Part shown: piece after piece, positions 1-64,000 of the stretch
How the letters are laid out: each line of letters starts with the position of its first letter
Numbering within the stretch: position 1 is the first letter of the stretch
NCBI GenBank assembly: GCA_011772865.1
Contig: WVYQ01000017.1
Coordinates: 11,720-75,719 of the forward strand
Direction of reading: 5' to 3'
DNA: 64,000 nt
Source: Woeseiaceae bacterium
GTDB taxonomy: Bacteria; Pseudomonadota; Gammaproteobacteria; Steroidobacterales; Woeseiaceae
Notes under the pieces: generated by a model
What the model saw: only the letters and a program-made list of their open reading frames with translations
What the model was told of the DNA's origin: nothing
Databases searched by the model: none
Translations under genes and position numbers: made by a program

Positions 1-258
1 GTCGCGTTCAACTTCGGCATGATGTACATGAGCGCCGACGCCGCGCTGGACGAAGCCGGTATTGCGGCGGTGCGTGAATTCTATGCGGCGATGGAACCGC
101 ACTCGGCCGGCTTCTACACCAACCTGCACGATGATACGGTGGAGAAGACCTGGGGCAATTTCGGCGAGAACTATCCGAGACTCGTCGAGCTGAAGAACAA
201 GTACGATCCGACGAACCTGTTCCGCCTGAATGCGAACATCAAACCCACGGTCGCTTGA
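1..258 (+). CDS. FAD-linked oxidase, C-terminal BBE domain (partial)
   Basis: This is the 3' end of a gene that begins before the window; the frame is open from base 1 to the TGA at 256-258. The visible 85 residues end in the berberine-bridge-enzyme (BBE) tail: N-F-G-E-N-Y-P-R-L, then LKNKYDPTNLFRLN-N-I. This is the standard ending of FAD-binding PCMH/BBE oxidoreductases, where the Tyr and Asn sit near the flavin and substrate. The substrate cannot be told because the FAD domain is outside the window. The 3' end is 6 bases from the convergent MATE gene. Confidence 0.85.
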   Translation, partial: VAFNFGMMYMSADAALDEAGIAAVREFYAAMEPHSAGFYTNLHDDTVEKTWGNFGENYPRLVELKNKYDPTNLFRLNANIKPTVA

Positions 259-264
259 GGCCCG

Positions 265-1638
265 TTACTCGGTAAGGTAGTCACGCGAGACCCGGGCGTA
301 GCGCCAGGTCAGGAGGATCGCCGCGGCAGACAATCCGATCACGAAACCGCCCCAGGTGTAGGCGGGCGCCAGACGGTACGTGACCGTGGCGAGGTACGCG
401 AGCGGAAAAGCGAGCACCCAGTAAGCCACGATGTTGATGACCATCGGCAGGCGCGTGTCCTTGTAGCCCCGCAACGCTCCGGCCGCACCGATCTGCACGC
501 CGTCGGCAACCTGGAATACAGCGGCCATCAGCAACATGCTGATCGCGATGGCCGTAACCGACGGGTCATTGGTGTACATGCTGACAACCGCATCGCGGAA
601 CAATAAAAGGAATGCGGCCGAAACACTCATGAAGATCGCACAGCTGAGCACGCCGAGCGCACCGCTGTAGCGCGCCGCCTCACCGTTGCCGGATCCCAGC
701 GCGTGGCCGACACGCACCGTGATCGCGGAACTCAGCGCAAGCGGAATCATGAACATGGTCGCCGCGAAGTTGATCGCAACCTGGTGCGCCGCGGCCACGG
801 CCGCACCGCGCGTCCCCATGAGTATCGACACCGCATTGAAAAGGCCCGCTTCCGCCGTGATCGTGACGGCAATCGGCACCCCCAGCACGATGATTTCCTT
901 CAGCACGGCGGGGCGAAGGCGCCCGATGCGCGCGAAAATTTTCAACGGCGCATAGTGCCGGCTCGCCATCATGTAGACCACGAGCACAAACATCAGGGCC
1001 CACATCGTTACAGCACTTGCAATCCCGCAGCCGACCGCGCCAAGCGCTGGCGCACCGAAGTGGCCGAACATGAATACGTAGTTCAGGAACACGTTGCAGA
1101 ACAACGAAAAGATCGAGGCGTACATGATCGGCCGGGTACGCCCGATTCCCTCCGTCGTGAACCGCAGCGCCAGGAATATGAAAATCGCCGGGCCGCCCCA
1201 GATAATGGCTTCGACGTATCCGAGCGTGAGGTCCCTGAAGCTTTCGTCGATGCCGATCTGCAAGAGCAATGGCTCGACCGTGGCATATGCCAACACGATC
1301 AGCGCCGTACCGATCCCGAATCCAAGGTACATCCCCTGCCGGGTATATCGACCTATGAGTTCCGGGTTGCCGGCTCCGTAATGGCGCGCCGCTATCGGCG
1401 AGATCGCCATGAGCACGCCAAGGCAAAGCGCGAACCCGAAAAACCAGACGCTGGCGCCGACCGCGACAGCGGCGAGCGACTCGGCGCCGAGGCGTCCGGC
1501 CATGACGGCATCGGCAAACTGCATGCCCGCAATGGCGAGGTTGTTGACAATCAGAGGGCCGGCAAGCTTGAGCAGCTCCCGGATCTCCTCGCGCCAGTTG
1601 CTCGTCCTCCACATGCGGCCAATGTAACGTATTTTCAT
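265..1638 (-). CDS. MATE family efflux transporter
   Basis: A 457-residue inner-membrane protein with about 12 hydrophobic segments in two homologous halves, as in NorM-type multidrug and toxin extrusion pumps (usually 440-480 residues). The N-half carries the family signature around residues 25-55 (GPLIVNNLAIAGMQFADAVMAG, broken as GPLIVNN / MQFADAVMAGRLG). MATE pumps export cationic drugs or metabolites in exchange for Na+ or H+; the substrate here is unknown. ATG at 1638 and ATG at 1614 are both possible starts, and neither has a clear ribosome-binding site. A palindrome covers the 1638 start (see separate entry). The gene is divergent from the thiolase gene. Confidence 0.9.
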   Translation of the reverse strand: MKIRYIGRMWRTSNWREEIRELLKLAGPLIVNNLAIAGMQFADAVMAGRLGAESLAAVAVGASVWFFGFALCLGVLMAISPIAARHYGAGNPELIGRYTRQGMYLGFGIGTALIVLAYATVEPLLLQIGIDESFRDLTLGYVEAIIWGGPAIFIFLALRFTTEGIGRTRPIMYASIFSLFCNVFLNYVFMFGHFGAPALGAVGCGIASAVTMWALMFVLVVYMMASRHYAPLKIFARIGRLRPAVLKEIIVLGVPIAVTITAEAGLFNAVSILMGTRGAAVAAAHQVAINFAATMFMIPLALSSAITVRVGHALGSGNGEAARYSGALGVLSCAIFMSVSAAFLLLFRDAVVSMYTNDPSVTAIAISMLLMAAVFQVADGVQIGAAGALRGYKDTRLPMVINIVAYWVLAFPLAYLATVTYRLAPAYTWGGFVIGLSAAAILLTWRYARVSRDYLTE

Positions 1639-1648
1639 GGTAAGTTAC
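1624..1648. promoter_or_regulatory. Imperfect palindrome over the MATE start codon (possible operator)
   Basis: Two arms, GTAACgTA at 1624-1631 and TAaGTTAC at 1641-1648, are inverted repeats matching at 7 of 8 positions around a 9-base centre that contains the MATE start codon. The size and symmetry suit a TetR- or MarR-type repressor site, which are common at efflux-pump promoters. The regulator is not next door in this window, so function is inference. Confidence 0.4.
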
Positions 1649-1686
1649 GGGCGCAACGAGAGCTGTATGCCTGAACGGAGGAGAGC

Positions 1687-2973
1687 ATGCTGCACGATGG
1701 TCGAGCGATTCGGGTCGCAGTAGTTGGTGGCTCCCGCATCCCTTTTTGCCGGGCCCATTCGATCTATCGAAACGTGCCCAACCAGGAAATGATGTCGGCC
1801 GCGCTTGACGGCGTGGTAACGAAATACGATCTCAAGGGCCAAACGATGGGTGACGTCGCACTGGGCGCCGTAATCCATCACTCCCGCGACTGGAATCTCG
1901 CGCGCGAGTCCGTACTCGATTCCGGACTGTCGCCCCGAACACCTGGCCTTACCCTGCAGCGCGCGTGTGGAACGAGTCTCGAGGCCTGCATCCTCATCGC
2001 AAACAAGATCGCCCTCGGCCAGATCGAATGCGGAATCGGCGGTGGTGTCGATTCGATATCCGATGCGCCCATCGTATTCAACGACGGATTTCGGTCGGTA
2101 CTGTTCGAAATGCACCGCGCCCGTTCACCGCTAGAGCGCATTCTTCCGGCCTTCAAGTTCCGGCCCTGGCATTTCAAACCCGAGTTTCCAGGTGTCACCG
2201 AACCGCGGACCGGACTGTCCATGGGTGAAAGCATGGAAATCACGGCGCAAAAGTGGAATGTGCCTCGCGAGCACCAGGATCAGCTGGCGCTGGCCAGTCA
2301 CATGAAGGCGGCGGCCGCCTACGATGCGGGCTGGTATGAGGGCGAGGTCGTGCCCTTCATGGATTGTGAAGAAGACAACAACATTCGTCGCGACACCACG
2401 TTCGAAAAGCTCGCTGCCCTGAAACCGGTATTCGACAAGACCGAAGACGGGACGATGACGGCGGGCAACAGCACGCCTCTCACCGACGGCGCGGCAGCCG
2501 TATTACTTGCATCCGAAGACTGGGCTCGCACGAAGAACCTGCCGATCTCCGCTTTCCTGACCTTCGGCAAGCTTGCTGCGGTGAACTTCGTCAATGACGA
2601 GGGGCTACTGATGGCGCCTGCCTACGCGGTGTCCGATATGCTCAAGCAGGCGGACCTGCGTCTGCAGGACTTCGACTTCTACGAGATTCACGAGGCGTTC
2701 GCGTCCCAGACGATAGCAACGCTCAAAGCGTGGCAGTCGGAGAAGTTCTGCCGCGACCGGCTGGGCCGCAATGAACCGATGGGGCCGATCGACCTGTCGA
2801 AGCTCAACGTCAAGGGCGGCAGCATCGCGATCGGCCATCCGTTTGCTGCAACCGGGGCACGCGTGGTCGCCACGATGGCGAAGCTGCTGGCCGAAAAAGG
2901 ATCGGGCCGCGGCCTGATCTCGGTCTGCACGGCCGGCGGTATGGGTGTAACAGCGATTATGGAGGCGGCTTAG
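1687..2973 (+). CDS. Acetyl-CoA C-acyltransferase (FadI-like thiolase)
   Basis: A 428-residue thiolase that would cleave 3-ketoacyl-CoA in fatty-acid beta-oxidation (or run the reverse condensation). The nucleophilic Cys94 lies in QRACGTSLEA; the C-terminal half has the IHEAFA His motif, GGSIAIGHPFAATGAR and the second catalytic Cys in CTAGGMG. Length and the internal insertion near residues 140-170 resemble FadI-type subunits rather than short AtoB thiolases. The ATG at 1687 follows a good GGAGGAG ribosome-binding site. No FadJ/FadB partner is adjacent, so it may be a stand-alone thiolase. Its 3' end overlaps the convergent hypothetical gene by 17 bases. Confidence 0.88.
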   Translation: MLHDGRAIRVAVVGGSRIPFCRAHSIYRNVPNQEMMSAALDGVVTKYDLKGQTMGDVALGAVIHHSRDWNLARESVLDSGLSPRTPGLTLQRACGTSLEACILIANKIALGQIECGIGGGVDSISDAPIVFNDGFRSVLFEMHRARSPLERILPAFKFRPWHFKPEFPGVTEPRTGLSMGESMEITAQKWNVPREHQDQLALASHMKAAAAYDAGWYEGEVVPFMDCEEDNNIRRDTTFEKLAALKPVFDKTEDGTMTAGNSTPLTDGAAAVLLASEDWARTKNLPISAFLTFGKLAAVNFVNDEGLLMAPAYAVSDMLKQADLRLQDFDFYEIHEAFASQTIATLKAWQSEKFCRDRLGRNEPMGPIDLSKLNVKGGSIAIGHPFAATGARVVATMAKLLAEKGSGRGLISVCTAGGMGVTAIMEAA

Positions 2974-3400
2974 GCCCGCGCCGGCGCATCTTCTCCATAG
3001 CCTGATGAATGCTGTCACGCGCCTGCGCCGTGACTCCGCCGCGCTTGTACTCGTCGACGACGAACGTCTCTACCTTCGAGACGATGTCGTCGATGTCGGC
3101 GCTACCGAAATGAGCCTCCTCCACCACTTCCGGCGGCGCGTTCCTGATGGCGCCGAACAGGTTAATCCACCGCTCCGACCGCTTGCCGATGCCGACGAGT
3201 CTGTAGAATTCGCTTCCGGGCTGACCATCCGTGGTCTTTACCAGGCTCACCAAACCGGCTACCAGGGAGGCAGGAACCAGTATCAGGTCGCGCAGGCCAT
3301 CAACGACCAATTTGACCTGTAACACCGCGATATCGCGGACAAGAACCCATACCGCCGTTTGCTGTTCATTGTTTTCCGGAATTTGTTCCATCGCTCGCAT
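2957..3400 (-). CDS. Hypothetical protein
   Basis: A 147-residue protein I do not recognise. It has one hydrophobic stretch at about residues 20-55 that could be an amphipathic or membrane-associated helix, then a charged helical region and a basic, proline-rich tail (RRRGPKPPP). A second ATG at 3391 (residue 4) is an alternative start. Coding is supported by its length, by the sensible composition and by the convergent layout between thiolase and hemH. It overlaps the thiolase 3' end by 17 bases. Confidence 0.65.
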   Translation of the reverse strand: MRAMEQIPENNEQQTAVWVLVRDIAVLQVKLVVDGLRDLILVPASLVAGLVSLVKTTDGQPGSEFYRLVGIGKRSERWINLFGAIRNAPPEVVEEAHFGSADIDDIVSKVETFVVDEYKRGGVTAQARDSIHQAMEKMRRRGPKPPP

Positions 3401-3502
3401 AATCCAACAAGTGCTTGTCAGGATTAGGGATTATAGCCATGCTCGGTGGCGCGCGGCGGGCCTTTCGTTTACTGTTACGGCGTCCGACACCAGACCTCGC
3501 TT

Positions 3503-4615
3503 ATGCCGACTTTTGATTCCACGGCAAATTTCGAACATGGCCTCCCCGAATCTCTCGGCGTCCTTATCGTCAACCTGGGCACGCCGGACTCGCCGACGCC
3601 TTCGGCTGTCAGGCGCTACCTGCGCGAATTCCTCTGGGATCCGCGGGTTGTCGAAATCCCGCGACCAATCTGGTGGCTGATCCTGAATGCGTTCATCCTG
3701 CCCTTTCGGCCGGCTCAGTCCGCCAGAAATTACGCCAAGATCTGGACGGAGGAAGGATCGCCGTTGCTCGTACATTCGCGTGACCTGGCGAGTTCTGTCG
3801 CACGGCAGCTCGGCGCCCGCATTTCCGGCGTCGTCAACGTCGAACTCGGCATGACTTACGGTAACCCGTCGATCGATAGCGCCCTGGACAAGCTGTATCG
3901 TGAGGGCGCTCAGCGCGTTGTTTGCCTGCCGCTTTACCCGCAGTACTCCGGCACAACGACCGGATCCGTATTCGATGTCGTTACGAAGGCGCTCAACCGT
4001 CGCAGATGGGTTCCCGAGTTTCGCTTCATCAATCACTATCACGACGCCCGCGGATATATCGCGGCCGTAGCGCAGAGTGTTCGCGAATACTGGGAAATGA
4101 ACGGCAAAGGCGAAAAGCTCCTGTTCTCGTTCCACGGCACGCCACGACAAACCCTGGACAAGGGCGATCCTTATCACTGCCAGTGTCTCAAGTCGGCACG
4201 TCTCATCGCCGAGGCGCTCGAGCTGGCCGACGATGACTGGAAGGTTTCGTTTCAGTCGAGGCTCGGCCGCGCGGAGTGGCTCAAACCCTATACGGCCGAT
4301 ACCGTGACCGAACTCGGCCACAAAGGCATGGGTCGTGTCGACGTGGTCTGCCCGGGGTTTGCAACGGACTGCCTCGAGACGCTCGAGGAAATTGCGATGC
4401 AGAACGCCGGTTTTTTCAAGGACGCCGGTGGTGGTGAACTGCATTACATTCCCGCACTGAATGCGCGCGACGATCACGTCGAATTCCTGACGCGTCTCGT
4501 CGAAAAGCACATTGGCGGCTGGCCGGAGACGTCGCCCGACTGGAGCGCATCTGACGTATCCCGCGCCAACGATAAAACGCGGGAACGCGCACTCGCCGCA
4601 GGAGCGTCGTCTTGA
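3503..4615 (+). CDS. hemH: Ferrochelatase
   Basis: Inserts Fe2+ into protoporphyrin IX, the last step of haem synthesis, at the cytoplasmic face of the membrane. The 370-residue product starts GVLIVNLGTPDSP, has LPLYPQYSGTTTGS, the metal-site His211 in LFSFHGTP and the conserved Glu cluster in CPGFATDCLETLEEI. The frame is open further upstream to a GTG at 3446, but homology begins just after the ATG at 3503. Family length is about 320-370. The last ~30 residues are an uncharacterised polar tail. The TGA stop overlaps the TTG start of the downstream VOC gene, implying translational coupling. Confidence 0.95.
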   Translation: MPTFDSTANFEHGLPESLGVLIVNLGTPDSPTPSAVRRYLREFLWDPRVVEIPRPIWWLILNAFILPFRPAQSARNYAKIWTEEGSPLLVHSRDLASSVARQLGARISGVVNVELGMTYGNPSIDSALDKLYREGAQRVVCLPLYPQYSGTTTGSVFDVVTKALNRRRWVPEFRFINHYHDARGYIAAVAQSVREYWEMNGKGEKLLFSFHGTPRQTLDKGDPYHCQCLKSARLIAEALELADDDWKVSFQSRLGRAEWLKPYTADTVTELGHKGMGRVDVVCPGFATDCLETLEEIAMQNAGFFKDAGGGELHYIPALNARDDHVEFLTRLVEKHIGGWPETSPDWSASDVSRANDKTRERALAAGASS

Positions 4616-5379
4616 GCGCCCTGGGCCGCTTCCTGGAATTCAGTATCCGCACACCGGACATTCTCGAATCCCTGAGTTATTACAAGCTGATCGGGTTCAC
4701 CGAGCAGCAGATTGGCGACGTCTGGACGCACAAGTACGCTGTGGTCGGCGACGGCATCCTCAATATCGGCCTGCATGACCGGGTATTCGATTCACCGGCA
4801 ATTACCTTCGTTCACCACAACCTCGCCAAACGCGCGCGCAAGATGTCGGATCATGGTTTCGACTTCAGCTTCATGCGACTCGGTGAAGATGTTTTCAACG
4901 AGCTCGGGCTTGCCGATCGGGACGGTCACATGGTGACCATGCTCGAGGCCCGGACTTTTACCGGCGGTGACGATTTCGACGACGACTCTATTCTCGGCAC
5001 CTGGTTCGAGTTGTCGCTACCGGTCCGTGACGCGGTCCGTGCGGCGCATTTCTGGGCGTCGGTGGCGCCAAACCTGCTCCGCGTGCGTGAAGAGCCGACC
5101 ACGCACATGCGGTTTGATGCCGGCGGTATGGCGCTCGGCCTGTCGGAAAGCATTGCTCTCGATGCGCCATCGCTGTGCTTTCGTTGTCGTGACAAGCAGG
5201 CACTGATGGATGCCATTGAAAAACACGGCCTCGAGCATGAGAAGTTCCCGGGATACGAGGGCGCCTTCGTCGCGCTTATCGCACCAGAGGGCACGAAGCT
5301 TTATGCGTTCGATGAAGATTTTCTTGGCGATACGTACGAGGTCGAAGAATCTGATGACCTAAGTGAGTTCTCGCAATAG
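4612..5379 (+). CDS. Two-domain VOC (glyoxalase/bleomycin-resistance fold) protein
   Basis: A 255-residue protein with two VOC-type modules, roughly residues 5-105 and 122-235, each with the beta-alpha-beta-beta-beta pattern (for example LGRFLEFSIRTPDILESLSY and TWFELSLPVRDAVRAAHFW). VOC proteins are metal-dependent lyases, dioxygenases or binding proteins; no clear His/Glu metal set can be assigned, so the activity is unknown. It starts with TTG at 4612, overlapping the hemH stop (TTGA), so it is probably translated by coupling. The C-terminus is acidic. Its 3' end overlaps the opposing kinase-like gene by 21 bases. Confidence 0.8.
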   Translation: MSALGRFLEFSIRTPDILESLSYYKLIGFTEQQIGDVWTHKYAVVGDGILNIGLHDRVFDSPAITFVHHNLAKRARKMSDHGFDFSFMRLGEDVFNELGLADRDGHMVTMLEARTFTGGDDFDDDSILGTWFELSLPVRDAVRAAHFWASVAPNLLRVREEPTTHMRFDAGGMALGLSESIALDAPSLCFRCRDKQALMDAIEKHGLEHEKFPGYEGAFVALIAPEGTKLYAFDEDFLGDTYEVEESDDLSEFSQ

Positions 5380-6105
5380 GCTCACGGCCTGCGCGAGGTA
5401 CGATCGCCCGAACAGGTTCAGGTGATTGAGAACATGATAAAGGCGATACAGCTTCAGGCGATTCTCATGTCCTGACTCCATCGGCCAGCTCGACGCATAT
5501 GCATCGTAAAACGCTCGTCCGAACCCGCCGAAAAGCATCGTCATTGCGATATCCGACTCGCGGTCGCCGTAATACACAGCCGGATCGAAAATAACCGGCT
5601 CGCCCCCGACAGAACCCCAGTTACCCCCCCACAGATCGCCATGCAGCAGTGAGGCCACCGGCGTGTAGCCGTCGAACAGCTCTGGCAATCGCTTGGCAAG
5701 CTGTTCACCCAGCTCACCAACTTCCGCGCCGAAGCCGTTGCGAACCGCGAGATCGACCTGGAAGCCGAGCCGATGCTGGCGAAAGAATGCTATCCAGTTA
5801 TCGGAGCGTTCGTTGTGTTGTGGCGTCAGACCTATCGTGTTGTCACGAAACCAGCCGTATTCCGGCTGCGTATGCCGATGCAGTGCCGCGAGTTTTTCGC
5901 CCAGGGCCGTTTCGACCTTGCGCTTCGATGGCTCGAAGTCGAGCCGCTCGAGATCGATGTATGCCTGGCCGTTCATGGCGCCGACATCGATAACCTCGGG
6001 GACGCGGATCTCGCCCGCCGCACGCAGCTCATTGAGACCTTGCGCCTCGGCTTCGAACCTGTCGAGCGCCGATTCCGGACCGGTCTTGCGGAATGTGTCC
6101 CTCAA
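5359..6105 (-). CDS. Fructosamine-3-kinase family protein, N-terminally shortened
   Basis: The 248-residue product has the catalytic half of the fructosamine kinase/YniA family: HGDLWGGN catalytic loop near residue 155, FDPAVYYGDRESDIAM metal-binding segment, and the family helix FEAEAQGLNEL near the N-terminus. FN3K kinases phosphorylate ketoamines on glycated proteins. Family members are about 285-290 residues. This one begins at TTG 6105, inside the stop of the exonuclease gene (TTGA), and lacks about the first 40 residues, including the glycine-rich nucleotide loop. The FRKTG segment, aligned with the family's FVK lysine, is retained. No other upstream frame supplies the missing part. It may be a decayed kinase or a non-ATP-binding relative. 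Confidence 0.75.
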   Translation of the reverse strand: MRDTFRKTGPESALDRFEAEAQGLNELRAAGEIRVPEVIDVGAMNGQAYIDLERLDFEPSKRKVETALGEKLAALHRHTQPEYGWFRDNTIGLTPQHNERSDNWIAFFRQHRLGFQVDLAVRNGFGAEVGELGEQLAKRLPELFDGYTPVASLLHGDLWGGNWGSVGGEPVIFDPAVYYGDRESDIAMTMLFGGFGRAFYDAYASSWPMESGHENRLKLYRLYHVLNHLNLFGRSYLAQAVSLLRELT

Positions 6106-6992
6106 TCGCGGCTCAGATCGGCAATGCGCTCCGCCTGGCGCCGCAGGGCCATACCAATGTCCGCCTCGTCGAACAATGCGTTGATGTCGCCGAGTTCGGG
6201 CCGTGAACGTTGCATGGCGCTCTCGGCATCGTCGATCGGCGCGTCGCATGCGATACCGGTCAGTCGGCGCGCCAGGAACGCATCGTCCCTGTGCGTATCG
6301 AGCTTGTCGCCCAATGTTTTCGCGCCGCGAACATTGACCTCATGAACCCGGTCGAGGTTTTCGTAGATGTTCTCGAGACTGCCGAACTCTTCGAGCAATA
6401 CCGTTGCCGTTTTCTTGCCGACGCCCGGTACGCCCTTGATGTTGTCCACTGCATCCCCGGCCAGTGCGAGAAAATCCGCGATCTGTTCGGGTATCACGCC
6501 GAAGACATCCCGGACCTGCTCATAGCGAATTTTTCCTTTCCCCGCGAAGTCCCAGAACACGTCGTCCTTGCCCAGGAGCTGGGCGAGGTCCTTGTCGCGG
6601 CTGACAATCGTCGACGGGCGGCTGACGGCGCGTCCGTGTTCAACGAGCGTGCCGATGAGATCGTCTGCCTCATATTCCGGGCTGCCCCATTCGAGCAAAC
6701 CCAGTGCCCGGGTGTAGCGTCGGCACTGCGCGAACTGGCGCTTGAGTTCCTCCGGCGCCGGATCGCGATTGGCTTTGTACTCGGGGTAGATCTGGGTGCG
6801 AAAAGATGTGGTCAGGCTCTCGTCGAACAGAACGGCGACGTGCTCCGGGTTGACCTGCTCGATGAAGTCGCCGAGGAAGCGACAATAACCGTACAGCGCA
6901 TTGATCGGGTTGCCGTCGCTGTCGACCATATCGTCGGGCATGGAGTAGTACGCGCGAAACACGTAAACGCTGGCATCGATGAGATATTGCAT
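6102..6992 (-). CDS. 5'-3' exonuclease / flap endonuclease (Xni/PolA-N-like)
   Basis: A 296-residue PIN-like nuclease resembling E. coli Xni and the exonuclease domain of DNA polymerase I. Acidic metal ligands are visible in YLIDASVYVFRAYY (residue 6), VLFDES, PEYEADDLIG and IVSRDKDLAQLL. The helix-three-turn-helix DNA-binding motif is GDAVDNIKGVPGVGKKTA near residue 190. It would trim 5' flaps and RNA primers during replication and repair. The gene is read through its TGA into the kinase-like gene by a TTGA overlap. It is a stand-alone nuclease, with no polymerase domain attached. Confidence 0.9.
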   Translation of the reverse strand: MQYLIDASVYVFRAYYSMPDDMVDSDGNPINALYGYCRFLGDFIEQVNPEHVAVLFDESLTTSFRTQIYPEYKANRDPAPEELKRQFAQCRRYTRALGLLEWGSPEYEADDLIGTLVEHGRAVSRPSTIVSRDKDLAQLLGKDDVFWDFAGKGKIRYEQVRDVFGVIPEQIADFLALAGDAVDNIKGVPGVGKKTATVLLEEFGSLENIYENLDRVHEVNVRGAKTLGDKLDTHRDDAFLARRLTGIACDAPIDDAESAMQRSRPELGDINALFDEADIGMALRRQAERIADLSRD

Positions 6993-7043
6993 GTTCCCGA
7001 GTATAGCCCGCCACCTGTGCAGGCGCGCGCCCGGTAGTGAGAC

Positions 7044-7697
7044 TTAATCGTGGTAGTGCACTTCCACGATTTGCGCTCCGTCCGCGAGGTGGTCGGACAG
7101 GCGGGCGTGCAGCGGGCTCGATCGGGGGATGTGCGCGAGCAGGTACTGCATCTGGTCGGCCAGGACGCGTCGTCCCTTCAGGTATATGTATTCGGCGTAG
7201 GTCGGCGTAAACGGCACCGCGATCAGCTGCATCGCCGCCTGCTCGGGGGTTCGTCCGCCCTTGAAGTTATTGCAGCGCCGGCAGGCTGTCGCGACATTCG
7301 TCCAGGTGTCCCCACCCCCATGCGATATCGGCGTTATGTGGTCGCGCGTCAGGTCTCGCGTCTGGTAGCGCATCCCGCAATACAGGCAGAGGTTCGCATC
7401 GCGCTTGAAGAGCGTGCGATTGTTGAGTGGGGGAACGTACTTGTCGCGGTTGCGTGAAAGGCCCTGGCTCGTGCCGTGCGTTGCAATGATCGAATTGACG
7501 TCGATCTTGCTGCGCCTGCCGTCACAGCTGCGGTAACCGCCAAAGACGGTGTAGAGGCGCGTGCCGGTCTGGTAAGCGACCTGGTCGGCATGATACAGGC
7601 GCACAGCTTCCCGGTAGTCGATCCACTCGAGTGGCATTCCGGCTACATCGGTACGCAGTACTTGCTGCGAAATATCGGTCGAGATACCTGCAAGCAT
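7044..7697 (-). CDS. HNH endonuclease family protein
   Basis: A 217-residue protein with a zinc-ribbon HNH nuclease core in the middle: CLYCG near residue 104, TRDHITPISHGG (the H of the DH pair is the general base), TWTNVATACRRCNNFKGG. The N-terminal ~90 residues and the C-terminal ~60 residues have no motif I recognise. No methylase, toxin or phage gene is adjacent, so it does not look like a restriction or toxin cassette. Such stand-alone HNH proteins are widespread in proteobacteria and mostly uncharacterised. Confidence 0.85.
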   Translation of the reverse strand: MLAGISTDISQQVLRTDVAGMPLEWIDYREAVRLYHADQVAYQTGTRLYTVFGGYRSCDGRRSKIDVNSIIATHGTSQGLSRNRDKYVPPLNNRTLFKRDANLCLYCGMRYQTRDLTRDHITPISHGGGDTWTNVATACRRCNNFKGGRTPEQAAMQLIAVPFTPTYAEYIYLKGRRVLADQMQYLLAHIPRSSPLHARLSDHLADGAQIVEVHYHD

Positions 7698-7753
7698 CTA
7701 ATCACCTCGTCTCGTAGTTTGCCGAACGCGCGTCAAAAAGCAAATAATGAATT

Positions 7754-8626
7754 GTGTTTTCGAGACATTACTGTGCAGTACTCCTGTTCGCGTGTGGCCT
7801 TGCCGCAGCTGATGACTTTTGGGTCGAGTCACGCGACGAGCTGATCCCGACCGTGATCGAGTTTCCGGACGTCGCTGAAGGAACACCGGTCCCGTTGGTC
7901 GTGCTCGCACACGGGCATGGCGGATCGAAGGATGAGAACGGGGGTTTTGCGGAACTTGCCTTGATGCTTGCGGAGAACGGGATTGCGTCCGTGAGAATGG
8001 ACTTTCCGGGTTGTGGCGACAGCGCAGAGGAATTTGCGCAGAACAACATTACCAATATGTTGTATGACATCGACGCATCACTGCGTTTTACGCTGGACAA
8101 GTTCGATATCGATCGGGACCGAATCGGGATTCTCGGCTACAGCATGGGCGGGCGGCTCGCGATGTTGGCCGCGGACCCTCTGTACTCCGCCATGGTGCTT
8201 TGGGCGCCGGTCGCCGATAACGGGCCGCAGGTGATGTTCAGGTTCCTGGGCGGGCGCGACAACTACTACAAGTTACGATCACAGGCGGTGCGAGACGGCT
8301 CCGTCCTTTTTGAGACTCCTTGGAACACCGAACAAAGACTCGGCAAGGAATGGTTCTACGACATGGAGCGCACAGCCCCGCTGTATTCAATTCGACGTTA
8401 CGAAGGTCCTCTATTGATCCTTCACGGCACAGATGACCGCCTGATCAGCCCGGACAATGCCACGGCGGCGCGAGATGCCGCCGTTGCCAGCAAGGCGGTA
8501 ACGCTGGACCTGGTCGAGGGCGCGACCCATGGTTTCGGCTTCTATTCCGAAGACCCCGAGGTACGCGCCCACGTATTGGGGACGTCCGTGGCGTTTCTTC
8601 GCGAGCGCCTTAAAGAGGCTGACTAG
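7754..8626 (+). CDS. Exported alpha/beta hydrolase (prolyl-oligopeptidase/dienelactone-hydrolase-like)
   Basis: A 290-residue alpha/beta hydrolase that starts at GTG and opens with a likely signal peptide (hydrophobic residues 7-18, A-A-A-D-D cleavage region). The oxyanion region is HGHGGSKDE; the triad is Ser130 in GYSMGGR, Asp227/228 in HGTDDRLIS and His259 in ATHGFGF. The fold suits an esterase or peptidase acting in the periplasm; the substrate is unknown. No upstream ribosome-binding site is obvious. The gene is divergent from the HNH gene and overlaps the pntB stop by 4 bases tail to tail. Confidence 0.85.
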
Positions 8627-10023
8627 AGCGCCTTGAATACCTCGTCGAGACTGTCCTTCGCGTCGCCGAACAGCATCCGCGTGTTCTCCTTGAAGAACAG
8701 CGGATTCTGCACGCCCGCATAACCGGTTGCCATGCTGCGCTTGAGTACGATCGTCGTCTTGCCCTTCCAGACTTCGAGAACCGGCATGCCGGCGATCGGT
8801 CCTTCCGGATCCTCCTGTGCAGACGGATTGACAATGTCGTTCGCGCCGATCACGACCGAGACGTCGATATTGGGGAAATCGTCGTTGATCTCGTCCATCT
8901 CGAACACGATGTCGTAGGGCACCTTCGCCTCGGCCAGCAACACGTTCATGTGGCCGGGCATGCGCCCCGCAACCGGATGAATGCCGAAGCGGACGTTGAT
9001 GCCTTTATCGCGCAGTGCGCGCGTCAACTCGTAGACGATGTGTTGCGCCTGAGCGACCGCCATGCCGTAACCGGGGATGATCATGATCTCCTTGGCGTTC
9101 GCGAACAGCGCCGCGGTTTCCTGGGCATCGATCGGCTGGACCTCGCCCTGGTCTTCGCCGCCTTTCGCAGCTGCGCCCCCGCCGGTGCCGAAGCCTCCCG
9201 CAATCACCGCAAGGAACTTGCGATTCATCGCGCGGCACATGATGTAGCTCAGGATCGCACCGCTCGAACCGACAAGGGCGCCCGTGACAATCAGCAGGTC
9301 GTTGCCGAGCATAAAGCCGGTCGCCGAAGCCGCCCAGCCCGAGTAGCTGTTGAGCATGGATACCACGACGGGCATGTCGGCGCCGCCGATCGCCATGACC
9401 ATGTGGATGCCGAACAGCAACGCCAGGACAGTCATGATGACGAGCGGCATCATGCCGCCACCGGCCACCGATTGCTGTACGAACTCATAGCCGTAGTAAA
9501 TCGATCCGAGCAGCAGCAACAGGTTGAGCCAGTGCCGCGCCGGCAGTAACAGCGGGTTGCCACTGATGCGCGCAGACAGCTTGCCGAATGCGATGACCGA
9601 TCCCGAGAACGTGACCGCGCCGATCAGGACGCCGATGTAGGTTTCGATGTCATGAATCGTCAGCTCGACGCCGGTGTAATGCGCGAGGCGCCCGGGATCC
9701 ATGAAGTTGGCGAAGCCGACCGCGACCGCGGCGAGGCCGACGAGGCTGTGCAGGATAGCGACAAGTTCCGGCATCTGCGTCATCTGCACGCGCCGCGCCA
9801 GAATCAGGCCGACCGAACCGCCAACGAGCAAAGCGACGATCAGCTTGTCGTACTGCGCCGTGACCTCACCCAGAACCGTGGCAATAAGGGCAATCGCCAT
9901 ACCGACGATGCCGTACCAGTTACCGCGTCTTGCCGTTTCCTGATGGGATAACCCTCCCAGTGCGAGGATGAAGAGGATTGTCGCGATGATGTAGGAGATG
10001 TTTACGATTCCTTCGTTAATCAT
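8623..10023 (-). CDS. pntB: NAD(P) transhydrogenase subunit beta
   Basis: The 466-residue beta subunit of the proton-translocating transhydrogenase, which uses the proton gradient to drive hydride transfer from NADH to NADP+. The N-terminal ~270 residues form about nine membrane segments; the C-terminal domain III binds NADP(H), with [31 protein letters not shown] and [13 protein letters not shown]. Length matches E. coli PntB (about 462). It lies 7 bases downstream of pntA in the same operon. Confidence 0.97.
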
Positions 10024-10030
10024 GACAATC

Positions 10031-11569
10031 TCACTTCCTGAACATTTCGAGCATGCGGCGCGTCACGGCAAATCCGCCCGCGATATTGACGGCCGTAACC
10101 CCGGCCGTTGCCACCGCAATCCACATGATGACTTTATCGGCGGAGCTGATTTGTAGCAGTGCGCCGATAATGATGATGCTCGAGATTGCATTGGTGACAC
10201 TCATGAGTGGCGTATGCAGCGCCGGTGTGACATTCCAAATCACCATGTAACCGACGAAGCACGCGAGCACGAACACTGTGAAGTGCGCCATGAACGAGGG
10301 CGGCGCCACAGCTCCCAGCCCGAGCAGGGCCAGGCCGCCGGCTGCCATCATCATGATGGGTCCCCAGATCGACGGCTTCTTCTCCTCAACCACGGGAGCC
10401 GGCGCGGCTTCGGCTGCCGGCTTTGGTGGGGCCGCCGATAACTTCGGCGCAGGCGGCGGATACGTCGTCTCACCACCCGTGCAGACCGTCGCGCCGCGTA
10501 CGACTTCGTCCTCAAAATCGACGACCAGGTTTCCGTCCTTCTCGGGCGTCATGTCGGATAGCAGATGTTTAAGGTTGGTTGCGTAAAGCTGGCTCGACTG
10601 CGTTGCCAGCCGGCTCGGCAGGTCCATGTAGCCAATGATCGTCACGCCGTCTTTAACGACGACCTCGCCCGGTTCGGTCAGTTCGCAGTTGCCGCCAGTT
10701 TCTGCTGCAAGATCGACGATGACGCTGCCGTCCTTGAGCAGGCCGACGTGTTCGGCCGTGATCAGCCGCGGCGCGGGTTTGCCCGGTATGAGCGCCGTCG
10801 TAATGATGATGTCGACTTCTTCGGCCTGCTCTGCGAACAGCGCCATTTCCGCGGCGATAAACTCGTCGCTCATTACCTTCGCGTAACCGCCTTCGCCGGT
10901 GCCGTCCTCGTCTTCGAACTCCAGCATCAGGAACTCGGCATCCATGCTTTCGACCTGCTCCTTGACTTCAGGCCGAGTATCGAAAGACCGGACGATCGCG
11001 CCCATGCTCCTGGCCGCACCAATCGCCGAGAGGCCTGCGACGCCGGCGCCGATGACCAGCACTTTGGCGGGTGGGATGCGCCCGGCCGCCGTGATCTGGC
11101 CCGTGAAAAAACGACCGAAGTGCTGTGCCGCCTCGACCACGGCCCGATACCCGGCGATGTTGGCCATCGAGCTCAACGCATCCATCTTCTGGGCGCGCGA
11201 GATACGGGGCACCATGTCCATCGACAGCGCCGTACCGCCACTCTTCGTCAGCACCTCGAGCAGCTCGGGGTTTTGCCCGGGAGCCAGGAACGTGATCAGC
11301 GCCTGGTCCGAACGCAGCCTGGTCTCTTCACCCTGCTCGGGCGCGCGAACTTTCAGGATAATATCGGCCTGATCCCAGACATCATCGGCCGACCCGAGCA
11401 CTTCGCAGCCGGCGGCCTCATAAGCGCTGTCGGAGAATTTTGCTGCGGCCCCTGCACCGGTCTCGATGGCCACACTGTAGCCAAGATCCATGAGCTGAGC
11501 TGCGACGTCGGGGGTCGTAGCAACACGCTGTTCCCCCGCGTGAATTTCTCGCGGTACACCGATTTTCAT
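10031..11569 (-). CDS. pntA: NAD(P) transhydrogenase subunit alpha
   Basis: The 512-residue alpha subunit, of the single-chain E. coli type (about 510 residues). Domain I (residues 1-375) resembles alanine dehydrogenase and binds NAD(H): MKIGVPREI, then [27 protein letters not shown] proline/alanine-rich linker near residues 375-400 leads to four membrane helices. It works with PntB to make NADPH, which would feed glutathione reductase (gorA is also in this window). The ATG follows a GGGAGG ribosome-binding site. About 80 bases of upstream region separate it from the DUF3106 gene. Confidence 0.97.
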
Positions 11570-11653
11570 TGATTAGCCTCCCGTAGGACGGCCGTACTCT
11601 ACCAATAACGGTATACGGGGGCTACGGGGGAAAAATACCTATTACCGTGCCGG

Positions 11654-12130
11654 CTACCTGTGATCGGTGGGTCGCGGTGCCCGGTCTGTTGCCCGATCGC
11701 GAAGACGCTTACGCTGTTCCGGGGTCAACTGGCGAAAGCGGTCTCGCAGCTGCTGCCGCTGGTGGATCGACATTCTCTGATAGCGACGGAAGTTGTCGCG
11801 AACACGCTTCTGGTCGTCCGGCGACATCTCGCGAAATTGGCGGTACTGCCGGCGAATTCTTTCCTGGCGATCGGGTGACAATTCCTGCCATTGCTGGAAG
11901 CGATGCTGGGCCGTATCCCGCTGCTCGGGCGACATCGTGTTCCAGCGATCAGCGCCCGTTGCCAGTCGGGCCTGACGCTCCGGATCCAGGGTCTCCCAGC
12001 TTTCGGCAAAACTGTTCAGCACGCGCTGCTGATTTTCGTCGAGATCTTCCCACGCAACACCGGCCTCGTCCGCCGATGCGAAGCCGGCAAACATCAGCAT
12101 TGCAAGTAGTGGCAGCAACCTAGCTTTCAT
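11654..12130 (-). CDS. DUF3106 domain-containing exported protein
   Basis: A 158-residue protein with a signal peptide (MKARLLPLLAMLMFAGFASA) followed by an almost wholly helical, Arg/Gln-rich region. The region repeats the pattern L-[ST]-P-[ED]-[QR]-[QR]-x-R-[ILV] about six times, which is characteristic of DUF3106. The repeats suggest a periplasmic helical protein; the function of the family is unknown. It is the last gene of the sigma-factor cluster and overlaps the upstream small ORF by 11 bases, indicating co-translation. Confidence 0.85.
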   Translation of the reverse strand: MKARLLPLLAMLMFAGFASADEAGVAWEDLDENQQRVLNSFAESWETLDPERQARLATGADRWNTMSPEQRDTAQHRFQQWQELSPDRQERIRRQYRQFREMSPDDQKRVRDNFRRYQRMSIHQRQQLRDRFRQLTPEQRKRLRDRATDRAPRPTDHR

Positions 12131-12353
12131 TCATCTTCTCCGTCGAATCTTCGCCTTCGGGCGCGGGTTCGCTCCGCTCTTCTTCCGCGTCGGCCGTGAC
12201 GGGCTCGTCGAAAATCAGCCAGTCCTCGTCCGACTCTTCCCAGGTTCCCAGGTACTCGAGGAACTCGGGGTTGGGCATTTCCTCGTCGGCCGCCAGTGCC
12301 AGGCTCGCGCCCAGCACCAGGCATCCGATGACGGCTGTCTTGTCAGCCGACAT
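12120..12353 (-). CDS. Small acidic exported protein of the sigma/DUF3106 cluster
   Basis: A 77-residue product starting MSADKTAVIGCLVLGASLALAADEE: a hydrophobic signal-like segment (residues 6-22), then a very acidic body (WEESDEDWLIFDEP and a Glu-rich tail). The ATG at 12353 overlaps the end of the DUF3619-like gene and its 3' end overlaps the DUF3106 gene by 11 bases, so it is translated in series. An upstream in-frame ATG at 12380 is less likely. I do not recognise the family. The acidic/basic contrast with the Arg-rich DUF3106 protein next to it suggests the two could interact (inference). Confidence 0.65.
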   Translation of the reverse strand: MSADKTAVIGCLVLGASLALAADEEMPNPEFLEYLGTWEESDEDWLIFDEPVTADAEEERSEPAPEGEDSTEKMNES

Positions 12354-12714
12354 GTCCGTTCGATTCCGTATCGACCGCATCCAGCAGGCTGAAAAACTCC
12401 AGGTCCTCCAGCATCTCGAGGCTGTCGGTCTCGAGCAGCATCTCGAAATCAGACACCGTCACCGGGTCGTCGACCGGGACATCGACCGTCGTACCGTTCA
12501 TCACCATGACGGCGATGGCCGCCGCGGCCGCAACGCCTGTAACGGGCGCCCAGCGACCCCAGTTGCCGACGCCTGGCTTATGCAGCTCTTCGAGCGCTTT
12601 CTGGCGTCCCTGGTTCAGGCGCGACAAAGTCGCCCCGTCGAGCCGTTCGACGCTGTCGTCAAACAGTGCTTTCGCCTGCCTTTCAAGGCGCTCGCTGTCT
12701 CGCGATTCCGTCAT
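12343..12714 (-). CDS. DUF3619-like membrane protein, probable sigma-factor partner
   Basis: A 123-residue protein with a soluble N-terminal helical part (LEROAKALFDDS-type region, then SVERLDGATLSRLNQGR) and one membrane helix at about residues 54-72, then a short acidic tail. The R-L-x-x-[AG]-R-x-x-A-L pattern before a single membrane span is that of DUF3619 proteins, found beside ECF sigma genes in Xanthomonadales-type genomes. The arrangement fits an anti-sigma factor with a cytoplasmic N-terminus. It overlaps the sigma gene stop by 4 bases. Anti-sigma activity is inference from position and topology. Confidence 0.7.
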   Translation of the reverse strand: MTESRDSERLERQAKALFDDSVERLDGATLSRLNQGRQKALEELHKPGVGNWGRWAPVTGVAAAAAIAVMVMNGTTVDVPVDDPVTVSDFEMLLETDSLEMLEDLEFFSLLDAVDTESNGHVG

Positions 12715-13319
12715 TGCCAGTGATCTCCCAACTTTTCCCGGAGCGTATGTACGGCCCGGGAATAATGTGTCTTGACGCTACCCTCCGAACAGCCCATGGC
12801 CATCGCAGTCCCGGCAACATCAAGCCCTTCAAATATGCGCAGCATAAACGCTTCGCGTTGCCTGTGCGGCAAATCATGTACCGATCTTTCCAGTCTTTGC
12901 ATGGCCTGCGCCGTTTGCAGCTCGACATCCGGCGAACGACCAGCCGGGTCCGGCGCATTGGCAGCAAAGTCGTACTCATCATCGGCATTGGCGCCGCGCC
13001 CGAACCACACCATGACACGATTCCGAACTTTCTGGCGCCGATGCCAGTCGCGGATCCCGTTCTGCAGAATCCGGTAAAAAAGCGGCGTCCATTCATCGCC
13101 GGGGCGCTCGGCATAGTTGCGGGCCATTTTGATCATCGAATCCTGCACGAGATCAAGGGCCTCGTCCCGGTCCCGGACCCCAATTTCGGCGATGCGCAGC
13201 GCCCGGCGTTCCACCTCGACAAAGAACTGGTTGAGTTGCCGATCGCGTTGCAGCGTACTTGCTCCCGTCGATTGCTCGCGGCTGCACGATACCGCAAAAA
13301 CGCCTGCAATAGCGTTCAT
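12711..13319 (-). CDS. ECF-type RNA polymerase sigma factor
   Basis: A 202-residue sigma-70 family protein with region 2 (about residues 35-100, RDEALDLVQDSMIKMARNY and FYRILQNGIRDWHRR) and region 4 (about 140-195, LPHRQREAFMLRIFEGLDVAGTAMAMGCSEGSVKTHYSRA). The ~30 residues before region 2 are longer than usual, but the ATG at 13319 is backed by a strong AAGGAGG site 7 bases upstream. It heads the minus-strand cluster with a DUF3619-like protein, a small acidic protein and a DUF3106 protein. The signal it answers is unknown. Confidence 0.9.
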   Translation of the reverse strand: MNAIAGVFAVSCSREQSTGASTLQRDRQLNQFFVEVERRALRIAEIGVRDRDEALDLVQDSMIKMARNYAERPGDEWTPLFYRILQNGIRDWHRRQKVRNRVMVWFGRGANADDEYDFAANAPDPAGRSPDVELQTAQAMQRLERSVHDLPHRQREAFMLRIFEGLDVAGTAMAMGCSEGSVKTHYSRAVHTLREKLGDHWQ

Positions 13320-13433
13320 GCGGTCCGCCTCCTTGTCTGATTCCCGCGAAGCTCCATCTTCAGCCGTCCTCTTGACTCAGCCACGAGGTGATCTACCGTG
13401 TCACACTTGTTTAACGCCGTCGCTCGCGCCCGG

Positions 13434-13463
13434 TTGACACCAAAAAACTGATGATTATGTCAA
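13434..13463 (+). promoter_or_regulatory. Candidate priA promoter within an inverted repeat
   Basis: TTGACA at 13434-13439 is a perfect -35 hexamer. A weak -10 (TATGTC, 13456-13461) lies 16 bases downstream, which would place transcription start at about the priA start codon. The same interval is an inverted repeat, TTGACA-N18-TGTCAA. Either an almost leaderless promoter or a protein-binding site is possible. Confidence 0.3.
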
Positions 13464-13467
13464 ATTA

Positions 13468-15681
13468 TTGCCTGTGAGCAGCCTGCCCATTCTCAAGGTC
13501 GCCGTCAGCGTGCCGCTGTCCCGCGAGTTCGACTACCTGTCCGCGACGACGGAGCCCGAGGCCGTTCCCGGGTGCCGGGTTCTCGTTCCGTTCGGCCGTC
13601 GCAGGCAGGTCGGCTTGGTGCTCGGGCGCGCAACCGAGTCCGGTCTGGCCAGGGATCAGATCCGCCAGTCGCTCGAGACTCTCGACGATAGTCCTTTGTT
13701 GACCGAGGACGATCTCTGGTTGATCCGGTTCACGAGCGACTATTATCACCACCCGATCGGCGAGGTCGTTGCGACGGCCCTGCCGACATTGCTGCGCCAG
13801 GGCAAGCCACTGAACCCGACGATTCACTGTGTCGCGGTAAGCGATGCCGGAGAATCCGCCGATATCGAATCCCTCGCGAAACGCGCACCACGCCAGGCCG
13901 AGCTTCTCGAGATCCTTCTCGATGCGGGCGGCAATGGTGTCGACGAGGAAACGCTGACCGAATGGGTGCCGACCTGGCGCCGCGCGGCGAAGGCGCTTTT
14001 CGAAAAGGGCCTGGCCCATCGATTCTCTACCCGGGCTGATGGTGACGAGCCGGTGTCGCCCGGTTCTGGTGAGGCGGGCCCCGCGCTGCACGCGGCTCAG
14101 CAGCAGGCCCTCGAAAGAATCGAGGCCCACGAAGGCTTCGGTGTGTTCCTTCTGGACGGCGTGACGGGCAGCGGCAAGACCGAGGTCTACCTCAGGATGA
14201 TTCGGCAGGTCGTCGACGCCGGCCGACAGGTTCTCATACTCGTGCCGGAGATCGGTCTGACACCCCAGCTTGTATCCCGGTTAGAAACGCGTCTCGGCGT
14301 TGCGCCCGCCGTCATGCACTCCGGGCTCAGCGATACCGCGCGGCTCGTTGCCTGGCGCAGGGCGCGCGCCGCAAGCGCAAAACTCGTCGTCGGCACACGT
14401 TCTGCTGTATTCACGCCGATGCCGGACCTGGGCCTGATTGTGATCGACGAGGAGCACGATCACTCCTTCAAACAGCAAGAGGGATTACGCTACTCGGCCC
14501 GCGACCTGGCCATCGCCCGCGCCAAGCGGAAAAACATCCCGGTCATCCTGGGGTCCGCGACGCCGACACTCGAGGTGCTGCAGCATTGCCGCGCCGGCAA
14601 CTTCGTCCGCCTGCAACTTCCTGATCGTGCCGGTAACGCCAAACCGCCGAACTTCCGCTTAATTGATCTGATGCGCGCCCCGGCTCGCGACGGACTCAGT
14701 GAGCCGATGTTGCGCGCCATCGATAAGCACCTCGACAGTGACGGCCAGGCCCTGATCTTTCTGAACCGGCGCGGGTTCGCGCCCACGCTCATTTGCGCAA
14801 GCTGCGGCCACGTCGCCGAGTGTTACCGGTGTGACTCGCGCATGACGGTTCACGCCAAGAACAATGTATTGCGTTGTCATCATTGCGGAGCCGCCCGAGC
14901 GCTCGATGTGCGCTGTACTGTCTGCGGCGCCGAAGTTCGCCCCCTCGGCGAAGGCACCGAGCGACTCGAAGACGCATTGCGCGCGCATTTTCCCGGGCGT
15001 CGCATAGAGCGCATCGACTCCGACAGCATGCAGCGACGGGGCGCGATCGACGAGGCGCTCGAACTGGCTGCGCAGGGCGGCGCCGACATCCTCGTCGGCA
15101 CGCAGATGCTGTCGAAAGGCCACCATTTCCCGAAACTGACGCTGGTCGGTATCGTTAATGCCGACCAGGGTCTGTTCGGCACCGATTTTCGCTCGGCGGA
15201 GCGCATGGCGCAGTCGATCATCCAGGTGGCAGGCCGCGCCGGTCGTGAATCGAGGCAGGGCGAGGTCATTATTCAGACAGCATTCCCCGACAACCCGTTC
15301 TGGAAATGCCTGATCGAAGGCGGCTATCCGCGCATTGCAGATGACGCCCTTGCCGAGCGCGAGGAATCCCGTTGGCCCCCTTTCACCCGCCTCGCGCTGA
15401 TACGCTCCGCCGCCCACAAGAAAAGCGATGCTCATGCGTTGCTCGACGTCGCGCGACGGCGCATCGAGGCGAAGCAGACAGAACGATTGCGGATCCTCGG
15501 ACCGGTCGACGCGCCCATGGCCCGCCGCGCCGGCCGCTACCGCGCGCAGCTGTTGCTGCAGAGCTCCGACAGGAGACTGCTGCACGAGATACTTGCGGAT
15601 CTCCGACCTGCGCTCGAAAGTGAGCCATCGGCACGCAAGGTTCGATGGTCGATCGACGTCGATCCCGTGGAACTGTTCTAG
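13468..15681 (+). CDS. priA: Primosomal replication protein N' (helicase PriA)
   Basis: A 737-residue superfamily-2 helicase that reloads the replisome at stalled forks. It has an N-terminal DNA-binding region, Walker A GVTGSGKTEVY (Lys237), DEEH box in IDEEHDHSF, and motif III GSATPTLE. The eight-Cys double zinc site lies in CASCGHVAECYRCD and CHHCG..CTVCG, and the helicase C-domain carries GTQMLSKGHHFP. Length is normal (E. coli 732). The start is TTG at 13468 or GTG at 13474; neither has a clear ribosome-binding site. It is divergent from the sigma gene. Confidence 0.96.
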   Translation: MPVSSLPILKVAVSVPLSREFDYLSATTEPEAVPGCRVLVPFGRRRQVGLVLGRATESGLARDQIRQSLETLDDSPLLTEDDLWLIRFTSDYYHHPIGEVVATALPTLLRQGKPLNPTIHCVAVSDAGESADIESLAKRAPRQAELLEILLDAGGNGVDEETLTEWVPTWRRAAKALFEKGLAHRFSTRADGDEPVSPGSGEAGPALHAAQQQALERIEAHEGFGVFLLDGVTGSGKTEVYLRMIRQVVDAGRQVLILVPEIGLTPQLVSRLETRLGVAPAVMHSGLSDTARLVAWRRARAASAKLVVGTRSAVFTPMPDLGLIVIDEEHDHSFKQQEGLRYSARDLAIARAKRKNIPVILGSATPTLEVLQHCRAGNFVRLQLPDRAGNAKPPNFRLIDLMRAPARDGLSEPMLRAIDKHLDSDGQALIFLNRRGFAPTLICASCGHVAECYRCDSRMTVHAKNNVLRCHHCGAARALDVRCTVCGAEVRPLGEGTERLEDALRAHFPGRRIERIDSDSMQRRGAIDEALELAAQGGADILVGTQMLSKGHHFPKLTLVGIVNADQGLFGTDFRSAERMAQSIIQVAGRAGRESRQGEVIIQTAFPDNPFWKCLIEGGYPRIADDALAEREESRWPPFTRLALIRSAAHKKSDAHALLDVARRRIEAKQTERLRILGPVDAPMARRAGRYRAQLLLQSSDRRLLHEILADLRPALESEPSARKVRWSIDVDPVELF

Positions 15682-15697
15682 TAGAATTGCGCGCCCC

Positions 15698-17431
15698 ATG
15701 AAGCCCATCATTTCCCAGTCACTTGCAGCGGCGCTGGCAAACCTGCCGGAGCTTGCTGATGCGGTTGCCGACCTCCCGGTCGACAGCACGATCGAGCGCA
15801 CGCGCGATCCGGGCCACGGCGACTTTGCCAGCAACATCGCGATGCGGCTGGCAAAGCCTGCGCGCATGAGTCCGCGCGACATCGCCACGCAAATCGTCGA
15901 ACAGCTCGAGGACAGCGCCGAACTGGACAAGGTCGAAATCGCCGGGCCGGGATTCATCAACTTTTACCTGAGCGCCGCCGCTTACCACGCCGAGCTCGCC
16001 TCGATCCTGGACCAGGGCGAAGCATATGGTCGCCAACCGGCACGCGAGCGCCCGAAAATTCTGCTCGAATTCGTCTCTGCCAACCCGACCGGGCCACTCC
16101 ACGTAGGACATGGCCGCCACGCGGCGTTCGGTGCAACCGTTGGTAACCTGCTCGAGGCCTCCGGTTATCCGGTGACCCGCGAGTACTACGTCAACGATGC
16201 CGGCCGGCAGATGGATATCCTGGGGCTCAGTGTGTACCTCAGGTGGCTCGAATCAACCGGAGTCGCCGTCGACTTTCCCGACGGTGGATATCGCGGTGAC
16301 TATATCCGTGACATCGCGGCCACGATCGACACGAGCGGCGCCTCTGTCGCAGACGATCTGTTCACGGACCCGCCCGACGGCGACAAGGACGAGATCGTCG
16401 ATGCCCTCATTGCCCGCACGAAGACGGCGCTCGGGCAGGAATGTTTTGGAAATATTCGGCAGCAGGCGCTCGAATCGATACGGGCCGACATCGAAGATGA
16501 CCTCGAAGAGTTCGGCGTGACTTTCGACCGCTGGTTTTCCGAGCAGAGCCTGACGACCGAAGGTCGGATCGACGCTGCGCTGGCGGCGCTCGAGAAAAGC
16601 GGCACGGTCTATGAGAGAGATGGCGCGAAGTGGTTCAGGGCCACCGACTTCGGCGATGAAAAGGATCGTGTCGTCGTGCGGGCCAACGGCAGCAAGACCT
16701 ACTTCGCTTCGGATATCGCCTATCATTTCGACAAGCGCGAGCGCGGATTCGATCACCTGATCGATATCCTCGGTGCAGACCATCACGGCTACGTAATCCG
16801 CGTGGGCGGCGGACTGGATGCAATGGGGTACTCGGCCGACGATCTCGAGGTCAAGCTCGTTCAGTTCGTTGCGCTTTACAGGGGCGGCGAGAAAGTCCAG
16901 ATGTCGACGCGCTCGGGCGAATTCGAGACATTACGCGAGCTCCGTGCCGAAGTCGGCAACGATGCTGCTCGCTTCTTCTATGTATCGCGCGGTCATGACC
17001 AACACCTGGATTTCGATCTCGATATCGCGAAGTCCGAGTCGAACGACAACCCTGTCTATTACATCCAGTATGCACACGCGCGTATCGCCAGCGTGTTCCG
17101 CCAACTTGGGGAGCGTTCGCTCGAGTGGGACAGCGATAATGGTCGCGCCAGCCTGTCGCAGCTCAACGAGCCGCAGGAAAAATCACTGATGACCTCGTTA
17201 AGCCGATATCCCGAGGTCATCGAACTGGCGGCCAACAACCGGGCACCACAGCATCTCGTCCACTACCTGCGCGACCTGGCAAATGACTTCCATACTTACT
17301 ACAACGCCCATGCATTCATCGTCGACGATGCCGGGCTGCGCGATGCGCGGCTCTTGCTGATCGCCGCTACCCGCGTCGTCATCGCGAACGGGCTTGCGAT
17401 CCTCGGTGTCTCGGCACCGGAGACAATGTAA
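15698..17431 (+). CDS. argS: Arginine-tRNA ligase
   Basis: A 577-residue class I aminoacyl-tRNA synthetase that charges tRNA-Arg in the cytoplasm. It has the N-terminal Add-1 domain, the HIGH-type motif in FVSANPTGPLHVGHGRHAAFG (HVGH), the ILGADHHGYV segment and the KMSTR-equivalent QMSTRSG. The DALR anticodon-binding domain forms the last ~120 residues. The frame is open far upstream inside priA, but homology and size (E. coli 577) fix the start at ATG 15698. The stop shares an A with the next gene's ATG (TAATG). Confidence 0.96.
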   Translation: MKPIISQSLAAALANLPELADAVADLPVDSTIERTRDPGHGDFASNIAMRLAKPARMSPRDIATQIVEQLEDSAELDKVEIAGPGFINFYLSAAAYHAELASILDQGEAYGRQPARERPKILLEFVSANPTGPLHVGHGRHAAFGATVGNLLEASGYPVTREYYVNDAGRQMDILGLSVYLRWLESTGVAVDFPDGGYRGDYIRDIAATIDTSGASVADDLFTDPPDGDKDEIVDALIARTKTALGQECFGNIRQQALESIRADIEDDLEEFGVTFDRWFSEQSLTTEGRIDAALAALEKSGTVYERDGAKWFRATDFGDEKDRVVVRANGSKTYFASDIAYHFDKRERGFDHLIDILGADHHGYVIRVGGGLDAMGYSADDLEVKLVQFVALYRGGEKVQMSTRSGEFETLRELRAEVGNDAARFFYVSRGHDQHLDFDLDIAKSESNDNPVYYIQYAHARIASVFRQLGERSLEWDSDNGRASLSQLNEPQEKSLMTSLSRYPEVIELAANNRAPQHLVHYLRDLANDFHTYYNAHAFIVDDAGLRDARLLLIAATRVVIANGLAILGVSAPETM

Positions 17432-18009
17432 TGGCGCAACGCAAGCGTCGCCGCTCGAGCCGCCGCCAGAAACGCCAGGAGTACCCGGGCTGGCTCTGGA
17501 TGCTGTTCGGGCTCGCACTGGGCCTTTCGGTCGCTTTCGCCGTATATGTCAAGGACCGCGGGCCGGAACCGGTCGTCGGCACGCCCGAGCCTGCAAGCCT
17601 GCAAAATGCGATCGACGACAATGGCGAGACGGCCGCTGCAGTCGCAGAGCCTCCGCCAGAGAGCGGGGACCCGAGATTCACCTTCTACGACATGCTGCCT
17701 AATTTCGAAGTCGTCATTCCTGAACAAGAGCCCGACGTTTCGGTAGACCGGGAGCCGCAGGCTGTGGTCGAGCCTGGCTTGTATGTGCTTCAGGCCGGAT
17801 CGTTTTCGACCTATGCGGATGCCGATCGGCGCCGCGCGGAGCTTGCGCTCCATGGCATAGAATCGAACATTCAACGCGTGACGATAGACGACAAAACCTA
17901 TCACCGGGTGCGTATTGGACCTACTGATGATCTTGACGAGCTCAACATGCTGCGCAGCCGTCTCCGCGTCGCGAGAATCGACGTACTGCGCATTCGGCTC
18001 GGTGACTAG
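17431..18009 (+). CDS. SPOR domain protein (FtsN-like)
   Basis: A 192-residue type II membrane protein: basic N-terminus (residues 1-16, Arg/Lys-rich), one membrane helix at about 20-40, an acidic proline-rich periplasmic linker and a C-terminal SPOR domain (about 110-190, GLYVLQAGSFSTYADADRRR). SPOR domains bind denuded septal peptidoglycan. The position right after argS matches that of ftsN-like genes in many gammaproteobacteria, so a role in cell division is likely. It is translationally coupled to argS by a one-base overlap. Confidence 0.85.
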   Translation: MAQRKRRRSSRRQKRQEYPGWLWMLFGLALGLSVAFAVYVKDRGPEPVVGTPEPASLQNAIDDNGETAAAVAEPPPESGDPRFTFYDMLPNFEVVIPEQEPDVSVDREPQAVVEPGLYVLQAGSFSTYADADRRRAELALHGIESNIQRVTIDDKTYHRVRIGPTDDLDELNMLRSRLRVARIDVLRIRLGD

Positions 18010-19177
18010 AGCGACGAGAATCCTTGTTGTTTCTTTGCTCGCCGTCCTGGCGGGCTGCGCGTCCCCGCCGCAACCGGCGCCGGAGCCGCCGATACCGGAA
18101 GCCGCATCCCCTGAACCGGTCGCGCCCGCGGCGGACTTGCCGGATCCGGAGCCGCCCGAACCGGACAGGCGATCGATGCGCGTCACATTCGCCGCTGTCG
18201 GTGACATGATGCTCGGCACCGATTATCCGGAAAACCACCTGCCTGATGATGACGGCCTGGGGTTCCTGGCAAATGTCGCCCCGGTTCTGTCGGCTGTCGA
18301 CGTCGCCTTCGGCAACCTCGAGGGCGTGCTTGTGGACGGCGGTGAGCCCGCCAAGACATGCAGCAACGCCGGTGCGTGTTACCTGTTCCGCTCACCGACC
18401 CGTTATGCGGCTTACCTGCGCGACGCCGGGTTCGACGTAATGAGCCTTGCAAACAACCACGCGCGCGACTTCGGTGAGGAGGGGCGCAGCTCAACAATGG
18501 ACGCCCTGGCCAACGTCGGGATTCATCACTCCGGCCGGGAAGGCGACTTTGCGGTCTTCGAACACGAGGGCATCAGTATCGCGGTACTGGCCTATGCCGT
18601 TACGAAGAATTCGAACATGCTGCTCGATTATGAACTCGCAGAATCGACAATCTCGGAATTCGCGGCGACACACGACATCGTCATGGTGACGTTCCATGGC
18701 GGCGCAGAAGGCGTTGATGCAACCCACGTGCCGTTCGCCGAGGAAGAATATTTCGGCGAACCGCGCGGTGACGTCGTGATGTTTGCCCGGATGGCCGTCG
18801 ATGCCGGAGCGGATCTCGTCATCGGACATGGCCCTCATGTCGTCCGCGCAATGGAAAATTACAAGGGTCGGCTGATCGCCTACAGCCTCGGCAACTTTGC
18901 GACCTACTACGGCATCAGCGTTGCAGGCATCAAGGGAATCGCGCCGATTCTGATCGCGACACTCGACGGCGCCGGAGAGTTTGTCGAAGGGAAGATTGTC
19001 TCGACGATACAGATTCGTCCGGCCGGGCCGTCGCTGGACCCCGATCGGCGCGCGCTAAAGCTCATGCGTGGCCTGACAGCTGAGGACTTTGGCGATGCGG
19101 GGCTCCACTTCGCAGATGACGGCCGCTTTCATCCGCGAACGGTCGACGTGTGGAGCGGCGCTAGTCCTCAGCCGTGA
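18002..19177 (+). CDS. CapA-family metallophosphatase-like lipoprotein
   Basis: A 391-residue protein starting at GTG 18002, eight bases inside the SPOR gene. It has a lipoprotein signal (LLAVLAGC lipobox, Cys about residue 18) and a Pro/Glu-rich spacer to about residue 60. The CapA/PgsA-type metallophosphatase domain follows: AVGDMMLG near 65, FGNLEG, SLANNHARDFG, VTFHGGAE and IGHGPHVV. The CapA family is linked to poly-gamma-glutamate or envelope polymer synthesis; the actual substrate is unknown. Lipidation would place it in the periplasm. Its 3' end overlaps the opposing ntrX-like gene by 17 bases. Confidence 0.85.
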   Translation: MTRATRILVVSLLAVLAGCASPPQPAPEPPIPEAASPEPVAPAADLPDPEPPEPDRRSMRVTFAAVGDMMLGTDYPENHLPDDDGLGFLANVAPVLSAVDVAFGNLEGVLVDGGEPAKTCSNAGACYLFRSPTRYAAYLRDAGFDVMSLANNHARDFGEEGRSSTMDALANVGIHHSGREGDFAVFEHEGISIAVLAYAVTKNSNMLLDYELAESTISEFAATHDIVMVTFHGGAEGVDATHVPFAEEEYFGEPRGDVVMFARMAVDAGADLVIGHGPHVVRAMENYKGRLIAYSLGNFATYYGISVAGIKGIAPILIATLDGAGEFVEGKIVSTIQIRPAGPSLDPDRRALKLMRGLTAEDFGDAGLHFADDGRFHPRTVDVWSGASPQP

Positions 19178-20528
19178 TGGACCTGAAGTCGACGCCCAGC
19201 GATCGCAGCTTCCTGTAAAGATGCGTACGCTCCATCCCGACACGTTTCGCGAGCCTGCCCACCTTGCCGTCGCACAACACGAGCTGTTGTTGCAGGTATG
19301 CGCGTTCGAAGTGCTCGCGTGCCTCCCTGAGCGGAAGCGATAACAGGTCCTGCTTGACCAGCGGCTCATCGGCTGGTGCGCTGGAGCTGATCTCCTGCTC
19401 GACCTCCTCGAGCGAAATGTCGCTCTCGGAGTCCGTCAACAGGAACCGGCGAACAAGATTCTTGAGTTCGCGCACATTATCCGGCCATGGATAGTTTCTG
19501 AGGCGGTTTTGCGCCGCTACGCTGAAGCGCCGAAACGTAACGCCCTCTGAATCGACGAGTTTGTCAACATAGTAAGCCAGCAATTCGGGAACATCCTCGG
19601 AGTAATCGCGCAGCGGCGGTACCTTGAGCTGCAGCACGGCGAGGTGCGCGACGAGGTCGCGGCGCAGGCTCCCTTTATCGACGAGGGCCTCGTAGTCGGC
19701 GCCGGTGGTCGCCACAACCCTGGCCTCGAGCCTGATGTCCTCGTGCCCATCGACCCTGCGGTACGACCGGTCCTCGAGGGCGGCAAGCAGAATTTTCTGG
19801 GCGGCTTCGCTGAGATCACCCAGGTCGTCGATAACGAGCGTGCCCTTACCCGCCCGCTCGAAAGCGCCCGCCGTGACCCGCGCGTCTGACTGCATCCCGC
19901 ACAGCTGCTCCTCGGCGTTGCTCGGGGACAGCGATGCGGCTGTCACGCTGATCAATGGCTCGTCACCGCGGCGACTCAAACCATGCAGGTAACGCGCAAA
20001 AGCTCCACGGCCGCTGCCAGGCTCGCCGCTGATCAGCACGGACTGATCGTGCCCTGCGTACTGCTGCACCTTCTCTCGCAGCGCCAGCATCAGTTTGCTG
20101 CGGCCGACAGGTGTCAGTATCGGCGGCAACATGCTCCGCGAGCCCGGGGCCTGCTTGCCCGCGGACTCAAGGGCCGCTTCCACGGTACGCAGCAACTTGG
20201 CCAGCGACAGTGGTTTCTCGACAAAATCGAATGCGCCGAGTCTCGTTGCCTCAACTGCCGTATCAACCGTGCCATGGCCCGACATGATGACGACCGGACA
20301 CTTGAGGTCCCCGCTGTCGGACCATTCGCGCAACAGGGTGATTCCGTCCGTATCCGGCATCCAGATGTCGAGCAGTATCAGATCGAATCTTCCATCGGCG
20401 CGCGCCTTGCGGGCCTCTGCCGCATCGGCAGCCGCTGTGACTTTGTATCCTTCGTCGCTCAGGATCTCCTGAATCAGCGCCCGGATATCGGCCTCGTCAT
20501 CGACAACCAGTACATGAGATGCTCTCAC
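19161..20528 (-). CDS. NtrX-like response regulator with degenerate AAA+ domain
   Basis: A 455-residue protein with a receiver domain (phospho-acceptor Asp54 in [11 protein letters not shown], Lys105), a central AAA+ domain and a C-terminal Fis-type HTH ([18 protein letters not shown]). The architecture is that of NtrX/NtrC sigma-54 activators, but the ATPase is degraded. Walker A reads GEPGSGRG (168-175) with Arg in place of Lys, Walker B reads LVIDDLGDL instead of LFLDE, and the sigma-54-contacting GAFTGA loop is absent between residues 207 and 226. The NVRELKN sensor II region remains. It probably does not work as a sigma-54 ATPase. The ATG overlaps the end of the ntrY-like gene by 4 bases. 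Confidence 0.9.
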
Positions 20529-22747
20529 GCTTCCTTCCTCCTCTGTTCAGCGCGCCTGGTCGCTCCCGCGATGATCGCCTCACGCGCTGCCTCGTTGAGC
20601 GGCAACCGAATGCTAATGACTGCGCCGCCCTCTGCATTGTTATAGGCCCGTATCGACCCGATGTGCTCCTCGACAAGTTTCTTCACGATGGCCAGACCCA
20701 GACCGGTGCCCTTCGATTTTGTCGTCACATAGGGATCAAAGACCTGGCTGACAGCGCCTTCCTTGAACCCCGGTCCGTTATCCTCGACCCTTATTTGCAT
20801 CACTTCGACGCCCTCGAATTCGCCGACCCCGACGTGGACGTTTATTCGCCCGTCCCGGGTATTGTCGAGCGCCTCGGTCGCATTACGAATCAGGTTGTGC
20901 AACATCTGGCGCACGCGGCCGATGTCGGCTTCGAGCATTGGCATGCTGGAATCGGACGTCAGCACGATTTCGATGCCGCTCTCCTGGGCTCGATACAGGT
21001 CGACGACCTCGTGCACGAGTTTGTCCATGTCGAACTTGCCGATCTCGATATCGGGCGCCCGCGCATAGTCGCTGAACGCGTTGACCATTTCCTTCATGGC
21101 CTCGACCTGCTGCACGATTGTGTGCGTCGCACGATCGAGAATCTGCGATTCCTCTTTGCTCATCGTATCGAGATACTTGCGCCGCAGGCGCTCGGCTGAC
21201 AACTGGATGGGCGTGAGCGGGTTCTTGATTTCATGGGCGAGCCGCCTGGCGACTTCGCCCCAGGCAGCGTCACGCTGCGCCTGCAGCAGGGCCGTTATGT
21301 CATCGAACACGATGACATAGCCAGCCGCGTGGCTCTCGTCACCGGGCAGCGTGGTACAGGCACAAGTCAACACGCGCCTGCCAACTTCGCCTCGCAAAAC
21401 GATTTGCTCGCGCCAGTCGGTCTCTCCGGCGCCGAGATGAACCTGTGCAACGTCGACGAATTGCTCGAGCAGGGGACTGGCCCTGGCGATGTCGGTGAGC
21501 AGCTCGCCCGTCCGATGCTCGAGGTCTACACCGAGAATCGCACCCGATGCCTGGTTCGCGTTGCGGATGCGCATGTCGTTCTCGAGCGCGAGGACTCCGG
21601 TGGACAGCCTGGCCAGGATGACCTCCAGGTTTGCGCGCTCCGCCTCGACCAGCGCCTGTGACAGGCTCGCTTCCCGCCGTGCCGCGGCAAGCCTCTGTGT
21701 CATGTCGTTGAACGAGCTGATCAGAAATCCGATCTCGTCGCGTGTCGGCGTGGGCAGTCGTGTATCGAAGTCGCCCTCCGCGACAGCGCGAGTGCCGGCA
21801 ACGAGGTCCTGAATTGGCGCCACGAGTCTGCGGGACAGGATGAAAGCGCCGTAGATAGCGGCGAGCAGACTCAGCATCAGAACGACGGTCAGGGTCAGCG
21901 AGAATGTCCCCTTGAGCGGATCGCGCAGGAAGACGAGTTCCTGATACTCGTTATAGGAGTTCTCGACACTGTTGGCCATGCGGGCGAGCCGCTCGGTAAC
22001 CGGGAAATGCGCCTGCAGCACACCGACCGGCTCATTGCGTCCCCGGTACGTGAACAGGACGGCCGTCCGAATCTCGAAGTCCTCGGGATCGAGCGCAACG
22101 TAGGGCCTGTCCTGCTGCATTTGCAACAGCACTTCGTCGGCGAGCGGTCGTGGCAGGCTGGCGCCGGAACTGTCGGAACTCGTCGCAAGAATCTTGTTGT
22201 TGGCCCCATAGATCGTAATCTCACTGGCACCGCTTTCTCGTCGCAGCATGCTGAGTTCGAAGATCAGCTGTCTCTCGCTGACGTCCCTGAGACGTTGTGC
22301 GATCTGCTGCGTCGCGTACAGGTGCTGGCGCATCTGCATCTCGAGTGCCGCACGACTCAGCGCAAGCGCATTTTCGAGGCCTTCCTCGACCTCAACGTTG
22401 AACCACGTATCGATCCCGCGATTGATGAATTGCATTGAGAAATAAAAGACGACGAGCAGCGGCAGCACCGCGAGGCCGACGAACATGCCGACAATGCGGG
22501 CTTTTAGCTTCGCCCCGGGAACATGGGTCCGGTATTCGCGAAGAAGGCGTGCCAGGTTGCCCACGAGGAAAACAAGCAGAACGATAACGCCCGCGATATT
22601 GATTGCGAGAATAACGTTGTGCAGGCGGTCGAAGTCGTCCGAGTTCTGCGCAGTCCGGCTGAGCAGGAACAACGCGACCAGCACCAGGCCTACACCGGTT
22701 GCGGCCAGGATCGTATACGATGCCCGTTTTAGCGTTCTAACAACCAT
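20525..22747 (-). CDS. NtrY-like membrane sensor histidine kinase
   Basis: A 740-residue histidine kinase with two N-terminal membrane helices and a third at about residue 85, a periplasmic sensor stretch and a further helix near 290. HAMP ([23 protein letters not shown]), PAS (about 370-480), HisKA ([14 protein letters not shown], phospho-His) and HATPase ([28 protein letters not shown]) domains follow. This is the NtrY order and size. It would phosphorylate the downstream NtrX-like regulator. NtrYX pairs are tied to nitrogen, redox or envelope control in other bacteria. It overlaps the DUF4390 gene by 19 bases. Confidence 0.92.
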
Positions 22748-23334
22748 TCATACCATTCGCTCTGCAATTGCCACTCGCTGCGCCAGAACAACAAGAGCCT
22801 GAGCGGTGCCGGATACTGCTGCGTCTGGAGCATGGCACGCAGCCGCGCCCGGTAATTGTCTCCGGGTTCCAGCAGCGTGTCATCGATGACGGGCAGGCCC
22901 TGCACACGGCCCAGGTTGTTAAGCGCCGAGTAAAGTGTCGCGAAGGAATCCTGGTCACCGCTGTTCGTGTTCCTGACGATGTATCTCTGGCTCAGTGGCC
23001 GATACTCGAGCTCGAAACGCACCGCAAGCTCGGCTTCGGAGTCATCCCACCAGAATCGCCGGTCTCGAATAAGCTGCAGCTGCAACTCGATCACGAGCGG
23101 CACGCCGCTCGACAATGCTTCGAGCGCCTCGCTGGAAAGAACCAGCTGCAGGCGAGCATCGAGCGCGTGCACGCCCCCGATGAGCCGCGTTGATGCGGAA
23201 CGAACCTCGAAGTAGCCGGGGCGCTCGAGTCTATCCTGGCCCAGGCCGGGCTCGGCCAGGAGCCCGGCCAGCAAGAGCAAGACAGCTGCGAGAGCCGTTT
23301 TCCTGCCGGGCTTTTCGAATCGTGCACGTGACAT
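22729..23334 (-). CDS. DUF4390 domain-containing exported protein
   Basis: A 201-residue protein with a signal peptide (hydrophobic residues 13-28, ending L-G-Q-D). The mature part is rich in beta-strands: [31 protein letters not shown], and a conserved WR.EW.L..EWYEW tail. DUF4390 genes are regularly found between rsmB and an NtrYX pair in beta- and gammaproteobacteria, as here. A role with the membrane kinase NtrY is plausible but unproven. It lies 8 bases downstream of rsmB and overlaps ntrY by 19 bases. Confidence 0.85.
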
Positions 23335-23342
23335 GGTTTTCT

Positions 23343-24671
23343 TCAGCAGACCTTCACCAGGCCCGCGTAGTAGAAACCGTCCATCCCTGCCGTTCCCGGC
23401 AGGATCTGGTAGCCGCAGGCCTTGTCCCGCATTAGATCGCGGATGTTGTAATCTTGCAACACGTTGTCCTCCCGGGCATCCGGCGTCCTCGCGAGAAAGC
23501 CGCTCACCACGCCATCATTTTCGGCTGCCAGCACCGAGCAGGTTACGTACAAAAGCCGCCCGCCCGGCAGCAGCATCGGCCACAGCGCATCCAGCAGCGC
23601 ACCCTGCACGGCGGAGAGATCTTCGATATCGCTGGCCCGGCGCAGGTGCTTGATATCCGGGTGGCGCCGGATCACTCCGCTCGCCGAGCACGGCGCGTCG
23701 AGCAAAATGGCCGCGAACGGTTCCTGATCCCACCACTCATCAGGTTTCGATGCATCGCCGGCGATAAGGGTTGCATCGAGACCCAGGCGTGCGAGGTTGT
23801 CGGCTACGTCCTCAAGCCGGGTCGCATCCCTGTCTATCGCCGTCACATCGATATCCGTGCCGCCGAGTTCGAGGATGTGGCCGGTCTTTCCGCCCGGAGC
23901 GGCGCAAGCGTCGAGGACGCGGCCCGTTACGCCATCGAGCAAGCACGGGGCTGCAATCTGGGCCGCGGCATCCTGAACCGACACATCACCATCCGCAAAT
24001 CCGGGCAGCACATCGACGGGCTGCGGCCCCACGAGCCGCAAGGCCTGGGGTATTCCATCCAACAGTTGGCCCTCGATGCCGACTTCCTCCAGCCGCTTCG
24101 CATATTCAGCAGCCGAACCGCGGGACGCGTTTGCGCGCAGCCACATCGGTGCGCGCTCGTTGTTCGCGGCGACAATCTCGCGCCAGTCATCCGGCCAGTC
24201 TTTCCTGAGCGCCTCCAGGATCCAGCCCGGATGATCGTTTGCCGCCTCGTCGTGAGACGGCAGGTTCTCGAAAATTCGGTCGCGCAATGCTCGCCTCAGG
24301 ATCGCGTTGACGAGCGGTGCGAGTTTCGGGCGCCGCAGAGTGCGAGCCGCTTCGACGGTCTGCGAGACAACGGCATGATCGGGAATGCGGGTTTCGCTCA
24401 ATTGATAAAGACCGACCGCAAGGAGTTCCTTAATGACGCTGTCCCGCGGCCGCAGGGGCCTGTCCAACAGTGCTCCGACCCAATGCATCAGTCGCCAGTG
24501 GCGGCGGAGAACGCCGTAGCCGAGCAGCTTGAGCAATGCCTGATCCTCGGCCGCGACCCGATCTTCCCGGGCCCTGAGAGCAGTATCGAGTGAGCGACCG
24601 CCCTTGACGACGTCGTCAACGATTTCCGCAGCTGTCGCCCGCAGCCTCGCCCCCCGCTTGATATTGCTCAC
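23343..24671 (-). CDS. rsmB: 16S rRNA m5C967 methyltransferase RsmB
   Basis: A 442-residue SAM-dependent RNA methyltransferase (Sun/RsmB). It has the N-terminal NusB-like domain (residues 1-150), the SAM site DACAAPGGKTGHILELG, the PCS motif in LLDAPCSASGVIRRHPD and the second catalytic Cys in LLYVTCSVLAAEND. It methylates C967 of 16S rRNA. It starts with GTG at 24671, overlapping the fmt stop (GTGA). Length is the same as in E. coli (429) within a few residues. Confidence 0.95.
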   Translation of the reverse strand: MSNIKRGARLRATAAEIVDDVVKGGRSLDTALRAREDRVAAEDQALLKLLGYGVLRRHWRLMHWVGALLDRPLRPRDSVIKELLAVGLYQLSETRIPDHAVVSQTVEAARTLRRPKLAPLVNAILRRALRDRIFENLPSHDEAANDHPGWILEALRKDWPDDWREIVAANNERAPMWLRANASRGSAAEYAKRLEEVGIEGQLLDGIPQALRLVGPQPVDVLPGFADGDVSVQDAAAQIAAPCLLDGVTGRVLDACAAPGGKTGHILELGGTDIDVTAIDRDATRLEDVADNLARLGLDATLIAGDASKPDEWWDQEPFAAILLDAPCSASGVIRRHPDIKHLRRASDIEDLSAVQGALLDALWPMLLPGGRLLYVTCSVLAAENDGVVSGFLARTPDAREDNVLQDYNIRDLMRDKACGYQILPGTAGMDGFYYAGLVKVC

Positions 24672-25597
24672 AACTGCCGGCCGGCCAGGTCTATCTGCGA
24701 TGAAAATTCGGCCGCAGTGACGGGCCGTTTGCCGGGCCGCTGCAAGGTCTCCAGTTTCAAAACCCCTTCGCCGCAGGAGATGTCAATGCCATCCGGTCCC
24801 GCCGCAATTACCGTACCGGCGGGCGCGTCCACGCCCGCCTGGCTTTGCGCCGCCCAGCATTTGATGCGCTCATCCCCGATCATGAACCAGGCCCCCGGCA
24901 CCGGGTTGAATGCGCGCACCCTGCGCACCAGGTCGATGGCCGGCTCGTGCCAGTCGAGCATCGCATCGGCAGGTTTGACCTTCGGCGCATAGGTCGCCAG
25001 GTCGTCTTCTTGTGGCTTGGCCGCCAGCTTCCCGGCAATGATTTCGTCAAGGTGTTGTACGAGCAGTTCGGACCCCGCCGCAGCCAGCCGGTCATGGAGC
25101 TCGCCGGCCGTTTCCCGCTCTCCGATAGCCATTGCCCGGCAGACAAATACCGGCCCCGTGTCGAGACCTGCTTCCATGGCCATCAGGCAGACGCCGCTTT
25201 CATCGTCTCCCGCGAGGATTGCCGCCTGTATTGGCGCGGCGCCACGCCATCGGGGCAACAGCGATGCATGGACATTGAGGCACCCCATGCGGGGAATATC
25301 GAGCACCGACCGCGGGAGAATCAGCCCATAAGCCGCGACGATCATGATGTCGGGCCGCAGGGCCTCGAGGGCGACGACCGACCCCTCGTCCTTGAGCGTC
25401 GCCGGCTGCAGGATCGGAACATCGTGTGCCAGTGCGACCTGTTTTACCGGGCTCGCCGTCAGGTTCTTGCCGCGACCTGCAGGGCGATCCGGCTGAGTCA
25501 GCACCGCGCATGGAACCCGCCCGCTATCGATCAGCGCCAGAAGCGACGCCGCCGCGAACTCCGGTGTGCCGGCGAAGATGATGCGCGGTGTCGTCAT
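24668..25597 (-). CDS. fmt: Methionyl-tRNA formyltransferase
   Basis: A 309-residue enzyme that formylates Met-tRNAfMet using 10-formyl-THF for translation initiation. It has IIFAGTPEFAAASL at the N-terminus, the GRGKNLTASPVKQ loop, and the catalytic region with Asn/His/Asp (LNVHASLLPRWRGAAPIQ). The C-terminal OB-like domain follows residue 205. ATG 25597 (MTTPRI) is preferred to the in-frame ATG at 25621 because homology begins there. It is in an operon with def upstream and rsmB downstream. Confidence 0.96.
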   Translation of the reverse strand: MTTPRIIFAGTPEFAAASLLALIDSGRVPCAVLTQPDRPAGRGKNLTASPVKQVALAHDVPILQPATLKDEGSVVALEALRPDIMIVAAYGLILPRSVLDIPRMGCLNVHASLLPRWRGAAPIQAAILAGDDESGVCLMAMEAGLDTGPVFVCRAMAIGERETAGELHDRLAAAGSELLVQHLDEIIAGKLAAKPQEDDLATYAPKVKPADAMLDWHEPAIDLVRRVRAFNPVPGAWFMIGDERIKCWAAQSQAGVDAPAGTVIAAGPDGIDISCGEGVLKLETLQRPGKRPVTAAEFSSQIDLAGRQL

Positions 25598-25627
25598 TGC
25601 GAAACGGGCCGCTTGCCACACGGCACC

Positions 25628-26149
25628 CTACAAAGCGACCGCGTCCGGGCTGCGGTGACGTTGCCCCTTGACGAGCTTTTTCCGGATACGCATACGCTTG
25701 GCTTCAGACAGATAGTCGACGAATAACTTGCCCTCGAGATGATCCATCTCGTGCTGTATGCAGACAGCCAAAAGGCCGTGGGCCTCCATTTCCTGCTCAT
25801 CACCATTGCGATCGAGGTAACGAACCCGGATATGCTCGGCGCGTTTGACCTCTTCGAAGTAACCGGGCACGGACAGACAGCCTTCCTCGGTTACGGTGAC
25901 CCCGTCTTTTTCGACAATCACGGGATTGATCAGGACATGCGGATCGCTCCTGTCGGCCGTCACATCCGTAACCAGCAGGCGCTTGTGCACGTCGACCTGT
26001 GTCGCAGCCAGCCCGATACCCGGGGCCGAATACATCGTTTCGAACATGTCTTCGATCAGTGTGCGAAGCTCATCGTCCACCGACTCGACCGTCTGGGCCC
26101 TGATTCTGAGCCGCGGGTCCGGGAACTCCAAAATCGTCAGTTTTGCCAT
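25628..26149 (-). CDS. def: Peptide deformylase
   Basis: A 173-residue metalloprotease that removes N-formyl groups from nascent proteins. All three motifs are intact: [18 protein letters not shown] (metal-binding Cys) and QHEMDHLEG (two His ligands and catalytic Glu). Length matches E. coli Def (169). It heads the minus-strand def-fmt-rsmB-DUF4390-ntrY-ntrX run and is divergent from the LysM gene across a 235-base AT-rich gap. Confidence 0.97.
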
Positions 26150-26211
26150 AATTTCTTTAAGGTAAATCCTTGGGTAATTCGTGTAAAGTGCCTGAAAAGT
26201 GACCTAAATGT

Positions 26212-26241
26212 TTGACTTTATTGAATAAGATGACAGACAAT
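26212..26241 (+). promoter_or_regulatory. Candidate promoter for the LysM gene
   Basis: TTGACT (26212-26217) and GACAAT (26236-26241) are separated by 18 bases within the AT-rich, 235-base def/LysM divergent gap. This would give a leader of about 135 bases before the ATG at 26385. An alternative -10, TATTAT at 26325-26330, lacks a good -35. I see no small ORF or clear RNA structure in the rest of the gap. Confidence 0.3.
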
Positions 26242-26384
26242 GCCGCCAGAAATTCCGCCTTTTTCGAGGTGTTTGCGACCGGAAATGTGACGTAATTAGC
26301 AGTCTCGGCCGCACCGGAACGACATATTATAGCAATGCCAAAAAAGCCACAGGTCCTGGACCTTGACTGGAGCACGAGGAAACC

Positions 26385-27440
26385 ATGTCCCTCAGCAAAT
26401 ATCACCTGAATAGCCGCTTCCGGATGATCGCGGTCGCATTTGTCGCATCGCTCACGCTAGGCACGCTCACCGCGTTTTCGCAGGGCAGTGTGCCACTCGC
26501 TCAAGATGCGCCCGATCAGTACACGGTCCAGGAAGGGGACACCCTTTGGGACATCGCTGCAACGTTTCTCCGGGATCCTTGGTATTGGCCCGAAATCTGG
26601 TATATCAATCCCCAGGTCGAAAATCCGCACCTTATTTATCCGGGTGACGTGCTCGCTCTCGTCTACATCGACGGCGCACCACGAGTCACCGTCGGACAGG
26701 CATCGAGCTACCGACTTTCGCCCGAAGCTCGTGTGACGCCGCTGACAGAAGCCATCACGAGCATTTCATACGACTCCGTGTCGGCGTTTCTGAGCCGCGG
26801 CGTGGTCATCGAGCGCGGCGAAGTCAACAACCTGCCTTACTTGCTGGCAACCAAAGGCGACCACCTCGTCGCAGCCGCGGGCAACATCATTTACGTTCGC
26901 GGCACGGGCGCACAGCCCGGTGAGCGCTTCAACGTTGTCAAAATCGGCGACAAGCTCATCGATCCGGAAACCAACGACCTGATCGGCTACCAGGGCATCG
27001 AGATCGGGGAAGGTACGATTCGCACGAGCGGTGACCCTGCCTCGATGGCGCTCGTCACGTCCAAGCAGGAAGCCAAGCAAGGCGACCGGCTGATTCCGAC
27101 GGCCGTCGAGGTACCACTGAACTTCTTCCCGAAGGCGCCATCGAGCAACATCGACGGTCAGATCATCGCCGTAGTCGGCGGCGTCACGCAGATCGGCCAG
27201 TACCAGGTCGTGGTCCTGAACCGGGGTTCGAACCATGGCCTCGGCGTCGGTGACGTATTGAGCGTCTGGCAGCGCGGTCCCACGGTCCGCGATCACGTCG
27301 AGGGCGGCAGCGTCCGTCTTCCCGATGAGCAGGCCGGAACAGTCATGGTGTTCAAGGTTTATGACCGTATCGGCTACGGGCTCGTTATGGAGGCTACGAA
27401 TGCCATCCATACAGAGGACTACGTTCGCAACCCGACCTGA
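26385..27440 (+). CDS. LysM peptidoglycan-binding domain protein
   Basis: A 351-residue exported protein with a signal peptide (basic start, hydrophobic residues 13-31) and one LysM domain at about residues 45-95 (YTVQEGDTLWDIAATFL ... NPHLIYPGDVLALV), which binds glycan strands. The remaining ~250 residues are a beta-rich region of unknown function. Similar genes sit upstream of dprA in many gammaproteobacteria. It is followed by a strong intrinsic terminator. Confidence 0.88.
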   Translation: MSLSKYHLNSRFRMIAVAFVASLTLGTLTAFSQGSVPLAQDAPDQYTVQEGDTLWDIAATFLRDPWYWPEIWYINPQVENPHLIYPGDVLALVYIDGAPRVTVGQASSYRLSPEARVTPLTEAITSISYDSVSAFLSRGVVIERGEVNNLPYLLATKGDHLVAAAGNIIYVRGTGAQPGERFNVVKIGDKLIDPETNDLIGYQGIEIGEGTIRTSGDPASMALVTSKQEAKQGDRLIPTAVEVPLNFFPKAPSSNIDGQIIAVVGGVTQIGQYQVVVLNRGSNHGLGVGDVLSVWQRGPTVRDHVEGGSVRLPDEQAGTVMVFKVYDRIGYGLVMEATNAIHTEDYVRNPT

Positions 27441-27465
27441 TTTTCAGTTTCGTATTCAGTTAAAG

Positions 27466-27492
27466 ACGGCGCTTTCGAGCGCCGTTTTTTTT
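27466..27492 (+). terminator. Rho-independent terminator after the LysM gene
   Basis: A GC-rich hairpin with arms ACGGCGCT and AGCGCCGT around a UUCG-type loop (ttcg) is followed directly by a run of eight T. This is a textbook intrinsic terminator. It ends only about 11 bases before the dprA start codon. Confidence 0.9.
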
Positions 27493-27503
27493 AGACTGTC
27501 CAG

Positions 27504-28415
27504 ATGGATGACGAATGGCTGAGATCGGTCGACAACCACATCTTGTCCAGGGGTGGCCCGAACTTTCCGGAATTGCTTGAAAGAATTCCGCGGCCACCGG
27601 ATCGCCTGTATGTCAAAGGCGACCCGGACCTGTTGCATATGCCGGCCCTGGCTATTGTCGGCAGCCGCAACCCAACCGAGGCCGGCCGCCGGACGGCCTA
27701 CGAGTTTGCGCGGCATCTCGGCGCTGCCGGATTCTGTATCGTCAGCGGGCTCGCGGAAGGTATCGACACGGCCGCGCATCGCGGAGCGCTCGACGCCGGC
27801 GCGGCGACGGTCGCATTCCTCGGTCACGGTATCGATCGTGTCTATCCTTCTTCGAATCTCGACCTCGCCCACGAGATAGCTGCAAACGGCGCCCTCGCGA
27901 CCGAGTTCCCGCTTGGCACACATCCTGACAAATCACATTTCCCACAACGCAATCGCCTGATCAGCGGTATGAGCCTCGGCACGCTCGTCGTTGAGGCTGC
28001 AAGGCGAAGCGGTTCGCTGATTACGGCGCGGCTCGCTGGAGAGCAAGGTCGCGAAGTATTCGCAGTCCCGGGCTCTATCCATAATCCGCTGGCCCGTGGT
28101 TGCCATAAGCTGATTCGCCAGGGAGCCAAACTGGTCGAGACGGCCGAGGACATCGTTGCCGAGATCGCGCCACTATGCACACACCTCCTGCAAACCTCTT
28201 TGGAATCAACGACGAAGGAAGAGCTTCCCGAGCATGATGACGAAGAGTATCGGCACCTCAGAAAACACCTGGGCCACGACCCGGTCAGCGTGGATGAGCT
28301 CGCGGAAAATTCCGGTTTGACGATTGATCAGGTTTCATCCATGCTTCTGATCCTGGAGCTGGAAGGAATTGTTGAATCACAGTCCGGTGGACGTTATTCG
28401 CTACTCGCCCGCTAA
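27504..28415 (+). CDS. dprA: DNA processing protein DprA, lacking the N-terminal SAM domain
   Basis: A 303-residue DprA/Smf: Rossmann core with ALAIVGSRNPTEAGRR, SGLAEGIDTAAHRGAL, NRLISGMSLGTLVVEAA and RSGSLITARLA, plus a C-terminal winged-helix domain (about 240-300). DprA loads RecA on incoming single-stranded DNA during transformation. The family is usually 360-380 residues; here the protein starts right at the linker before the Rossmann fold, so the N-terminal SAM-like domain (~65 residues) is missing. The start lies about 11 bases after a strong terminator, leaving almost no room for its own promoter. Confidence 0.9.
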   Translation: MDDEWLRSVDNHILSRGGPNFPELLERIPRPPDRLYVKGDPDLLHMPALAIVGSRNPTEAGRRTAYEFARHLGAAGFCIVSGLAEGIDTAAHRGALDAGAATVAFLGHGIDRVYPSSNLDLAHEIAANGALATEFPLGTHPDKSHFPQRNRLISGMSLGTLVVEAARRSGSLITARLAGEQGREVFAVPGSIHNPLARGCHKLIRQGAKLVETAEDIVAEIAPLCTHLLQTSLESTTKEELPEHDDEEYRHLRKHLGHDPVSVDELAENSGLTIDQVSSMLLILELEGIVESQSGGRYSLLAR

Positions 28416-28463
28416 GCACCGGACAACCACACTGGACCAGGAACAAAGGGAGCCGCTCCGGGC

Positions 28464-28940
28464 ATGAAAGAAAATGTACTCGACGTACTCATGTACCTTT
28501 TTGAGACCTACGTCGACACGGACGATGAACCCGAAGCCGATCAGAACGAGTTGCGAGACGAGCTGTCGCGCGCCGGCTTCAGTGATCCTGAAATAGACAG
28601 AGCCCTGGACTGGCTGGACGGCCTGACCGACCACCAACAGAGCCTCGTTTTTCATGCGCAAACCGCCCATGGTTCACGTGTCTACAACGAAGTCGAACAG
28701 GAGCGCCTCGACACGGACTGCAGAGGATACATTTCGTACCTCGAACAGATCGGCATCCTGTCGCCACAACAGCGCGAAATCCTGATCGACCGGCTGTTGG
28801 CGCTGGAGTCCGCCGATATTGACGTCGAGCAGATAAAATGGGTCGTCCTGATGGTGCTTTTCAGCCAGCCCGGACAGGAGCTGGCGTACGCCAGGATGGA
28901 AGACCTCGTGTTCGAAGAAAGCACCGGATCCCTACACTGA
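28464..28940 (+). CDS. smg: Smg family protein (DUF494)
   Basis: A 158-residue acidic helical protein of the Smg/DUF494 family: MKENVLDVLMYLFETY at the start, LDWLDGL in the middle and IKWVVLMVLFSQPGQE near the C-terminus. Function is not established. Its position between dprA and topA is the conserved gammaproteobacterial order. An AGGGAG stretch lies about 12 bases upstream of the ATG. Confidence 0.92.
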   Translation: MKENVLDVLMYLFETYVDTDDEPEADQNELRDELSRAGFSDPEIDRALDWLDGLTDHQQSLVFHAQTAHGSRVYNEVEQERLDTDCRGYISYLEQIGILSPQQREILIDRLLALESADIDVEQIKWVVLMVLFSQPGQELAYARMEDLVFEESTGSLH

Positions 28941-28941
28941 T

Positions 28942-28966
28942 CGGCCGCGGCTTCAGCCGCGCCGAG
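28942..28966 (+). other. GC-rich hairpin between smg and topA
   Basis: A long stem built from the arms TCGGCCGCGGCT and AGCCGCGCCGA, with one bulged base and a two-base loop, follows the smg stop. It has no T-run, so it is not a typical intrinsic terminator; it could weaken read-through or protect the smg 3' end. Confidence 0.4.
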
Positions 28967-28977
28967 AATCGATTTCC

Positions 28978-29007
28978 TTGACATGCCGGCACCCGGCATT
29001 GTATTCA
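28978..29007 (+). promoter_or_regulatory. Candidate sigma-70 promoter of topA
   Basis: A perfect TTGACA (28978-28983) and TATTCA (29002-29007) are separated by 18 bases. Transcription would start near 29014 and give a leader of about 38 bases. An 8-bp inverted repeat (29007-29028, arms AACCGCGG/CCGCGGTT) straddles the predicted start site. Confidence 0.5.
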
Positions 29008-29051
29008 ACCGCGGCACTGTCCGCGGTTGGCTGTTTTGAACGCACACATTT

Positions 29052-31451
29052 ATGTCCAAGAATCTCGTCATTGTTGAATCGCCTGCGAAGGCGAAAACGA
29101 TCAGCAAGTACCTGGGCAAGGATTTCGATGTCCTTGCCTCGTACGGACATGTGCGCGACCTGGTTCCGAAGGTCGGCGCTGTGGACCCGGATAACGACTA
29201 TTCGATGAAGTACCAGGTCATCGAGAAGAACGAAAAGCACGTCAACTCGATTATCCGTGCGCTGAAAAAGGCCGACGCCCTCTACCTGGCGACCGACCCC
29301 GATCGCGAGGGAGAAGCCATTTCCTGGCACCTGATCGAGTTGCTCAAGGAAAAAAACGCCCTCAATGGCAAGCCCGTGCACCGCGTCGTATTTCACGAGA
29401 TCACCAAGGACGCCGTGCAAGAGGCCATCGCCAATCCGCGCGACCTGTCCTCGGATCTCGTTGGCGCACAGCAGGCACGCCGCGCACTCGACTACCTGGT
29501 CGGATTCAATCTGTCGCCGCTGCTCTGGAAGAAAGTTCAGCGTGGCCTGTCCGCCGGGCGGGTACAGAGCCCGGCTCTGCGCATGATCGTCGAGCGCGAA
29601 CTGGAGATCGAGGCATTCAAGGCGCGCGAGTACTGGACGATCGAGGCCGACGTCAGCAAGAACGACCAGCCGTTCGTATCGCGCCTGGTTGGATACAGGG
29701 GCGAAAAGGTCGAGCAGTTCAGTTTCGAAAACGAGGTCGTGGCCCGCGAGGCCGAGAAGACGCTGCTCGATGCGGCCGATGGCAAGCTGACCGCGATCAG
29801 CGTGACCAAGCGCCAGAGACGCAGGAACCCGGCTGCACCGTTTACGACGTCGACGCTTCAGCAGGAGGCGTCCCGCAAGCTCGGGTTCAATACGCAGTGG
29901 ACAATGCGTGTTGCGCAGAAGCTTTATGAAGGCATCGAGCTGCCCGGCGAGGGGAACGTCGGCCTGATTTCCTACATGCGTACCGACTCGGTGACGCTGG
30001 CAGCGGTCGCAGTCGATGAAATCCGCGAGGCCATTGCCGATCGCTACGGCAAGGAAAACGTTCCCGACGAGCCCCGCGAATTCAAGAACAAGTCCAAGAA
30101 TGCCCAGGAAGCGCATGAGGCGATCCGACCGACATCGGTCGCGCGCACGCCGGATTCGATCAAGAGCGCCCTGGACGAGGACCAGTTCAAGCTTTATTCG
30201 CTGATCTGGAAGCGTACGATGGCTTGCCAGATGGTGCCTGCCGTATTCGACACCGTCGCTATCGACCTGGCGGCCGGCCCTGTCGATGATGGCCATCGGT
30301 TCCGTGCAAATGGCTCCGTTCTCGTCGAGCCCGGCTTCATGGCTGTTTACAAGGAAGGCCACGACGATGCCGGCAAGGATGATGAGGGCGACCGGCTGCT
30401 TCCCGAAATTGCGGAAGGCGATGTCATTAGCCTGGATGAGCTACGACCCGAACAACATTTCACGGAGCCGCCACCCCGGTTCACCGAGGCGAGCCTCGTC
30501 AAGACGCTCGAGGAATACGGCATTGGCCGACCGTCGACCTATGCGAGCATCATTGCCACGCTGAAAAACCGCGAATACGTCGAGATGGACAGCAAGCGGT
30601 TCATACCGACGGACATCGGCCGCATCGTCAATGGCTTCCTGACCGATCATTTCACCCAGTACGTCGACTATGACTTCACGGCCAGGCTCGAGGATGATCT
30701 CGACGCGGTCTCGCTGGGGGAAAAGGAGTGGGTCCCGCTGCTCGACGACTTCTGGCGCCCCTTCAAACAGCTTTGCACGGACAAGGAAGAGTCTGTGACT
30801 CGCGAACAGGTCGCACAGGCGCGCGAGCTGGGAACCGATCCCAAGAGCGGCAAGCCGGTGACGGTCCGCATGGGTCGTTACGGGCCGTTCGTACAGATCG
30901 GCACCAAGGACGACGAGGAAAAGCCGAAATTCGCCGGGTTGAGGCCGGGCCAGAAAATGAACGAGATTACACTCGAGGAAGGGCTCGAGTTGTTCAAGCT
31001 GCCGCGCAAGCTCGGAGAAACGCCCGACGGCGAGCCAGTGTCCGCGAGTATCGGGCGCTTCGGTCCTTACGTCCGCTATGGCGACAAGTACGTTTCGATC
31101 AAGGAGGACGATCCTTACACCATCGAATTGCCGCGCGCCCTCGAACTCATCGAGGAGAAGAAGATCGCGGACGCGAATCGCATCATCCAGGATTTCGAGG
31201 AAGAGGGCATCCAGGTGCTCAATGGCCGTTATGGCCCATATATCACCGACAAGACCAAGAATGCCCGCGTGCCAAAGGACCGTGAGCCCAAATCACTGAC
31301 GCTCGACGAATGCAGGCAACTGCTTGCCGAAGCGCCTGTCCGCGGACGCCGCGGAAAGAAAAAGACGGCAAAGAAAAAAGCGGCCAAGAAGACCGCCAAG
31401 AAAAAAGCAGCCAGGAAAAAGACTGCGAAGAAGAAAGCGGCCAAGAACTAG
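29052..31451 (+). CDS. topA: DNA topoisomerase I
   Basis: A 799-residue type IA topoisomerase that relaxes negative supercoils. It has the TOPRIM domain (VIVESPAKAKTISKYL, DPDREGEAISWHL) and the active-site Tyr308 in GLISYMRTDSV. The C-terminal part has three Topo-C repeats (MGRYGPFVQIG, IGRFGPYVRYG, NGRYGPYIT) instead of E. coli-type four-Cys zinc fingers. The last ~36 residues are a Lys/Ala-rich tail of KK-T/A-AKK units, likely a DNA-binding tail like those of some high-GC bacteria. No ribosome-binding site is clear. Confidence 0.97.
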   Translation: MSKNLVIVESPAKAKTISKYLGKDFDVLASYGHVRDLVPKVGAVDPDNDYSMKYQVIEKNEKHVNSIIRALKKADALYLATDPDREGEAISWHLIELLKEKNALNGKPVHRVVFHEITKDAVQEAIANPRDLSSDLVGAQQARRALDYLVGFNLSPLLWKKVQRGLSAGRVQSPALRMIVERELEIEAFKAREYWTIEADVSKNDQPFVSRLVGYRGEKVEQFSFENEVVAREAEKTLLDAADGKLTAISVTKRQRRRNPAAPFTTSTLQQEASRKLGFNTQWTMRVAQKLYEGIELPGEGNVGLISYMRTDSVTLAAVAVDEIREAIADRYGKENVPDEPREFKNKSKNAQEAHEAIRPTSVARTPDSIKSALDEDQFKLYSLIWKRTMACQMVPAVFDTVAIDLAAGPVDDGHRFRANGSVLVEPGFMAVYKEGHDDAGKDDEGDRLLPEIAEGDVISLDELRPEQHFTEPPPRFTEASLVKTLEEYGIGRPSTYASIIATLKNREYVEMDSKRFIPTDIGRIVNGFLTDHFTQYVDYDFTARLEDDLDAVSLGEKEWVPLLDDFWRPFKQLCTDKEESVTREQVAQARELGTDPKSGKPVTVRMGRYGPFVQIGTKDDEEKPKFAGLRPGQKMNEITLEEGLELFKLPRKLGETPDGEPVSASIGRFGPYVRYGDKYVSIKEDDPYTIELPRALELIEEKKIADANRIIQDFEEEGIQVLNGRYGPYITDKTKNARVPKDREPKSLTLDECRQLLAEAPVRGRRGKKKTAKKKAAKKTAKKKAARKKTAKKKAAKN

Positions 31452-31460
31452 GCGGCTGCA

Positions 31461-32006
31461 ATGAACCTTGCTATCGCGAAAGCCGCCGATGTCTTGCTGG
31501 CCGGTGGTGTCATTGCCTACCCGACCGAGGGCGTATTCGGTCTCGGCTGCATGCCTGATGATGACGATGCGGTGCTGCGACTGCTCGCATTGAAGCGCCG
31601 CGATCCCGCCAAGGGGCTAATCCTGATCGCGTCAAACCGGCGGCAACTCGACGACTGGATCGAGCAGGATACGGCCGATATTCCCGATCCCGATCCGGAC
31701 ATGCCGACGACATGGATTGCGCCGGCGAAAGGGCACGTGTCGCCGCTGGTCCGTGGCCGGCACAGCGGCATTGCCGTGCGTCTCACGACCAACGCTACGG
31801 CGGCCGCGCTCTGCGACGTGGTCGATTCGCCCATCATCTCGACGAGCGCAAACCTGGCGGGCCAGCCCGTCGCGCGTAATCAATATGTGTTGCGCCGCCG
31901 CTTTGGCGCTTGTGTAGACTACATCGTGCCAGGAGCATGCGGTCCCGCCTCGGGCCCGTCCCAAATTCGAGACCTGGCAACAGGCAAAATACTGCGACCC
32001 GCATGA
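31461..32006 (+). CDS. tsaC: Threonylcarbamoyl-AMP synthase (YrdC/TsaC)
   Basis: A 181-residue YrdC-domain protein that makes threonylcarbamoyl-AMP for the t6A37 modification of ANN-decoding tRNAs. Motifs include [34 protein letters not shown]-type VRLTTN and the [11 protein letters not shown] signature. Size fits TsaC (about 190), not the longer Sua5. It lies 9 bases after topA and overlaps hemF by 4 bases (ATGA). Confidence 0.93.
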
Positions 32007-32908
32007 ACGAATTGATCCAGGTCAAGGACTATCTGCAATCCCTGCAGAGCCGTATTGTCTCGGAACTCGAAGACCTTGACGGCAAGGCCTCGTTTCGCCG
32101 CGATGCCTGGGACCGGCCGGCAGGTGGCGGCGGGCTGAGCTGTGTCCTCAGTGACGGCAATGTCTTTGAAAAAGCCGGCGTCGGTTATTCGCATGTCTTT
32201 GGCGACAAGCTGCCGCCATCTGCTACGAAGAATCGCCCCGACCTTGCCGGCAGCGGATTCCAGGCGGTCGGAGTGTCGCTCGTCATTCACCCGGAAAATC
32301 CGTATGTGCCCACAACCCATGCCAACTTTCGTTTTTTTACGGCGGGCGACGACGATCCGGTGTGGTGGTTTGGCGGTGGGTTCGATCTGACACCGTATTA
32401 CGCGTTTGAAGAAGACGTCATCCACTGGCACGAAGTCGCAAAAGCGGCCTGCGACCCGTTCGGCGAGGACCTTTACGGCCGCTACAAGAAATGGTGCGAC
32501 GACTATTTCTTTCTCAAGCATCGCGACGAAACGCGCGGCGTCGGCGGCCTGTTCTTCGATGACCTCAATGAACCGGGCTTTGAGCGCAGTTTCGAATTTC
32601 TGCAGTCGGCTGGCGACAGCTTTCTGCCGGCCTACAAGCCGATCGTCAGGAAACGCAAGGACCATCCCTATGGACAGCGCCAACGCGACTTTCAGCTTTA
32701 CCGGCGCGGCCGCTATGTGGAATTCAACCTGATTTACGATCGTGGCACGGTGTTCGGGCTGCAATCGGGTGGGCGGACCGAGTCGATTTTGATGTCACTG
32801 CCGCCGCTGGTCGCCTGGAAGTACGACTGGCACCCCGAGCCGGGATCTCCCGAGGAAGAGCTGTACCGCAAGTATCTCAAGCCACGAGACTGGCTGGATC
32901 GAGAATAA
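32003..32908 (+). CDS. hemF: Coproporphyrinogen III oxidase, oxygen-dependent
   Basis: A 301-residue cytoplasmic enzyme that decarboxylates coproporphyrinogen III to protoporphyrinogen IX with O2. Signature stretches are [60 protein letters not shown] and [14 protein letters not shown] (each shown only in part). E. coli HemF is 299. ATG 32003 overlaps the tsaC stop. It complements hemH and hemB found elsewhere in the window. Confidence 0.96.
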
Positions 32909-32920
32909 AAGCGCAGAATT

Positions 32921-32943
32921 CGCTCCCCGAGCGCAACTTTTTG
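32921..32943 (+). terminator. Possible weak terminator after hemF
   Basis: A short hairpin with arms CGCTC and GAGCG and a 3-base loop is followed, after CAA, by CTTTTT. The stem is short, so efficiency would be modest. Confidence 0.35.
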
Positions 32944-33007
32944 CCGCCGGACGACATCTATAAAGAAAAACACTGACACCCGCCAGACGTAAGCATCAGG
33001 GGAACGC

Positions 33008-34123
33008 ATGATGAGAATCTCGAACGCTCCGGTTCTGTTCGCGACCAGTCTTCTGCTCGTGGCCACGGCGCCCGCGTACGCACAAAACTACGACCTGCTC
33101 GTCGACAACCTGCCCGAAAGCCTGGTGTCGGTCGACCGGCAGCGGCCGCCGTATCCCGATACGGGTATTCGTACCGGACAGGAAGGGTGGGTGCGCGTAA
33201 ATCTCATCGTCACTGCTGACGGCAACGTGGCGGATCCGATCATCATGGACTCGGTCGGTGGTGTCGAGTTCGAGAAGTCCGTTCGCTCGGTCGTGTCCGA
33301 ATGGACATTCGAACCTCCCGGAGAGCAACTCGCCAATGTTGTCGCGGACATCCGTTTTGAGATCCACCAGGGTCGCGATCTTGCGACCTCGAACTTTATG
33401 CGCCGCTACCGGCGCATAGTCCGGATGCTGCATGTCGAAGACAACGAGGAAGCCAGGGCCTGGGTCGACCAGGCGGCCGAGACCGGCGGCTGGAACCTCT
33501 ATGAGTCGACCATGCTGTGGCTCATGATCGGGCGAGTCGAGGGGGCCGAGGGCAATGACGTCGGCAAGCTCGAAGCTTATCGGCGCGCGCAGGCCGTCAA
33601 TACCCGCGGCGCGATTAAGGGCGAAGACCGCCGTGAACTGCTTCGCAAGATGTTCGAGCTGGAAATGGGCCAGTCGCAGTACGCAGCTGCGGATAAAACT
33701 CTCCGGAAACTGAAGCGTGAACCCGGCAACAAAAAAGACATCGAGGAACTCGCCGAGTTGATCGCCAGGCTCGAAGGCGCGCTTGCCGACGACAGCCCGC
33801 TCGCAGCCCGCGCCACCCTGTTTAACCCGGCGGATTCCGAAGAAAGCCGCTCGCTCTGGTCCTACGCGCCTGCGCGACGGACGTTCTCTTTTGCTGCCCT
33901 GAATGGTAACGTCGAGCGATTCGAGGTGCGGTGCGCACGGGATCGTCTCGAAGGGCCGGTAGAGCCCGGAACGTCATGGACATTCCCCGACGGCGCTAAG
34001 GACTGTCACGTATTCGTGTTCGGTGACGATGGAGCAAGCTTTGATTTCGTCGAACACATCGGGACGGAATCCGGTGACGCAACCGCCAAGGCAGCAGTGG
34101 CACAAAGCGATGGCCTGGATTGA
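33008..34123 (+). CDS. Exported protein with TonB C-terminal-like domain
   Basis: A 371-residue protein with a signal peptide (residues 1-25, ...APAYAQ). A TonB-C-type domain at about residues 40-120 follows (PPYPDTGIRTGQEGWVRV, VTADGNVADPIIMDSVGG, EFEKSVRSVVSEWTFEP). The next ~150 residues are helical and repeat-like, and the last ~100 form an unassigned domain. Unlike true TonB it has a cleavable signal, no N-terminal membrane anchor and no Pro-rich spacer, so it is a periplasmic TonB-C relative rather than an energy transducer. Its end overlaps the AhpD-like gene by 14 bases. Confidence 0.8.
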   Translation: MMRISNAPVLFATSLLLVATAPAYAQNYDLLVDNLPESLVSVDRQRPPYPDTGIRTGQEGWVRVNLIVTADGNVADPIIMDSVGGVEFEKSVRSVVSEWTFEPPGEQLANVVADIRFEIHQGRDLATSNFMRRYRRIVRMLHVEDNEEARAWVDQAAETGGWNLYESTMLWLMIGRVEGAEGNDVGKLEAYRRAQAVNTRGAIKGEDRRELLRKMFELEMGQSQYAAADKTLRKLKREPGNKKDIEELAELIARLEGALADDSPLAARATLFNPADSEESRSLWSYAPARRTFSFAALNGNVERFEVRCARDRLEGPVEPGTSWTFPDGAKDCHVFVFGDDGASFDFVEHIGTESGDATAKAAVAQSDGLD

Positions 34124-34670
34124 TGAAGTCGACGTCGATGAAGCTGAAGGAAAGCTTGAGACGATTTATGCCGAGCTCGTAAAAAAGCGCGGCAAAGTCT
34201 CCAACATCCTCAAGATCCACAGTCTCAATCCCGAGGCTATGGAGAACCATCTTGATCTTTACATGACCGTCATGTTCGGGCGGTCGGGCCTGAGCCGCGC
34301 AGAACGTGAAGCTGTCGCCGTGGTCGTATCCGCGACGAATGACTGCGCTTACTGTGTCAACCACCATGCCGAGGCGCTACGGCGCTACGTGAAGGACGAC
34401 GACACCCTGGACATGCTGATGACGGCCGACGGCCTCGAAGCACTTGAGCCGCGTCTTTCGAACATCGTTCGTCATGCCGAGAAACTGACATCCGCCCCGT
34501 CGGCCATGACAGAAAGCGACCTCGGTGAGTTACGGGCGGTCGGCCTGTCCGACAGGGATATCCTCGATTTGACGCTCGTTACCGCTTACTTCAATTTCGT
34601 CAACCGTATGGCGCTGGGTCTGGGTGTCGAATTTACGCCCGAAGAAATGAGCGGCTACAAAGACGACTGA
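34110..34670 (+). CDS. AhpD/carboxymuconolactone decarboxylase-like peroxidase-related enzyme
   Basis: A 186-residue all-helical protein of the AhpD-like/CMD superfamily: GLSRAEREAVAVVVS precedes the redox CxxC-His set in NDCAYCVNHHAEAL (about residues 85-95). The type is annotated as uncharacterised peroxidase-related enzyme and probably reduces peroxides or thiols. The frame extends upstream to 34023, but ATG 34110 (MAWIDEV) is where homology starts. It is 2 bases from the downstream subtilase gene, so the two are likely co-transcribed. Confidence 0.85.
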   Translation: MAWIDEVDVDEAEGKLETIYAELVKKRGKVSNILKIHSLNPEAMENHLDLYMTVMFGRSGLSRAEREAVAVVVSATNDCAYCVNHHAEALRRYVKDDDTLDMLMTADGLEALEPRLSNIVRHAEKLTSAPSAMTESDLGELRAVGLSDRDILDLTLVTAYFNFVNRMALGLGVEFTPEEMSGYKDD

Positions 34671-34672
34671 CA

Positions 34673-37600
34673 ATGTTCTCGCGGCTGCTCCTCCTTTGCC
34701 TGCTGGCTCCGCTCATCGCGTGGGCACAAGATCAAACGGTGCTGCGTGACGCAGGTAGCCTGGGCGGGATCCGTCTTGCTGGCTCCGAAGACGAGACGGC
34801 CAGCAAAGTCTATATCGTGCAGCTTGCGATGCCGTCGGCTGCGGAGTACCACGCCTCTTTACTGACAACGGCGGTCAAGGCGGGTTCGCAGACGGCCGGC
34901 CGCACCAAGCTCGACAAGACCAGCCCGGCGATGCAGGGCTATGCGGCCCAGCTGGAGTCGGCGCAGAACAATGTCATCGCTCGCGCCGGCGCCGGGACCG
35001 AGCTGATTTACCGCTATCGATACGGCCTCAACGGGTTCGCTGCAAGAATGCATCCTGCGGTGGCGCACAAGCTCGAAAGCCTCCCTGACGTATTGCGTGT
35101 ATGGGAAGACGAAATTCGGCCACTCGCGACCAACAACAGCCTGGATTTCCTCGACCTGTTCGACGCGGAACGCGGCCTGCGCGGTCCCGCGGGGCTCGAT
35201 GGTGAAGACATCGTCATCGGGTTTATCGACAGCGGAGTCGCGCCCGAGCATCCCGCGCTAAGAGACACGAAGGATGCCGACATGCCAAGGGCCTGCCGCA
35301 GCGACTGGGCAGAAAACTCGCTGCTCGGCCGCTGGCTTTGCCGTCGTTACAGGAACCGCGAAGCCACGCTCGAGTTCGATCCACCCGTCGACTGGAATGG
35401 CGCCTGTGTCGGCGGCGAAGAGTTCGAGGATACGGACTGTAACAACAAGCTCATTGGCGCCCGCTGGTTCGTCGACGGCGCGGATGAGTCCGGTCCGATC
35501 GACGACGGCGAGATACGCTCGGCACGGGACGTCGACGGGCACGGCACACACACGGCCACGACCGCGGCCGGCAACAAGGTCAGGGCGTCGATATTCGGGA
35601 CCTTCATCGGCCGGGTACAGGGCGTTGCGCCGAGGGCCCGGGTCGCGATTTACAAGGCATGCTGGCTTCGGCCCGGCGACCAGCGCGCAACCTGTAATAC
35701 GTCCGACCTTGCCAACGCGATAGATGCAGCTGTCGCCGACGGCGTCGACATTATCAACTACTCCGTCGGGAGCTCCCTGCTGCGACTGACGGCGCCCGAC
35801 GACATTGCGCTGATGGCCGCCACCAAGGCCGGCGTGCTTGCCGTCGTCGCCGCGGGTAACGAGGGACCGAATCTCGGAACCATCGGCTCTCCCGCGGGCG
35901 GCCCCTGGGTCATCACGGCTGCGGCTTCCAGTCGTGCCGGCAACAATTCGATCGAAGCGCTTGAGATCACGGCGCCGCCCGGCATCAGCGGTCTGTACCC
36001 GGTGCGCGAAGCCAATTTCACGCCGCAACTGCTCGACGTCGGCCCGATCGATGGAGACCTCGTCCTGGTCGACGATGAAGATGAGGTCCTGGAGGACGGC
36101 GGCGCCGGCACGACGAGCGACGCCTGCGAGCCGCTCGTCAATGACTCGGAAGTTTCGGGAAAGATTGCCCTGATCCAGCGAGGCGGCTGTGACTTCGAGG
36201 TGAAGGTCTCCAATGCCGAGGACGCCGGGGCGATCGCGGCCCTCGTCTATAACATCGCCGGTGATCCGATCGTGATGAACGGCACGCCGGACACGGTCGA
36301 TATCCCTGCGCTCATGATCGGCCAGGCGGACGGCAACCTGATCCTCGCCGAGATCGACGCGGGCAACACCGTCTCGGTACGGCTCGACAAGGAGCTGTTG
36401 ATAACAGAGTCCGATTCCGGAAACCGTATGGCGATATTCTCTGCGCGCGGTCCCGGTCCCGCCAGCGACATACTCAAACCGGACGTCACCGCGCCGGGGC
36501 TCAACATCCTGGCCGGATTCACGCCCGATGCCGCCAATGCGGCGCCCGGCGAAAATTTTGCCTACCTTTCAGGCACCTCGATGTCGACACCGCATGTTGC
36601 CGGCACGGCCGCACTGCTGCTCGAGGCGCACCCGGACTGGAGCCCGGCAGCAATCAAGTCGTCGCTCATGACGACTGCCCGGCAGGATGTGACTGCGGAT
36701 GACGGGGAAACTGCCGCCCACCCGTTCGACTTCGGGTCGGGCCATATCGTGCCGAACGACGCGGTCGACCCGGGCCTGGTCTACGACCTCACCGAGGAAG
36801 AGTACGACGCATTCGCCTGCGGAACCGGGTCGCCGGCAGTGTCCCAGGAGCGCTGCGACGAGCTCGAGCTCGCGGGATATTCTTTTGCCGGCGCAGACAT
36901 GAATCAACCGTCGATCTCGATCGGGTTTCTCTCGAGCGAGCGAACCGTGACACGGCGCGTGACCAATGTCAGCGACGAGGTCGGTTCCTATACTGCCAAT
37001 ATCGTCGCGCCGTCCGGTATCGGCGTCGTGGTCGATCCCGCATCGATTACGGTGCCGCCCGGCCAGTCGACGACGTTCGACGTGACGGTCAGCATGCAAT
37101 CCGGTCAGCTCGACTTCTGGCGTTTCGGTTCGCTGACCTGGGAAAACAACGAGCGTTCGGTATTCAGTCCGCTTGCGATACGGCCGGTAACGATCACGGC
37201 CCCCGCACAGCGCACTGCGTTCGGCACCAGCGGCTCACTGACGTTCCCCGTCTCGTTCGGCTACACGGGAGCCTATACACCCGGCGTGCACGGTCTGCGA
37301 CCGCCATTGATCATCAACGGCTTTGTCGATGACGATCCGACGAAGACATTTACTTTCCGTACGACCGACGGCGTGACGGCGCACCTGATTGATGTTCCTC
37401 CCGACCAGGCTTACCTGCGTTTCGCCCTGTTCGATACGCTGACGGACGGCGATGACGACCTCGACCTGTACATTTATCACTGCCCGGACAATGTCAGTTG
37501 CATTCGCGTCGGTGAAAGCGGCGAACCGACGTCAAACGAGGAAGTGAATTTCCGGTATCCCGCCAGCGGGCGTTATGCGGCCCTGGTGCACGGCTTTGCG

Positions 37601-37840
37601 ACTGATAATATTGCCGGCGGCCCCGGTGCTAACTATCAGCTGCTCACCTGGGCATTCGGCCTCGTCGACGATCAGGGCAACATGACGGCATCCGGTCCAT
37701 CGTTCGTCAATGCCGGATCCACCGAGGACGTCACGGTCACCTGGACCGGGGTACCTGCCAATACGATCTACCTGGGCGGCATTTCCCACAATACTCCGCA
37801 GGGCTTGTCCGCGCTGACGGTCATCAGGATCGGCAACTGA
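34673..37840 (+). CDS. Secreted subtilisin-like serine protease (S8, with PA insert and Fn3-like tail)
   Basis: A 1055-residue extracellular or periplasmic protease. It has a signal peptide (1-19, ...LIAWAQ) and an I9-type propeptide (about 45-160). The S8 catalytic domain carries Asp186 (GFIDSGV), His290 (DGHGTHTA) and Ser636 (SGTSMSTPHVAG). A PA domain is inserted at about 450-570 (GKIALIQRGGCDFEVKV). The C-terminal part has an Fn3_6-like domain (about 750-840) and a final beta-rich region. The D-H-PA-S spacing and Fn3 tail resemble the plant cucumisin-like subtilase layout, also known in bacteria. Its 3' end abuts the convergent small membrane gene. Confidence 0.93.
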   Translation: MFSRLLLLCLLAPLIAWAQDQTVLRDAGSLGGIRLAGSEDETASKVYIVQLAMPSAAEYHASLLTTAVKAGSQTAGRTKLDKTSPAMQGYAAQLESAQNNVIARAGAGTELIYRYRYGLNGFAARMHPAVAHKLESLPDVLRVWEDEIRPLATNNSLDFLDLFDAERGLRGPAGLDGEDIVIGFIDSGVAPEHPALRDTKDADMPRACRSDWAENSLLGRWLCRRYRNREATLEFDPPVDWNGACVGGEEFEDTDCNNKLIGARWFVDGADESGPIDDGEIRSARDVDGHGTHTATTAAGNKVRASIFGTFIGRVQGVAPRARVAIYKACWLRPGDQRATCNTSDLANAIDAAVADGVDIINYSVGSSLLRLTAPDDIALMAATKAGVLAVVAAGNEGPNLGTIGSPAGGPWVITAAASSRAGNNSIEALEITAPPGISGLYPVREANFTPQLLDVGPIDGDLVLVDDEDEVLEDGGAGTTSDACEPLVNDSEVSGKIALIQRGGCDFEVKVSNAEDAGAIAALVYNIAGDPIVMNGTPDTVDIPALMIGQADGNLILAEIDAGNTVSVRLDKELLITESDSGNRMAIFSARGPGPASDILKPDVTAPGLNILAGFTPDAANAAPGENFAYLSGTSMSTPHVAGTAALLLEAHPDWSPAAIKSSLMTTARQDVTADDGETAAHPFDFGSGHIVPNDAVDPGLVYDLTEEEYDAFACGTGSPAVSQERCDELELAGYSFAGADMNQPSISIGFLSSERTVTRRVTNVSDEVGSYTANIVAPSGIGVVVDPASITVPPGQSTTFDVTVSMQSGQLDFWRFGSLTWENNERSVFSPLAIRPVTITAPAQRTAFGTSGSLTFPVSFGYTGAYTPGVHGLRPPLIINGFVDDDPTKTFTFRTTDGVTAHLIDVPPDQAYLRFALFDTLTDGDDDLDLYIYHCPDNVSCIRVGESGEPTSNEEVNFRYPASGRYAALVHGFATDNIAGGPGANYQLLTWAFGLVDDQGNMTASGPSFVNAGSTEDVTVTWTGVPANTIYLGGISHNTPQGLSALTVIRIGN

Positions 37841-38287
37841 TCAGGTAAGCCAGCCCTTCTTTCTTGCGCTTCGCGCATATAGCACGAGCAACACGCCGAC
37901 GATCAGGATCGTCGCCTGGATGTACAGCGGCATCAAGCCCAGCGTGCCGACCGTGTCCCGGATCACGAAGTTGTAGACATCGAGTACCAGTACCGACGCG
38001 AGCGACACGACGAATGCCGGCACCGCCCACGACTTGCGCAGCAGCAGAAACAGGCTTGCCAGTGCGCCCACATTGACTGCAATCGCGAACGCGGATGTCG
38101 CCCAGACGGGCATCGACAACATGAAATTGATTTGTTCGGGAGTGTATCCCTGCGCCGCATAGCTCTCCGGCGTTGCGGTGACTGTCATGACGTACATCAT
38201 CACGCCAAAAAGATTCCAGATCAGCGCTGCACCGCCGATAATCCAGAAAGTCGTGGCAGGCCTTCCGTCGATAAAGTCGTTCGACAT
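37841..38287 (-). CDS. Small four-helix membrane protein
   Basis: A 148-residue protein with four hydrophobic helices (about 12-34, 55-78, 83-103, 112-135) and a basic C-terminus (RSARKKGW). ATG 38287 (MSNDFIDGR) is preferred to further upstream in-frame starts because the upstream part is non-hydrophobic and overlaps the tag gene. I do not recognise a function; it resembles short conserved inner-membrane proteins. Its stop abuts that of the subtilase gene. Confidence 0.7.
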   Translation of the reverse strand: MSNDFIDGRPATTFWIIGGAALIWNLFGVMMYVMTVTATPESYAAQGYTPEQINFMLSMPVWATSAFAIAVNVGALASLFLLLRKSWAVPAFVVSLASVLVLDVYNFVIRDTVGTLGLMPLYIQATILIVGVLLVLYARSARKKGWLT

Positions 38288-38342
38288 AGCGAGCCCCTTT
38301 GGTTTTGCTTCTTCTTGGGAGTCGCCGATGATCCGCCCGGCG

Positions 38343-38933
38343 TCAGGTTTTTGCAAGCCGCTGGCAGGGCTTGTACCGAAAACAAGCCGTGACATGGTCG
38401 TTGACCAGGCCCGTCGCTTGCATGTGCGCATAGACGATAGTGCTCCCAACAAACCGGAAGCCGCGTTTCTTGAGGTCCTTGCTCAGCGCATCCGATTCCG
38501 GAGACGTCGCCGGTATATCCGAATCTTTTCGAAAACGGTTCTGTATCGGCGCACCGTTGACGAAGCCCCAGATGTAGTCACTGAAGCTGCCGAACTCCTC
38601 CTGCACCGCAAGGAACGCCTTTGCGTTGCCGACCGCGGATTGCACCTTGAGGCGATTACGCACGATGCCGGGGTCTTGCAGCAGGCGCTCGATGCGCCTG
38701 TCGGTGAAGCGGGCCACTTTCTCCGGATCGAATTGCGCGAAAGCCTTGCGATAACCGGCGCGCTTGTTGAGGATCGTCGACCAGCTGAGACCGGCCTGCG
38801 CCCCCTCCAGGATCAGGAACTCGAACTGTACGCGGTCATCGTGGACCGGGACGCCCCACTCCTCGTCATGATATCGAATGTAGTCGAGGCTGACCCCTTC
38901 GGCCCACTTGCAGCGTGTGACAGCTTTCGCCAT
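38343..38933 (-). CDS. tag: DNA-3-methyladenine glycosylase I
   Basis: A 196-residue HhH glycosylase that excises 3-methyladenine. It has the zinc-site Cys in RCKW, YHDEEWGVP with the metal-binding His, LILEGAQAGLSWSTIL, and the C-terminal zinc ligands in VNDHVTACFRY. E. coli Tag is 187. The start codon lies about 17 bases after the terminator of the upstream HvfA-like gene, so it must use a promoter inside that hairpin region or rely on read-through. Confidence 0.95.
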   Translation of the reverse strand: MAKAVTRCKWAEGVSLDYIRYHDEEWGVPVHDDRVQFEFLILEGAQAGLSWSTILNKRAGYRKAFAQFDPEKVARFTDRRIERLLQDPGIVRNRLKVQSAVGNAKAFLAVQEEFGSFSDYIWGFVNGAPIQNRFRKDSDIPATSPESDALSKDLKKRGFRFVGSTIVYAHMQATGLVNDHVTACFRYKPCQRLAKT

Positions 38934-38950
38934 CTTGTTAGTTAATCACA

Positions 38951-38979
38951 ACAAAGCCCGCGCCAGGCGCGGGCTTTGT
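38951..38979 (-). terminator. Strong hairpin terminator between the HvfA-like gene and tag
   Basis: A perfect 13-bp inverted repeat (arms ACAAAGCCCGCGC and GCGCGGGCTTTGT) with a 3-base loop lies 25 bases after the HvfA-like stop. Read on the minus strand the stem ends in CTTTGT followed by TGTGATT. The AAAGCCCGC...GCGGGCTTT form is a common proteobacterial terminator and is nearly symmetrical. Confidence 0.75.
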
Positions 38980-39004
38980 GTGCGGATTTTGCAGAAATAC
39001 GAAC

Positions 39005-39373
39005 TTACTCTTGCGCGCCACCGCAGGAGCCCTCACCACAGGCGCCTTCGGCATCTTCTTTGTCGCCGCCACAGGATGCTTCGCCATCCTTGTCGCCGCC
39101 GCAGGACGCTTCGCCGTCCTTGCCTTCGCCTTCGCTTTCCTTGTCGCCGCCGCAGGAACCTTCGCCGCAGCTGCCTTCGGAATCCTTGCCTTCCTTGTCG
39201 CCGCCACACGAGCCTTCGCCCGTGCCGAGCATGTAACCCGCCTGCAGGGTCGACATGGCGAACGGGCTTGCGACCGTATCGGCGTTAGCAATGGTGCCCG
39301 TCAGGGCAAACGAGCCCGCAAGGGCGGCGCCCACAGCCAGGGCGACAGGTTTCGCAACTTTTTTCTCAGACAT
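39005..39373 (-). CDS. HvfA-family Cys-rich RiPP metallophore precursor (orphan)
   Basis: A 122-residue precursor-like protein. Residues 1-52 look like the HvfA leader: MSEKKVAKPVALAVGAALAGSFALTG, then SPFAMSTLQAGYMLG, matching the conserved family F-x-x-x-x-L-x-x-GYM motif. Residues 53-122 are a low-complexity core of Gly, Asp, Glu, Lys and seven Cys (56, 69, 73, 91, 101, 112, 117), each in E-[GA]-[SA]-C-G-[GE]. In HvfA-type peptides, cysteines in EGKCG repeats are converted to oxazolone/thioamide copper ligands by HvfB (DUF692) and HvfC (DUF2063). Neither enzyme is encoded in this window. It lies 60 bases downstream of a DUF3379 anti-sigma gene on the same strand. Confidence 0.82.
   Translation of the reverse strand: MSEKKVAKPVALAVGAALAGSFALTGTIANADTVASPFAMSTLQAGYMLGTGEGSCGGDKEGKDSEGSCGEGSCGGDKESEGEGKDGEASCGGDKDGEASCGGDKEDAEGACGEGSCGGAQE
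39011..39217 (-). repeat. Tandem Cys-Gly coding repeats in the HvfA-like core
   Basis: The DNA for the C-terminal core is a run of imperfect 24-36 base direct repeats coding for [ED]-G-E-[AG]-S-C-G-G-D-K units; two adjacent copies (EASCGGDKDG) are nearly identical. Repeat number could change by slippage or recombination. Confidence 0.75.
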
Positions 39374-39433
39374 CTTCTCTCTCTCCTACTCAGGGTTTCG
39401 CCCGAACCGGGCAACTGCAACGGTCACGGCGGA

Positions 39434-40141
39434 CTAAGTACTCCACGTGACCGAATCCAAAACATTTTTCTCGATGCGCTCGAGATTCTCGTCGCGCTCA
39501 CCGAAAATCGCAATGCTGCCATTGCCGACCGGCAAAATGATGCCGTTTACGCTCTCGCCGGTAACCGACTGCGGGCCCTGCACCTTTTCATCCGGCATCA
39601 GCAACAGCGTAACCGGGCCGCGCTCGCCCTGGATAACCAGGTGCGGCACATCACGACCATTGATCCGGCAGCTTTGTGCATAAGTGATCAGGCCCGCGCT
39701 ATGATCGAGCCGCGCCACTGCTGCCGGCACGACCGATTCGAGGCGCGTATCGCTAACCGGCACATCGGTGACGCGCAGCGCATAAGGCTCGTGATCGATA
39801 TGGGCCAGCAACTGATCTGCCAGGGAGTCGAACTCCCCGCCGCTGCCGATCATCCTGATACCGATGAACGCGGCCAGCACGACGGTCGCCGCCATTGCAA
39901 GCAACGTGGGCGGTGACCAGCGACGGTGCGACAGCGATACGACATTGCCTGTATCGATGTCGGGAAGCTCCGGCACCGTCAGTTCCGGAACGTCGATCGA
40001 GAGCGCTGCGCTGATTGTCCTGTCGAGCTCGAGCATTTCCCTGCGATACGCCTGGCAGGACGCGCACTCACTCAGGTGCCCGGCGCCGCCGTCGAATGAC
40101 GGATCTGCGCCTATTGCTTCTCTGTACTCATTGCAGTTCAT
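39434..40141 (-). CDS. DUF3379-type anti-sigma factor
   Basis: A 235-residue membrane protein starting MNCNEYREAIGADP, with a zinc-finger-like HLSECASCQAYRREM motif (His22, Cys26, Cys29) as in ZAS anti-sigma factors. One membrane helix lies at about 80-98 and a periplasmic C-terminal domain of ~135 residues follows, including one Cys in YAQSCRINGRDVPHLVIQG. This is the DUF3379 layout: a cytoplasmic sigma-binding end and a periplasmic sensor. The ATG overlaps the sigma gene stop by 4 bases. The upstream sigma and downstream HvfA-like gene suggest it senses metal or redox stress (inference). Confidence 0.85.
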   Translation of the reverse strand: MNCNEYREAIGADPSFDGGAGHLSECASCQAYRREMLELDRTISAALSIDVPELTVPELPDIDTGNVVSLSHRRWSPPTLLAMAATVVLAAFIGIRMIGSGGEFDSLADQLLAHIDHEPYALRVTDVPVSDTRLESVVPAAVARLDHSAGLITYAQSCRINGRDVPHLVIQGERGPVTLLLMPDEKVQGPQSVTGESVNGIILPVGNGSIAIFGERDENLERIEKNVLDSVTWST

Positions 40142-40644
40142 CGTTCAGCCATTTTCTCTTTGAGCCTGGCCCGCGCCCGGTGCAGCCTGGTCAGTACCGC
40201 GCCCTGTTTCAGGCCCATTTGCTCTGCGATCTCGTTGGTGCTGAAGCCCATCAGTACCTGCAGCACGAGCGGTTCGCGATATTCGTCGTCGAGCTCATAG
40301 ATTGCCTGGCGCATGTCGTCGAGCTCATCGTTGTCCTCAACCGCCAGCAGCGCGGCCTGTGAGGCAGTCAGGTTGTCGATGTCGATCGTCTCGAGTCGCT
40401 TGCGCTCGAAGTAGCGCGCATTCTCGCGCCGCACGATCGTCAGCAACCACTGCTTTGCCGACCCTTCGTCTCGCAGCTTATCCAGCGACTTCCAGGCCCG
40501 AAGCAATGCCTCCTGCACCACATCCTCGGCTATCGCCTTGTCCCTCGAGAGCCACGCGGCATATCGATACATGTCCTGGTGATATACACCCACGTATTGA
40601 TCAAACCTCTGACGCCGTTTTGCGTTGTCTGTGCTGCTTTGCAT
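40138..40644 (-). CDS. ECF RNA polymerase sigma factor
   Basis: A 168-residue ECF sigma factor with region 2 (YRYAAWLSRDKAIAEDVVQEALLRAWKSL, residues 26-55, with WLLTIVRRENARYFERK following) and region 4 (LDDEYREPLVLQVLMGFSTNEIAEQMGLKQGAVLTRLHRARARL). It is co-transcribed with its DUF3379 partner by an ATGA overlap and probably with the HvfA-like gene. It is divergent from hemB, and the 120-base gap contains a GGAAAC element in the hemB direction. Confidence 0.93.
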   Translation of the reverse strand: MQSSTDNAKRRQRFDQYVGVYHQDMYRYAAWLSRDKAIAEDVVQEALLRAWKSLDKLRDEGSAKQWLLTIVRRENARYFERKRLETIDIDNLTASQAALLAVEDNDELDDMRQAIYELDDEYREPLVLQVLMGFSTNEIAEQMGLKQGAVLTRLHRARARLKEKMAER

Positions 40645-40702
40645 ACGAGATGACCGGGCCCTGATGGGATTTATTACGGATTCCGTCGAAAATTGCGCCT
40701 GA

Positions 40703-41772
<1,070 letters not shown>

Positions 41773-41773
<1 letters not shown>

Positions 41774-42609
41774 TGGCGACAACGACCGTCATCGATCGCT
41801 ACGGTGTCATGGGACACCCCGTGTCACACAGTCGCTCGCCCGTCATACATCGCCTGTTTGCTCTGCAAACCGGGCAGAAGATGCAGTATGAACTGCTGCA
41901 TGTCGCGCCCGACAACCTCGAGACCGCGGTGCGGCAATTTCAACGCACGGGCGGCAAGGGACTGAACATCACGGTGCCTCACAAACGCGCCGTAATAAAC
42001 CTGGTTGACCTGATTTCGGAAAGGGCGAGCACTGCCGGCGCGGTCAACACGCTCGTGTTTCGTGGCAGTGAGATCCATGGCGACAATACCGATGGCATCG
42101 GTCTGCTCCGCGACCTCGATGTCAACCTGGACGTGGCGCTGGAGGGATCGAACATCCTGATTCTCGGAGCAGGCGGCGCCACCCGCGGAATCGTCGGACC
42201 GTTGCTCGAGATGCAGCCGCGGTCGTTGTGTATCGCAAACAGGACCGTCGACAAGGCCGAAGTCATCGCCGCAAACTTCGAACGATACGGGCCGATTTCT
42301 GCTTGCAGATTTGACGCGGTGCCAGTCGACGAGCCGTACGACCTGGTCATCAATGCGACGTCGGCCGGCCTGCAAGGCGAAACCCCTCCCTACCCGGAAG
42401 AGGCGATTTCTGGCGAAACATTCTGCTACGACCTGTCATATGGGCTGAGCCCGACGCCGTTCAGTACCTGGGCGCGCGATCACGGCGCCGCCAGGTCCGT
42501 AATGGGCTGGGGCATGCTTGTCGAACAGGCCGCAGAATCCTTCGAGATCTGGCGCGGCGTCCGTCCGGACACCGTTCCCGTTCTCAAGCAGATGCAAATC
42601 AACGCATAG
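41773..42609 (+). CDS. aroE: Shikimate dehydrogenase
   Basis: A 278-residue NADP-dependent enzyme of the shikimate pathway. It has [17 protein letters not shown] at the N-terminus (substrate Ser pair), the catalytic Lys in [10 protein letters not shown], the Asp in DNTDGIGLL, the NADP loop [11 protein letters not shown] and NRTVDKA. The C-terminus carries the [10 protein letters not shown] motif. Length matches E. coli AroE (272). It overlaps the convergent gorA stop by 11 bases. Confidence 0.96.
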
Positions 42610-43945
42610 TCACGAGCTCTTCGGCGTTGGTCGGGTGAATCGCGACCGTGTCGTCGAAATCCTGCTTTGTCGCCCCCATGCGGATCGCCACTGCGAAACC
42701 CTGCAGCATCTCGTCGGCGCCGTCGCCGATGATGTGACAGCCGACGATGCGCTCCTCTTCGCCTGCCGTGATGAGCTTCATCATCGAGCGCTGTTTATCT
42801 TCACCCAGCGCGTAATACATCGGTACGAAGGCGGATGTGTAGATCTTGATGTCGTCGCCGTACTCGGCGCGCGCCTGGCTTTCGGTCAGGCCGACCGTGC
42901 CGATCGGTGGATGGCTGAAGATGACGGTCGGTATCAAATCGTAGTCCAGGTGCCGCCCCTCCATACCACCGTACAGGCGATCGGCCAGGCGCCGGCCTGC
43001 CGCTATGGCGACGGGCGTCAGCGCCGCACGGCCCGTCACGTCGCCAAGCGCAAAGATGTGTTCGACATTGGTCTTCTGGTAGATGTCGGTTGGAATAAAG
43101 CCGTCATCGCCAATGTCCACCCCGGCCTTGTCGAGCGCGAGCCCTTCGGTGTTCGGTGTCCGGCCGATGGCCCACAACACCGCGTCGAACGGTCCGAATG
43201 ACCGACCGTCCTCCGAGTACAACACGAGCCCTTCATCCGTCTTCTCGACCGACGCCGGAATCACGCCGACATCAAGGGCAACGCCATGCTTGCAGATCGC
43301 CTCCATGAGCAGTTCAGACAACATGACGTCGAAATTGCGCAGTATCCTGTCCTTGCGCACGACCAGCTGCACGTCACTACCGAGGCCATTGAATACGCCT
43401 GCGAGCTCTACGGCGATATAGCCGCTGCCAACAACAAGAACTCTTTGCGGGCGCTCCTCGAGCTCGAAAAAACCATCCGAAGTGATTCCCAGCTCGGCGC
43501 CGGGAATGTCCGGGATACTGGGACGCCCGCCGGTTGCGATGACAATTCGATCCGCCGTGTAATGCTCGCCGCCAACGGCGAGGGTGTGCGGGTCGACGAA
43601 GCTGGCGGCGCCAGTAATGTATTTCGCGCCGCTGTTGCCGAGGTTTCGTTCATAGATTCCGTTCAGGCGGCTGACATAGGCATCCCGGCGCTCTTTGACT
43701 TTCCCCCAGTCGTGGCCGCCGATGCTCATATCGAAACCGTAGTCACCGGCATGCGCGGCATGTTGCCGGTGCCCGGCCGTATACCACATGACTTTCTTGG
43801 GCACGCAGCCTACATTGACGCACGTTCCACCCAGGGGACCGTACTCGATGACGGCCACGTTGGCGCCATATTCCGCCGCGCGTCGTGCGTGCGCGATTCC
43901 GCCGCTGCCGCCTCCGATGACGATAAGATCAAATTTGTCGCTCAA
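42599..43945 (-). CDS. gorA: Glutathione-disulfide reductase
   Basis: A 448-residue FAD/NADPH disulfide reductase. FAD site [13 protein letters not shown], redox-active disulfide [18 protein letters not shown] domain [13 protein letters not shown], and the C-terminal dimer-interface His-Glu pair in [15 protein letters not shown]. coli Gor is 450. It restores GSH and draws on NADPH, which the pntAB transhydrogenase in this window would help supply. The start is divergent from prlC with about 35 bases between. Confidence 0.95.
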
Positions 43946-43980
43946 CAGACCATCCTTTCTTTTGCTAACATCCTGCGGCT

Positions 43981-46002
43981 ATGCCCAACCCTCTTCTCGA
44001 TACAGCATCGCTTCCGCGATTCGATGAGCTCGCGCCCGAGCAGGTCGTCCCGGCGCTCAGCGAGCTTATCGCAGAGCACCGCCGAAAGCTCGATGCCTTG
44101 CTCGACGAGCACCCGGAACCCGACTTCGATGTGCTGGTGCCCCGCCTCGAGGAAATGGAGCACGAGCTCGCCAGGGTCTGGTCCCCGGTCTCTCACCTGC
44201 AGGGTGTGCTCGAGTCGGCCGAGTGGCGCGAAGCCTACAACGCAGCTCTGCCTTTATTGACCGAGCATGGCACCGAATTATCACAGAACTCGCGCCTGCA
44301 GCAGGCCTATGCGGCCGTGCGCAGAAAATTGCCCGAGGATGCCAGCCCGGCGCAACTCAGCGTCGTCGACCACGCGCTGCGCGATTTCCGGCTGGCCGGG
44401 GTCGACCTGCCCGAAGACGCCAAGGCTCGATTCAAGGACATCATGCAACAGCTCGCCGCCACGCAGGCCGCTTTCGAACACAACGTCCAGGATTCGCAGG
44501 ATGCCTGGAGCCTGTCGGTCGGCGACGAGAGCGAGCTTGCAGGGCTCTCGTCCCATGTCGTTGCGCGGGCAGCCGGTGAGGCGCGTAAGCGCGACCGGCA
44601 AGGATGGCTGCTGACCCTCGATTACCCAACGTACGATGCGGTTATACGGCATGCCGACAATCGAGGCCTCAGAGAGAAGTTTTATCGGGCCTGGGTAACG
44701 CGCGCGTCCGACCAATCTGAGAACAGTGCCTGGGACAATAGCGCCAATATCGAAAAGATTCTCGAGTTACGCCACGAGGCCGCGCAGCTCGTCGGCTTTG
44801 GCAATTACGCCGAGTACTCCCTGGCTACGAAGATGGCAAATTCTACCGATGAGGTGATCGCCTTCTTGCAAAACCTGGCCACGCATTCGCGTGCGGCTGC
44901 CGAAGTAGAGCTGGCCGAGATCTCGGAGTACGCCGGTCTGTCGCTCGCTCCCTGGGACGCCCCCTACTGGCTCGAGAAGCTCAAGCAAAAGAAATACTCG
45001 GTCTCGAACGACGAACTGCGAAAGTACTTCCCGGTGGAAACGGTCATTGCCGGACTGTTCGAGCTCGCCGAGCGGCTCTACGGCATCCGGCTCGCGCAGC
45101 AGGACGATGTCACAACCTGGCAGAAAGACGTTCGCTACTACTCGGTGCAGAACGAAGGCAACGCACTGATTGGCGGCTTCTATGTCGACCTTTTCGCGCG
45201 CAGCGGCAAGCGCAGCGGAGCCTGGGTCGACGAGTGCATCAATCGCAAAAACCTGAATGGCCATGCGACGCTGCCGGTCGGCTATCTCGTCTGCAATTTT
45301 CCGCCGCCCGATAGCGGCCATCCATCGTTGTTGACGCATGAGGACGTCGTGACGTTGTTTCACGAGTTTGGACACATGCTGCACCACCTGCTGACGCGGA
45401 TCGATTACCCGAGCATCGCCGGCATCAACGGTGTGCCCTGGGATGCCGTCGAACTGCCGAGCCAGTTTATGGAGAACTTTGCCTGGAACTTCGATGTGCT
45501 GAGTCGGTGCTCTGCACATACGGAGACAGGCGAACCTCTGCCTCGCGAAATCTTCGATCGCCTCGACGCGAGCCGGCATGCCGGCGCCGCTATGGCCATG
45601 ATGCGGCAACTCGAGTTCGCTCTGTTCGATTTTCGATTACATGCCGAGTACACGTCTGGCTCACCGGGACTGAGTATGAAGCTCCTCGCCGAAGTGCGTG
45701 ACGAGGTTGCCCTGCTGGCGACTCCCGAATACAACCGTTTTGAAAACAGTTTTTCGCACATCTTTGCCGGTGGTTACGCTGCCGGCTACTACAGCTATAA
45801 GTGGGCAGAGGTTCTGGCTGCAGATGCCTTCGACGCTTTTGAAGAGGCCGGCGTATTCGATGCGGACACCGCCAGGCGTTTCCGCCGCGAGATTCTCGAG
45901 GTCGGGGGTAGTCGTGACATCATGCAGGCGTATATTGCATTTCGTGGCCGCCGGCCGGAGATCGACGCCCTGCTCCGGCAAAGCGGAATTCAGACTCGAT
46001 GA
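43981..46002 (+). CDS. prlC: Oligopeptidase A (M3 metallopeptidase)
   Basis: A 673-residue cytoplasmic zinc peptidase that degrades short peptides, including signal-peptide remnants. The zinc motif HEFGHMLHH is at 461-469, with the third ligand Glu about 30 residues downstream (QFMENFAWN). The N-terminus MPNPLLDTASLPRFDEL is typical of the family. E. coli PrlC is 680. It overlaps xthA by 4 bases (ATGA), indicating coupling. Confidence 0.95.
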   Translation: MPNPLLDTASLPRFDELAPEQVVPALSELIAEHRRKLDALLDEHPEPDFDVLVPRLEEMEHELARVWSPVSHLQGVLESAEWREAYNAALPLLTEHGTELSQNSRLQQAYAAVRRKLPEDASPAQLSVVDHALRDFRLAGVDLPEDAKARFKDIMQQLAATQAAFEHNVQDSQDAWSLSVGDESELAGLSSHVVARAAGEARKRDRQGWLLTLDYPTYDAVIRHADNRGLREKFYRAWVTRASDQSENSAWDNSANIEKILELRHEAAQLVGFGNYAEYSLATKMANSTDEVIAFLQNLATHSRAAAEVELAEISEYAGLSLAPWDAPYWLEKLKQKKYSVSNDELRKYFPVETVIAGLFELAERLYGIRLAQQDDVTTWQKDVRYYSVQNEGNALIGGFYVDLFARSGKRSGAWVDECINRKNLNGHATLPVGYLVCNFPPPDSGHPSLLTHEDVVTLFHEFGHMLHHLLTRIDYPSIAGINGVPWDAVELPSQFMENFAWNFDVLSRCSAHTETGEPLPREIFDRLDASRHAGAAMAMMRQLEFALFDFRLHAEYTSGSPGLSMKLLAEVRDEVALLATPEYNRFENSFSHIFAGGYAAGYYSYKWAEVLAADAFDAFEEAGVFDADTARRFRREILEVGGSRDIMQAYIAFRGRRPEIDALLRQSGIQTR

Positions 46003-46766
46003 AGATCGCGACCTGGAACGTGAATTCGATGAAGGTCCGACTGCCGCAGGTGCTGGAATGGCTGGACGCGCACAGTCCCGATGTTCTCGTTCTGCAGGAG
46101 ATCAAACAGGTAACCGAAGCATTTCCGGCCGGCGAGCTCGCCGAGGTCGGCTACGAGGCCGTCGCGAACGGCCAGAAGACTTACAACGGCGTGGCCATCA
46201 TCAGCAAGGCTCCGCCTTCCGATCCGGTTCTCGAGTTGCCGGATTTCGACGATCCGCAGCGCCGGGTTCTCGCGACGACCATCGGCGATGTCCGCGTCGT
46301 TAATCTGTACGTGCCGAACGGCTCCGAGGTCGGCTCCGAAAAGTACGACTACAAGCTGCGCTGGCTGGCAACGTTGCGAACATTTCTGAAGGACGAACTC
46401 GGCCGCCATGACAACCTTGTCGTCCTCGGCGATTTCAACATTGCGCCTGCCGACGAGGATGTTTACGACGCCGAGAAGTGGGGTGATGCGATTCTCTGCA
46501 GCCCCAGGGAACGCGAGGCCCTGGGTAAGCTGCTCGAACTCGGCCTGACCGACGTTTTTCGCAAGTTCGAGCAGCCCGAGAAATCCTTTAGCTGGTGGGA
46601 TTACAGGGCAGCGGGCTTTCGCCGCAACGCCGGATTGCGAATCGACCTGATACTGACATCGCAAGCGATGACGGAGCGCTGCAGCGCAAGCTATGTCGAC
46701 AAGGAACCCCGCGCCTGGGAGCGCCCGTCCGACCATGCGCCCGTTGTTGCGGAGTTCATGACCTGA
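45999..46766 (+). CDS. xthA: Exodeoxyribonuclease III
   Basis: A 255-residue AP endonuclease/3'-5' exonuclease of the EEP fold for base-excision repair. It has MKIATWNVNSMKVRL, the metal-binding Glu in LQEIKQ, the GDFNIAPADEDVYD Asp/Asn pair and the general base in SDHAPV. Length and sequence are standard. It is followed immediately by an intrinsic terminator whose stem overlaps the stop codon. Confidence 0.95.
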   Translation: MKIATWNVNSMKVRLPQVLEWLDAHSPDVLVLQEIKQVTEAFPAGELAEVGYEAVANGQKTYNGVAIISKAPPSDPVLELPDFDDPQRRVLATTIGDVRVVNLYVPNGSEVGSEKYDYKLRWLATLRTFLKDELGRHDNLVVLGDFNIAPADEDVYDAEKWGDAILCSPREREALGKLLELGLTDVFRKFEQPEKSFSWWDYRAAGFRRNAGLRIDLILTSQAMTERCSASYVDKEPRAWERPSDHAPVVAEFMT

Positions 46767-46787
46767 CTGCTCGCGTCGGGTTTTTTT
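46762..46787 (+). terminator. Rho-independent terminator overlapping the xthA stop
   Basis: Arms CCTGAC and GTCGGG (one G-T pair) flank a 7-base loop and are followed by seven T. The left arm contains the xthA TGA stop codon. Confidence 0.75.
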
Positions 46788-46883
46788 ACAGCGAACACAT
46801 GACATATTTCGGAATTTTGGTCTGCTGTGCAAAACGTCGACGTGTATCATTCGACGGCATAAAAGTGCGTCCGGACGGCTCCC

Positions 46884-47984
46884 GTGACTGATTCGAGGCC
46901 CACCGTGCGTGGCGAAACTTCGGCGACAAAGACCAAGAAGAAAAGAATAATGTCCCAGGACCGCCGTAACGATTATGACGTAAGCAATACCGTGCAGGTC
47001 AGCGATCCTGTTGCGGTTCGCAACGCCGTTTACGAGCTTTACAGCAAAGCGTTTCCTGGCGCCTCCTACGACAAGATCTGGCTCGCGTTCTACGACTTCG
47101 AGCGCCTGTTTACAGGCCGTTATCCTGGCTACAAGGGCTGCGACACGACTTACCATGACGTTCAGCACACCTTGGACATGACGCTTGCCGTCGCACGGCT
47201 GATCGCGGGCTACGAAAGCAGTGTCGAGGCCAAGGATCGTCTCGGCGCACGGCGCGCGCAGATGGCCATCATTACAGCGTTGTTCCACGATGCCGGGTAC
47301 ATTCGCCACGAAGAGCGCGACGCGGACTTCTCGAACGGGGCCGAGTTCACGCTTTGCCATGTCACACGGAGTGCCGACTTCCTGCGCCGTTATCTGCCGG
47401 AGCACGGTATGGCCAGGGATGTTGCTGTCAGCAGCATGATCGTTCACTTCACGGGCTACGAGATCGACCTGGATACGATCGAGCTGGATGATCCCCGTGA
47501 CATCATCTGCGGCCACCTGATTGGCACGGCTGATCTCCTGGCCCAAATGGCCGATCGCTGCTACCTCGAGAAATGCCGTGACCGCCTCTACCAGGAATTC
47601 GTCGTTGGCGGCGTCGCCGTCGAGAACGCCAAGCCTGGCGAATACATGGTGCGTTACACCTCAGGACAGGACCTTCTCAAGAAGACCCCGGTCTTCTACC
47701 AGCAGGTCATGCGCGATCGATTGCACCGCAAGTTCAACCGCGTTTATCGGTACATCGAAGTGCTTTACGACGGCCAGAACCCATACATCGATGCGATTGC
47801 GAACAACATCGCCCACCTTGTGCGCGTTATCGAATCGGGCGACTGGTCGCTGCTGCGCCGCGAACCACCCTATTTCCTCGGCATCATGGACGCCGTCAAG
47901 GAACTGGAATTACTGACCAAGCGGCAGCTTGCGTCGCTGTCAGGCAAGGCCATCCGGGCCGACGGCGTTTTGATGCCGATATAG
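46884..47984 (+). CDS. HD-domain phosphohydrolase (cyclic-nucleotide PDE-like)
   Basis: A 366-residue soluble protein with a metal-dependent HD phosphohydrolase core: TTYHDVQHTLDMTLAV (about residue 90) and ALFHDAGYIRHEE (about 135), followed by VSSMIVHFTGYEID and GTADLLAQMADR. The H..HD..D set resembles class I cyclic-nucleotide phosphodiesterases more than RelA/SpoT. No GGDEF, EAL or receiver domain is present. The GTG at 46884 gives a low-complexity Lys/Thr-rich lead; ATG 46950 (MSQDRRNDYD) is a good alternative. It lies alone after the xthA terminator. Confidence 0.8.
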   Translation: MTDSRPTVRGETSATKTKKKRIMSQDRRNDYDVSNTVQVSDPVAVRNAVYELYSKAFPGASYDKIWLAFYDFERLFTGRYPGYKGCDTTYHDVQHTLDMTLAVARLIAGYESSVEAKDRLGARRAQMAIITALFHDAGYIRHEERDADFSNGAEFTLCHVTRSADFLRRYLPEHGMARDVAVSSMIVHFTGYEIDLDTIELDDPRDIICGHLIGTADLLAQMADRCYLEKCRDRLYQEFVVGGVAVENAKPGEYMVRYTSGQDLLKKTPVFYQQVMRDRLHRKFNRVYRYIEVLYDGQNPYIDAIANNIAHLVRVIESGDWSLLRREPPYFLGIMDAVKELELLTKRQLASLSGKAIRADGVLMPI

Positions 47985-48025
47985 GCGTCATTTAGCAGCT
48001 GCTTGAAATCGGGTCACCACAGGGT

Positions 48026-48589
48026 TCAGTCCCGGCCGGCACCGATGCTTCCCTCGCACCACTTCCGCCATGCGCTGTACTCGCTGCGCGTCAACCGGCG
48101 GTTCGCATAGAACGCCGCGGCGCCTGCGCCCATCAGGCCATAGACAATATCGGCAGCGGATATCACCTCGCTGAAATAGACCGGCCACGTCATCGATGTC
48201 ACCGCCCGAAGTATCTCCAGCGTGCCCGCTCCGAGCTTGTCTGCCGTAAAGGCTGCCGCGACGTAGACGTTGCCGGCCAGCGCACCGACAGTAGCCATGC
48301 ACGCCGCCAGCGCCGGAAAGCGCCAGTCGAGTCCCCGGCCCGCGCGCCGCATGACGAGACCTATGACGACGCCGAGTAACACTGTCATCCACGGAAATAT
48401 TCGCCCGAGCAGCGTCGAAAACATTGCCCAAAGCACGCTGAACAAGACAATGACGATCAACCCACCAAGGGCCGCATTGCGTAGTGACTGTTCGTTGATC
48501 AGCTTGATAACGTCCACTTGTGCTGCATCGGCCGCAGCACCTCGATGCCGCCGGGGCAGACGCACGATGCTTTTCGGTCTGTCGCTCAT
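48026..48589 (-). CDS. Hypothetical membrane protein
   Basis: A 187-residue protein: a basic cytoplasmic start (MSDRPKSIVRLPRRHRG), four hydrophobic segments (about 42-60, 66-82, 92-112, 145-162), then a short polar C-terminus (LTRSEYSAWRKW). No family is recognised. It is transcribed toward the HD gene and is divergent from the SDR operon. Confidence 0.65.
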   Translation of the reverse strand: MSDRPKSIVRLPRRHRGAAADAAQVDVIKLINEQSLRNAALGGLIVIVLFSVLWAMFSTLLGRIFPWMTVLLGVVIGLVMRRAGRGLDWRFPALAACMATVGALAGNVYVAAAFTADKLGAGTLEILRAVTSMTWPVYFSEVISAADIVYGLMGAGAAAFYANRRLTRSEYSAWRKWCEGSIGAGRD

Positions 48590-48684
48590 TCAGATGTTCC
48601 GGTCAGTGCATGTGCGTCAGCACAGTGGGTGACCTATATTACGTGTGTGAAACCCGCCAAATCTATAGCCGCAGATCCTGGCCT

Positions 48685-49458
48685 ATGGCGCGCACCGTAC
48701 TGATATCAGGTGGCGCTTCGGGCATTGGCCGCTGGATCGCGAAGTCTTTTCTCGATACCGGTGACAACGTCCATGTCTGCGACTCATCTCAGGCGATGAT
48801 CGATGAGTTTCTCGGCATGTATCCGGGCGCCGGTGCAACACTCGCCGATATCACGAATCCGGCCGACGTGGGTCGTGTGTTCGATGATCTGATCTCGCGT
48901 CACTCACGACTCGATATTCTCGTCAATAATGCGGGCATTTCCGGACCGATCGCTCGTGTCGATGATGTCGACCCGGACGACTGGGATCACTGCATCGCCG
49001 TCAATCTCAACGGCACGTTCTACATGACGCGCCGGGCCGTCCCGATGTTGCGCAATAGTGAAAATGGCTCGATCGTTAACATTGCCTCGACCGCCGGACT
49101 GTTCGGTGTTCCCTTACGCTCTCCTTATGCCGCCAGCAAGTGGGCCATGGTTGGCCTGACCAAGACCTGGGCCATGGAGCTTGGCCCCGACAACATCCGT
49201 GTCAATGCCGTATGCCCGGGCTGCGTCAGCGGCCCGCGCATCGAGGCCGTCATCGAAAAAGATGCGCGGGAACGTAACGTGTCGGCCGATACCGTGCGTG
49301 ACGTCTATCTGCGGCAGAGCTCGATGAGGACATTTGTCTCGGCTGATGAGATTGCCGAAGCGGTGCAGTTCCTGACATCCGAGTCCGCGGGTAAGGTTTC
49401 CGGACAGACCATCGCCGTTGATGGCCACACGGAAACTCTGTCAAACTGGCTCGATTGA
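48685..49458 (+). CDS. SDR family oxidoreductase
   Basis: A 257-residue short-chain dehydrogenase/reductase: nucleotide motif ISGGASGIGRWIA, NNAG in ILVNNAGISG, catalytic Ser in IVNIASTAGLFG, and YxxxK in PYAASKWAM. The VNAVCPGCVSGPRIE and DGHTET tail are classical SDR. It is the first gene of an operon with an MDR enzyme, a BCCT carrier and an esterase, suggesting oxidation of a small hydroxylated compound. The frame extends upstream but ATG 48685 is where homology begins. Confidence 0.9.
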   Translation: MARTVLISGGASGIGRWIAKSFLDTGDNVHVCDSSQAMIDEFLGMYPGAGATLADITNPADVGRVFDDLISRHSRLDILVNNAGISGPIARVDDVDPDDWDHCIAVNLNGTFYMTRRAVPMLRNSENGSIVNIASTAGLFGVPLRSPYAASKWAMVGLTKTWAMELGPDNIRVNAVCPGCVSGPRIEAVIEKDARERNVSADTVRDVYLRQSSMRTFVSADEIAEAVQFLTSESAGKVSGQTIAVDGHTETLSNWLD

Positions 49459-49483
49459 AGCGCAGGGAAACGGGCGGTTAGTC

Positions 49484-50470
49484 ATGCAGGCAGCGTGGTT
49501 TGGCCAATTCGGGCCGGCGAACCAGGTCCTCGAGCTGGGCGAAATGACTACCCCGACTCCGGGTCCCGGTGAAGTGCTCGTTCGGCTGCGCACCTCTGCT
49601 ATCAATCCGTCCGACGTAAAAAAGCGCGCCGGATCGTTTCCCAACCTGCTCGACGACGGGCCGGTCGTCCCCAATAGCGACGGCGCCGGCATTATCGACG
49701 CCGTTGGCGACGGCATCGATCCTGACCGGGTTGGCGAGCGCGTCTGGATCTACCAGGCGCAGTATGCGCGACGGCTCGGCACCGCCGCACAGTTCGTCGC
49801 AATCGACGCTGTCCGTGCGCCGGTGTTGCCCGGCGGCGTCGGATTCGACGTGGGCGCGTGTCTCGGCATTCCGGCGATGACCGCACATCGATGCGTCTTC
49901 GCAGACGGTGATGTTTCCGGGCAGGCCGTGCTCGTAACAGGTGGCGCGGGCCGTGTCGGTCATTACGCCGTGCAGTGGGCCAGCCTGGCCGGCGCCAGCG
50001 TTATCGCAACGGCGAGCAATGATGCCGACGCCGATGCCTGTCGTGCAGCCGGCGCAAAACAGGTCGTCAATCACCGCAGCGCCGACTGCGCCGCGGCAAT
50101 CCTCGATGCCACGGGCGGCAAACCGCTCGACCGTATAGTCGACGTAGAATTCGGCGCCAATCTCGACATGACGCTCGAGGTACTGCGCGTTGGCGGCACG
50201 ATCGCCACGTATTCCTCGACCCAGGTCGCCGAGCCTGCGATCCCTTTTTTCAAAATGATGTACAAAGACGTCACGGTGCGCTTCGTCATCGTGTATGCGA
50301 TGCCCGAGGCAGCCAAGCAGGCGGCGATCGCGGCCATCAATGCGGCGCTGGCCGAAGACCGTTTGCAGCATAGAATTGCGGCCACGATGCCGCTCGAGGA
50401 CATCGCGGCGGGCAACGAGCTTGTCGAGCGGGGCGGTGTCCGGGGCGCCGTCATCCTGGCCATCGACTGA
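49484..50470 (+). CDS. Zinc-independent MDR quinone oxidoreductase-type reductase
   Basis: A 328-residue medium-chain reductase of the NADPH:quinone reductase class. It has a GroES-like N-terminal domain (GPGEVLVRLRTSAINPSDVK) and a Rossmann domain with LVTGGAGRVGHYAVQWA. It lacks the Cys/His zinc ligands of alcohol dehydrogenases. The start ATG is 25 bases after the SDR gene, and the BCCT gene follows after 13 bases. Substrate unknown; alpha,beta-unsaturated carbonyls or quinones are typical. Confidence 0.88.
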   Translation: MQAAWFGQFGPANQVLELGEMTTPTPGPGEVLVRLRTSAINPSDVKKRAGSFPNLLDDGPVVPNSDGAGIIDAVGDGIDPDRVGERVWIYQAQYARRLGTAAQFVAIDAVRAPVLPGGVGFDVGACLGIPAMTAHRCVFADGDVSGQAVLVTGGAGRVGHYAVQWASLAGASVIATASNDADADACRAAGAKQVVNHRSADCAAAILDATGGKPLDRIVDVEFGANLDMTLEVLRVGGTIATYSSTQVAEPAIPFFKMMYKDVTVRFVIVYAMPEAAKQAAIAAINAALAEDRLQHRIAATMPLEDIAAGNELVERGGVRGAVILAID

Positions 50471-50483
50471 AGCGGAGACGAAC

Positions 50484-51989
50484 ATGGAACAAAGCAGAAT
50501 CGACTGGCCGAGCTTCGGCATCTGCGTTGCGATAATCGTCGCCGTCTGCGTCATGCTGGCGACATCTCCTGATGCCGCCGGCGACGCCATGCGCGCCACG
50601 TATGAATACATCGCCACCGAGTTCGGCATCTTCTACCTGCTCGCCAGCGTTGCCGCGATCGGCTTTCTGGTCTGGCTTGCGGCCAGCCGCTTCGGCGCTA
50701 TACGGCTAGGCGAAGCCGACAGCACGCCGGATTTCCCGACCCTGAGCTGGGTGGCCATGCTGTTTTGCGCCGGCGTCGGTGCGGGCCTGATGTACTGGTG
50801 CGCCACCGAGTGGGCCTATTATTTCGAGTCGCCGCCGTTTGGCGCCGAGCCGCGCAGCCCGCAGGCGTCCGAATGGGCCTCGACTTACGGCATGTTTCAC
50901 TGGGGGTTCACGGCATGGGCCTTTTATTGCCTGCCTGCCATTGCCATCGCGTACCCCTTCTACGTCGGCAGGAAAGACATCCTGAGATTCAGCCTCAGTT
51001 GTAACTGGTTCCTGCGCGGCAAAGAGCACGGACCACTCGCGCGCCTGATCGACTTCCTGTTCATGATCGCGATGATCGGCGGTGCGGCGACGAGCCTCGG
51101 CTTTTCGTCGCCGATGATCGCCGCCTGCCTGGCATGGATTTTCGACATCGAGACCAGCTTCAACCTCGAAGTCATCGCTGTCGCCATTTGCGTCGGACTG
51201 TTCGTGCTCAGCGTCTGGCTCGGGCTGACGCGCGGCATCAAGCGCCTCAGCGACATCAACATGTACCTGGCGCTCGGGCTGCTGCTGTTCATTCTCGTCG
51301 TCGGCCCCACGGTATTCCTGCTCAAGACGAGCCTGAACGGGCTCGGCGTGATGATGCAGAATTTCCTGCGCATGAATTTCTGGACCGACCCGTTCACCGA
51401 ATCTGGGTTCGTCGAGAACTGGACGATCTTCTACTGGGCGTGGTGGATCGCCTTTGCGCCTTACGTGGGCCTTTTCATCACCCGCATCTCGGGCGGGCGG
51501 ACGATCCGCCAGGTTATCGTCGGCATGCTGATTTTCGGCTCGCTCGGCTGCTGGGTCTTCTACATGATCATCGGCAACTACGGCCTGTTCCTGCAGCTCG
51601 ACGAACGCCTCGACTTTGTCGGCATCATGAACTCGGTCAGCGGCAATGCCGCGATCGTCGCGATGCTCGAAACCCTGCCCGGGGCGGCGCTCGTCATCGG
51701 CGTTTTCGCGATCGTTTCGATCATATTTGCAGCGACGACCTACGATTCCGCTTCCTATTCGCTGGCGTCGGGCGCAACTCTGCACCTCGCCGCAGGCGAC
51801 GACCCGGCCCGCTGGCACCGTGTTTTCTGGGCCTTTGCCCTCGCCGTGCTGCCGATCTCGCTGATGTTCATCGGCGGGCTCAAGGTCATGCAATCGGTGC
51901 TGCTCGTCGTCTCACTGCCCATACTCGTCGTCGGCGTGCTGATGTCGGTGGCGCTGGTCAAATCGCTCAAGGCCGACCACCCGCGCTGA
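50484..51989 (+). CDS. BCCT family transporter
   Basis: A 501-residue carrier with about 12 membrane helices. The BCCT signature is clear: FVENWTIFYWAWWIAFAP then YVGLFITRISGGRTIRQ, with the aromatic Trp-rich segment that forms the substrate cage for quaternary amines such as betaine, carnitine or choline. It lacks long N- or C-terminal osmosensing tails, so it is probably a catabolic or ion-coupled uptake system. A GGAG site precedes ATG 50484. Substrate is not determinable, but the operon context suggests uptake of a methylated or ester substrate. Confidence 0.92.
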   Translation: MEQSRIDWPSFGICVAIIVAVCVMLATSPDAAGDAMRATYEYIATEFGIFYLLASVAAIGFLVWLAASRFGAIRLGEADSTPDFPTLSWVAMLFCAGVGAGLMYWCATEWAYYFESPPFGAEPRSPQASEWASTYGMFHWGFTAWAFYCLPAIAIAYPFYVGRKDILRFSLSCNWFLRGKEHGPLARLIDFLFMIAMIGGAATSLGFSSPMIAACLAWIFDIETSFNLEVIAVAICVGLFVLSVWLGLTRGIKRLSDINMYLALGLLLFILVVGPTVFLLKTSLNGLGVMMQNFLRMNFWTDPFTESGFVENWTIFYWAWWIAFAPYVGLFITRISGGRTIRQVIVGMLIFGSLGCWVFYMIIGNYGLFLQLDERLDFVGIMNSVSGNAAIVAMLETLPGAALVIGVFAIVSIIFAATTYDSASYSLASGATLHLAAGDDPARWHRVFWAFALAVLPISLMFIGGLKVMQSVLLVVSLPILVVGVLMSVALVKSLKADHPR

Positions 51990-51991
51990 CC

Positions 51992-53527
51992 ATGCGACTG
52001 CCTGTTCTTCTCGCCCTGGTACTTTGCGCTGCTGCCTGCGGTCGCGCGCCCTCGGTCGACGTCGATGGCGAGGTGCTCATCGGCAGGTACGACAACACGG
52101 TCGCGACATTCCTCGGCGTGCCTTTCGCCGAGCCGCCCGTCGGCGAGTTGCGCTGGCGTGCCCCGCAGCCCCTGGCCTCGAAATTAGCGCGCCGGGACGC
52201 GAGCCAGTTTGCGCCGGCCTGCATGCAGACGATGCGCATCCTCGACTGGTACCGCTACATGGCCGAGACCTTCGGCGCATCGCGGGACTATTACGACGAC
52301 CTCGAGATCAGCGAGGACTGCCTGTACCTCAACGTCTGGACGCCATCGCTGGATCCCGGCGCGCGGCTGCCGGTCATGGTGTGGATACACGGCGGCAGCA
52401 ACAAGAGCGGCTGGTCCTACGAAGACAATTATCGCGGCAACGTGCTCGCGCCGCAGGGCGTCATCGTCGTAACGCTGGCTTATCGCCACGGCGCTTTCGG
52501 GTTCCTGTCTCACCCGGAGCTCGAAGGCGGCGATGCCCTCGCCAACTTCGGCCTGTGGGATATTCTCGCGGGGCTGCGCTGGATTCGTGACAACATCGAG
52601 ACCTTCGGCGGAGATCCCGGACGCGTCACGCTGTTCGGCGAATCCTCAGGCGGCGGCAATATCCTCGCGCTGATGATGTCCGAGCAAGCGCGCGGCCTGT
52701 TCCATCGCGGCATCCTGCAAAGCTCGGCCGGTTACGGCCTGTCGATGCCCACGCTCGAGGACGAGCAGCGGCGCGGTGCGCGGCTGGCCGAGTTACTCGG
52801 CGCCGCAACGCTCGAGCAATTGCGCCAGGTCGATGCGCAGCAACTTCTCGACGTCTATACCGCCAATTTCGACGACTACTACCACGACGCGGCCCTCGAC
52901 GGACAGCTGCTGAGCGTTCCGACCTGGGATGCGATCCAGTCACACGACTTCGGTGACCAGCAATTGATCATCGGCACTAACGACGCCGAATGGCTCGACT
53001 CGATCGACAACGACGCATCGGTCGACGATGTGATCCTGACCGCGCGCGACAACCCGCGCATCGGCGGCGAGGAAGCGCTCGCCTGGGTGGCCGGCGAGGA
53101 CGATCCGCGGCGGGCGATGGATCGGCTGATCACGGCGGAGGCTTACCTGTGCCCGTCGCAGAACGTCGCGGCGAACCGCTCGGCCGCGGGGGGCGCCGCA
53201 TGGATGTATTTCTTCACCCGCGAACGCGAAGACGAGGGGGGCAAGAAGGTCGGGGCGTTTCACGGCGCCGAATATTCCTACGTCTTCGGTGTTCACGATG
53301 ATTACATGACGACGACCGACTACGACCTCGACCTCGGCGCATTGATGCAGCGCTACTGGATCAACTTTGCGGCCACCGGCGATCCGAATGGTGATGGCCT
53401 GCCCAGGTGGCCACTTTTCGAGCGCCCCGACCCGCTGGTTATGGAGCTTGGAGATTCGGTCGGGCAGATTCCGGCGATCGAGCCCGAGATGTGCGCCGCA
53501 TTCGAACAGTGGAACAGCGCGCGTTAA
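51992..53527 (+). CDS. Carboxylesterase type B lipoprotein
   Basis: A 511-residue serine esterase of the type-B/cholinesterase family. It carries a lipoprotein signal (LVLCAAACGR, Cys about residue 16). Catalytic Ser218 is in FGESSGGG; the acidic residue is in the GTNDAEW region and His in GAFHGAEYSYVFG. The N-terminal ISEDCLYLNVW motif is also present. Linked by a 2-base gap to the BCCT gene, so an ester (for example a choline- or carnitine-like ester) may be hydrolysed outside and the product imported; this is inference. The stop overlaps a possible tRNA promoter. Confidence 0.9.
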   Translation: MRLPVLLALVLCAAACGRAPSVDVDGEVLIGRYDNTVATFLGVPFAEPPVGELRWRAPQPLASKLARRDASQFAPACMQTMRILDWYRYMAETFGASRDYYDDLEISEDCLYLNVWTPSLDPGARLPVMVWIHGGSNKSGWSYEDNYRGNVLAPQGVIVVTLAYRHGAFGFLSHPELEGGDALANFGLWDILAGLRWIRDNIETFGGDPGRVTLFGESSGGGNILALMMSEQARGLFHRGILQSSAGYGLSMPTLEDEQRRGARLAELLGAATLEQLRQVDAQQLLDVYTANFDDYYHDAALDGQLLSVPTWDAIQSHDFGDQQLIIGTNDAEWLDSIDNDASVDDVILTARDNPRIGGEEALAWVAGEDDPRRAMDRLITAEAYLCPSQNVAANRSAAGGAAWMYFFTREREDEGGKKVGAFHGAEYSYVFGVHDDYMTTTDYDLDLGALMQRYWINFAATGDPNGDGLPRWPLFERPDPLVMELGDSVGQIPAIEPEMCAAFEQWNSAR

Positions 53528-53530
53528 AAT
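53525..53530 (+). promoter_or_regulatory. Possible -10 box for tRNA-Val
   Basis: TAAAAT overlaps the esterase stop codon 16 bases upstream of the tRNA; a weak TTCGAA -35 (53501-53506) is 18 bases further up. A separate promoter is plausible but unproven; read-through from the esterase operon is the alternative. Confidence 0.3.
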
Positions 53531-53545
53531 AGGATCCAGTTGCGT

Positions 53546-53621
53546 GGGCGATTAGCTCAGCTGGGAGAGCGCTGCACTCACATTGCAGAGGTCACTGGTT
53601 CGAACCCGGTATCGCCCACCA
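53546..53621 (+). tRNA. tRNA-Val (anticodon CAC)
   Basis: A complete 76-base cloverleaf with encoded CCA. Acceptor GGGCGAT pairs with ATCGCCC; D-arm GCTC/GAGC; anticodon stem CTGCA/TGCAG around loop CTCACAT, so the anticodon is CAC (53579-53581), reading GUG. The T-arm is ACTGG-TTCGAAC-CCGGT. Valine identity follows from the anticodon. The CAC isoacceptor is optional next to UAC and is common in GC-rich genomes. No att-like duplication of its 3' end was seen nearby. Confidence 0.97.
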
Positions 53622-53627
53622 GCTCAA

Positions 53628-54179
53628 CTATCGCTTCCTGGCAACGTCGCCGACCCTGATGTCGCCTGACCGGACGACTTTAGCGTTGATGCCGCGAAAG
53701 TTGAGCTTCTTGCCCGGCCCGGAATTGACGAACACGACGGCGTCCTTGCCGAAGCGCGCCGCGAATTTCCTGCAGCCTGTGTGTGGCGGTTCCGTGACTT
53801 CGATGACGGCGCCGCCAATTTCGAGCTGCGTGCCCGGCGGCAGGTTATCGGGGCTCAGGTCCATATCGAGGTAGAGCTGATCGCCGGCCAGCTCGCGGCG
53901 ATCCGGACCGTCGGCAACGAGCGATGCGACACGCGCATTCATGATGTTCAGTTGCATCTCGGGATCCGCGCTGCCGTCGGGCATGTGCCCGCTGCCGCGC
54001 GCCCGCCAGTTGTCGCCGACCAGGCCCTCATCGGTATCGAGCCGCCCTTCTGCGAGGCTCTCGCGGACATCAACCTCGGGACGTCTGACGATCAGCTCCA
54101 GCGCTCCGCTGTCCTTGGGCGATGCGAGGATGTGATCGAGACCCTGCTCGAGCTCTTCGGTAGAGAGTTGCCTAGCCAT
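53628..54179 (-). CDS. MOSC domain protein
   Basis: A 183-residue MOSC protein, a domain related to molybdenum-cofactor sulfurase C-termini that carries sulfur or binds Moco. The conserved Cys is in EPPHTGCRKFAARFG, with GDNWRARGSG, DMDLSPDNLPPGTQ and RGINAKVVRSG. It may be a single-domain sulfur-transfer or detoxification protein of the YiiM type. ATG 54179 (MARQLSTEEL) is preferred to upstream in-frame starts inside the GNAT gene. It overlaps the GNAT gene by 8 bases. Confidence 0.88.
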   Translation of the reverse strand: MARQLSTEELEQGLDHILASPKDSGALELIVRRPEVDVRESLAEGRLDTDEGLVGDNWRARGSGHMPDGSADPEMQLNIMNARVASLVADGPDRRELAGDQLYLDMDLSPDNLPPGTQLEIGGAVIEVTEPPHTGCRKFAARFGKDAVVFVNSGPGKKLNFRGINAKVVRSGDIRVGDVARKR

Positions 54180-54684
54180 TTCCGGAAACGTCCTTTTCGA
54201 ACCAGTCCACGTCCCAATACTTGTCGAACTTGTAGCCGACTTCATGGTAGGAGCCCACGCGCTCAAAGCCAAGTTTTCGGTGTAATGCCACCGACGCATC
54301 ATTGGGTAAGGCCACACCACTGTATGCGCGGTGCGCTGTCTTCTCGGCCGTCAGTTCGTCGATCAGCGCACCGTACAACTGAAAACCGATGCCGCTGCCT
54401 GTGTGTTCGGGCTCAAGATAGATCGCCGTCTCTACCGACGTGTTGTAAGCGGCTCGCGGCTCGAACACGGTGCTCGACGCATAACCGAGAATGTCGTCTC
54501 CTTCCTCGGCAACCAGCAGGCGGTAACGCCCGGTTTCCGCGAACTGGTTGAACCACTGAATGCGCTCGGCGACCGCAAACGATTCGGTATCGAACGTCAC
54601 GTGTGTTTCGGTGACGTAATAGTTGTAGATCTCCACGAGTCTGTTGAGATCGTCAGACGCGCCCGGCCGGATATGAAAGGTCAC
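54172..54684 (-). CDS. GNAT N-acetyltransferase (phosphinothricin-acetyltransferase-like)
   Basis: A 170-residue GNAT enzyme: IRPGASDDLNRLVEIYNYYV at the start, YASSTVFEPRAAYNTSVETAIYLEPEHTGSGIGFQLYGAL (motif A, GSGIG acetyl-CoA loop) and LGFERVGSYHEVGYKFDKYWDV at the end (in parts). This is the Pat/MddA-like group that acetylates phosphinothricin-like compounds or amino-acid sulfoximines. Native substrate uncertain. Confidence 0.88.
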   Translation of the reverse strand: MTFHIRPGASDDLNRLVEIYNYYVTETHVTFDTESFAVAERIQWFNQFAETGRYRLLVAEEGDDILGYASSTVFEPRAAYNTSVETAIYLEPEHTGSGIGFQLYGALIDELTAEKTAHRAYSGVALPNDASVALHRKLGFERVGSYHEVGYKFDKYWDVDWFEKDVSGNG

Positions 54685-55665
54685 TCAGTACACCCCGGGG
54701 CGCCATGCGGCGCTGCGAGCATCGCTGCGGTCATTGATGACCGCAACATCGTATGATCCGTCCGCCGCAACACAACGAATGTCATATGCCTGACCGGAAG
54801 CCTCTTGCGCCGACGTTACCAGCAGCGCCTTGCGATCCGGCGACCAGTTCGCGTAGTAGTGCATGCCGCTATCGGGGCTCAGCCTGCGGCTGCTGCCGTC
54901 CGCAAGGGACAACTGGTAAATCATCACGCCATCGTCAACAGTCACATAGTAGTCCACGGTCCCTTCCGCAGGATTGGTCGACGCGATGCCCGGGTATTTG
55001 CCTTCAAGTGCAAGCAGCGCCGTTTCCTCGCCGGTCTGCAGGTCGAGCGAATATATGCCTTCCTTGCCAGCGCCGTACCGCGAGTAAAACAGAGATCCCG
55101 AGTCAGACGACCACGCTAACATCGACGGTGAGTAAAACGGTTCCGTCTGAATTCGTCCCACGACCGAGCCTTGCACGCGCATGACAAACAGATGGCCCCC
55201 GATCGGTCCGGTTCCCGGCCAGGTCACCGCTCGCGACGAGTAGTACACGATGTAATTGTTATTCGGTGACCAGGACGGCACGAGATCCTGCTCTTCGTTT
55301 TGTGAGGCATTGACCGCGTTCCCCTCCGGCAGGGCCTGAATGTAAATTTCCCGGTTCTCGTCGCGCAACGACTGGAACGCAATCCTGCTCCCGCCCTGCG
55401 ACCACGTTGCCCAGTCGTCCTCGACGTCATTGTCAGTCAGCTTGATGATCGAGGCTGTTCGAGCCTGGTACAGGTAGATCTCGTTGTCGCCGTCTGCATT
55501 CGATGTGAAGGCAAAGTCGATCGTTTGCAGTTGTTCACAAACCTGCAACGCCTCCGCGTTGAGGACCGGCATAGCGCTGTCGGGCGCGGATTCGCCGCTT
55601 GTCGCACAGCCGGCGGCAAGCGCCGATGCGACAACAAGCAATTGAATTTTTTGGCTATTTTTCAT
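54685..55665 (-). CDS. TolB-like beta-propeller lipoprotein
   Basis: A 326-residue lipoprotein (MKNSQKIQLLVVASALAAGC, Cys about residue 20). The rest consists of WD40-like/TolB PD40 repeats: DGDNEIYLYQA, DDWATWSQGGSRIAFQSLRDENREIY, VPSWSPNNNYIVYYSS, AWSSDSGSLFYSR and ANWSPDRKALLVTS. Such blades bind other envelope proteins. An in-frame ATG at 55689 is possible but the lipobox argues for 55665. No Tol-Pal genes are nearby. The stop lies against the GNAT start with no gap. Confidence 0.83.
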   Translation of the reverse strand: MKNSQKIQLLVVASALAAGCATSGESAPDSAMPVLNAEALQVCEQLQTIDFAFTSNADGDNEIYLYQARTASIIKLTDNDVEDDWATWSQGGSRIAFQSLRDENREIYIQALPEGNAVNASQNEEQDLVPSWSPNNNYIVYYSSRAVTWPGTGPIGGHLFVMRVQGSVVGRIQTEPFYSPSMLAWSSDSGSLFYSRYGAGKEGIYSLDLQTGEETALLALEGKYPGIASTNPAEGTVDYYVTVDDGVMIYQLSLADGSSRRLSPDSGMHYYANWSPDRKALLVTSAQEASGQAYDIRCVAADGSYDVAVINDRSDARSAAWRPGVY

Positions 55666-55719
55666 TCTGTACAACCCTGCCCGACGCACGGATTAGGTTT
55701 TTTTGCGGCCCTTTGGGTA

Positions 55720-55725
55720 TATACT
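55720..55725 (+). promoter_or_regulatory. Candidate -10 box of the cold-shock gene
   Basis: TATACT (extended by GGG-TA upstream) lies in the AT-rich gap before the csp gene. It would leave a leader of about 140 bases, typical of cspA-type mRNAs. No perfect -35 is seen. Confidence 0.4.
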
Positions 55726-55827
55726 GCGCCCAGCTTGAATGTACGCCAACTATTTATGCGTTTCGCGCCCATGGTCCAACCCAGGTCGTCCTGATCTCAT
55801 AAGTAAGAAGCAACACTTTCAGCAAGT

Positions 55828-55844
55828 AAGCCCGTGGGGGGCTT
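55828..55844 (+). other. Hairpin in the csp 5' leader
   Basis: AAGCCC and GGGCTT are separated by 5 bases, forming a 6-bp stem about 15 bases before the AGGAG ribosome-binding site. cspA leaders rearrange with temperature, and this hairpin could be part of such a switch (inference). Confidence 0.4.
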
Positions 55845-55870
55845 GTTCAATTGTTTGACAGGAGACTCTG

Positions 55871-56077
55871 ATGTCGAAAGTTACAGGGACCGTGAAATGG
55901 TTCAACGATGCGAAGGGCTTTGGCTTTATCGAACAGGAAGACGGACCGGATGTGTTCGTGCACTTTAGCGCCATTGTTGCCGAGGGCTTCAAGACGTTGG
56001 CCGAAGGCCAGAAGGTAGAGTTCAAGGTTACCGACGGCCAGAAAGGTCCGCAGGCCGAGGAAGTCGTCCCGGTCTGA
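55871..56077 (+). CDS. Cold-shock domain protein (CspA family)
   Basis: A 68-residue OB-fold nucleic-acid-binding protein. RNP-1 is KGFGFIEQ and RNP-2 is VFVHFSAI, in [15 protein letters not shown]. It melts RNA secondary structure as an RNA chaperone. It has a long leader, an ACAGGAGACT ribosome-binding site and a strong terminator after it. Whether it is cold-induced or constitutive cannot be told. Confidence 0.97.
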
Positions 56078-56100
56078 CTCGGCGAAAATCGAACCGAAAA

Positions 56101-56132
56101 GGGGCGCGCCCGACAGGGTGTGCCCTTTTTTT
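56101..56132 (+). terminator. Rho-independent terminator after csp
   Basis: A 10-bp stem with two G-T pairs (GGGCGCGCCC against GGGTGTGCCC) closes a 4-base loop and is followed by seven T. Confidence 0.8.
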
Positions 56133-56166
56133 GTATGATGCTTTCGCAGACAAGCAGAAAAGCACA

Positions 56167-56850
56167 ATGACCACGAAATTTCGCCCGATCCTATATTTTT
56201 CTTTGATCATGCTGTACACGCCGGCAGCCTTGGCTCAGCAGGGCGTGGGTGCGGCCCGGCAAGAACCCCTGGAAATGGGATTTTTTGTCACGAGTGTTGG
56301 CGTTGGCGACGGCGGTAATCTCGGCGGGCTCGAAGGCGCCGACGCGCACTGCCAGGCGCTCGCCGACAAGGCAGGCGCCGGTCATCGCATCTGGAGGGCT
56401 TATCTCAGCGCGCAGGCAACCGATAATACGCCCGCGGTCAATGCGCGCGATCGCATCGGTGCGGGGCCCTGGGCCAACGCAAAGGGTGTCGTCATGGCGG
56501 CGAATCTTGACGACCTGCATTACAACAATGCGAACCTGCACTACGAGAACGCTCTCGATGAGAACGGCAATACCGTAAACTCTGGCGCGAACGGCGACTC
56601 TCCGAACCGTCACGACATTCTCACGGGAACGTTGCTCAATGGCGCCGCGCCACCGGCTGGCGACGACATGACCTGCGGCAACTGGACCAGCAACGACGAA
56701 GGCCGGGCAATCGTCGGACACCATGACAGGTACCGGCGCAGTACGCCCGGCAGCCCGTGGAACCAGGCTCACCCGTCACGCGGCTGCAGCCAGGAAGCGT
56801 TGCGGGGATCGGGCGGCGACGGCTTGTTGTATTGTTTCGCGGAAAAGTAG
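56167..56850 (+). CDS. Exported lectin-like protein
   Basis: A 227-residue protein with a signal peptide (residues 1-24, ...PAALAQQ). The mature part contains FFVTSVGVGDGGNLGGLEGADAHCQALADKAG, RIWRAYLSA, AANLDDLHYN, DILTGTLLNG, CGNWTS and GGDGLLYCFAEK. The pattern of Cys, Trp and Gly resembles bacterial secreted C-type-lectin-like/endostatin-like domains (annotated simply as lectin). No catalytic motif is seen. It follows the csp terminator and has its own start; an upstream in-frame ATG at 56131 overlaps the terminator and is unlikely. Confidence 0.7.
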   Translation: MTTKFRPILYFSLIMLYTPAALAQQGVGAARQEPLEMGFFVTSVGVGDGGNLGGLEGADAHCQALADKAGAGHRIWRAYLSAQATDNTPAVNARDRIGAGPWANAKGVVMAANLDDLHYNNANLHYENALDENGNTVNSGANGDSPNRHDILTGTLLNGAAPPAGDDMTCGNWTSNDEGRAIVGHHDRYRRSTPGSPWNQAHPSRGCSQEALRGSGGDGLLYCFAEK

Positions 56851-56911
56851 CAGACAGGTTCTCGTCGACTACACTTAATTGTCTACGCCAAAAAAAGACC
56901 AGGGGAAATTT

Positions 56912-57664
56912 ATGATCAAGCTCAAGTACGGCAGCCTGTTGCTGCTAAGCGCCACGTTGTTATTGCCCGCATATTCTGCCGCCCAGGATGAGGAGGGGCC
57001 GAGTCATTTCAGTGTCAGGACTTTTGACATCAGGCCGGGACAAGGCGACGAGTTCAGGGAGCTGATGGGCCAGCTGGTCCAGGCTGGCGATGCGGCAGGC
57101 TGGCAGGCTCGGGCCAATTACCAGGAAGTCCGCGGGCAGCTCGGTACCTATTACAGCGTGACGGGCATCGAGAACTTCGCTTCATTCGACGAGGAGTTCA
57201 CGGCGCCAATGGACGAAGACGCCTGGCAAGAGTGGCTCGCCGCGATGTGGAAGACAGGCCGCTCTACATCGTTGGTGGTCTACCGGATCTACCCGGAGCT
57301 GACTATCTCGGCCCCGGAGGATGCCGGACCTCCCGATCTGATCCAGTTGCGCTTTACGCGGGTCTACCCGGGCAAGAATCGCGCCTTTGCTGACTGGGTT
57401 GGCAACAAGCTGAAGCCGGCGCTGGAAAAAGGCGGCGTACAAAGCTTCAACTTCAGCCGTGCGGTTCTCGGCGCCGACACCAATCTCTGGATTTCGGGCA
57501 TGCGAATCGACAACTGGGCCGCGTATGACGAGCCTGGCCCGCTTGCCCATCTGAGCGACGAAGAGAGTGCCGCCCTGTTCGAGGGGTGGGACGAGATCGT
57601 CCAATCGACGGATGTCCGGGTTATCCGGTACTTGCCGGATATCAGCACGCCGCCGGAAGAATAA
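56912..57664 (+). CDS. Exported protein with duplicated dimeric alpha/beta-barrel domains
   Basis: A 250-residue protein with a signal peptide (MIKLKYGSLLLLSATLLLPAYSA split as in the sequence, cleavage near residue 24). The mature part consists of two similar ~100-residue halves: residues 33-110 (FSVRTFDIRPGQGDEFRELMG ... YYSVTGIENFASFDEE) and 143-220 (LIQLRFTRVYPGKNRAFADWV ... LWISGMRIDNWAAYDE), in parts. The fold suggests an ABM/EthD-like ferredoxin barrel made by internal duplication. No metal site is assigned. An AGGGGAA site precedes ATG 56912. Confidence 0.75.
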   Translation: MIKLKYGSLLLLSATLLLPAYSAAQDEEGPSHFSVRTFDIRPGQGDEFRELMGQLVQAGDAAGWQARANYQEVRGQLGTYYSVTGIENFASFDEEFTAPMDEDAWQEWLAAMWKTGRSTSLVVYRIYPELTISAPEDAGPPDLIQLRFTRVYPGKNRAFADWVGNKLKPALEKGGVQSFNFSRAVLGADTNLWISGMRIDNWAAYDEPGPLAHLSDEESAALFEGWDEIVQSTDVRVIRYLPDISTPPEE

Positions 57665-57678
57665 GCTGCCTCAAGACG

Positions 57679-58095
57679 CTAACAGGCGCTCATCTTGTCG
57701 GTGAGCGCCTTTAGCCTTCCAAGGTAATACTCACGCTGTTCCGGCGTATAGCTGTTCTGAATCTCGAGGTCGATCGCGTCGATCGCGTCGCGGTATTGCT
57801 GCTTGCACGCCTCAACCGCGGCACTGTGCCGCTGCTCTTCCTGTTGTGCGGCCACGATTTCCTCAACGCTCTGATTGCGGCCAACGACAGGACGGCGCTG
57901 CCGCGTCGGGACCGGTGCGGCCTCTTCCCTGGTTTCGGCCTCGACGGCTTTTTCCTGCTCCACGACTTCGGGCTCCGGACATGGCGTCTGCTGGAAGACG
58001 ATGCCCTGCTCGGGGTCCTCGCACCGGTACACCTCCTGGGCAGTAACCGCCGACCACAATCCGGTTGCAATAACTCCGTATAGAAACATGCGCAT
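57679..58095 (-). CDS. DUF4124-type exported protein
   Basis: A 138-residue protein with a signal peptide (1-19, ...AVTA) and a short DUF4124-like motif EVYRCEDPEQGIVFQQTPCP (two Cys likely disulfide-bonded). A charged, Glu/Arg-rich linker follows, then a helical C-terminus ending in Cys. The function of the family is unknown; such proteins are periplasmic. The stop is 14 bases from that of the previous, convergent gene. Confidence 0.75.
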   Translation of the reverse strand: MRMFLYGVIATGLWSAVTAQEVYRCEDPEQGIVFQQTPCPEPEVVEQEKAVEAETREEAAPVPTRQRRPVVGRNQSVEEIVAAQQEEQRHSAAVEACKQQYRDAIDAIDLEIQNSYTPEQREYYLGRLKALTDKMSAC

Positions 58096-58164
58096 AACAG
58101 TGAAACCCTACAGTGCTTCACGCCCTCAGGCTAGAATCCAGTTATCACTTTGGAGATCCTGCAT

Positions 58165-59748
58165 ATGAGTAATGGTATCCCCCCCTTTGCGACGGTCGAT
58201 CCGTTTAACGGAATGACCGGCAGCGCGCCCGCGACGGCGCAAAACCTCGTTGGCGGCGAGTGGGTTTCCTGCGACAAAACCCTGACCGTCCCGGATCCGC
58301 TGAATGGCGAGCCCTTCATCGAGATGCCCGATACCGAGGACATCGCGCCTTTTGTCGCCGGCCTGAGAAGCTGCCCGAAGACGGGCCTGCACAATCCGCT
58401 CAAGAACGTCGAGCGCTATGTCGAGCTTGGCCAGGTTAGCGCGAAGGCCGCCGAGCTGCTGGGCCAGGAAGACGTGGCCGATTTTTTCATCCGCCTGATC
58501 CAGCGCGTGATGCCGAAGAGCTGGAACCAGTGCAAGGCCGAACTGACGGTCACCCGTGCTTTCCTGCAAAACTTCGCCGGCGATGGCGTGCGTTTTCTTG
58601 CGCGCGGTTTCTCGAATCCCGGTGATCGCACTGGTCAGCAATCGAATGGATACCGCTGGCCTTACGGCCCGGTCGTCATCGTAGCGCCGTTCAACTTCCC
58701 GCTCGAAATTCCGGCCCTGCAGCTCATGGGCGCCTTGTTCATGGGCAACCGGCCGCTCGTAAAATCGGCAACGACGGTCGACATCGTTATCGAACAATTC
58801 CTGCGGCTGCTGATTCATTGTGGTCTCAGCCCGAAAGACGTGGACTTCATCCACTGCGGTGGCCGCACGATGGGCCGGCTCATCGAGGAAGCCAGGGACA
58901 CGATTCGCCTGGTGCAATTCACGGGGTCCAGCCAGGTTGCCGAGGCAACCTCCGTAGCCGTCAACGGCTGCGTGCGCATTGAAGACGCCGGTTTCGACTG
59001 GAAGGTCATTGGCCCCGATTTCGATGCGGACTGGGTCGACTATCTCGCCTGGCAATCTGACGAAGACGCCTACAATGCGGCCGGCCAGAAGTGTTCGGCC
59101 CAGAGCATCCTGTTTGTCCACGACAACTGGGCAGATGCGCTACTTCCGAAACTCGGGCCGCTCGCGGCCCGGCGTAGCCTGGACAACCTGTCGATCGGCC
59201 CGGTCCTGACCTGGTCCAATGACGACATCCAGGCGCATGTCGATGCCTGCCTGGCGGTACCCGGCGCCGAACTCATGTTTGGTGGCAGGCAACTCGAGGG
59301 CCACAGCATTCCGGATCGCTATGGCGCCTACGAGGCCACGGCGGTCAAGGTTCCGTTCGACGCACTCAAGGGCGAGCATTTCGATCTCCTGACGACCGAA
59401 CTGTTCGGGCCTTTCCAGGTCGTCACGACCTGGGGGGATGGTGATCTCGACGACTTGCTCGGCATGCTCGAGCGCATGTCACAGCACTTGACGGCCGCCG
59501 TTGTCAGCGCCGATCCGGTGTTCCTGCAACAGGTCCTCGGCGCGACCGTGAATGGCACCACTTATGCCGGCATGCGGGCGCGTACGACCGGTGCGCCGCA
59601 GAATCACTGGTTCGGCCCGGCCGGTGATCCACGCGGCGCGGGCATCGGAACACCCGAGGCCATCAAGGTGACGTGGAGCTGCCACCGGGAGGTCATCGTG
59701 GATCAGGCAGAATTACCGGGTGGCTGGCAGACGCCGGCGTCGATCTGA
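58165..59748 (+). CDS. ALDH12-type 1-pyrroline-5-carboxylate dehydrogenase-like aldehyde dehydrogenase
   Basis: A 527-residue aldehyde dehydrogenase. Catalytic Cys is in AAGQKCSAQS and the phosphate loop is FTGSSQVAE. From memory the sequence is much closer to plant mitochondrial P5C dehydrogenase (ALDH12A1) than to bacterial PutA or RocA. Shared blocks include FATVD near the start, LNGEPFI, GYRWPYGPVVIV, FNFPLEIPALQLMGAL, TTGAPQNHWFGPAGDPRGAG and the C-terminal SCHREVI. It would oxidise glutamate semialdehyde/P5C to glutamate in proline or ornithine breakdown. No proline dehydrogenase is adjacent. ATG 58165 has a GGAG-type site. Confidence 0.85.
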   Translation: MSNGIPPFATVDPFNGMTGSAPATAQNLVGGEWVSCDKTLTVPDPLNGEPFIEMPDTEDIAPFVAGLRSCPKTGLHNPLKNVERYVELGQVSAKAAELLGQEDVADFFIRLIQRVMPKSWNQCKAELTVTRAFLQNFAGDGVRFLARGFSNPGDRTGQQSNGYRWPYGPVVIVAPFNFPLEIPALQLMGALFMGNRPLVKSATTVDIVIEQFLRLLIHCGLSPKDVDFIHCGGRTMGRLIEEARDTIRLVQFTGSSQVAEATSVAVNGCVRIEDAGFDWKVIGPDFDADWVDYLAWQSDEDAYNAAGQKCSAQSILFVHDNWADALLPKLGPLAARRSLDNLSIGPVLTWSNDDIQAHVDACLAVPGAELMFGGRQLEGHSIPDRYGAYEATAVKVPFDALKGEHFDLLTTELFGPFQVVTTWGDGDLDDLLGMLERMSQHLTAAVVSADPVFLQQVLGATVNGTTYAGMRARTTGAPQNHWFGPAGDPRGAGIGTPEAIKVTWSCHREVIVDQAELPGGWQTPASI

Positions 59749-59861
59749 GCGCCGCGACAAAAGGGCTGGTGACACGATCAGGCTGAGGCCTCTGGCGCTC
59801 GTTTATCTGGCTTGCGGCATTAACGCCGCATGTGCAGCGAGCTCGGCACTGCCGGCAGTAG

Positions 59862-60836
59862 CTACGCGATTGATATCACGATCGCACCGAGCCGGGTCTC
59901 GTCTTCGACCCGGTGATGCGCTTCGGCGGCCTGCTCCATTGGCATGACCTCATCGACAATCGAGCGAACGCTGCCGCTTTCGATCATCTCCTTGAGGGCC
60001 AGCAACTCCTCGCGAGTCTCGCGCGCGAACGCAAAGCTCGCCTTTTTGTTTGAGACCTTCGATGCCCAGAGGCAGCGCAACATCACCGACAGGCGGGGAT
60101 TACCAGTGAGATAACGCCCGTGCTCCTTCAATACGCGCATACAGGCGCCAAAGGAACTCGTGGGCACCATGTCGAAAACGACGTCATATCGCTGGCCGGC
60201 ATCGGCAAAGCTCTGCTTCGTGTAGTCAACGAAATTGTCGGCGCCCATTCGGCGGACGAGTGACTCCTTGAGCGATTTGTCGACAGCGGTCACCTCCGCA
60301 CCCATCGCCTTCGCGATCTGCACCGCGTGCAGCCCTATGCTGCCACCTGCACCGTTGATCAGCACCGACTCGCCCGGCTTGATGTCTGCCAGGCGCATAA
60401 AGTGCAGCGCATTGAGTCCGCCCAGCGGCACGGCGGCGGCCTCGGCGAAGCTCATATCGGCCGGCTTGGGCACGATCGTGTTGGTCTCCGACACCGCGAC
60501 ATACTCGCCGTAGGCCCCCATACGCAGCCCCGCCGCACCGAACACTTCATCGCCGACAGAAAAGCGCGAGACGTCCGCGCCCAGCCCGGCGACTTCGCCA
60601 GCAAAATAGATCCCCAGGATCTTGCGGCGGGGCCTGGTCAGACCCATGGCCAGGCGCATTGGCAGCCAGAACCAGTTCACGGCGAACCTGAACGAGCGCA
60701 TCTCGCAGTCGGCCTTCGTCGCCTCGGCCGCGCGCACCCTGACAAGAACCTCGTGATCACCGGGCTCCGGCCTTTGCACATCCGAAATGCGCAGCACCTC
60801 GGGTGGCCCGTAACGCTCGTAGGTAATGGCTTTCAT
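59862..60836 (-). CDS. NAD(P)-dependent MDR alcohol dehydrogenase-like reductase
   Basis: A 324-residue zinc-free medium-chain reductase. It has a GroES-like domain (MKAITYERYGPPEVLRI, GDHEVLVRVRAAEATKADCEMR) and a Rossmann domain with VLINGAGGSIGLHAVQIAKAMGAEVTAVD (in parts). It is most like reductases annotated as NAD(P)-dependent alcohol dehydrogenase/quinone reductase. It is a second MDR enzyme in the window, unrelated in position to the first. The 113-base gap before its 3' end (to the ALDH gene) holds nothing I can assign. Confidence 0.88.
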   Translation of the reverse strand: MKAITYERYGPPEVLRISDVQRPEPGDHEVLVRVRAAEATKADCEMRSFRFAVNWFWLPMRLAMGLTRPRRKILGIYFAGEVAGLGADVSRFSVGDEVFGAAGLRMGAYGEYVAVSETNTIVPKPADMSFAEAAAVPLGGLNALHFMRLADIKPGESVLINGAGGSIGLHAVQIAKAMGAEVTAVDKSLKESLVRRMGADNFVDYTKQSFADAGQRYDVVFDMVPTSSFGACMRVLKEHGRYLTGNPRLSVMLRCLWASKVSNKKASFAFARETREELLALKEMIESGSVRSIVDEVMPMEQAAEAHHRVEDETRLGAIVISIA

Positions 60837-60854
60837 CAGACCGGGTGGCCGACG

Positions 60855-61298
60855 CTATGAGGCGCCGGGCCGGCTTTTTTGCATCAATGCGTCACCGAAT
60901 TCGCCAGCAACCGCAATTCTCACCGGCGGCTCTGCGTAAAGGTCGAACCGGTACCCGCCGCCGCGATTGCCGGCGGGACGAACATGCGTGCCGGGAATCC
61001 TCAGGGTCCGGGTGAGATCCGGGCCCTCTGCTCCCTTCAATCTTAGCCACAGCCCGAATTCGTCGATCGTCGCATCAAAAGACACGGCAGGGCCCAGCGG
61101 TTTTACCCCTCCGCGCAAGCCGCCGAACAGGATTTGCTGGTCGGTAAACTCGACCCGCGGCGGTCGATCCTGCGTCCCGTAGCTCTCGACCAGCTGGTTC
61201 CATTTTGCAAACGGGTTCGCAGGCTCGAACATGACTGCCGCGACAGCAACGCCGATCAGCACGACAAAGACGATTATGGTCGGCCCGAGGTATTCCAT
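60855..61298 (-). CDS. Membrane-anchored hypothetical protein
   Basis: A 147-residue protein with one N-terminal membrane helix (about residues 6-25, IIVFVVLIGVAVAAVMF) and a beta-rich periplasmic or cytoplasmic domain (VEFTDQQILFGGLRGGVKPLG, IDEFGLWLRLKGAEG, TRTLRIPGTHV, YRFDLYAEPPVRIAV). No family is recognised. It is 12 bases downstream of glmS and may be co-transcribed with it. Confidence 0.68.
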   Translation of the reverse strand: MEYLGPTIIVFVVLIGVAVAAVMFEPANPFAKWNQLVESYGTQDRPPRVEFTDQQILFGGLRGGVKPLGPAVSFDATIDEFGLWLRLKGAEGPDLTRTLRIPGTHVRPAGNRGGGYRFDLYAEPPVRIAVAGEFGDALMQKSRPGAS

Positions 61299-61310
61299 TT
61301 TGTGGCGTAG

Positions 61311-63143
61311 TTACTCGACCGTTACGGACTTGGCCAGGTTGCGCGGCTGATCCACATCGGTGCCCAGTAGCACCGCGACGTGATAGGCGAGCAGCTGGAG
61401 CGGCACCGTGTAGACTATCGGTGCGATAAGGCGATCGGCATGTGGCATTTGCATAACGATCATGCCGTCTTCGCTTTCTATGCCTGTTTCAGCGTCGGCA
61501 AACACATACAATTGCCCGCCGCGTGCACGCACGACCTGCATGTTCGACTTGAGCTTTTCCAGCAATTCGTTGTTCGGTGCCACGACGACGACCGGCATCT
61601 CGTCGTCTATCAGGGCGAGAGGTCCGTGTTTGAGCTCACCTGCCGCATAGGCCTCGGCGTGGATGTATGAGATTTCCTTGAGTTTCAGCGCTCCCTCCAT
61701 CGCGATCGGCCACATCGGTCCCCGGCCCAGGAAAAGCGCGTGCTGTTTGTCGGCAAAGTCCTCGGCCAGCTCCTTGAGCTGATCACTCATCTTGAGCGCG
61801 AGGTCCGACGCCGCAGCTGCATGCGTGAGATTGGCGACGAACTCCTTTTCCCGCTCGGCGCTGAGGCCGCGATGCCTGGCCATCATCAGCGTCACGATGA
61901 GAATTGACAGCAGCTGCGTCGTGAACGCCTTGGTGCTCGCAACACCGATCTCCGGGCCGGCCTGGGTCATCATGACGAGGTCCGACTCGCGCACCATCGA
62001 GCTGTGCGGGCTGTTGCAGATCGTCAGCGAACCCATGTATCCGAGACCCTTGGCAAGGCGCAGCGCCTCGAGCGTGTCGGCCGTTTCGCCCGACTGCGAC
62101 AGCGTGACGAACAAGGTCTTCGGCGGCACGACGGCGTGCCGGTAACGATATTCGCTCGCAATCTCAACCTGTGTCGGGACTCCGGCAATCGCTTCTACCC
62201 AGTACTTGCCGACGCAGCCGGCGTGATAGCTCGTGCCGCAGGCCACGATGTGAATGTTTTCGACCTGGCTCAGCATCTCGGCCGCCTGCGGCCCGAGCGA
62301 TTCCGGCAAAACGCGCTGATTGGACACCCGCCCATAGAGCGTGTCGGCGAGCGCGCTTGGCTGATCGTAGATTTCCTTCAGCATGAAATGGGCGTACGGC
62401 GCCTTTTCTGCTGACGCGCTGTCCCACTCCGTCTCATGCACCTCTCGTTCGACGGCTTTGCCATCGCTGTCGACCACCCGAACGCTGTCACGCCGAATCT
62501 CGGCCAGGTCGCCCTGCTCGAGGTAAATGAACCGCTTGGTCACTGGCAGCAGCGCCGGCACACCGCTCGCGACGAAGTTTTCACCGTCGCCAAGGCCAAT
62601 CACGAGCGGGCTCGCCACTCGCGTCACGACGACGCGGTCCGGGTCTTCGGCATCGACGACCAGCAGCGCGTACGCGCCCTCGAAACGCTTGACCGCCTCG
62701 CCCACGGCCTCGACGAGGTCCATGCCCTGCTTTACGAAATCATGAACGAGGTGTGCGGCGACCTCGGTGTCGGTCTCCGAACTAAACACGTAACCCTTCT
62801 CCAGCATCTCGTCCTTGATCGGCTGGAAGTTTTCGATGATGCCGTTGTGGATGACCGCAACCCGGCCGCCCGAGACGTGCGGATGCGCATTCGCTTCGGT
62901 GACGCCGCCGTGCGTCGCCCAGCGCGTATGAGCAACGCCAATGTTGCCGTGTAGCGGGTTCGCTGCGATCTTCTCTTCGAGTTCGGCAACCTTGCCGACG
63001 GTGCGGCTCAGCGCGAGCTGGTTTTTTTCATCGATAACGGCAACGCCCGCCGAGTCGTAGCCACGATATTCGAGGCGCTTCAGGCCGTCGACCAGGATAT
63101 CGACAACATTTCGTTCGGCAACCGCGCCGACAATTCCGCACAT
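61311..63143 (-). CDS. glmS: Glutamine-fructose-6-phosphate aminotransferase
   Basis: A 610-residue enzyme that makes glucosamine-6-phosphate, the entry step to UDP-GlcNAc for peptidoglycan and LPS. It has an N-terminal Ntn glutaminase domain with Cys2 in MCGIVGAV and THNG-type region [12 protein letters not shown]. Two SIS domains follow ([37 protein letters not shown]). The C-terminus ends in [12 protein letters not shown]. coli GlmS is 609. It follows glmU by 4 bases; no glmS ribozyme or long leader can fit in that gap. Confidence 0.97.
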
Positions 63144-63147
63144 AAAA

Positions 63148-64000
63148 CTACTTTTCCTTCTTCACGGGTTTACTCCACCCTTTAATCGTGACCTGCTTCG
63201 AGCGGCCAATCGTCAGCTCGCCTGCGGGCGCCGATTTCGTAATCGTAGAACCCGCGCCGATCGTCGCGCCGGCGCCAACCTCGACCGGGGCCACCAGCTC
63301 GACGCCCGAACCGATAAACACGTTGTCGCCGATCGTCGTCTTGTGCTTGTTGGCGCCATCGTAATTACAGGTGATCGTGCCCGCGCCGACGTTGACGCCC
63401 GTCCCGATTTCGCTATCGCCGATGTAGGTCAGGTGGTTGACTTTGCTACCGTCAGCGATCGTGCTTTTCTTGACCTCAACGAAGTTACCGATCTTGACGT
63501 TGTCTGCAAGCTCGGCGCCGGGGCGCAGCCGTGCGAAGGGCCCGATCTCGCAACCTTGACCGGTTGTGGCTCCCTCGATATGGCAATTCGAATGCACGAT
63601 CGTGGCGGGGCCCAGGCGGCTGTCGCGGACCAGGTTGTTGGACTCGATCTTCGTACCGTCACCGAGGTAGACCTCGCCCTCGAAAACAGCATTGACGTCG
63701 ATAAAGACATCCGTGCCACACTCGAGCTTGCCGCGTATGTCGACGCGCGCCGGGTCGGCAAAGCCGACGCCCGCAGCCATCAGCTCGTCTACGAGCCGCG
63801 CCTGCAATGCCCGCTCGGCCTCGGCAAGTTGTTTCTTGTCGTTAATACCCATGACCTCCGTCCAGTTGTCGGCCTTGATGCCCCTGACGCGCACGCCATC
63901 CGTTACGGCCATGGCCACGACGTCAGTTAAATAATACTCGCCCTGCACATTGTCGTTGCCGAGATTATCGAGCCAGGCGCGCAGGCGCGAAGCCGGGCAC
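63148..64000 (-). CDS. glmU: Bifunctional UDP-GlcNAc pyrophosphorylase/GlcN-1-P acetyltransferase (partial)
   Basis: The C-terminal ~284 residues of GlmU; the 5' part (uridylyltransferase domain) lies beyond the right edge. The visible part includes the end of the pyrophosphorylase domain ([26 protein letters not shown]) and the left-handed beta-helix acetyltransferase: [50 protein letters not shown] (catalytic region) and the [13 protein letters not shown] coils. It finishes the UDP-GlcNAc pathway begun by glmS, with which it forms an operon. Confidence 0.96.

Follow-up and report, generated by a model that had tools for sequence, protein, structure and literature searches.

We found that the genes of a putative HvfABCX copper-metallophore pathway are divided over two separate loci in a Woeseiaceae genome and in its relatives. 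In the window, a stretch of 64,000 nucleotides from contig WVYQ01000017.1 of a Woeseiaceae bacterium, an ECF sigma factor, a DUF3379 anti-sigma factor and an HvfA-type precursor are encoded side by side, while the single hvfB-hvfC-hvfX set of the draft genome lies on another contig behind the same promoter-like element with fixed spacing. With a probability of roughly 0.8, this trio supplies the regulators and the precursor of a split pathway, in which one switch would co-induce the precursor and its enzymes. The seemingly orphaned precursor gene is probably part of a single coordinated pathway, and as comparative genomics the split seems solid.

Organization of the sigma factor, anti-sigma factor and precursor genes

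The sigma factor gene (40138..40644, minus strand) encodes a protein of 168 aa with Sigma70_r2 and Sigma70_r4_2 domains, which scores above the cut-off of NCBIfam PRK12517 in a profile search (204.9 versus 197 bits). Both Sigma70 regions (2 and 4) and the PRK12517 subfamily assignment place it among the ECF sigma factors. The gene overlaps by an ATGA with that of the anti-sigma factor (235 aa; 39434..40141, minus strand), which matches Pfam DUF3379 (PF11859) over residues 1-229 (E 3.5e-31; 108.7 bits versus a gathering threshold of 33.2). A gap of 60 nt (39374..39433, minus strand), with a short GCCC..GGGC hairpin and an AGGAG ribosome site, separates it from the precursor gene (122 aa; 39005..39373, minus strand). 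An earlier note on this DNA had proposed this series of three minus-strand genes, the overlap, the gap and the identities of both regulators, all of which we confirmed. It had also described a terminator closing the series: an intrinsic-terminator-like hairpin with a T-rich tail is present (38951..38979, minus strand), but its perfect arms (38951-38964 and 38966-38979) measure 14 nt instead of the 13 bp given for the stem. The gene downstream of the trio encodes a methyladenine glycosylase and the divergent ORF upstream is, judging from its sequence, presumably hemB; neither is counted as part of the system.

The precursor exceeds the cut-off of NF050137, the HvfA-family repeat domain model of the KCGExKCG type, over three stretches (E 4.6e-9; 35.8 versus 19.5 bits), in line with the HvfA-type signature read from the sequence before. 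All of its seven Cys residues stand in Cys-Gly units, again as described earlier, and the N-terminus looks Sec-like by eye. The protein stays below the HvfA equivalog model NF050188 (15.7 versus 95 bits) and is therefore called HvfA-type here rather than HvfA proper. According to the family alignment, its repeats are mostly EGSCG-like and not EGKCG. Of the 445 Cys-Gly units in 52 family precursors, 351 are preceded by Ser and 50 by Lys, the residue that tested peptides carry at this position.

Since the trio was found again in dozens of related genomes, its arrangement is more than a chance event. We considered two further elements in the gap between the anti-sigma and precursor genes, of which we rejected the first and found no support for the second. 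A separate ECF promoter for hvfA is missing from the 60-nt gap of the window and from all 20 family gaps compared (0/20), and the small hairpin, as a candidate RNA element, has two consensus pairs and no covariation. An Rfam search of positions 38500-41200 gave no match.

The enzyme genes are located on a different contig

Neither HvfB nor HvfC is encoded in the operon of the precursor, as the earlier note had observed for the surroundings of the trio. The genome-wide enzyme search suggested there returned a single MNIO match in the draft assembly (46 contigs, 3.26 Mb, 84.6% complete, 2.1% contamination), which is located on contig C46 and not on the contig of the trio. The gene order at this site is nth, DUF1841, HvfB, HvfC and HvfX, the last three forming an apparent hvfB-hvfC-hvfX operon whose products all exceed their NCBIfam cut-offs (420 versus 360, 308 versus 142 and 137 versus 80 bits, respectively). 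No HvfA gene accompanies this operon, and a permissive search (E<=10) detected no second HvfA in the genome, the HvfA repeats being confined to the gene in the window. Both genes are embedded in long contigs (353,721 and 292,625 bp), HvfA at a depth of about 50 kb and hvfB at one of about 61 kb, which puts the trio and hvfBCX at least about 110 kb apart.

The term ‘orphan’ used for the precursor thus holds for the window but not for the genome, and a true orphan is ruled out by the presence of hvfBCX. Three explanations had been offered at that stage: modification in trans by a distant enzyme set, the use of other enzymes, or a peptide that stays unmodified. The first agrees best with our findings of one hvfBCX operon that lacks its own HvfA and shares the promoter-like element of the sigma operon. 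These findings are the opposite of what had been named as refutation, a distant hvfBC with its own HvfA and no link in expression.

A promoter-like element shared by both loci

Directly upstream of the sigma factor gene (40651..40677, minus strand) lies an ECF-type promoter-like element, GTAATAAA-N14-GGTCA (-35/-10), and the same element is found upstream of hvfB on the other contig. No other site in the window matches exactly; the one at 44258-44284 deviates by one mismatch (shuffled sequences gave a mean of 0.10 at up to one mismatch). Alignments of the upstream regions of sigma (27 loci) and hvfB (25 loci) each revealed the strong pair GTAATAAA and GGTC. These regions were taken from the best-scoring approximately 30 family loci of each search, not from all genomes. 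Wherever they had usable upstream sequence, GTAATA-N16-GGTC precedes sigma (27/27) and hvfB (25/25) with a spacer of exactly 16. On the sigma side, the alignments of L086 and L095 started beyond residue 10, so that these two loci were set aside at first, and L087 lacks upstream sequence; the 28th locus, L095, also fits the element. On the hvfB side, five of the 30 matches lack it. Four of these are distant MNIO paralogues (33-41% identity) without neighboring matches to DUF1841 or HvfC, and the fifth is cut by a contig end; another distant paralogue, L057, was skipped. In the 27 family sigma loci and in L095, GGTC ends 7 nt before the start codon of sigma, and this constant short distance suggests a leaderless sigma mRNA. 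In the genome of the window, the TAA of the hvfB -35 box doubles as the stop codon of DUF1841.

The pattern GTAATAWW-N14-GGTCW has three exact sites in the 3.26-Mb genome, against none for the backward control and 0.19 expected from base composition. The three sites precede sigma, hvfB and a gene for an AhpC/TSA-type redoxin. Family-wide, the 97 sites of TGTAATAWW-N14-GGTCT are spread over 78 of the 107 genomes (two backward sites), and 70 of them lie upstream of an MNIO gene, on its strand and no more than 300 bp away. The element was present before hvfB in 82 of the 85 genomes with a full-length MNIO (69 strict matches and 13 variants at the same place); of the other three, G031 has a degenerate -10 box, and in G073 and G084 a contig end truncates the region.

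The link between the sigma factor of the trio and the element is a correlation. As an alternative, another sigma factor would read the element, with the trio's sigma factor serving different targets and the two loci being linked only indirectly in expression. We regard this as improbable, because the element stands directly before the sigma gene with fixed spacing and start distance in every one of the 27 family loci, because the genome has only the three exact sites and because, outside the family, a relaxed form accompanies 31 of 37 such sigma genes. An element with fixed spacing right before an ECF sigma gene is the usual signature of ECF autoregulation.

The split is conserved across the Woeseiaceae

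A comparison of the neighborhood in relatives, which the earlier note had proposed, was made with 107 family genomes searched for HvfA, MNIO and DUF3379, with matches in 78, 87 and 87 genomes, respectively. The position of the HvfA match was listed for 77 genomes. In 76 of these, HvfA and DUF3379 are no more than 3 kb apart, and in the 77th (G083) the contig starts inside the anti-sigma gene; G003, with an HvfA match of E 0.009, is not among the 77. In none of these 77 genomes is an MNIO found on the contig of HvfA at less than 2 Mb. G011 and G105 are the only genomes with the two on one contig, at a distance of more than 2 Mb in each case; in the other family genomes they are on different contigs, which alone gives no distance. 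The genes nth and DUF1841 precede hvfB in most of the family hvfB loci compared. The 71 loci collected by the alignment search with the anti-sigma factor include many from Woeseiaceae/Woeseia, the rest stemming from MAGs assigned to Gammaproteobacteria, Proteobacteria and Chromatiales and one Rhodospirillaceae MAG.

HvfA and MNIO tend to occur together (both in 75 genomes, HvfA only in 3, MNIO only in 12 and neither in 17), with an odds ratio of 35 when relatedness is ignored. Some of the HvfA absences are misses of the model, because tblastn finds the precursor beside DUF3379 in four genomes without an NF050137 match (G027, G058, G081 and G088). HvfA without an MNIO match was found in G062 (listed as 100% complete), G035 and G087. 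In G001, the sigma-DUF3379 pair is kept while neither HvfA nor MNIO gave a match.

These distributions bear on a second alternative, in which the precursor acts unmodified as a Cys-rich metal buffer and hvfBCX has another substrate. The frequent replacement of Lys by Ser before Cys and the three genomes with HvfA but no MNIO match speak for such a buffer; nevertheless, we give it little credence. There is no other HvfA-family match in the genome, HvfA and MNIO co-occur as described, and the sigma and hvfB loci have the promoter-like element in common. At least four of the 12 MNIO-only genomes do carry the precursor beside DUF3379, and in G035 the element ends 36 nt before a contig end, so that the enzyme gene may merely be unassembled. 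G001, without matches to HvfA and MNIO, still keeps sigma-DUF3379.

Several points weigh against the split pathway, which remains our preferred reading: the genomes G062, G035 and G087 without an MNIO match, the near-background frequency of the exact element across the class together with chance matches of its relaxed form, the score of the precursor below the HvfA equivalog model, the predominance of Ser over Lys before Cys-Gly, the absence of a conserved anti-sigma motif at locus L081 and the draft state of the assembly. The incompleteness of the draft (84.6%) counts against it, yet G105, a single contig of 4,059,891 bp, has the same split layout. An assembly or binning artefact, with hvfBCX really adjoining the trio or coming from another organism in the bin, is conceivable for a draft of 46 contigs with 2.1% contamination but is virtually dismissed by the depth of both loci inside long contigs, by the identical layout in G011 and G105 and by the recurrence of nth and DUF1841 before hvfB.

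Proposed pathway

We infer recognition of the element by the sigma factor of the trio, the promoter activity of the element, the signal, and the modification, export and copper function of the peptide, and propose the following order of events. Envelope metal or thiol stress would cause the DUF3379 anti-sigma factor to free the ECF sigma factor, which would then use GTAATA-N16-GGTC promoters to transcribe at least three targets, namely its own operon (including the anti-sigma factor and HvfA), the distant hvfB-hvfC-hvfX operon and the AhpC/TSA-type redoxin gene. HvfB and HvfC would convert the Cys residues of the EGSCG repeats into thiooxazoles in trans, and the mature peptide, once exported, would buffer Cu(I).

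The split has a practical consequence, as mining for MNIO-modified peptides in the vicinity of the enzymes would call this precursor an orphan and leave hvfBCX without a substrate. The promoter-like element with its fixed spacing links the two halves despite their separation in the genome and allows further members to be predicted, specifically the redoxin gene in nine genomes and a BufA2-type cluster in G011. In addition, DUF3379 gains a testable role as the anti-sigma factor of a metallophore switch.

Further candidate members of the regulon

The AhpC/TSA-type redoxin encoded behind the third site in the genome of the window has a CxxC motif, and its N-terminus is hydrophobic. We inspected 26 of the 27 family sites that are not upstream of an MNIO gene (G036:C74 was left out). 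An AhpC/TSA-type redoxin gene follows the site in nine genomes (G000, G023, G026, G040, G041, G053, G076, G084 and G087); these genes were grouped by eye, and those of G000 and G040 were tested against Pfam. In G048, the site precedes a thioredoxin-like gene, and in G011 it precedes a BufA2-type bufferin precursor (128 versus 60 bits) beside a second MNIO. The small genomes G045 and G094 have the site before hvfX, in G045 behind DUF1841 and with no hvfB or hvfC match there. Genes of other kinds follow the remaining family sites, some of which may be chance matches.

The DUF3379 anti-sigma factor as a candidate sensor

The residues C3, H22, C26, C29, H114, E118, C158 and H167 are invariant among 43 DUF3379 proteins, and H117 is nearly so. 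Along the protein, C3 and the H22-x3-C26-x2-C29 motif are followed by one predicted long helix (residues 79-98), which we read from sequence and model as membrane-spanning, and then by a part that carries H114, H117, E118, C158 and H167. The H-x3-C-x2-C motif is present in 31 of 32 family DUF3379 proteins; the exception, L081, is outside the 43. ZAS anti-sigma factors follow the pattern C/H-x23-26-H-x3-C-x2-C (PMC7907618), of which the H22-x3-C26-x2-C29 part is present here, with the first Cys (C3) only 18 residues before the His.

The structural alignment used 42 of the 71 loci, and the model has a mean pLDDT of 77 and a pTM of 0.52. When the C-terminal part was compared for a fold shared with the C-terminal domain of RseB/MucB, the six best VIA-align rows were RseB/MucB (Z 7.5-7.9; 89-102 aligned residues; rmsd 3.0-3.8), periplasmic regulators of another ECF system, and the seventh row, 1vr8 from another family, is tied with them (Z 7.4). 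Foldseek gave no match for this part at E<=0.001. With borderline VIA-align rows, no Foldseek match and a pTM of 0.52, we assigned no known fold to this part; the likeness to RseB/MucB may simply reflect a common arrangement. Direct metal sensing by DUF3379 is put forward here as a hypothesis.

DUF3379 switches outside the family

Among 369 genomes of the class, DUF3379 was detected in 57 (50 above the cut-off), MNIO in 222 and HvfA in 98. We compared 40 loci from 39 genomes, picked by score among the 57 positives with weak or fragmentary matches left out. A sigma gene precedes DUF3379 in 37 of these 40 loci, and an MNIO is found in the compared stretch of 11. An EGKCG gene right after DUF3379, considering same-strand frames, occurs in a single locus out of 40 (G286), which does not support the idea that the sigma-DUF3379-HvfA unit is common outside the family.

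The relaxed element G[TCA]AA-N18-GGTC was searched in a stretch of 170 nt that begins 140 nt ahead of the extrapolated sigma start and reaches 30 nt beyond it. Its matches near 31 of the 37 DUF3379-linked sigma genes cluster, 24 of them lying within 5 nt of one position; in 200 shuffles, the number of matches averaged 0.3 and never exceeded 3, and other spacers gave 0-2. The relaxed element also matches by chance. G244 has a complete hvfABCX divergent from sigma-DUF3379, with relaxed matches on both strands in between; these could be chance matches, as its 10-kb stretch contains nine. In G150, the relaxed element precedes sigma and an MNIO, and an exact element precedes a stand-alone hvfA at 2.15 Mb; an exact element before a stand-alone hvfA was also found in G290. 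Across the class, the exact element stays close to background, with 30 sites (26 of the 369 genomes) against 18 backward sites, and it therefore marks the regulon only in the family of the window or in its relaxed form.

A broader view seems possible but rather doubtful to us. MNIO metallophores of many Gammaproteobacteria could be controlled by the ECF-DUF3379 pair as a switch that has so far escaped notice, its anti-sigma factor sensing periplasmic Cu(I) or thiol state directly via the conserved residues H114/H117/C158/H167. In the Woeseiaceae, the precursor would then have come under the immediate control of the sensor; the mature peptide would bind copper close to that membrane and thereby feed back on its own switch, with the enzymes remaining in a second operon of this regulon.

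Comparison with known systems

No paper on DUF3379 turned up in a full-text literature search, and the best full-text matches contained no description of the ECF-DUF3379-HvfA unit (most subscription papers, preprints not in PMC and supplements fall outside such a search). The Woeseiales, the wider group of this family, are described as having a global distribution in marine sediments (PMC7451513).

The closest relatives in chemistry are the HvfABCX/oxazolin systems and the EGKCG thiooxazole metallophores fontiphorin and gonophorin, in which EGKCG repeats receive thiooxazole from an MNIO and its DUF2063 partner to give copper-binding products (PMC12668002). The Cys-Gly-repeat precursor is alike, and HvfB, HvfC and HvfX all exceed their NCBIfam cut-offs here as well. 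Relative to the systems described in that paper, the precursor and enzymes are at separate loci, the repeats are mostly EGSCG with a precursor under the HvfA equivalog cut-off, and the precursor adjoins an ECF sigma factor and DUF3379.

The sigma-F/NrsF system of Caulobacter is the nearest regulatory parallel: an ECF sigma factor with a membrane anti-sigma factor, in which one promoter motif drives two separate MNIO-DUF2063 operons as well as the sigma factor's own gene (PMC3511200). Its anti-sigma factor is NrsF (DUF1109) with six membrane segments, whereas DUF3379 has one predicted helix and a zinc-finger-like N-terminus. Each DUF2282 precursor is reported there to stay with its enzymes (PMC3511200), while both are separated here. 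Haemophilus influenzae RpoE2/HrsE likewise combines an ECF sigma factor with an anti-sigma factor, there one related to the ZAS type, and its regulon of methionine-sulfoxide repair genes and a DoxX-like gene is a further likeness (PMC7907618). Its anti-sigma factor is a cytoplasmic protein of 67 aa, unlike DUF3379; rpoE2 is described as controlling its own promoter only slightly, and HvfA is not named in the text available (PMC7907618).

The earlier note took it that HvfA-type precursors sit with their enzymes, which is true as a tendency but not as a rule for this kind of precursor, given that sizeable proportions of the Buf1 and Buf2 bufferin precursors are encoded away from MNIO genes and modification from another locus has been proposed for them (Antoine et al., 2025; PMC12452194). 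Such precursor genes not adjoining MNIO genes resemble our case. A sigma factor with an NrsF-type anti-sigma factor is reported in Buf1 but not Buf2 clusters, DUF3379 does not appear in the main text, and the text available describes no shared promoter across the split (PMC12452194), in contrast to the shared element found here. Stand-alone precursors and sigma-controlled MNIO operons are thus already known; the unit of ECF sigma factor, DUF3379 and HvfA, the conservation of its split and the element common to both halves appear to be new.

Putative promoter and upstream region of the sigma gene

The sigma gene is preceded by an ECF-type promoter-like element, in which the -10 box lies 7 nt before the sigma start codon in the family loci checked (27 plus one more; window 40644-40658, minus strand). 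This distance suggests, from the sequence, that the sigma mRNA is leaderless in the family loci. A block on the minus strand (window ~40705-40735), ATTTTCCCTGTATTTAGGTAGGGTTTCCACG, is strongly conserved across 27 aligned Woeseiaceae loci; it lies in the interval that separates the ECF promoter-like element from the divergent hemB-like gene.

The promoter-like element at other genes

Two genomes of ~1.5 Mb each (G045, locus L140; G094, locus L152) retain the element before hvfX, and family-wide searches gave no MNIO, DUF3379, or HvfA match in either. These genomes look as if hvfBC had been lost, with hvfX and its element remaining. The element is also found 113-371 bp upstream of a conserved gene of ~130 aa in three further genomes (G036, locus L136; G046, locus L142; G047, locus L143). 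The product from L142, the one tested of the three, has no match in Pfam or NCBIfam. A copy of the element with one mismatch at window 44258-44284 (minus strand), with no gene of the system nearby, is probably due to chance.

The anti-sigma/hvfA gap and additional homologs

Within the gap between the anti-sigma gene and hvfA (window 39374-39433), a short GCCC..GGGC hairpin is located 5' of the hvfA ribosome site. Among 20 gaps aligned from the family, most retain it; covariation gave it no support.

A DUF3379 relative (32% identity) was found in a record labelled as a Rhodospirillaceae MAG (L231), possibly reflecting transfer or mis-binning. Genomes G006 and G093 each encode an additional, second HvfA gene (loci L155 and L156, respectively). 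Sigma match, anti-sigma match, and promoter element are all absent within the 5 kb fetched, and both genes are stand-alone precursors.
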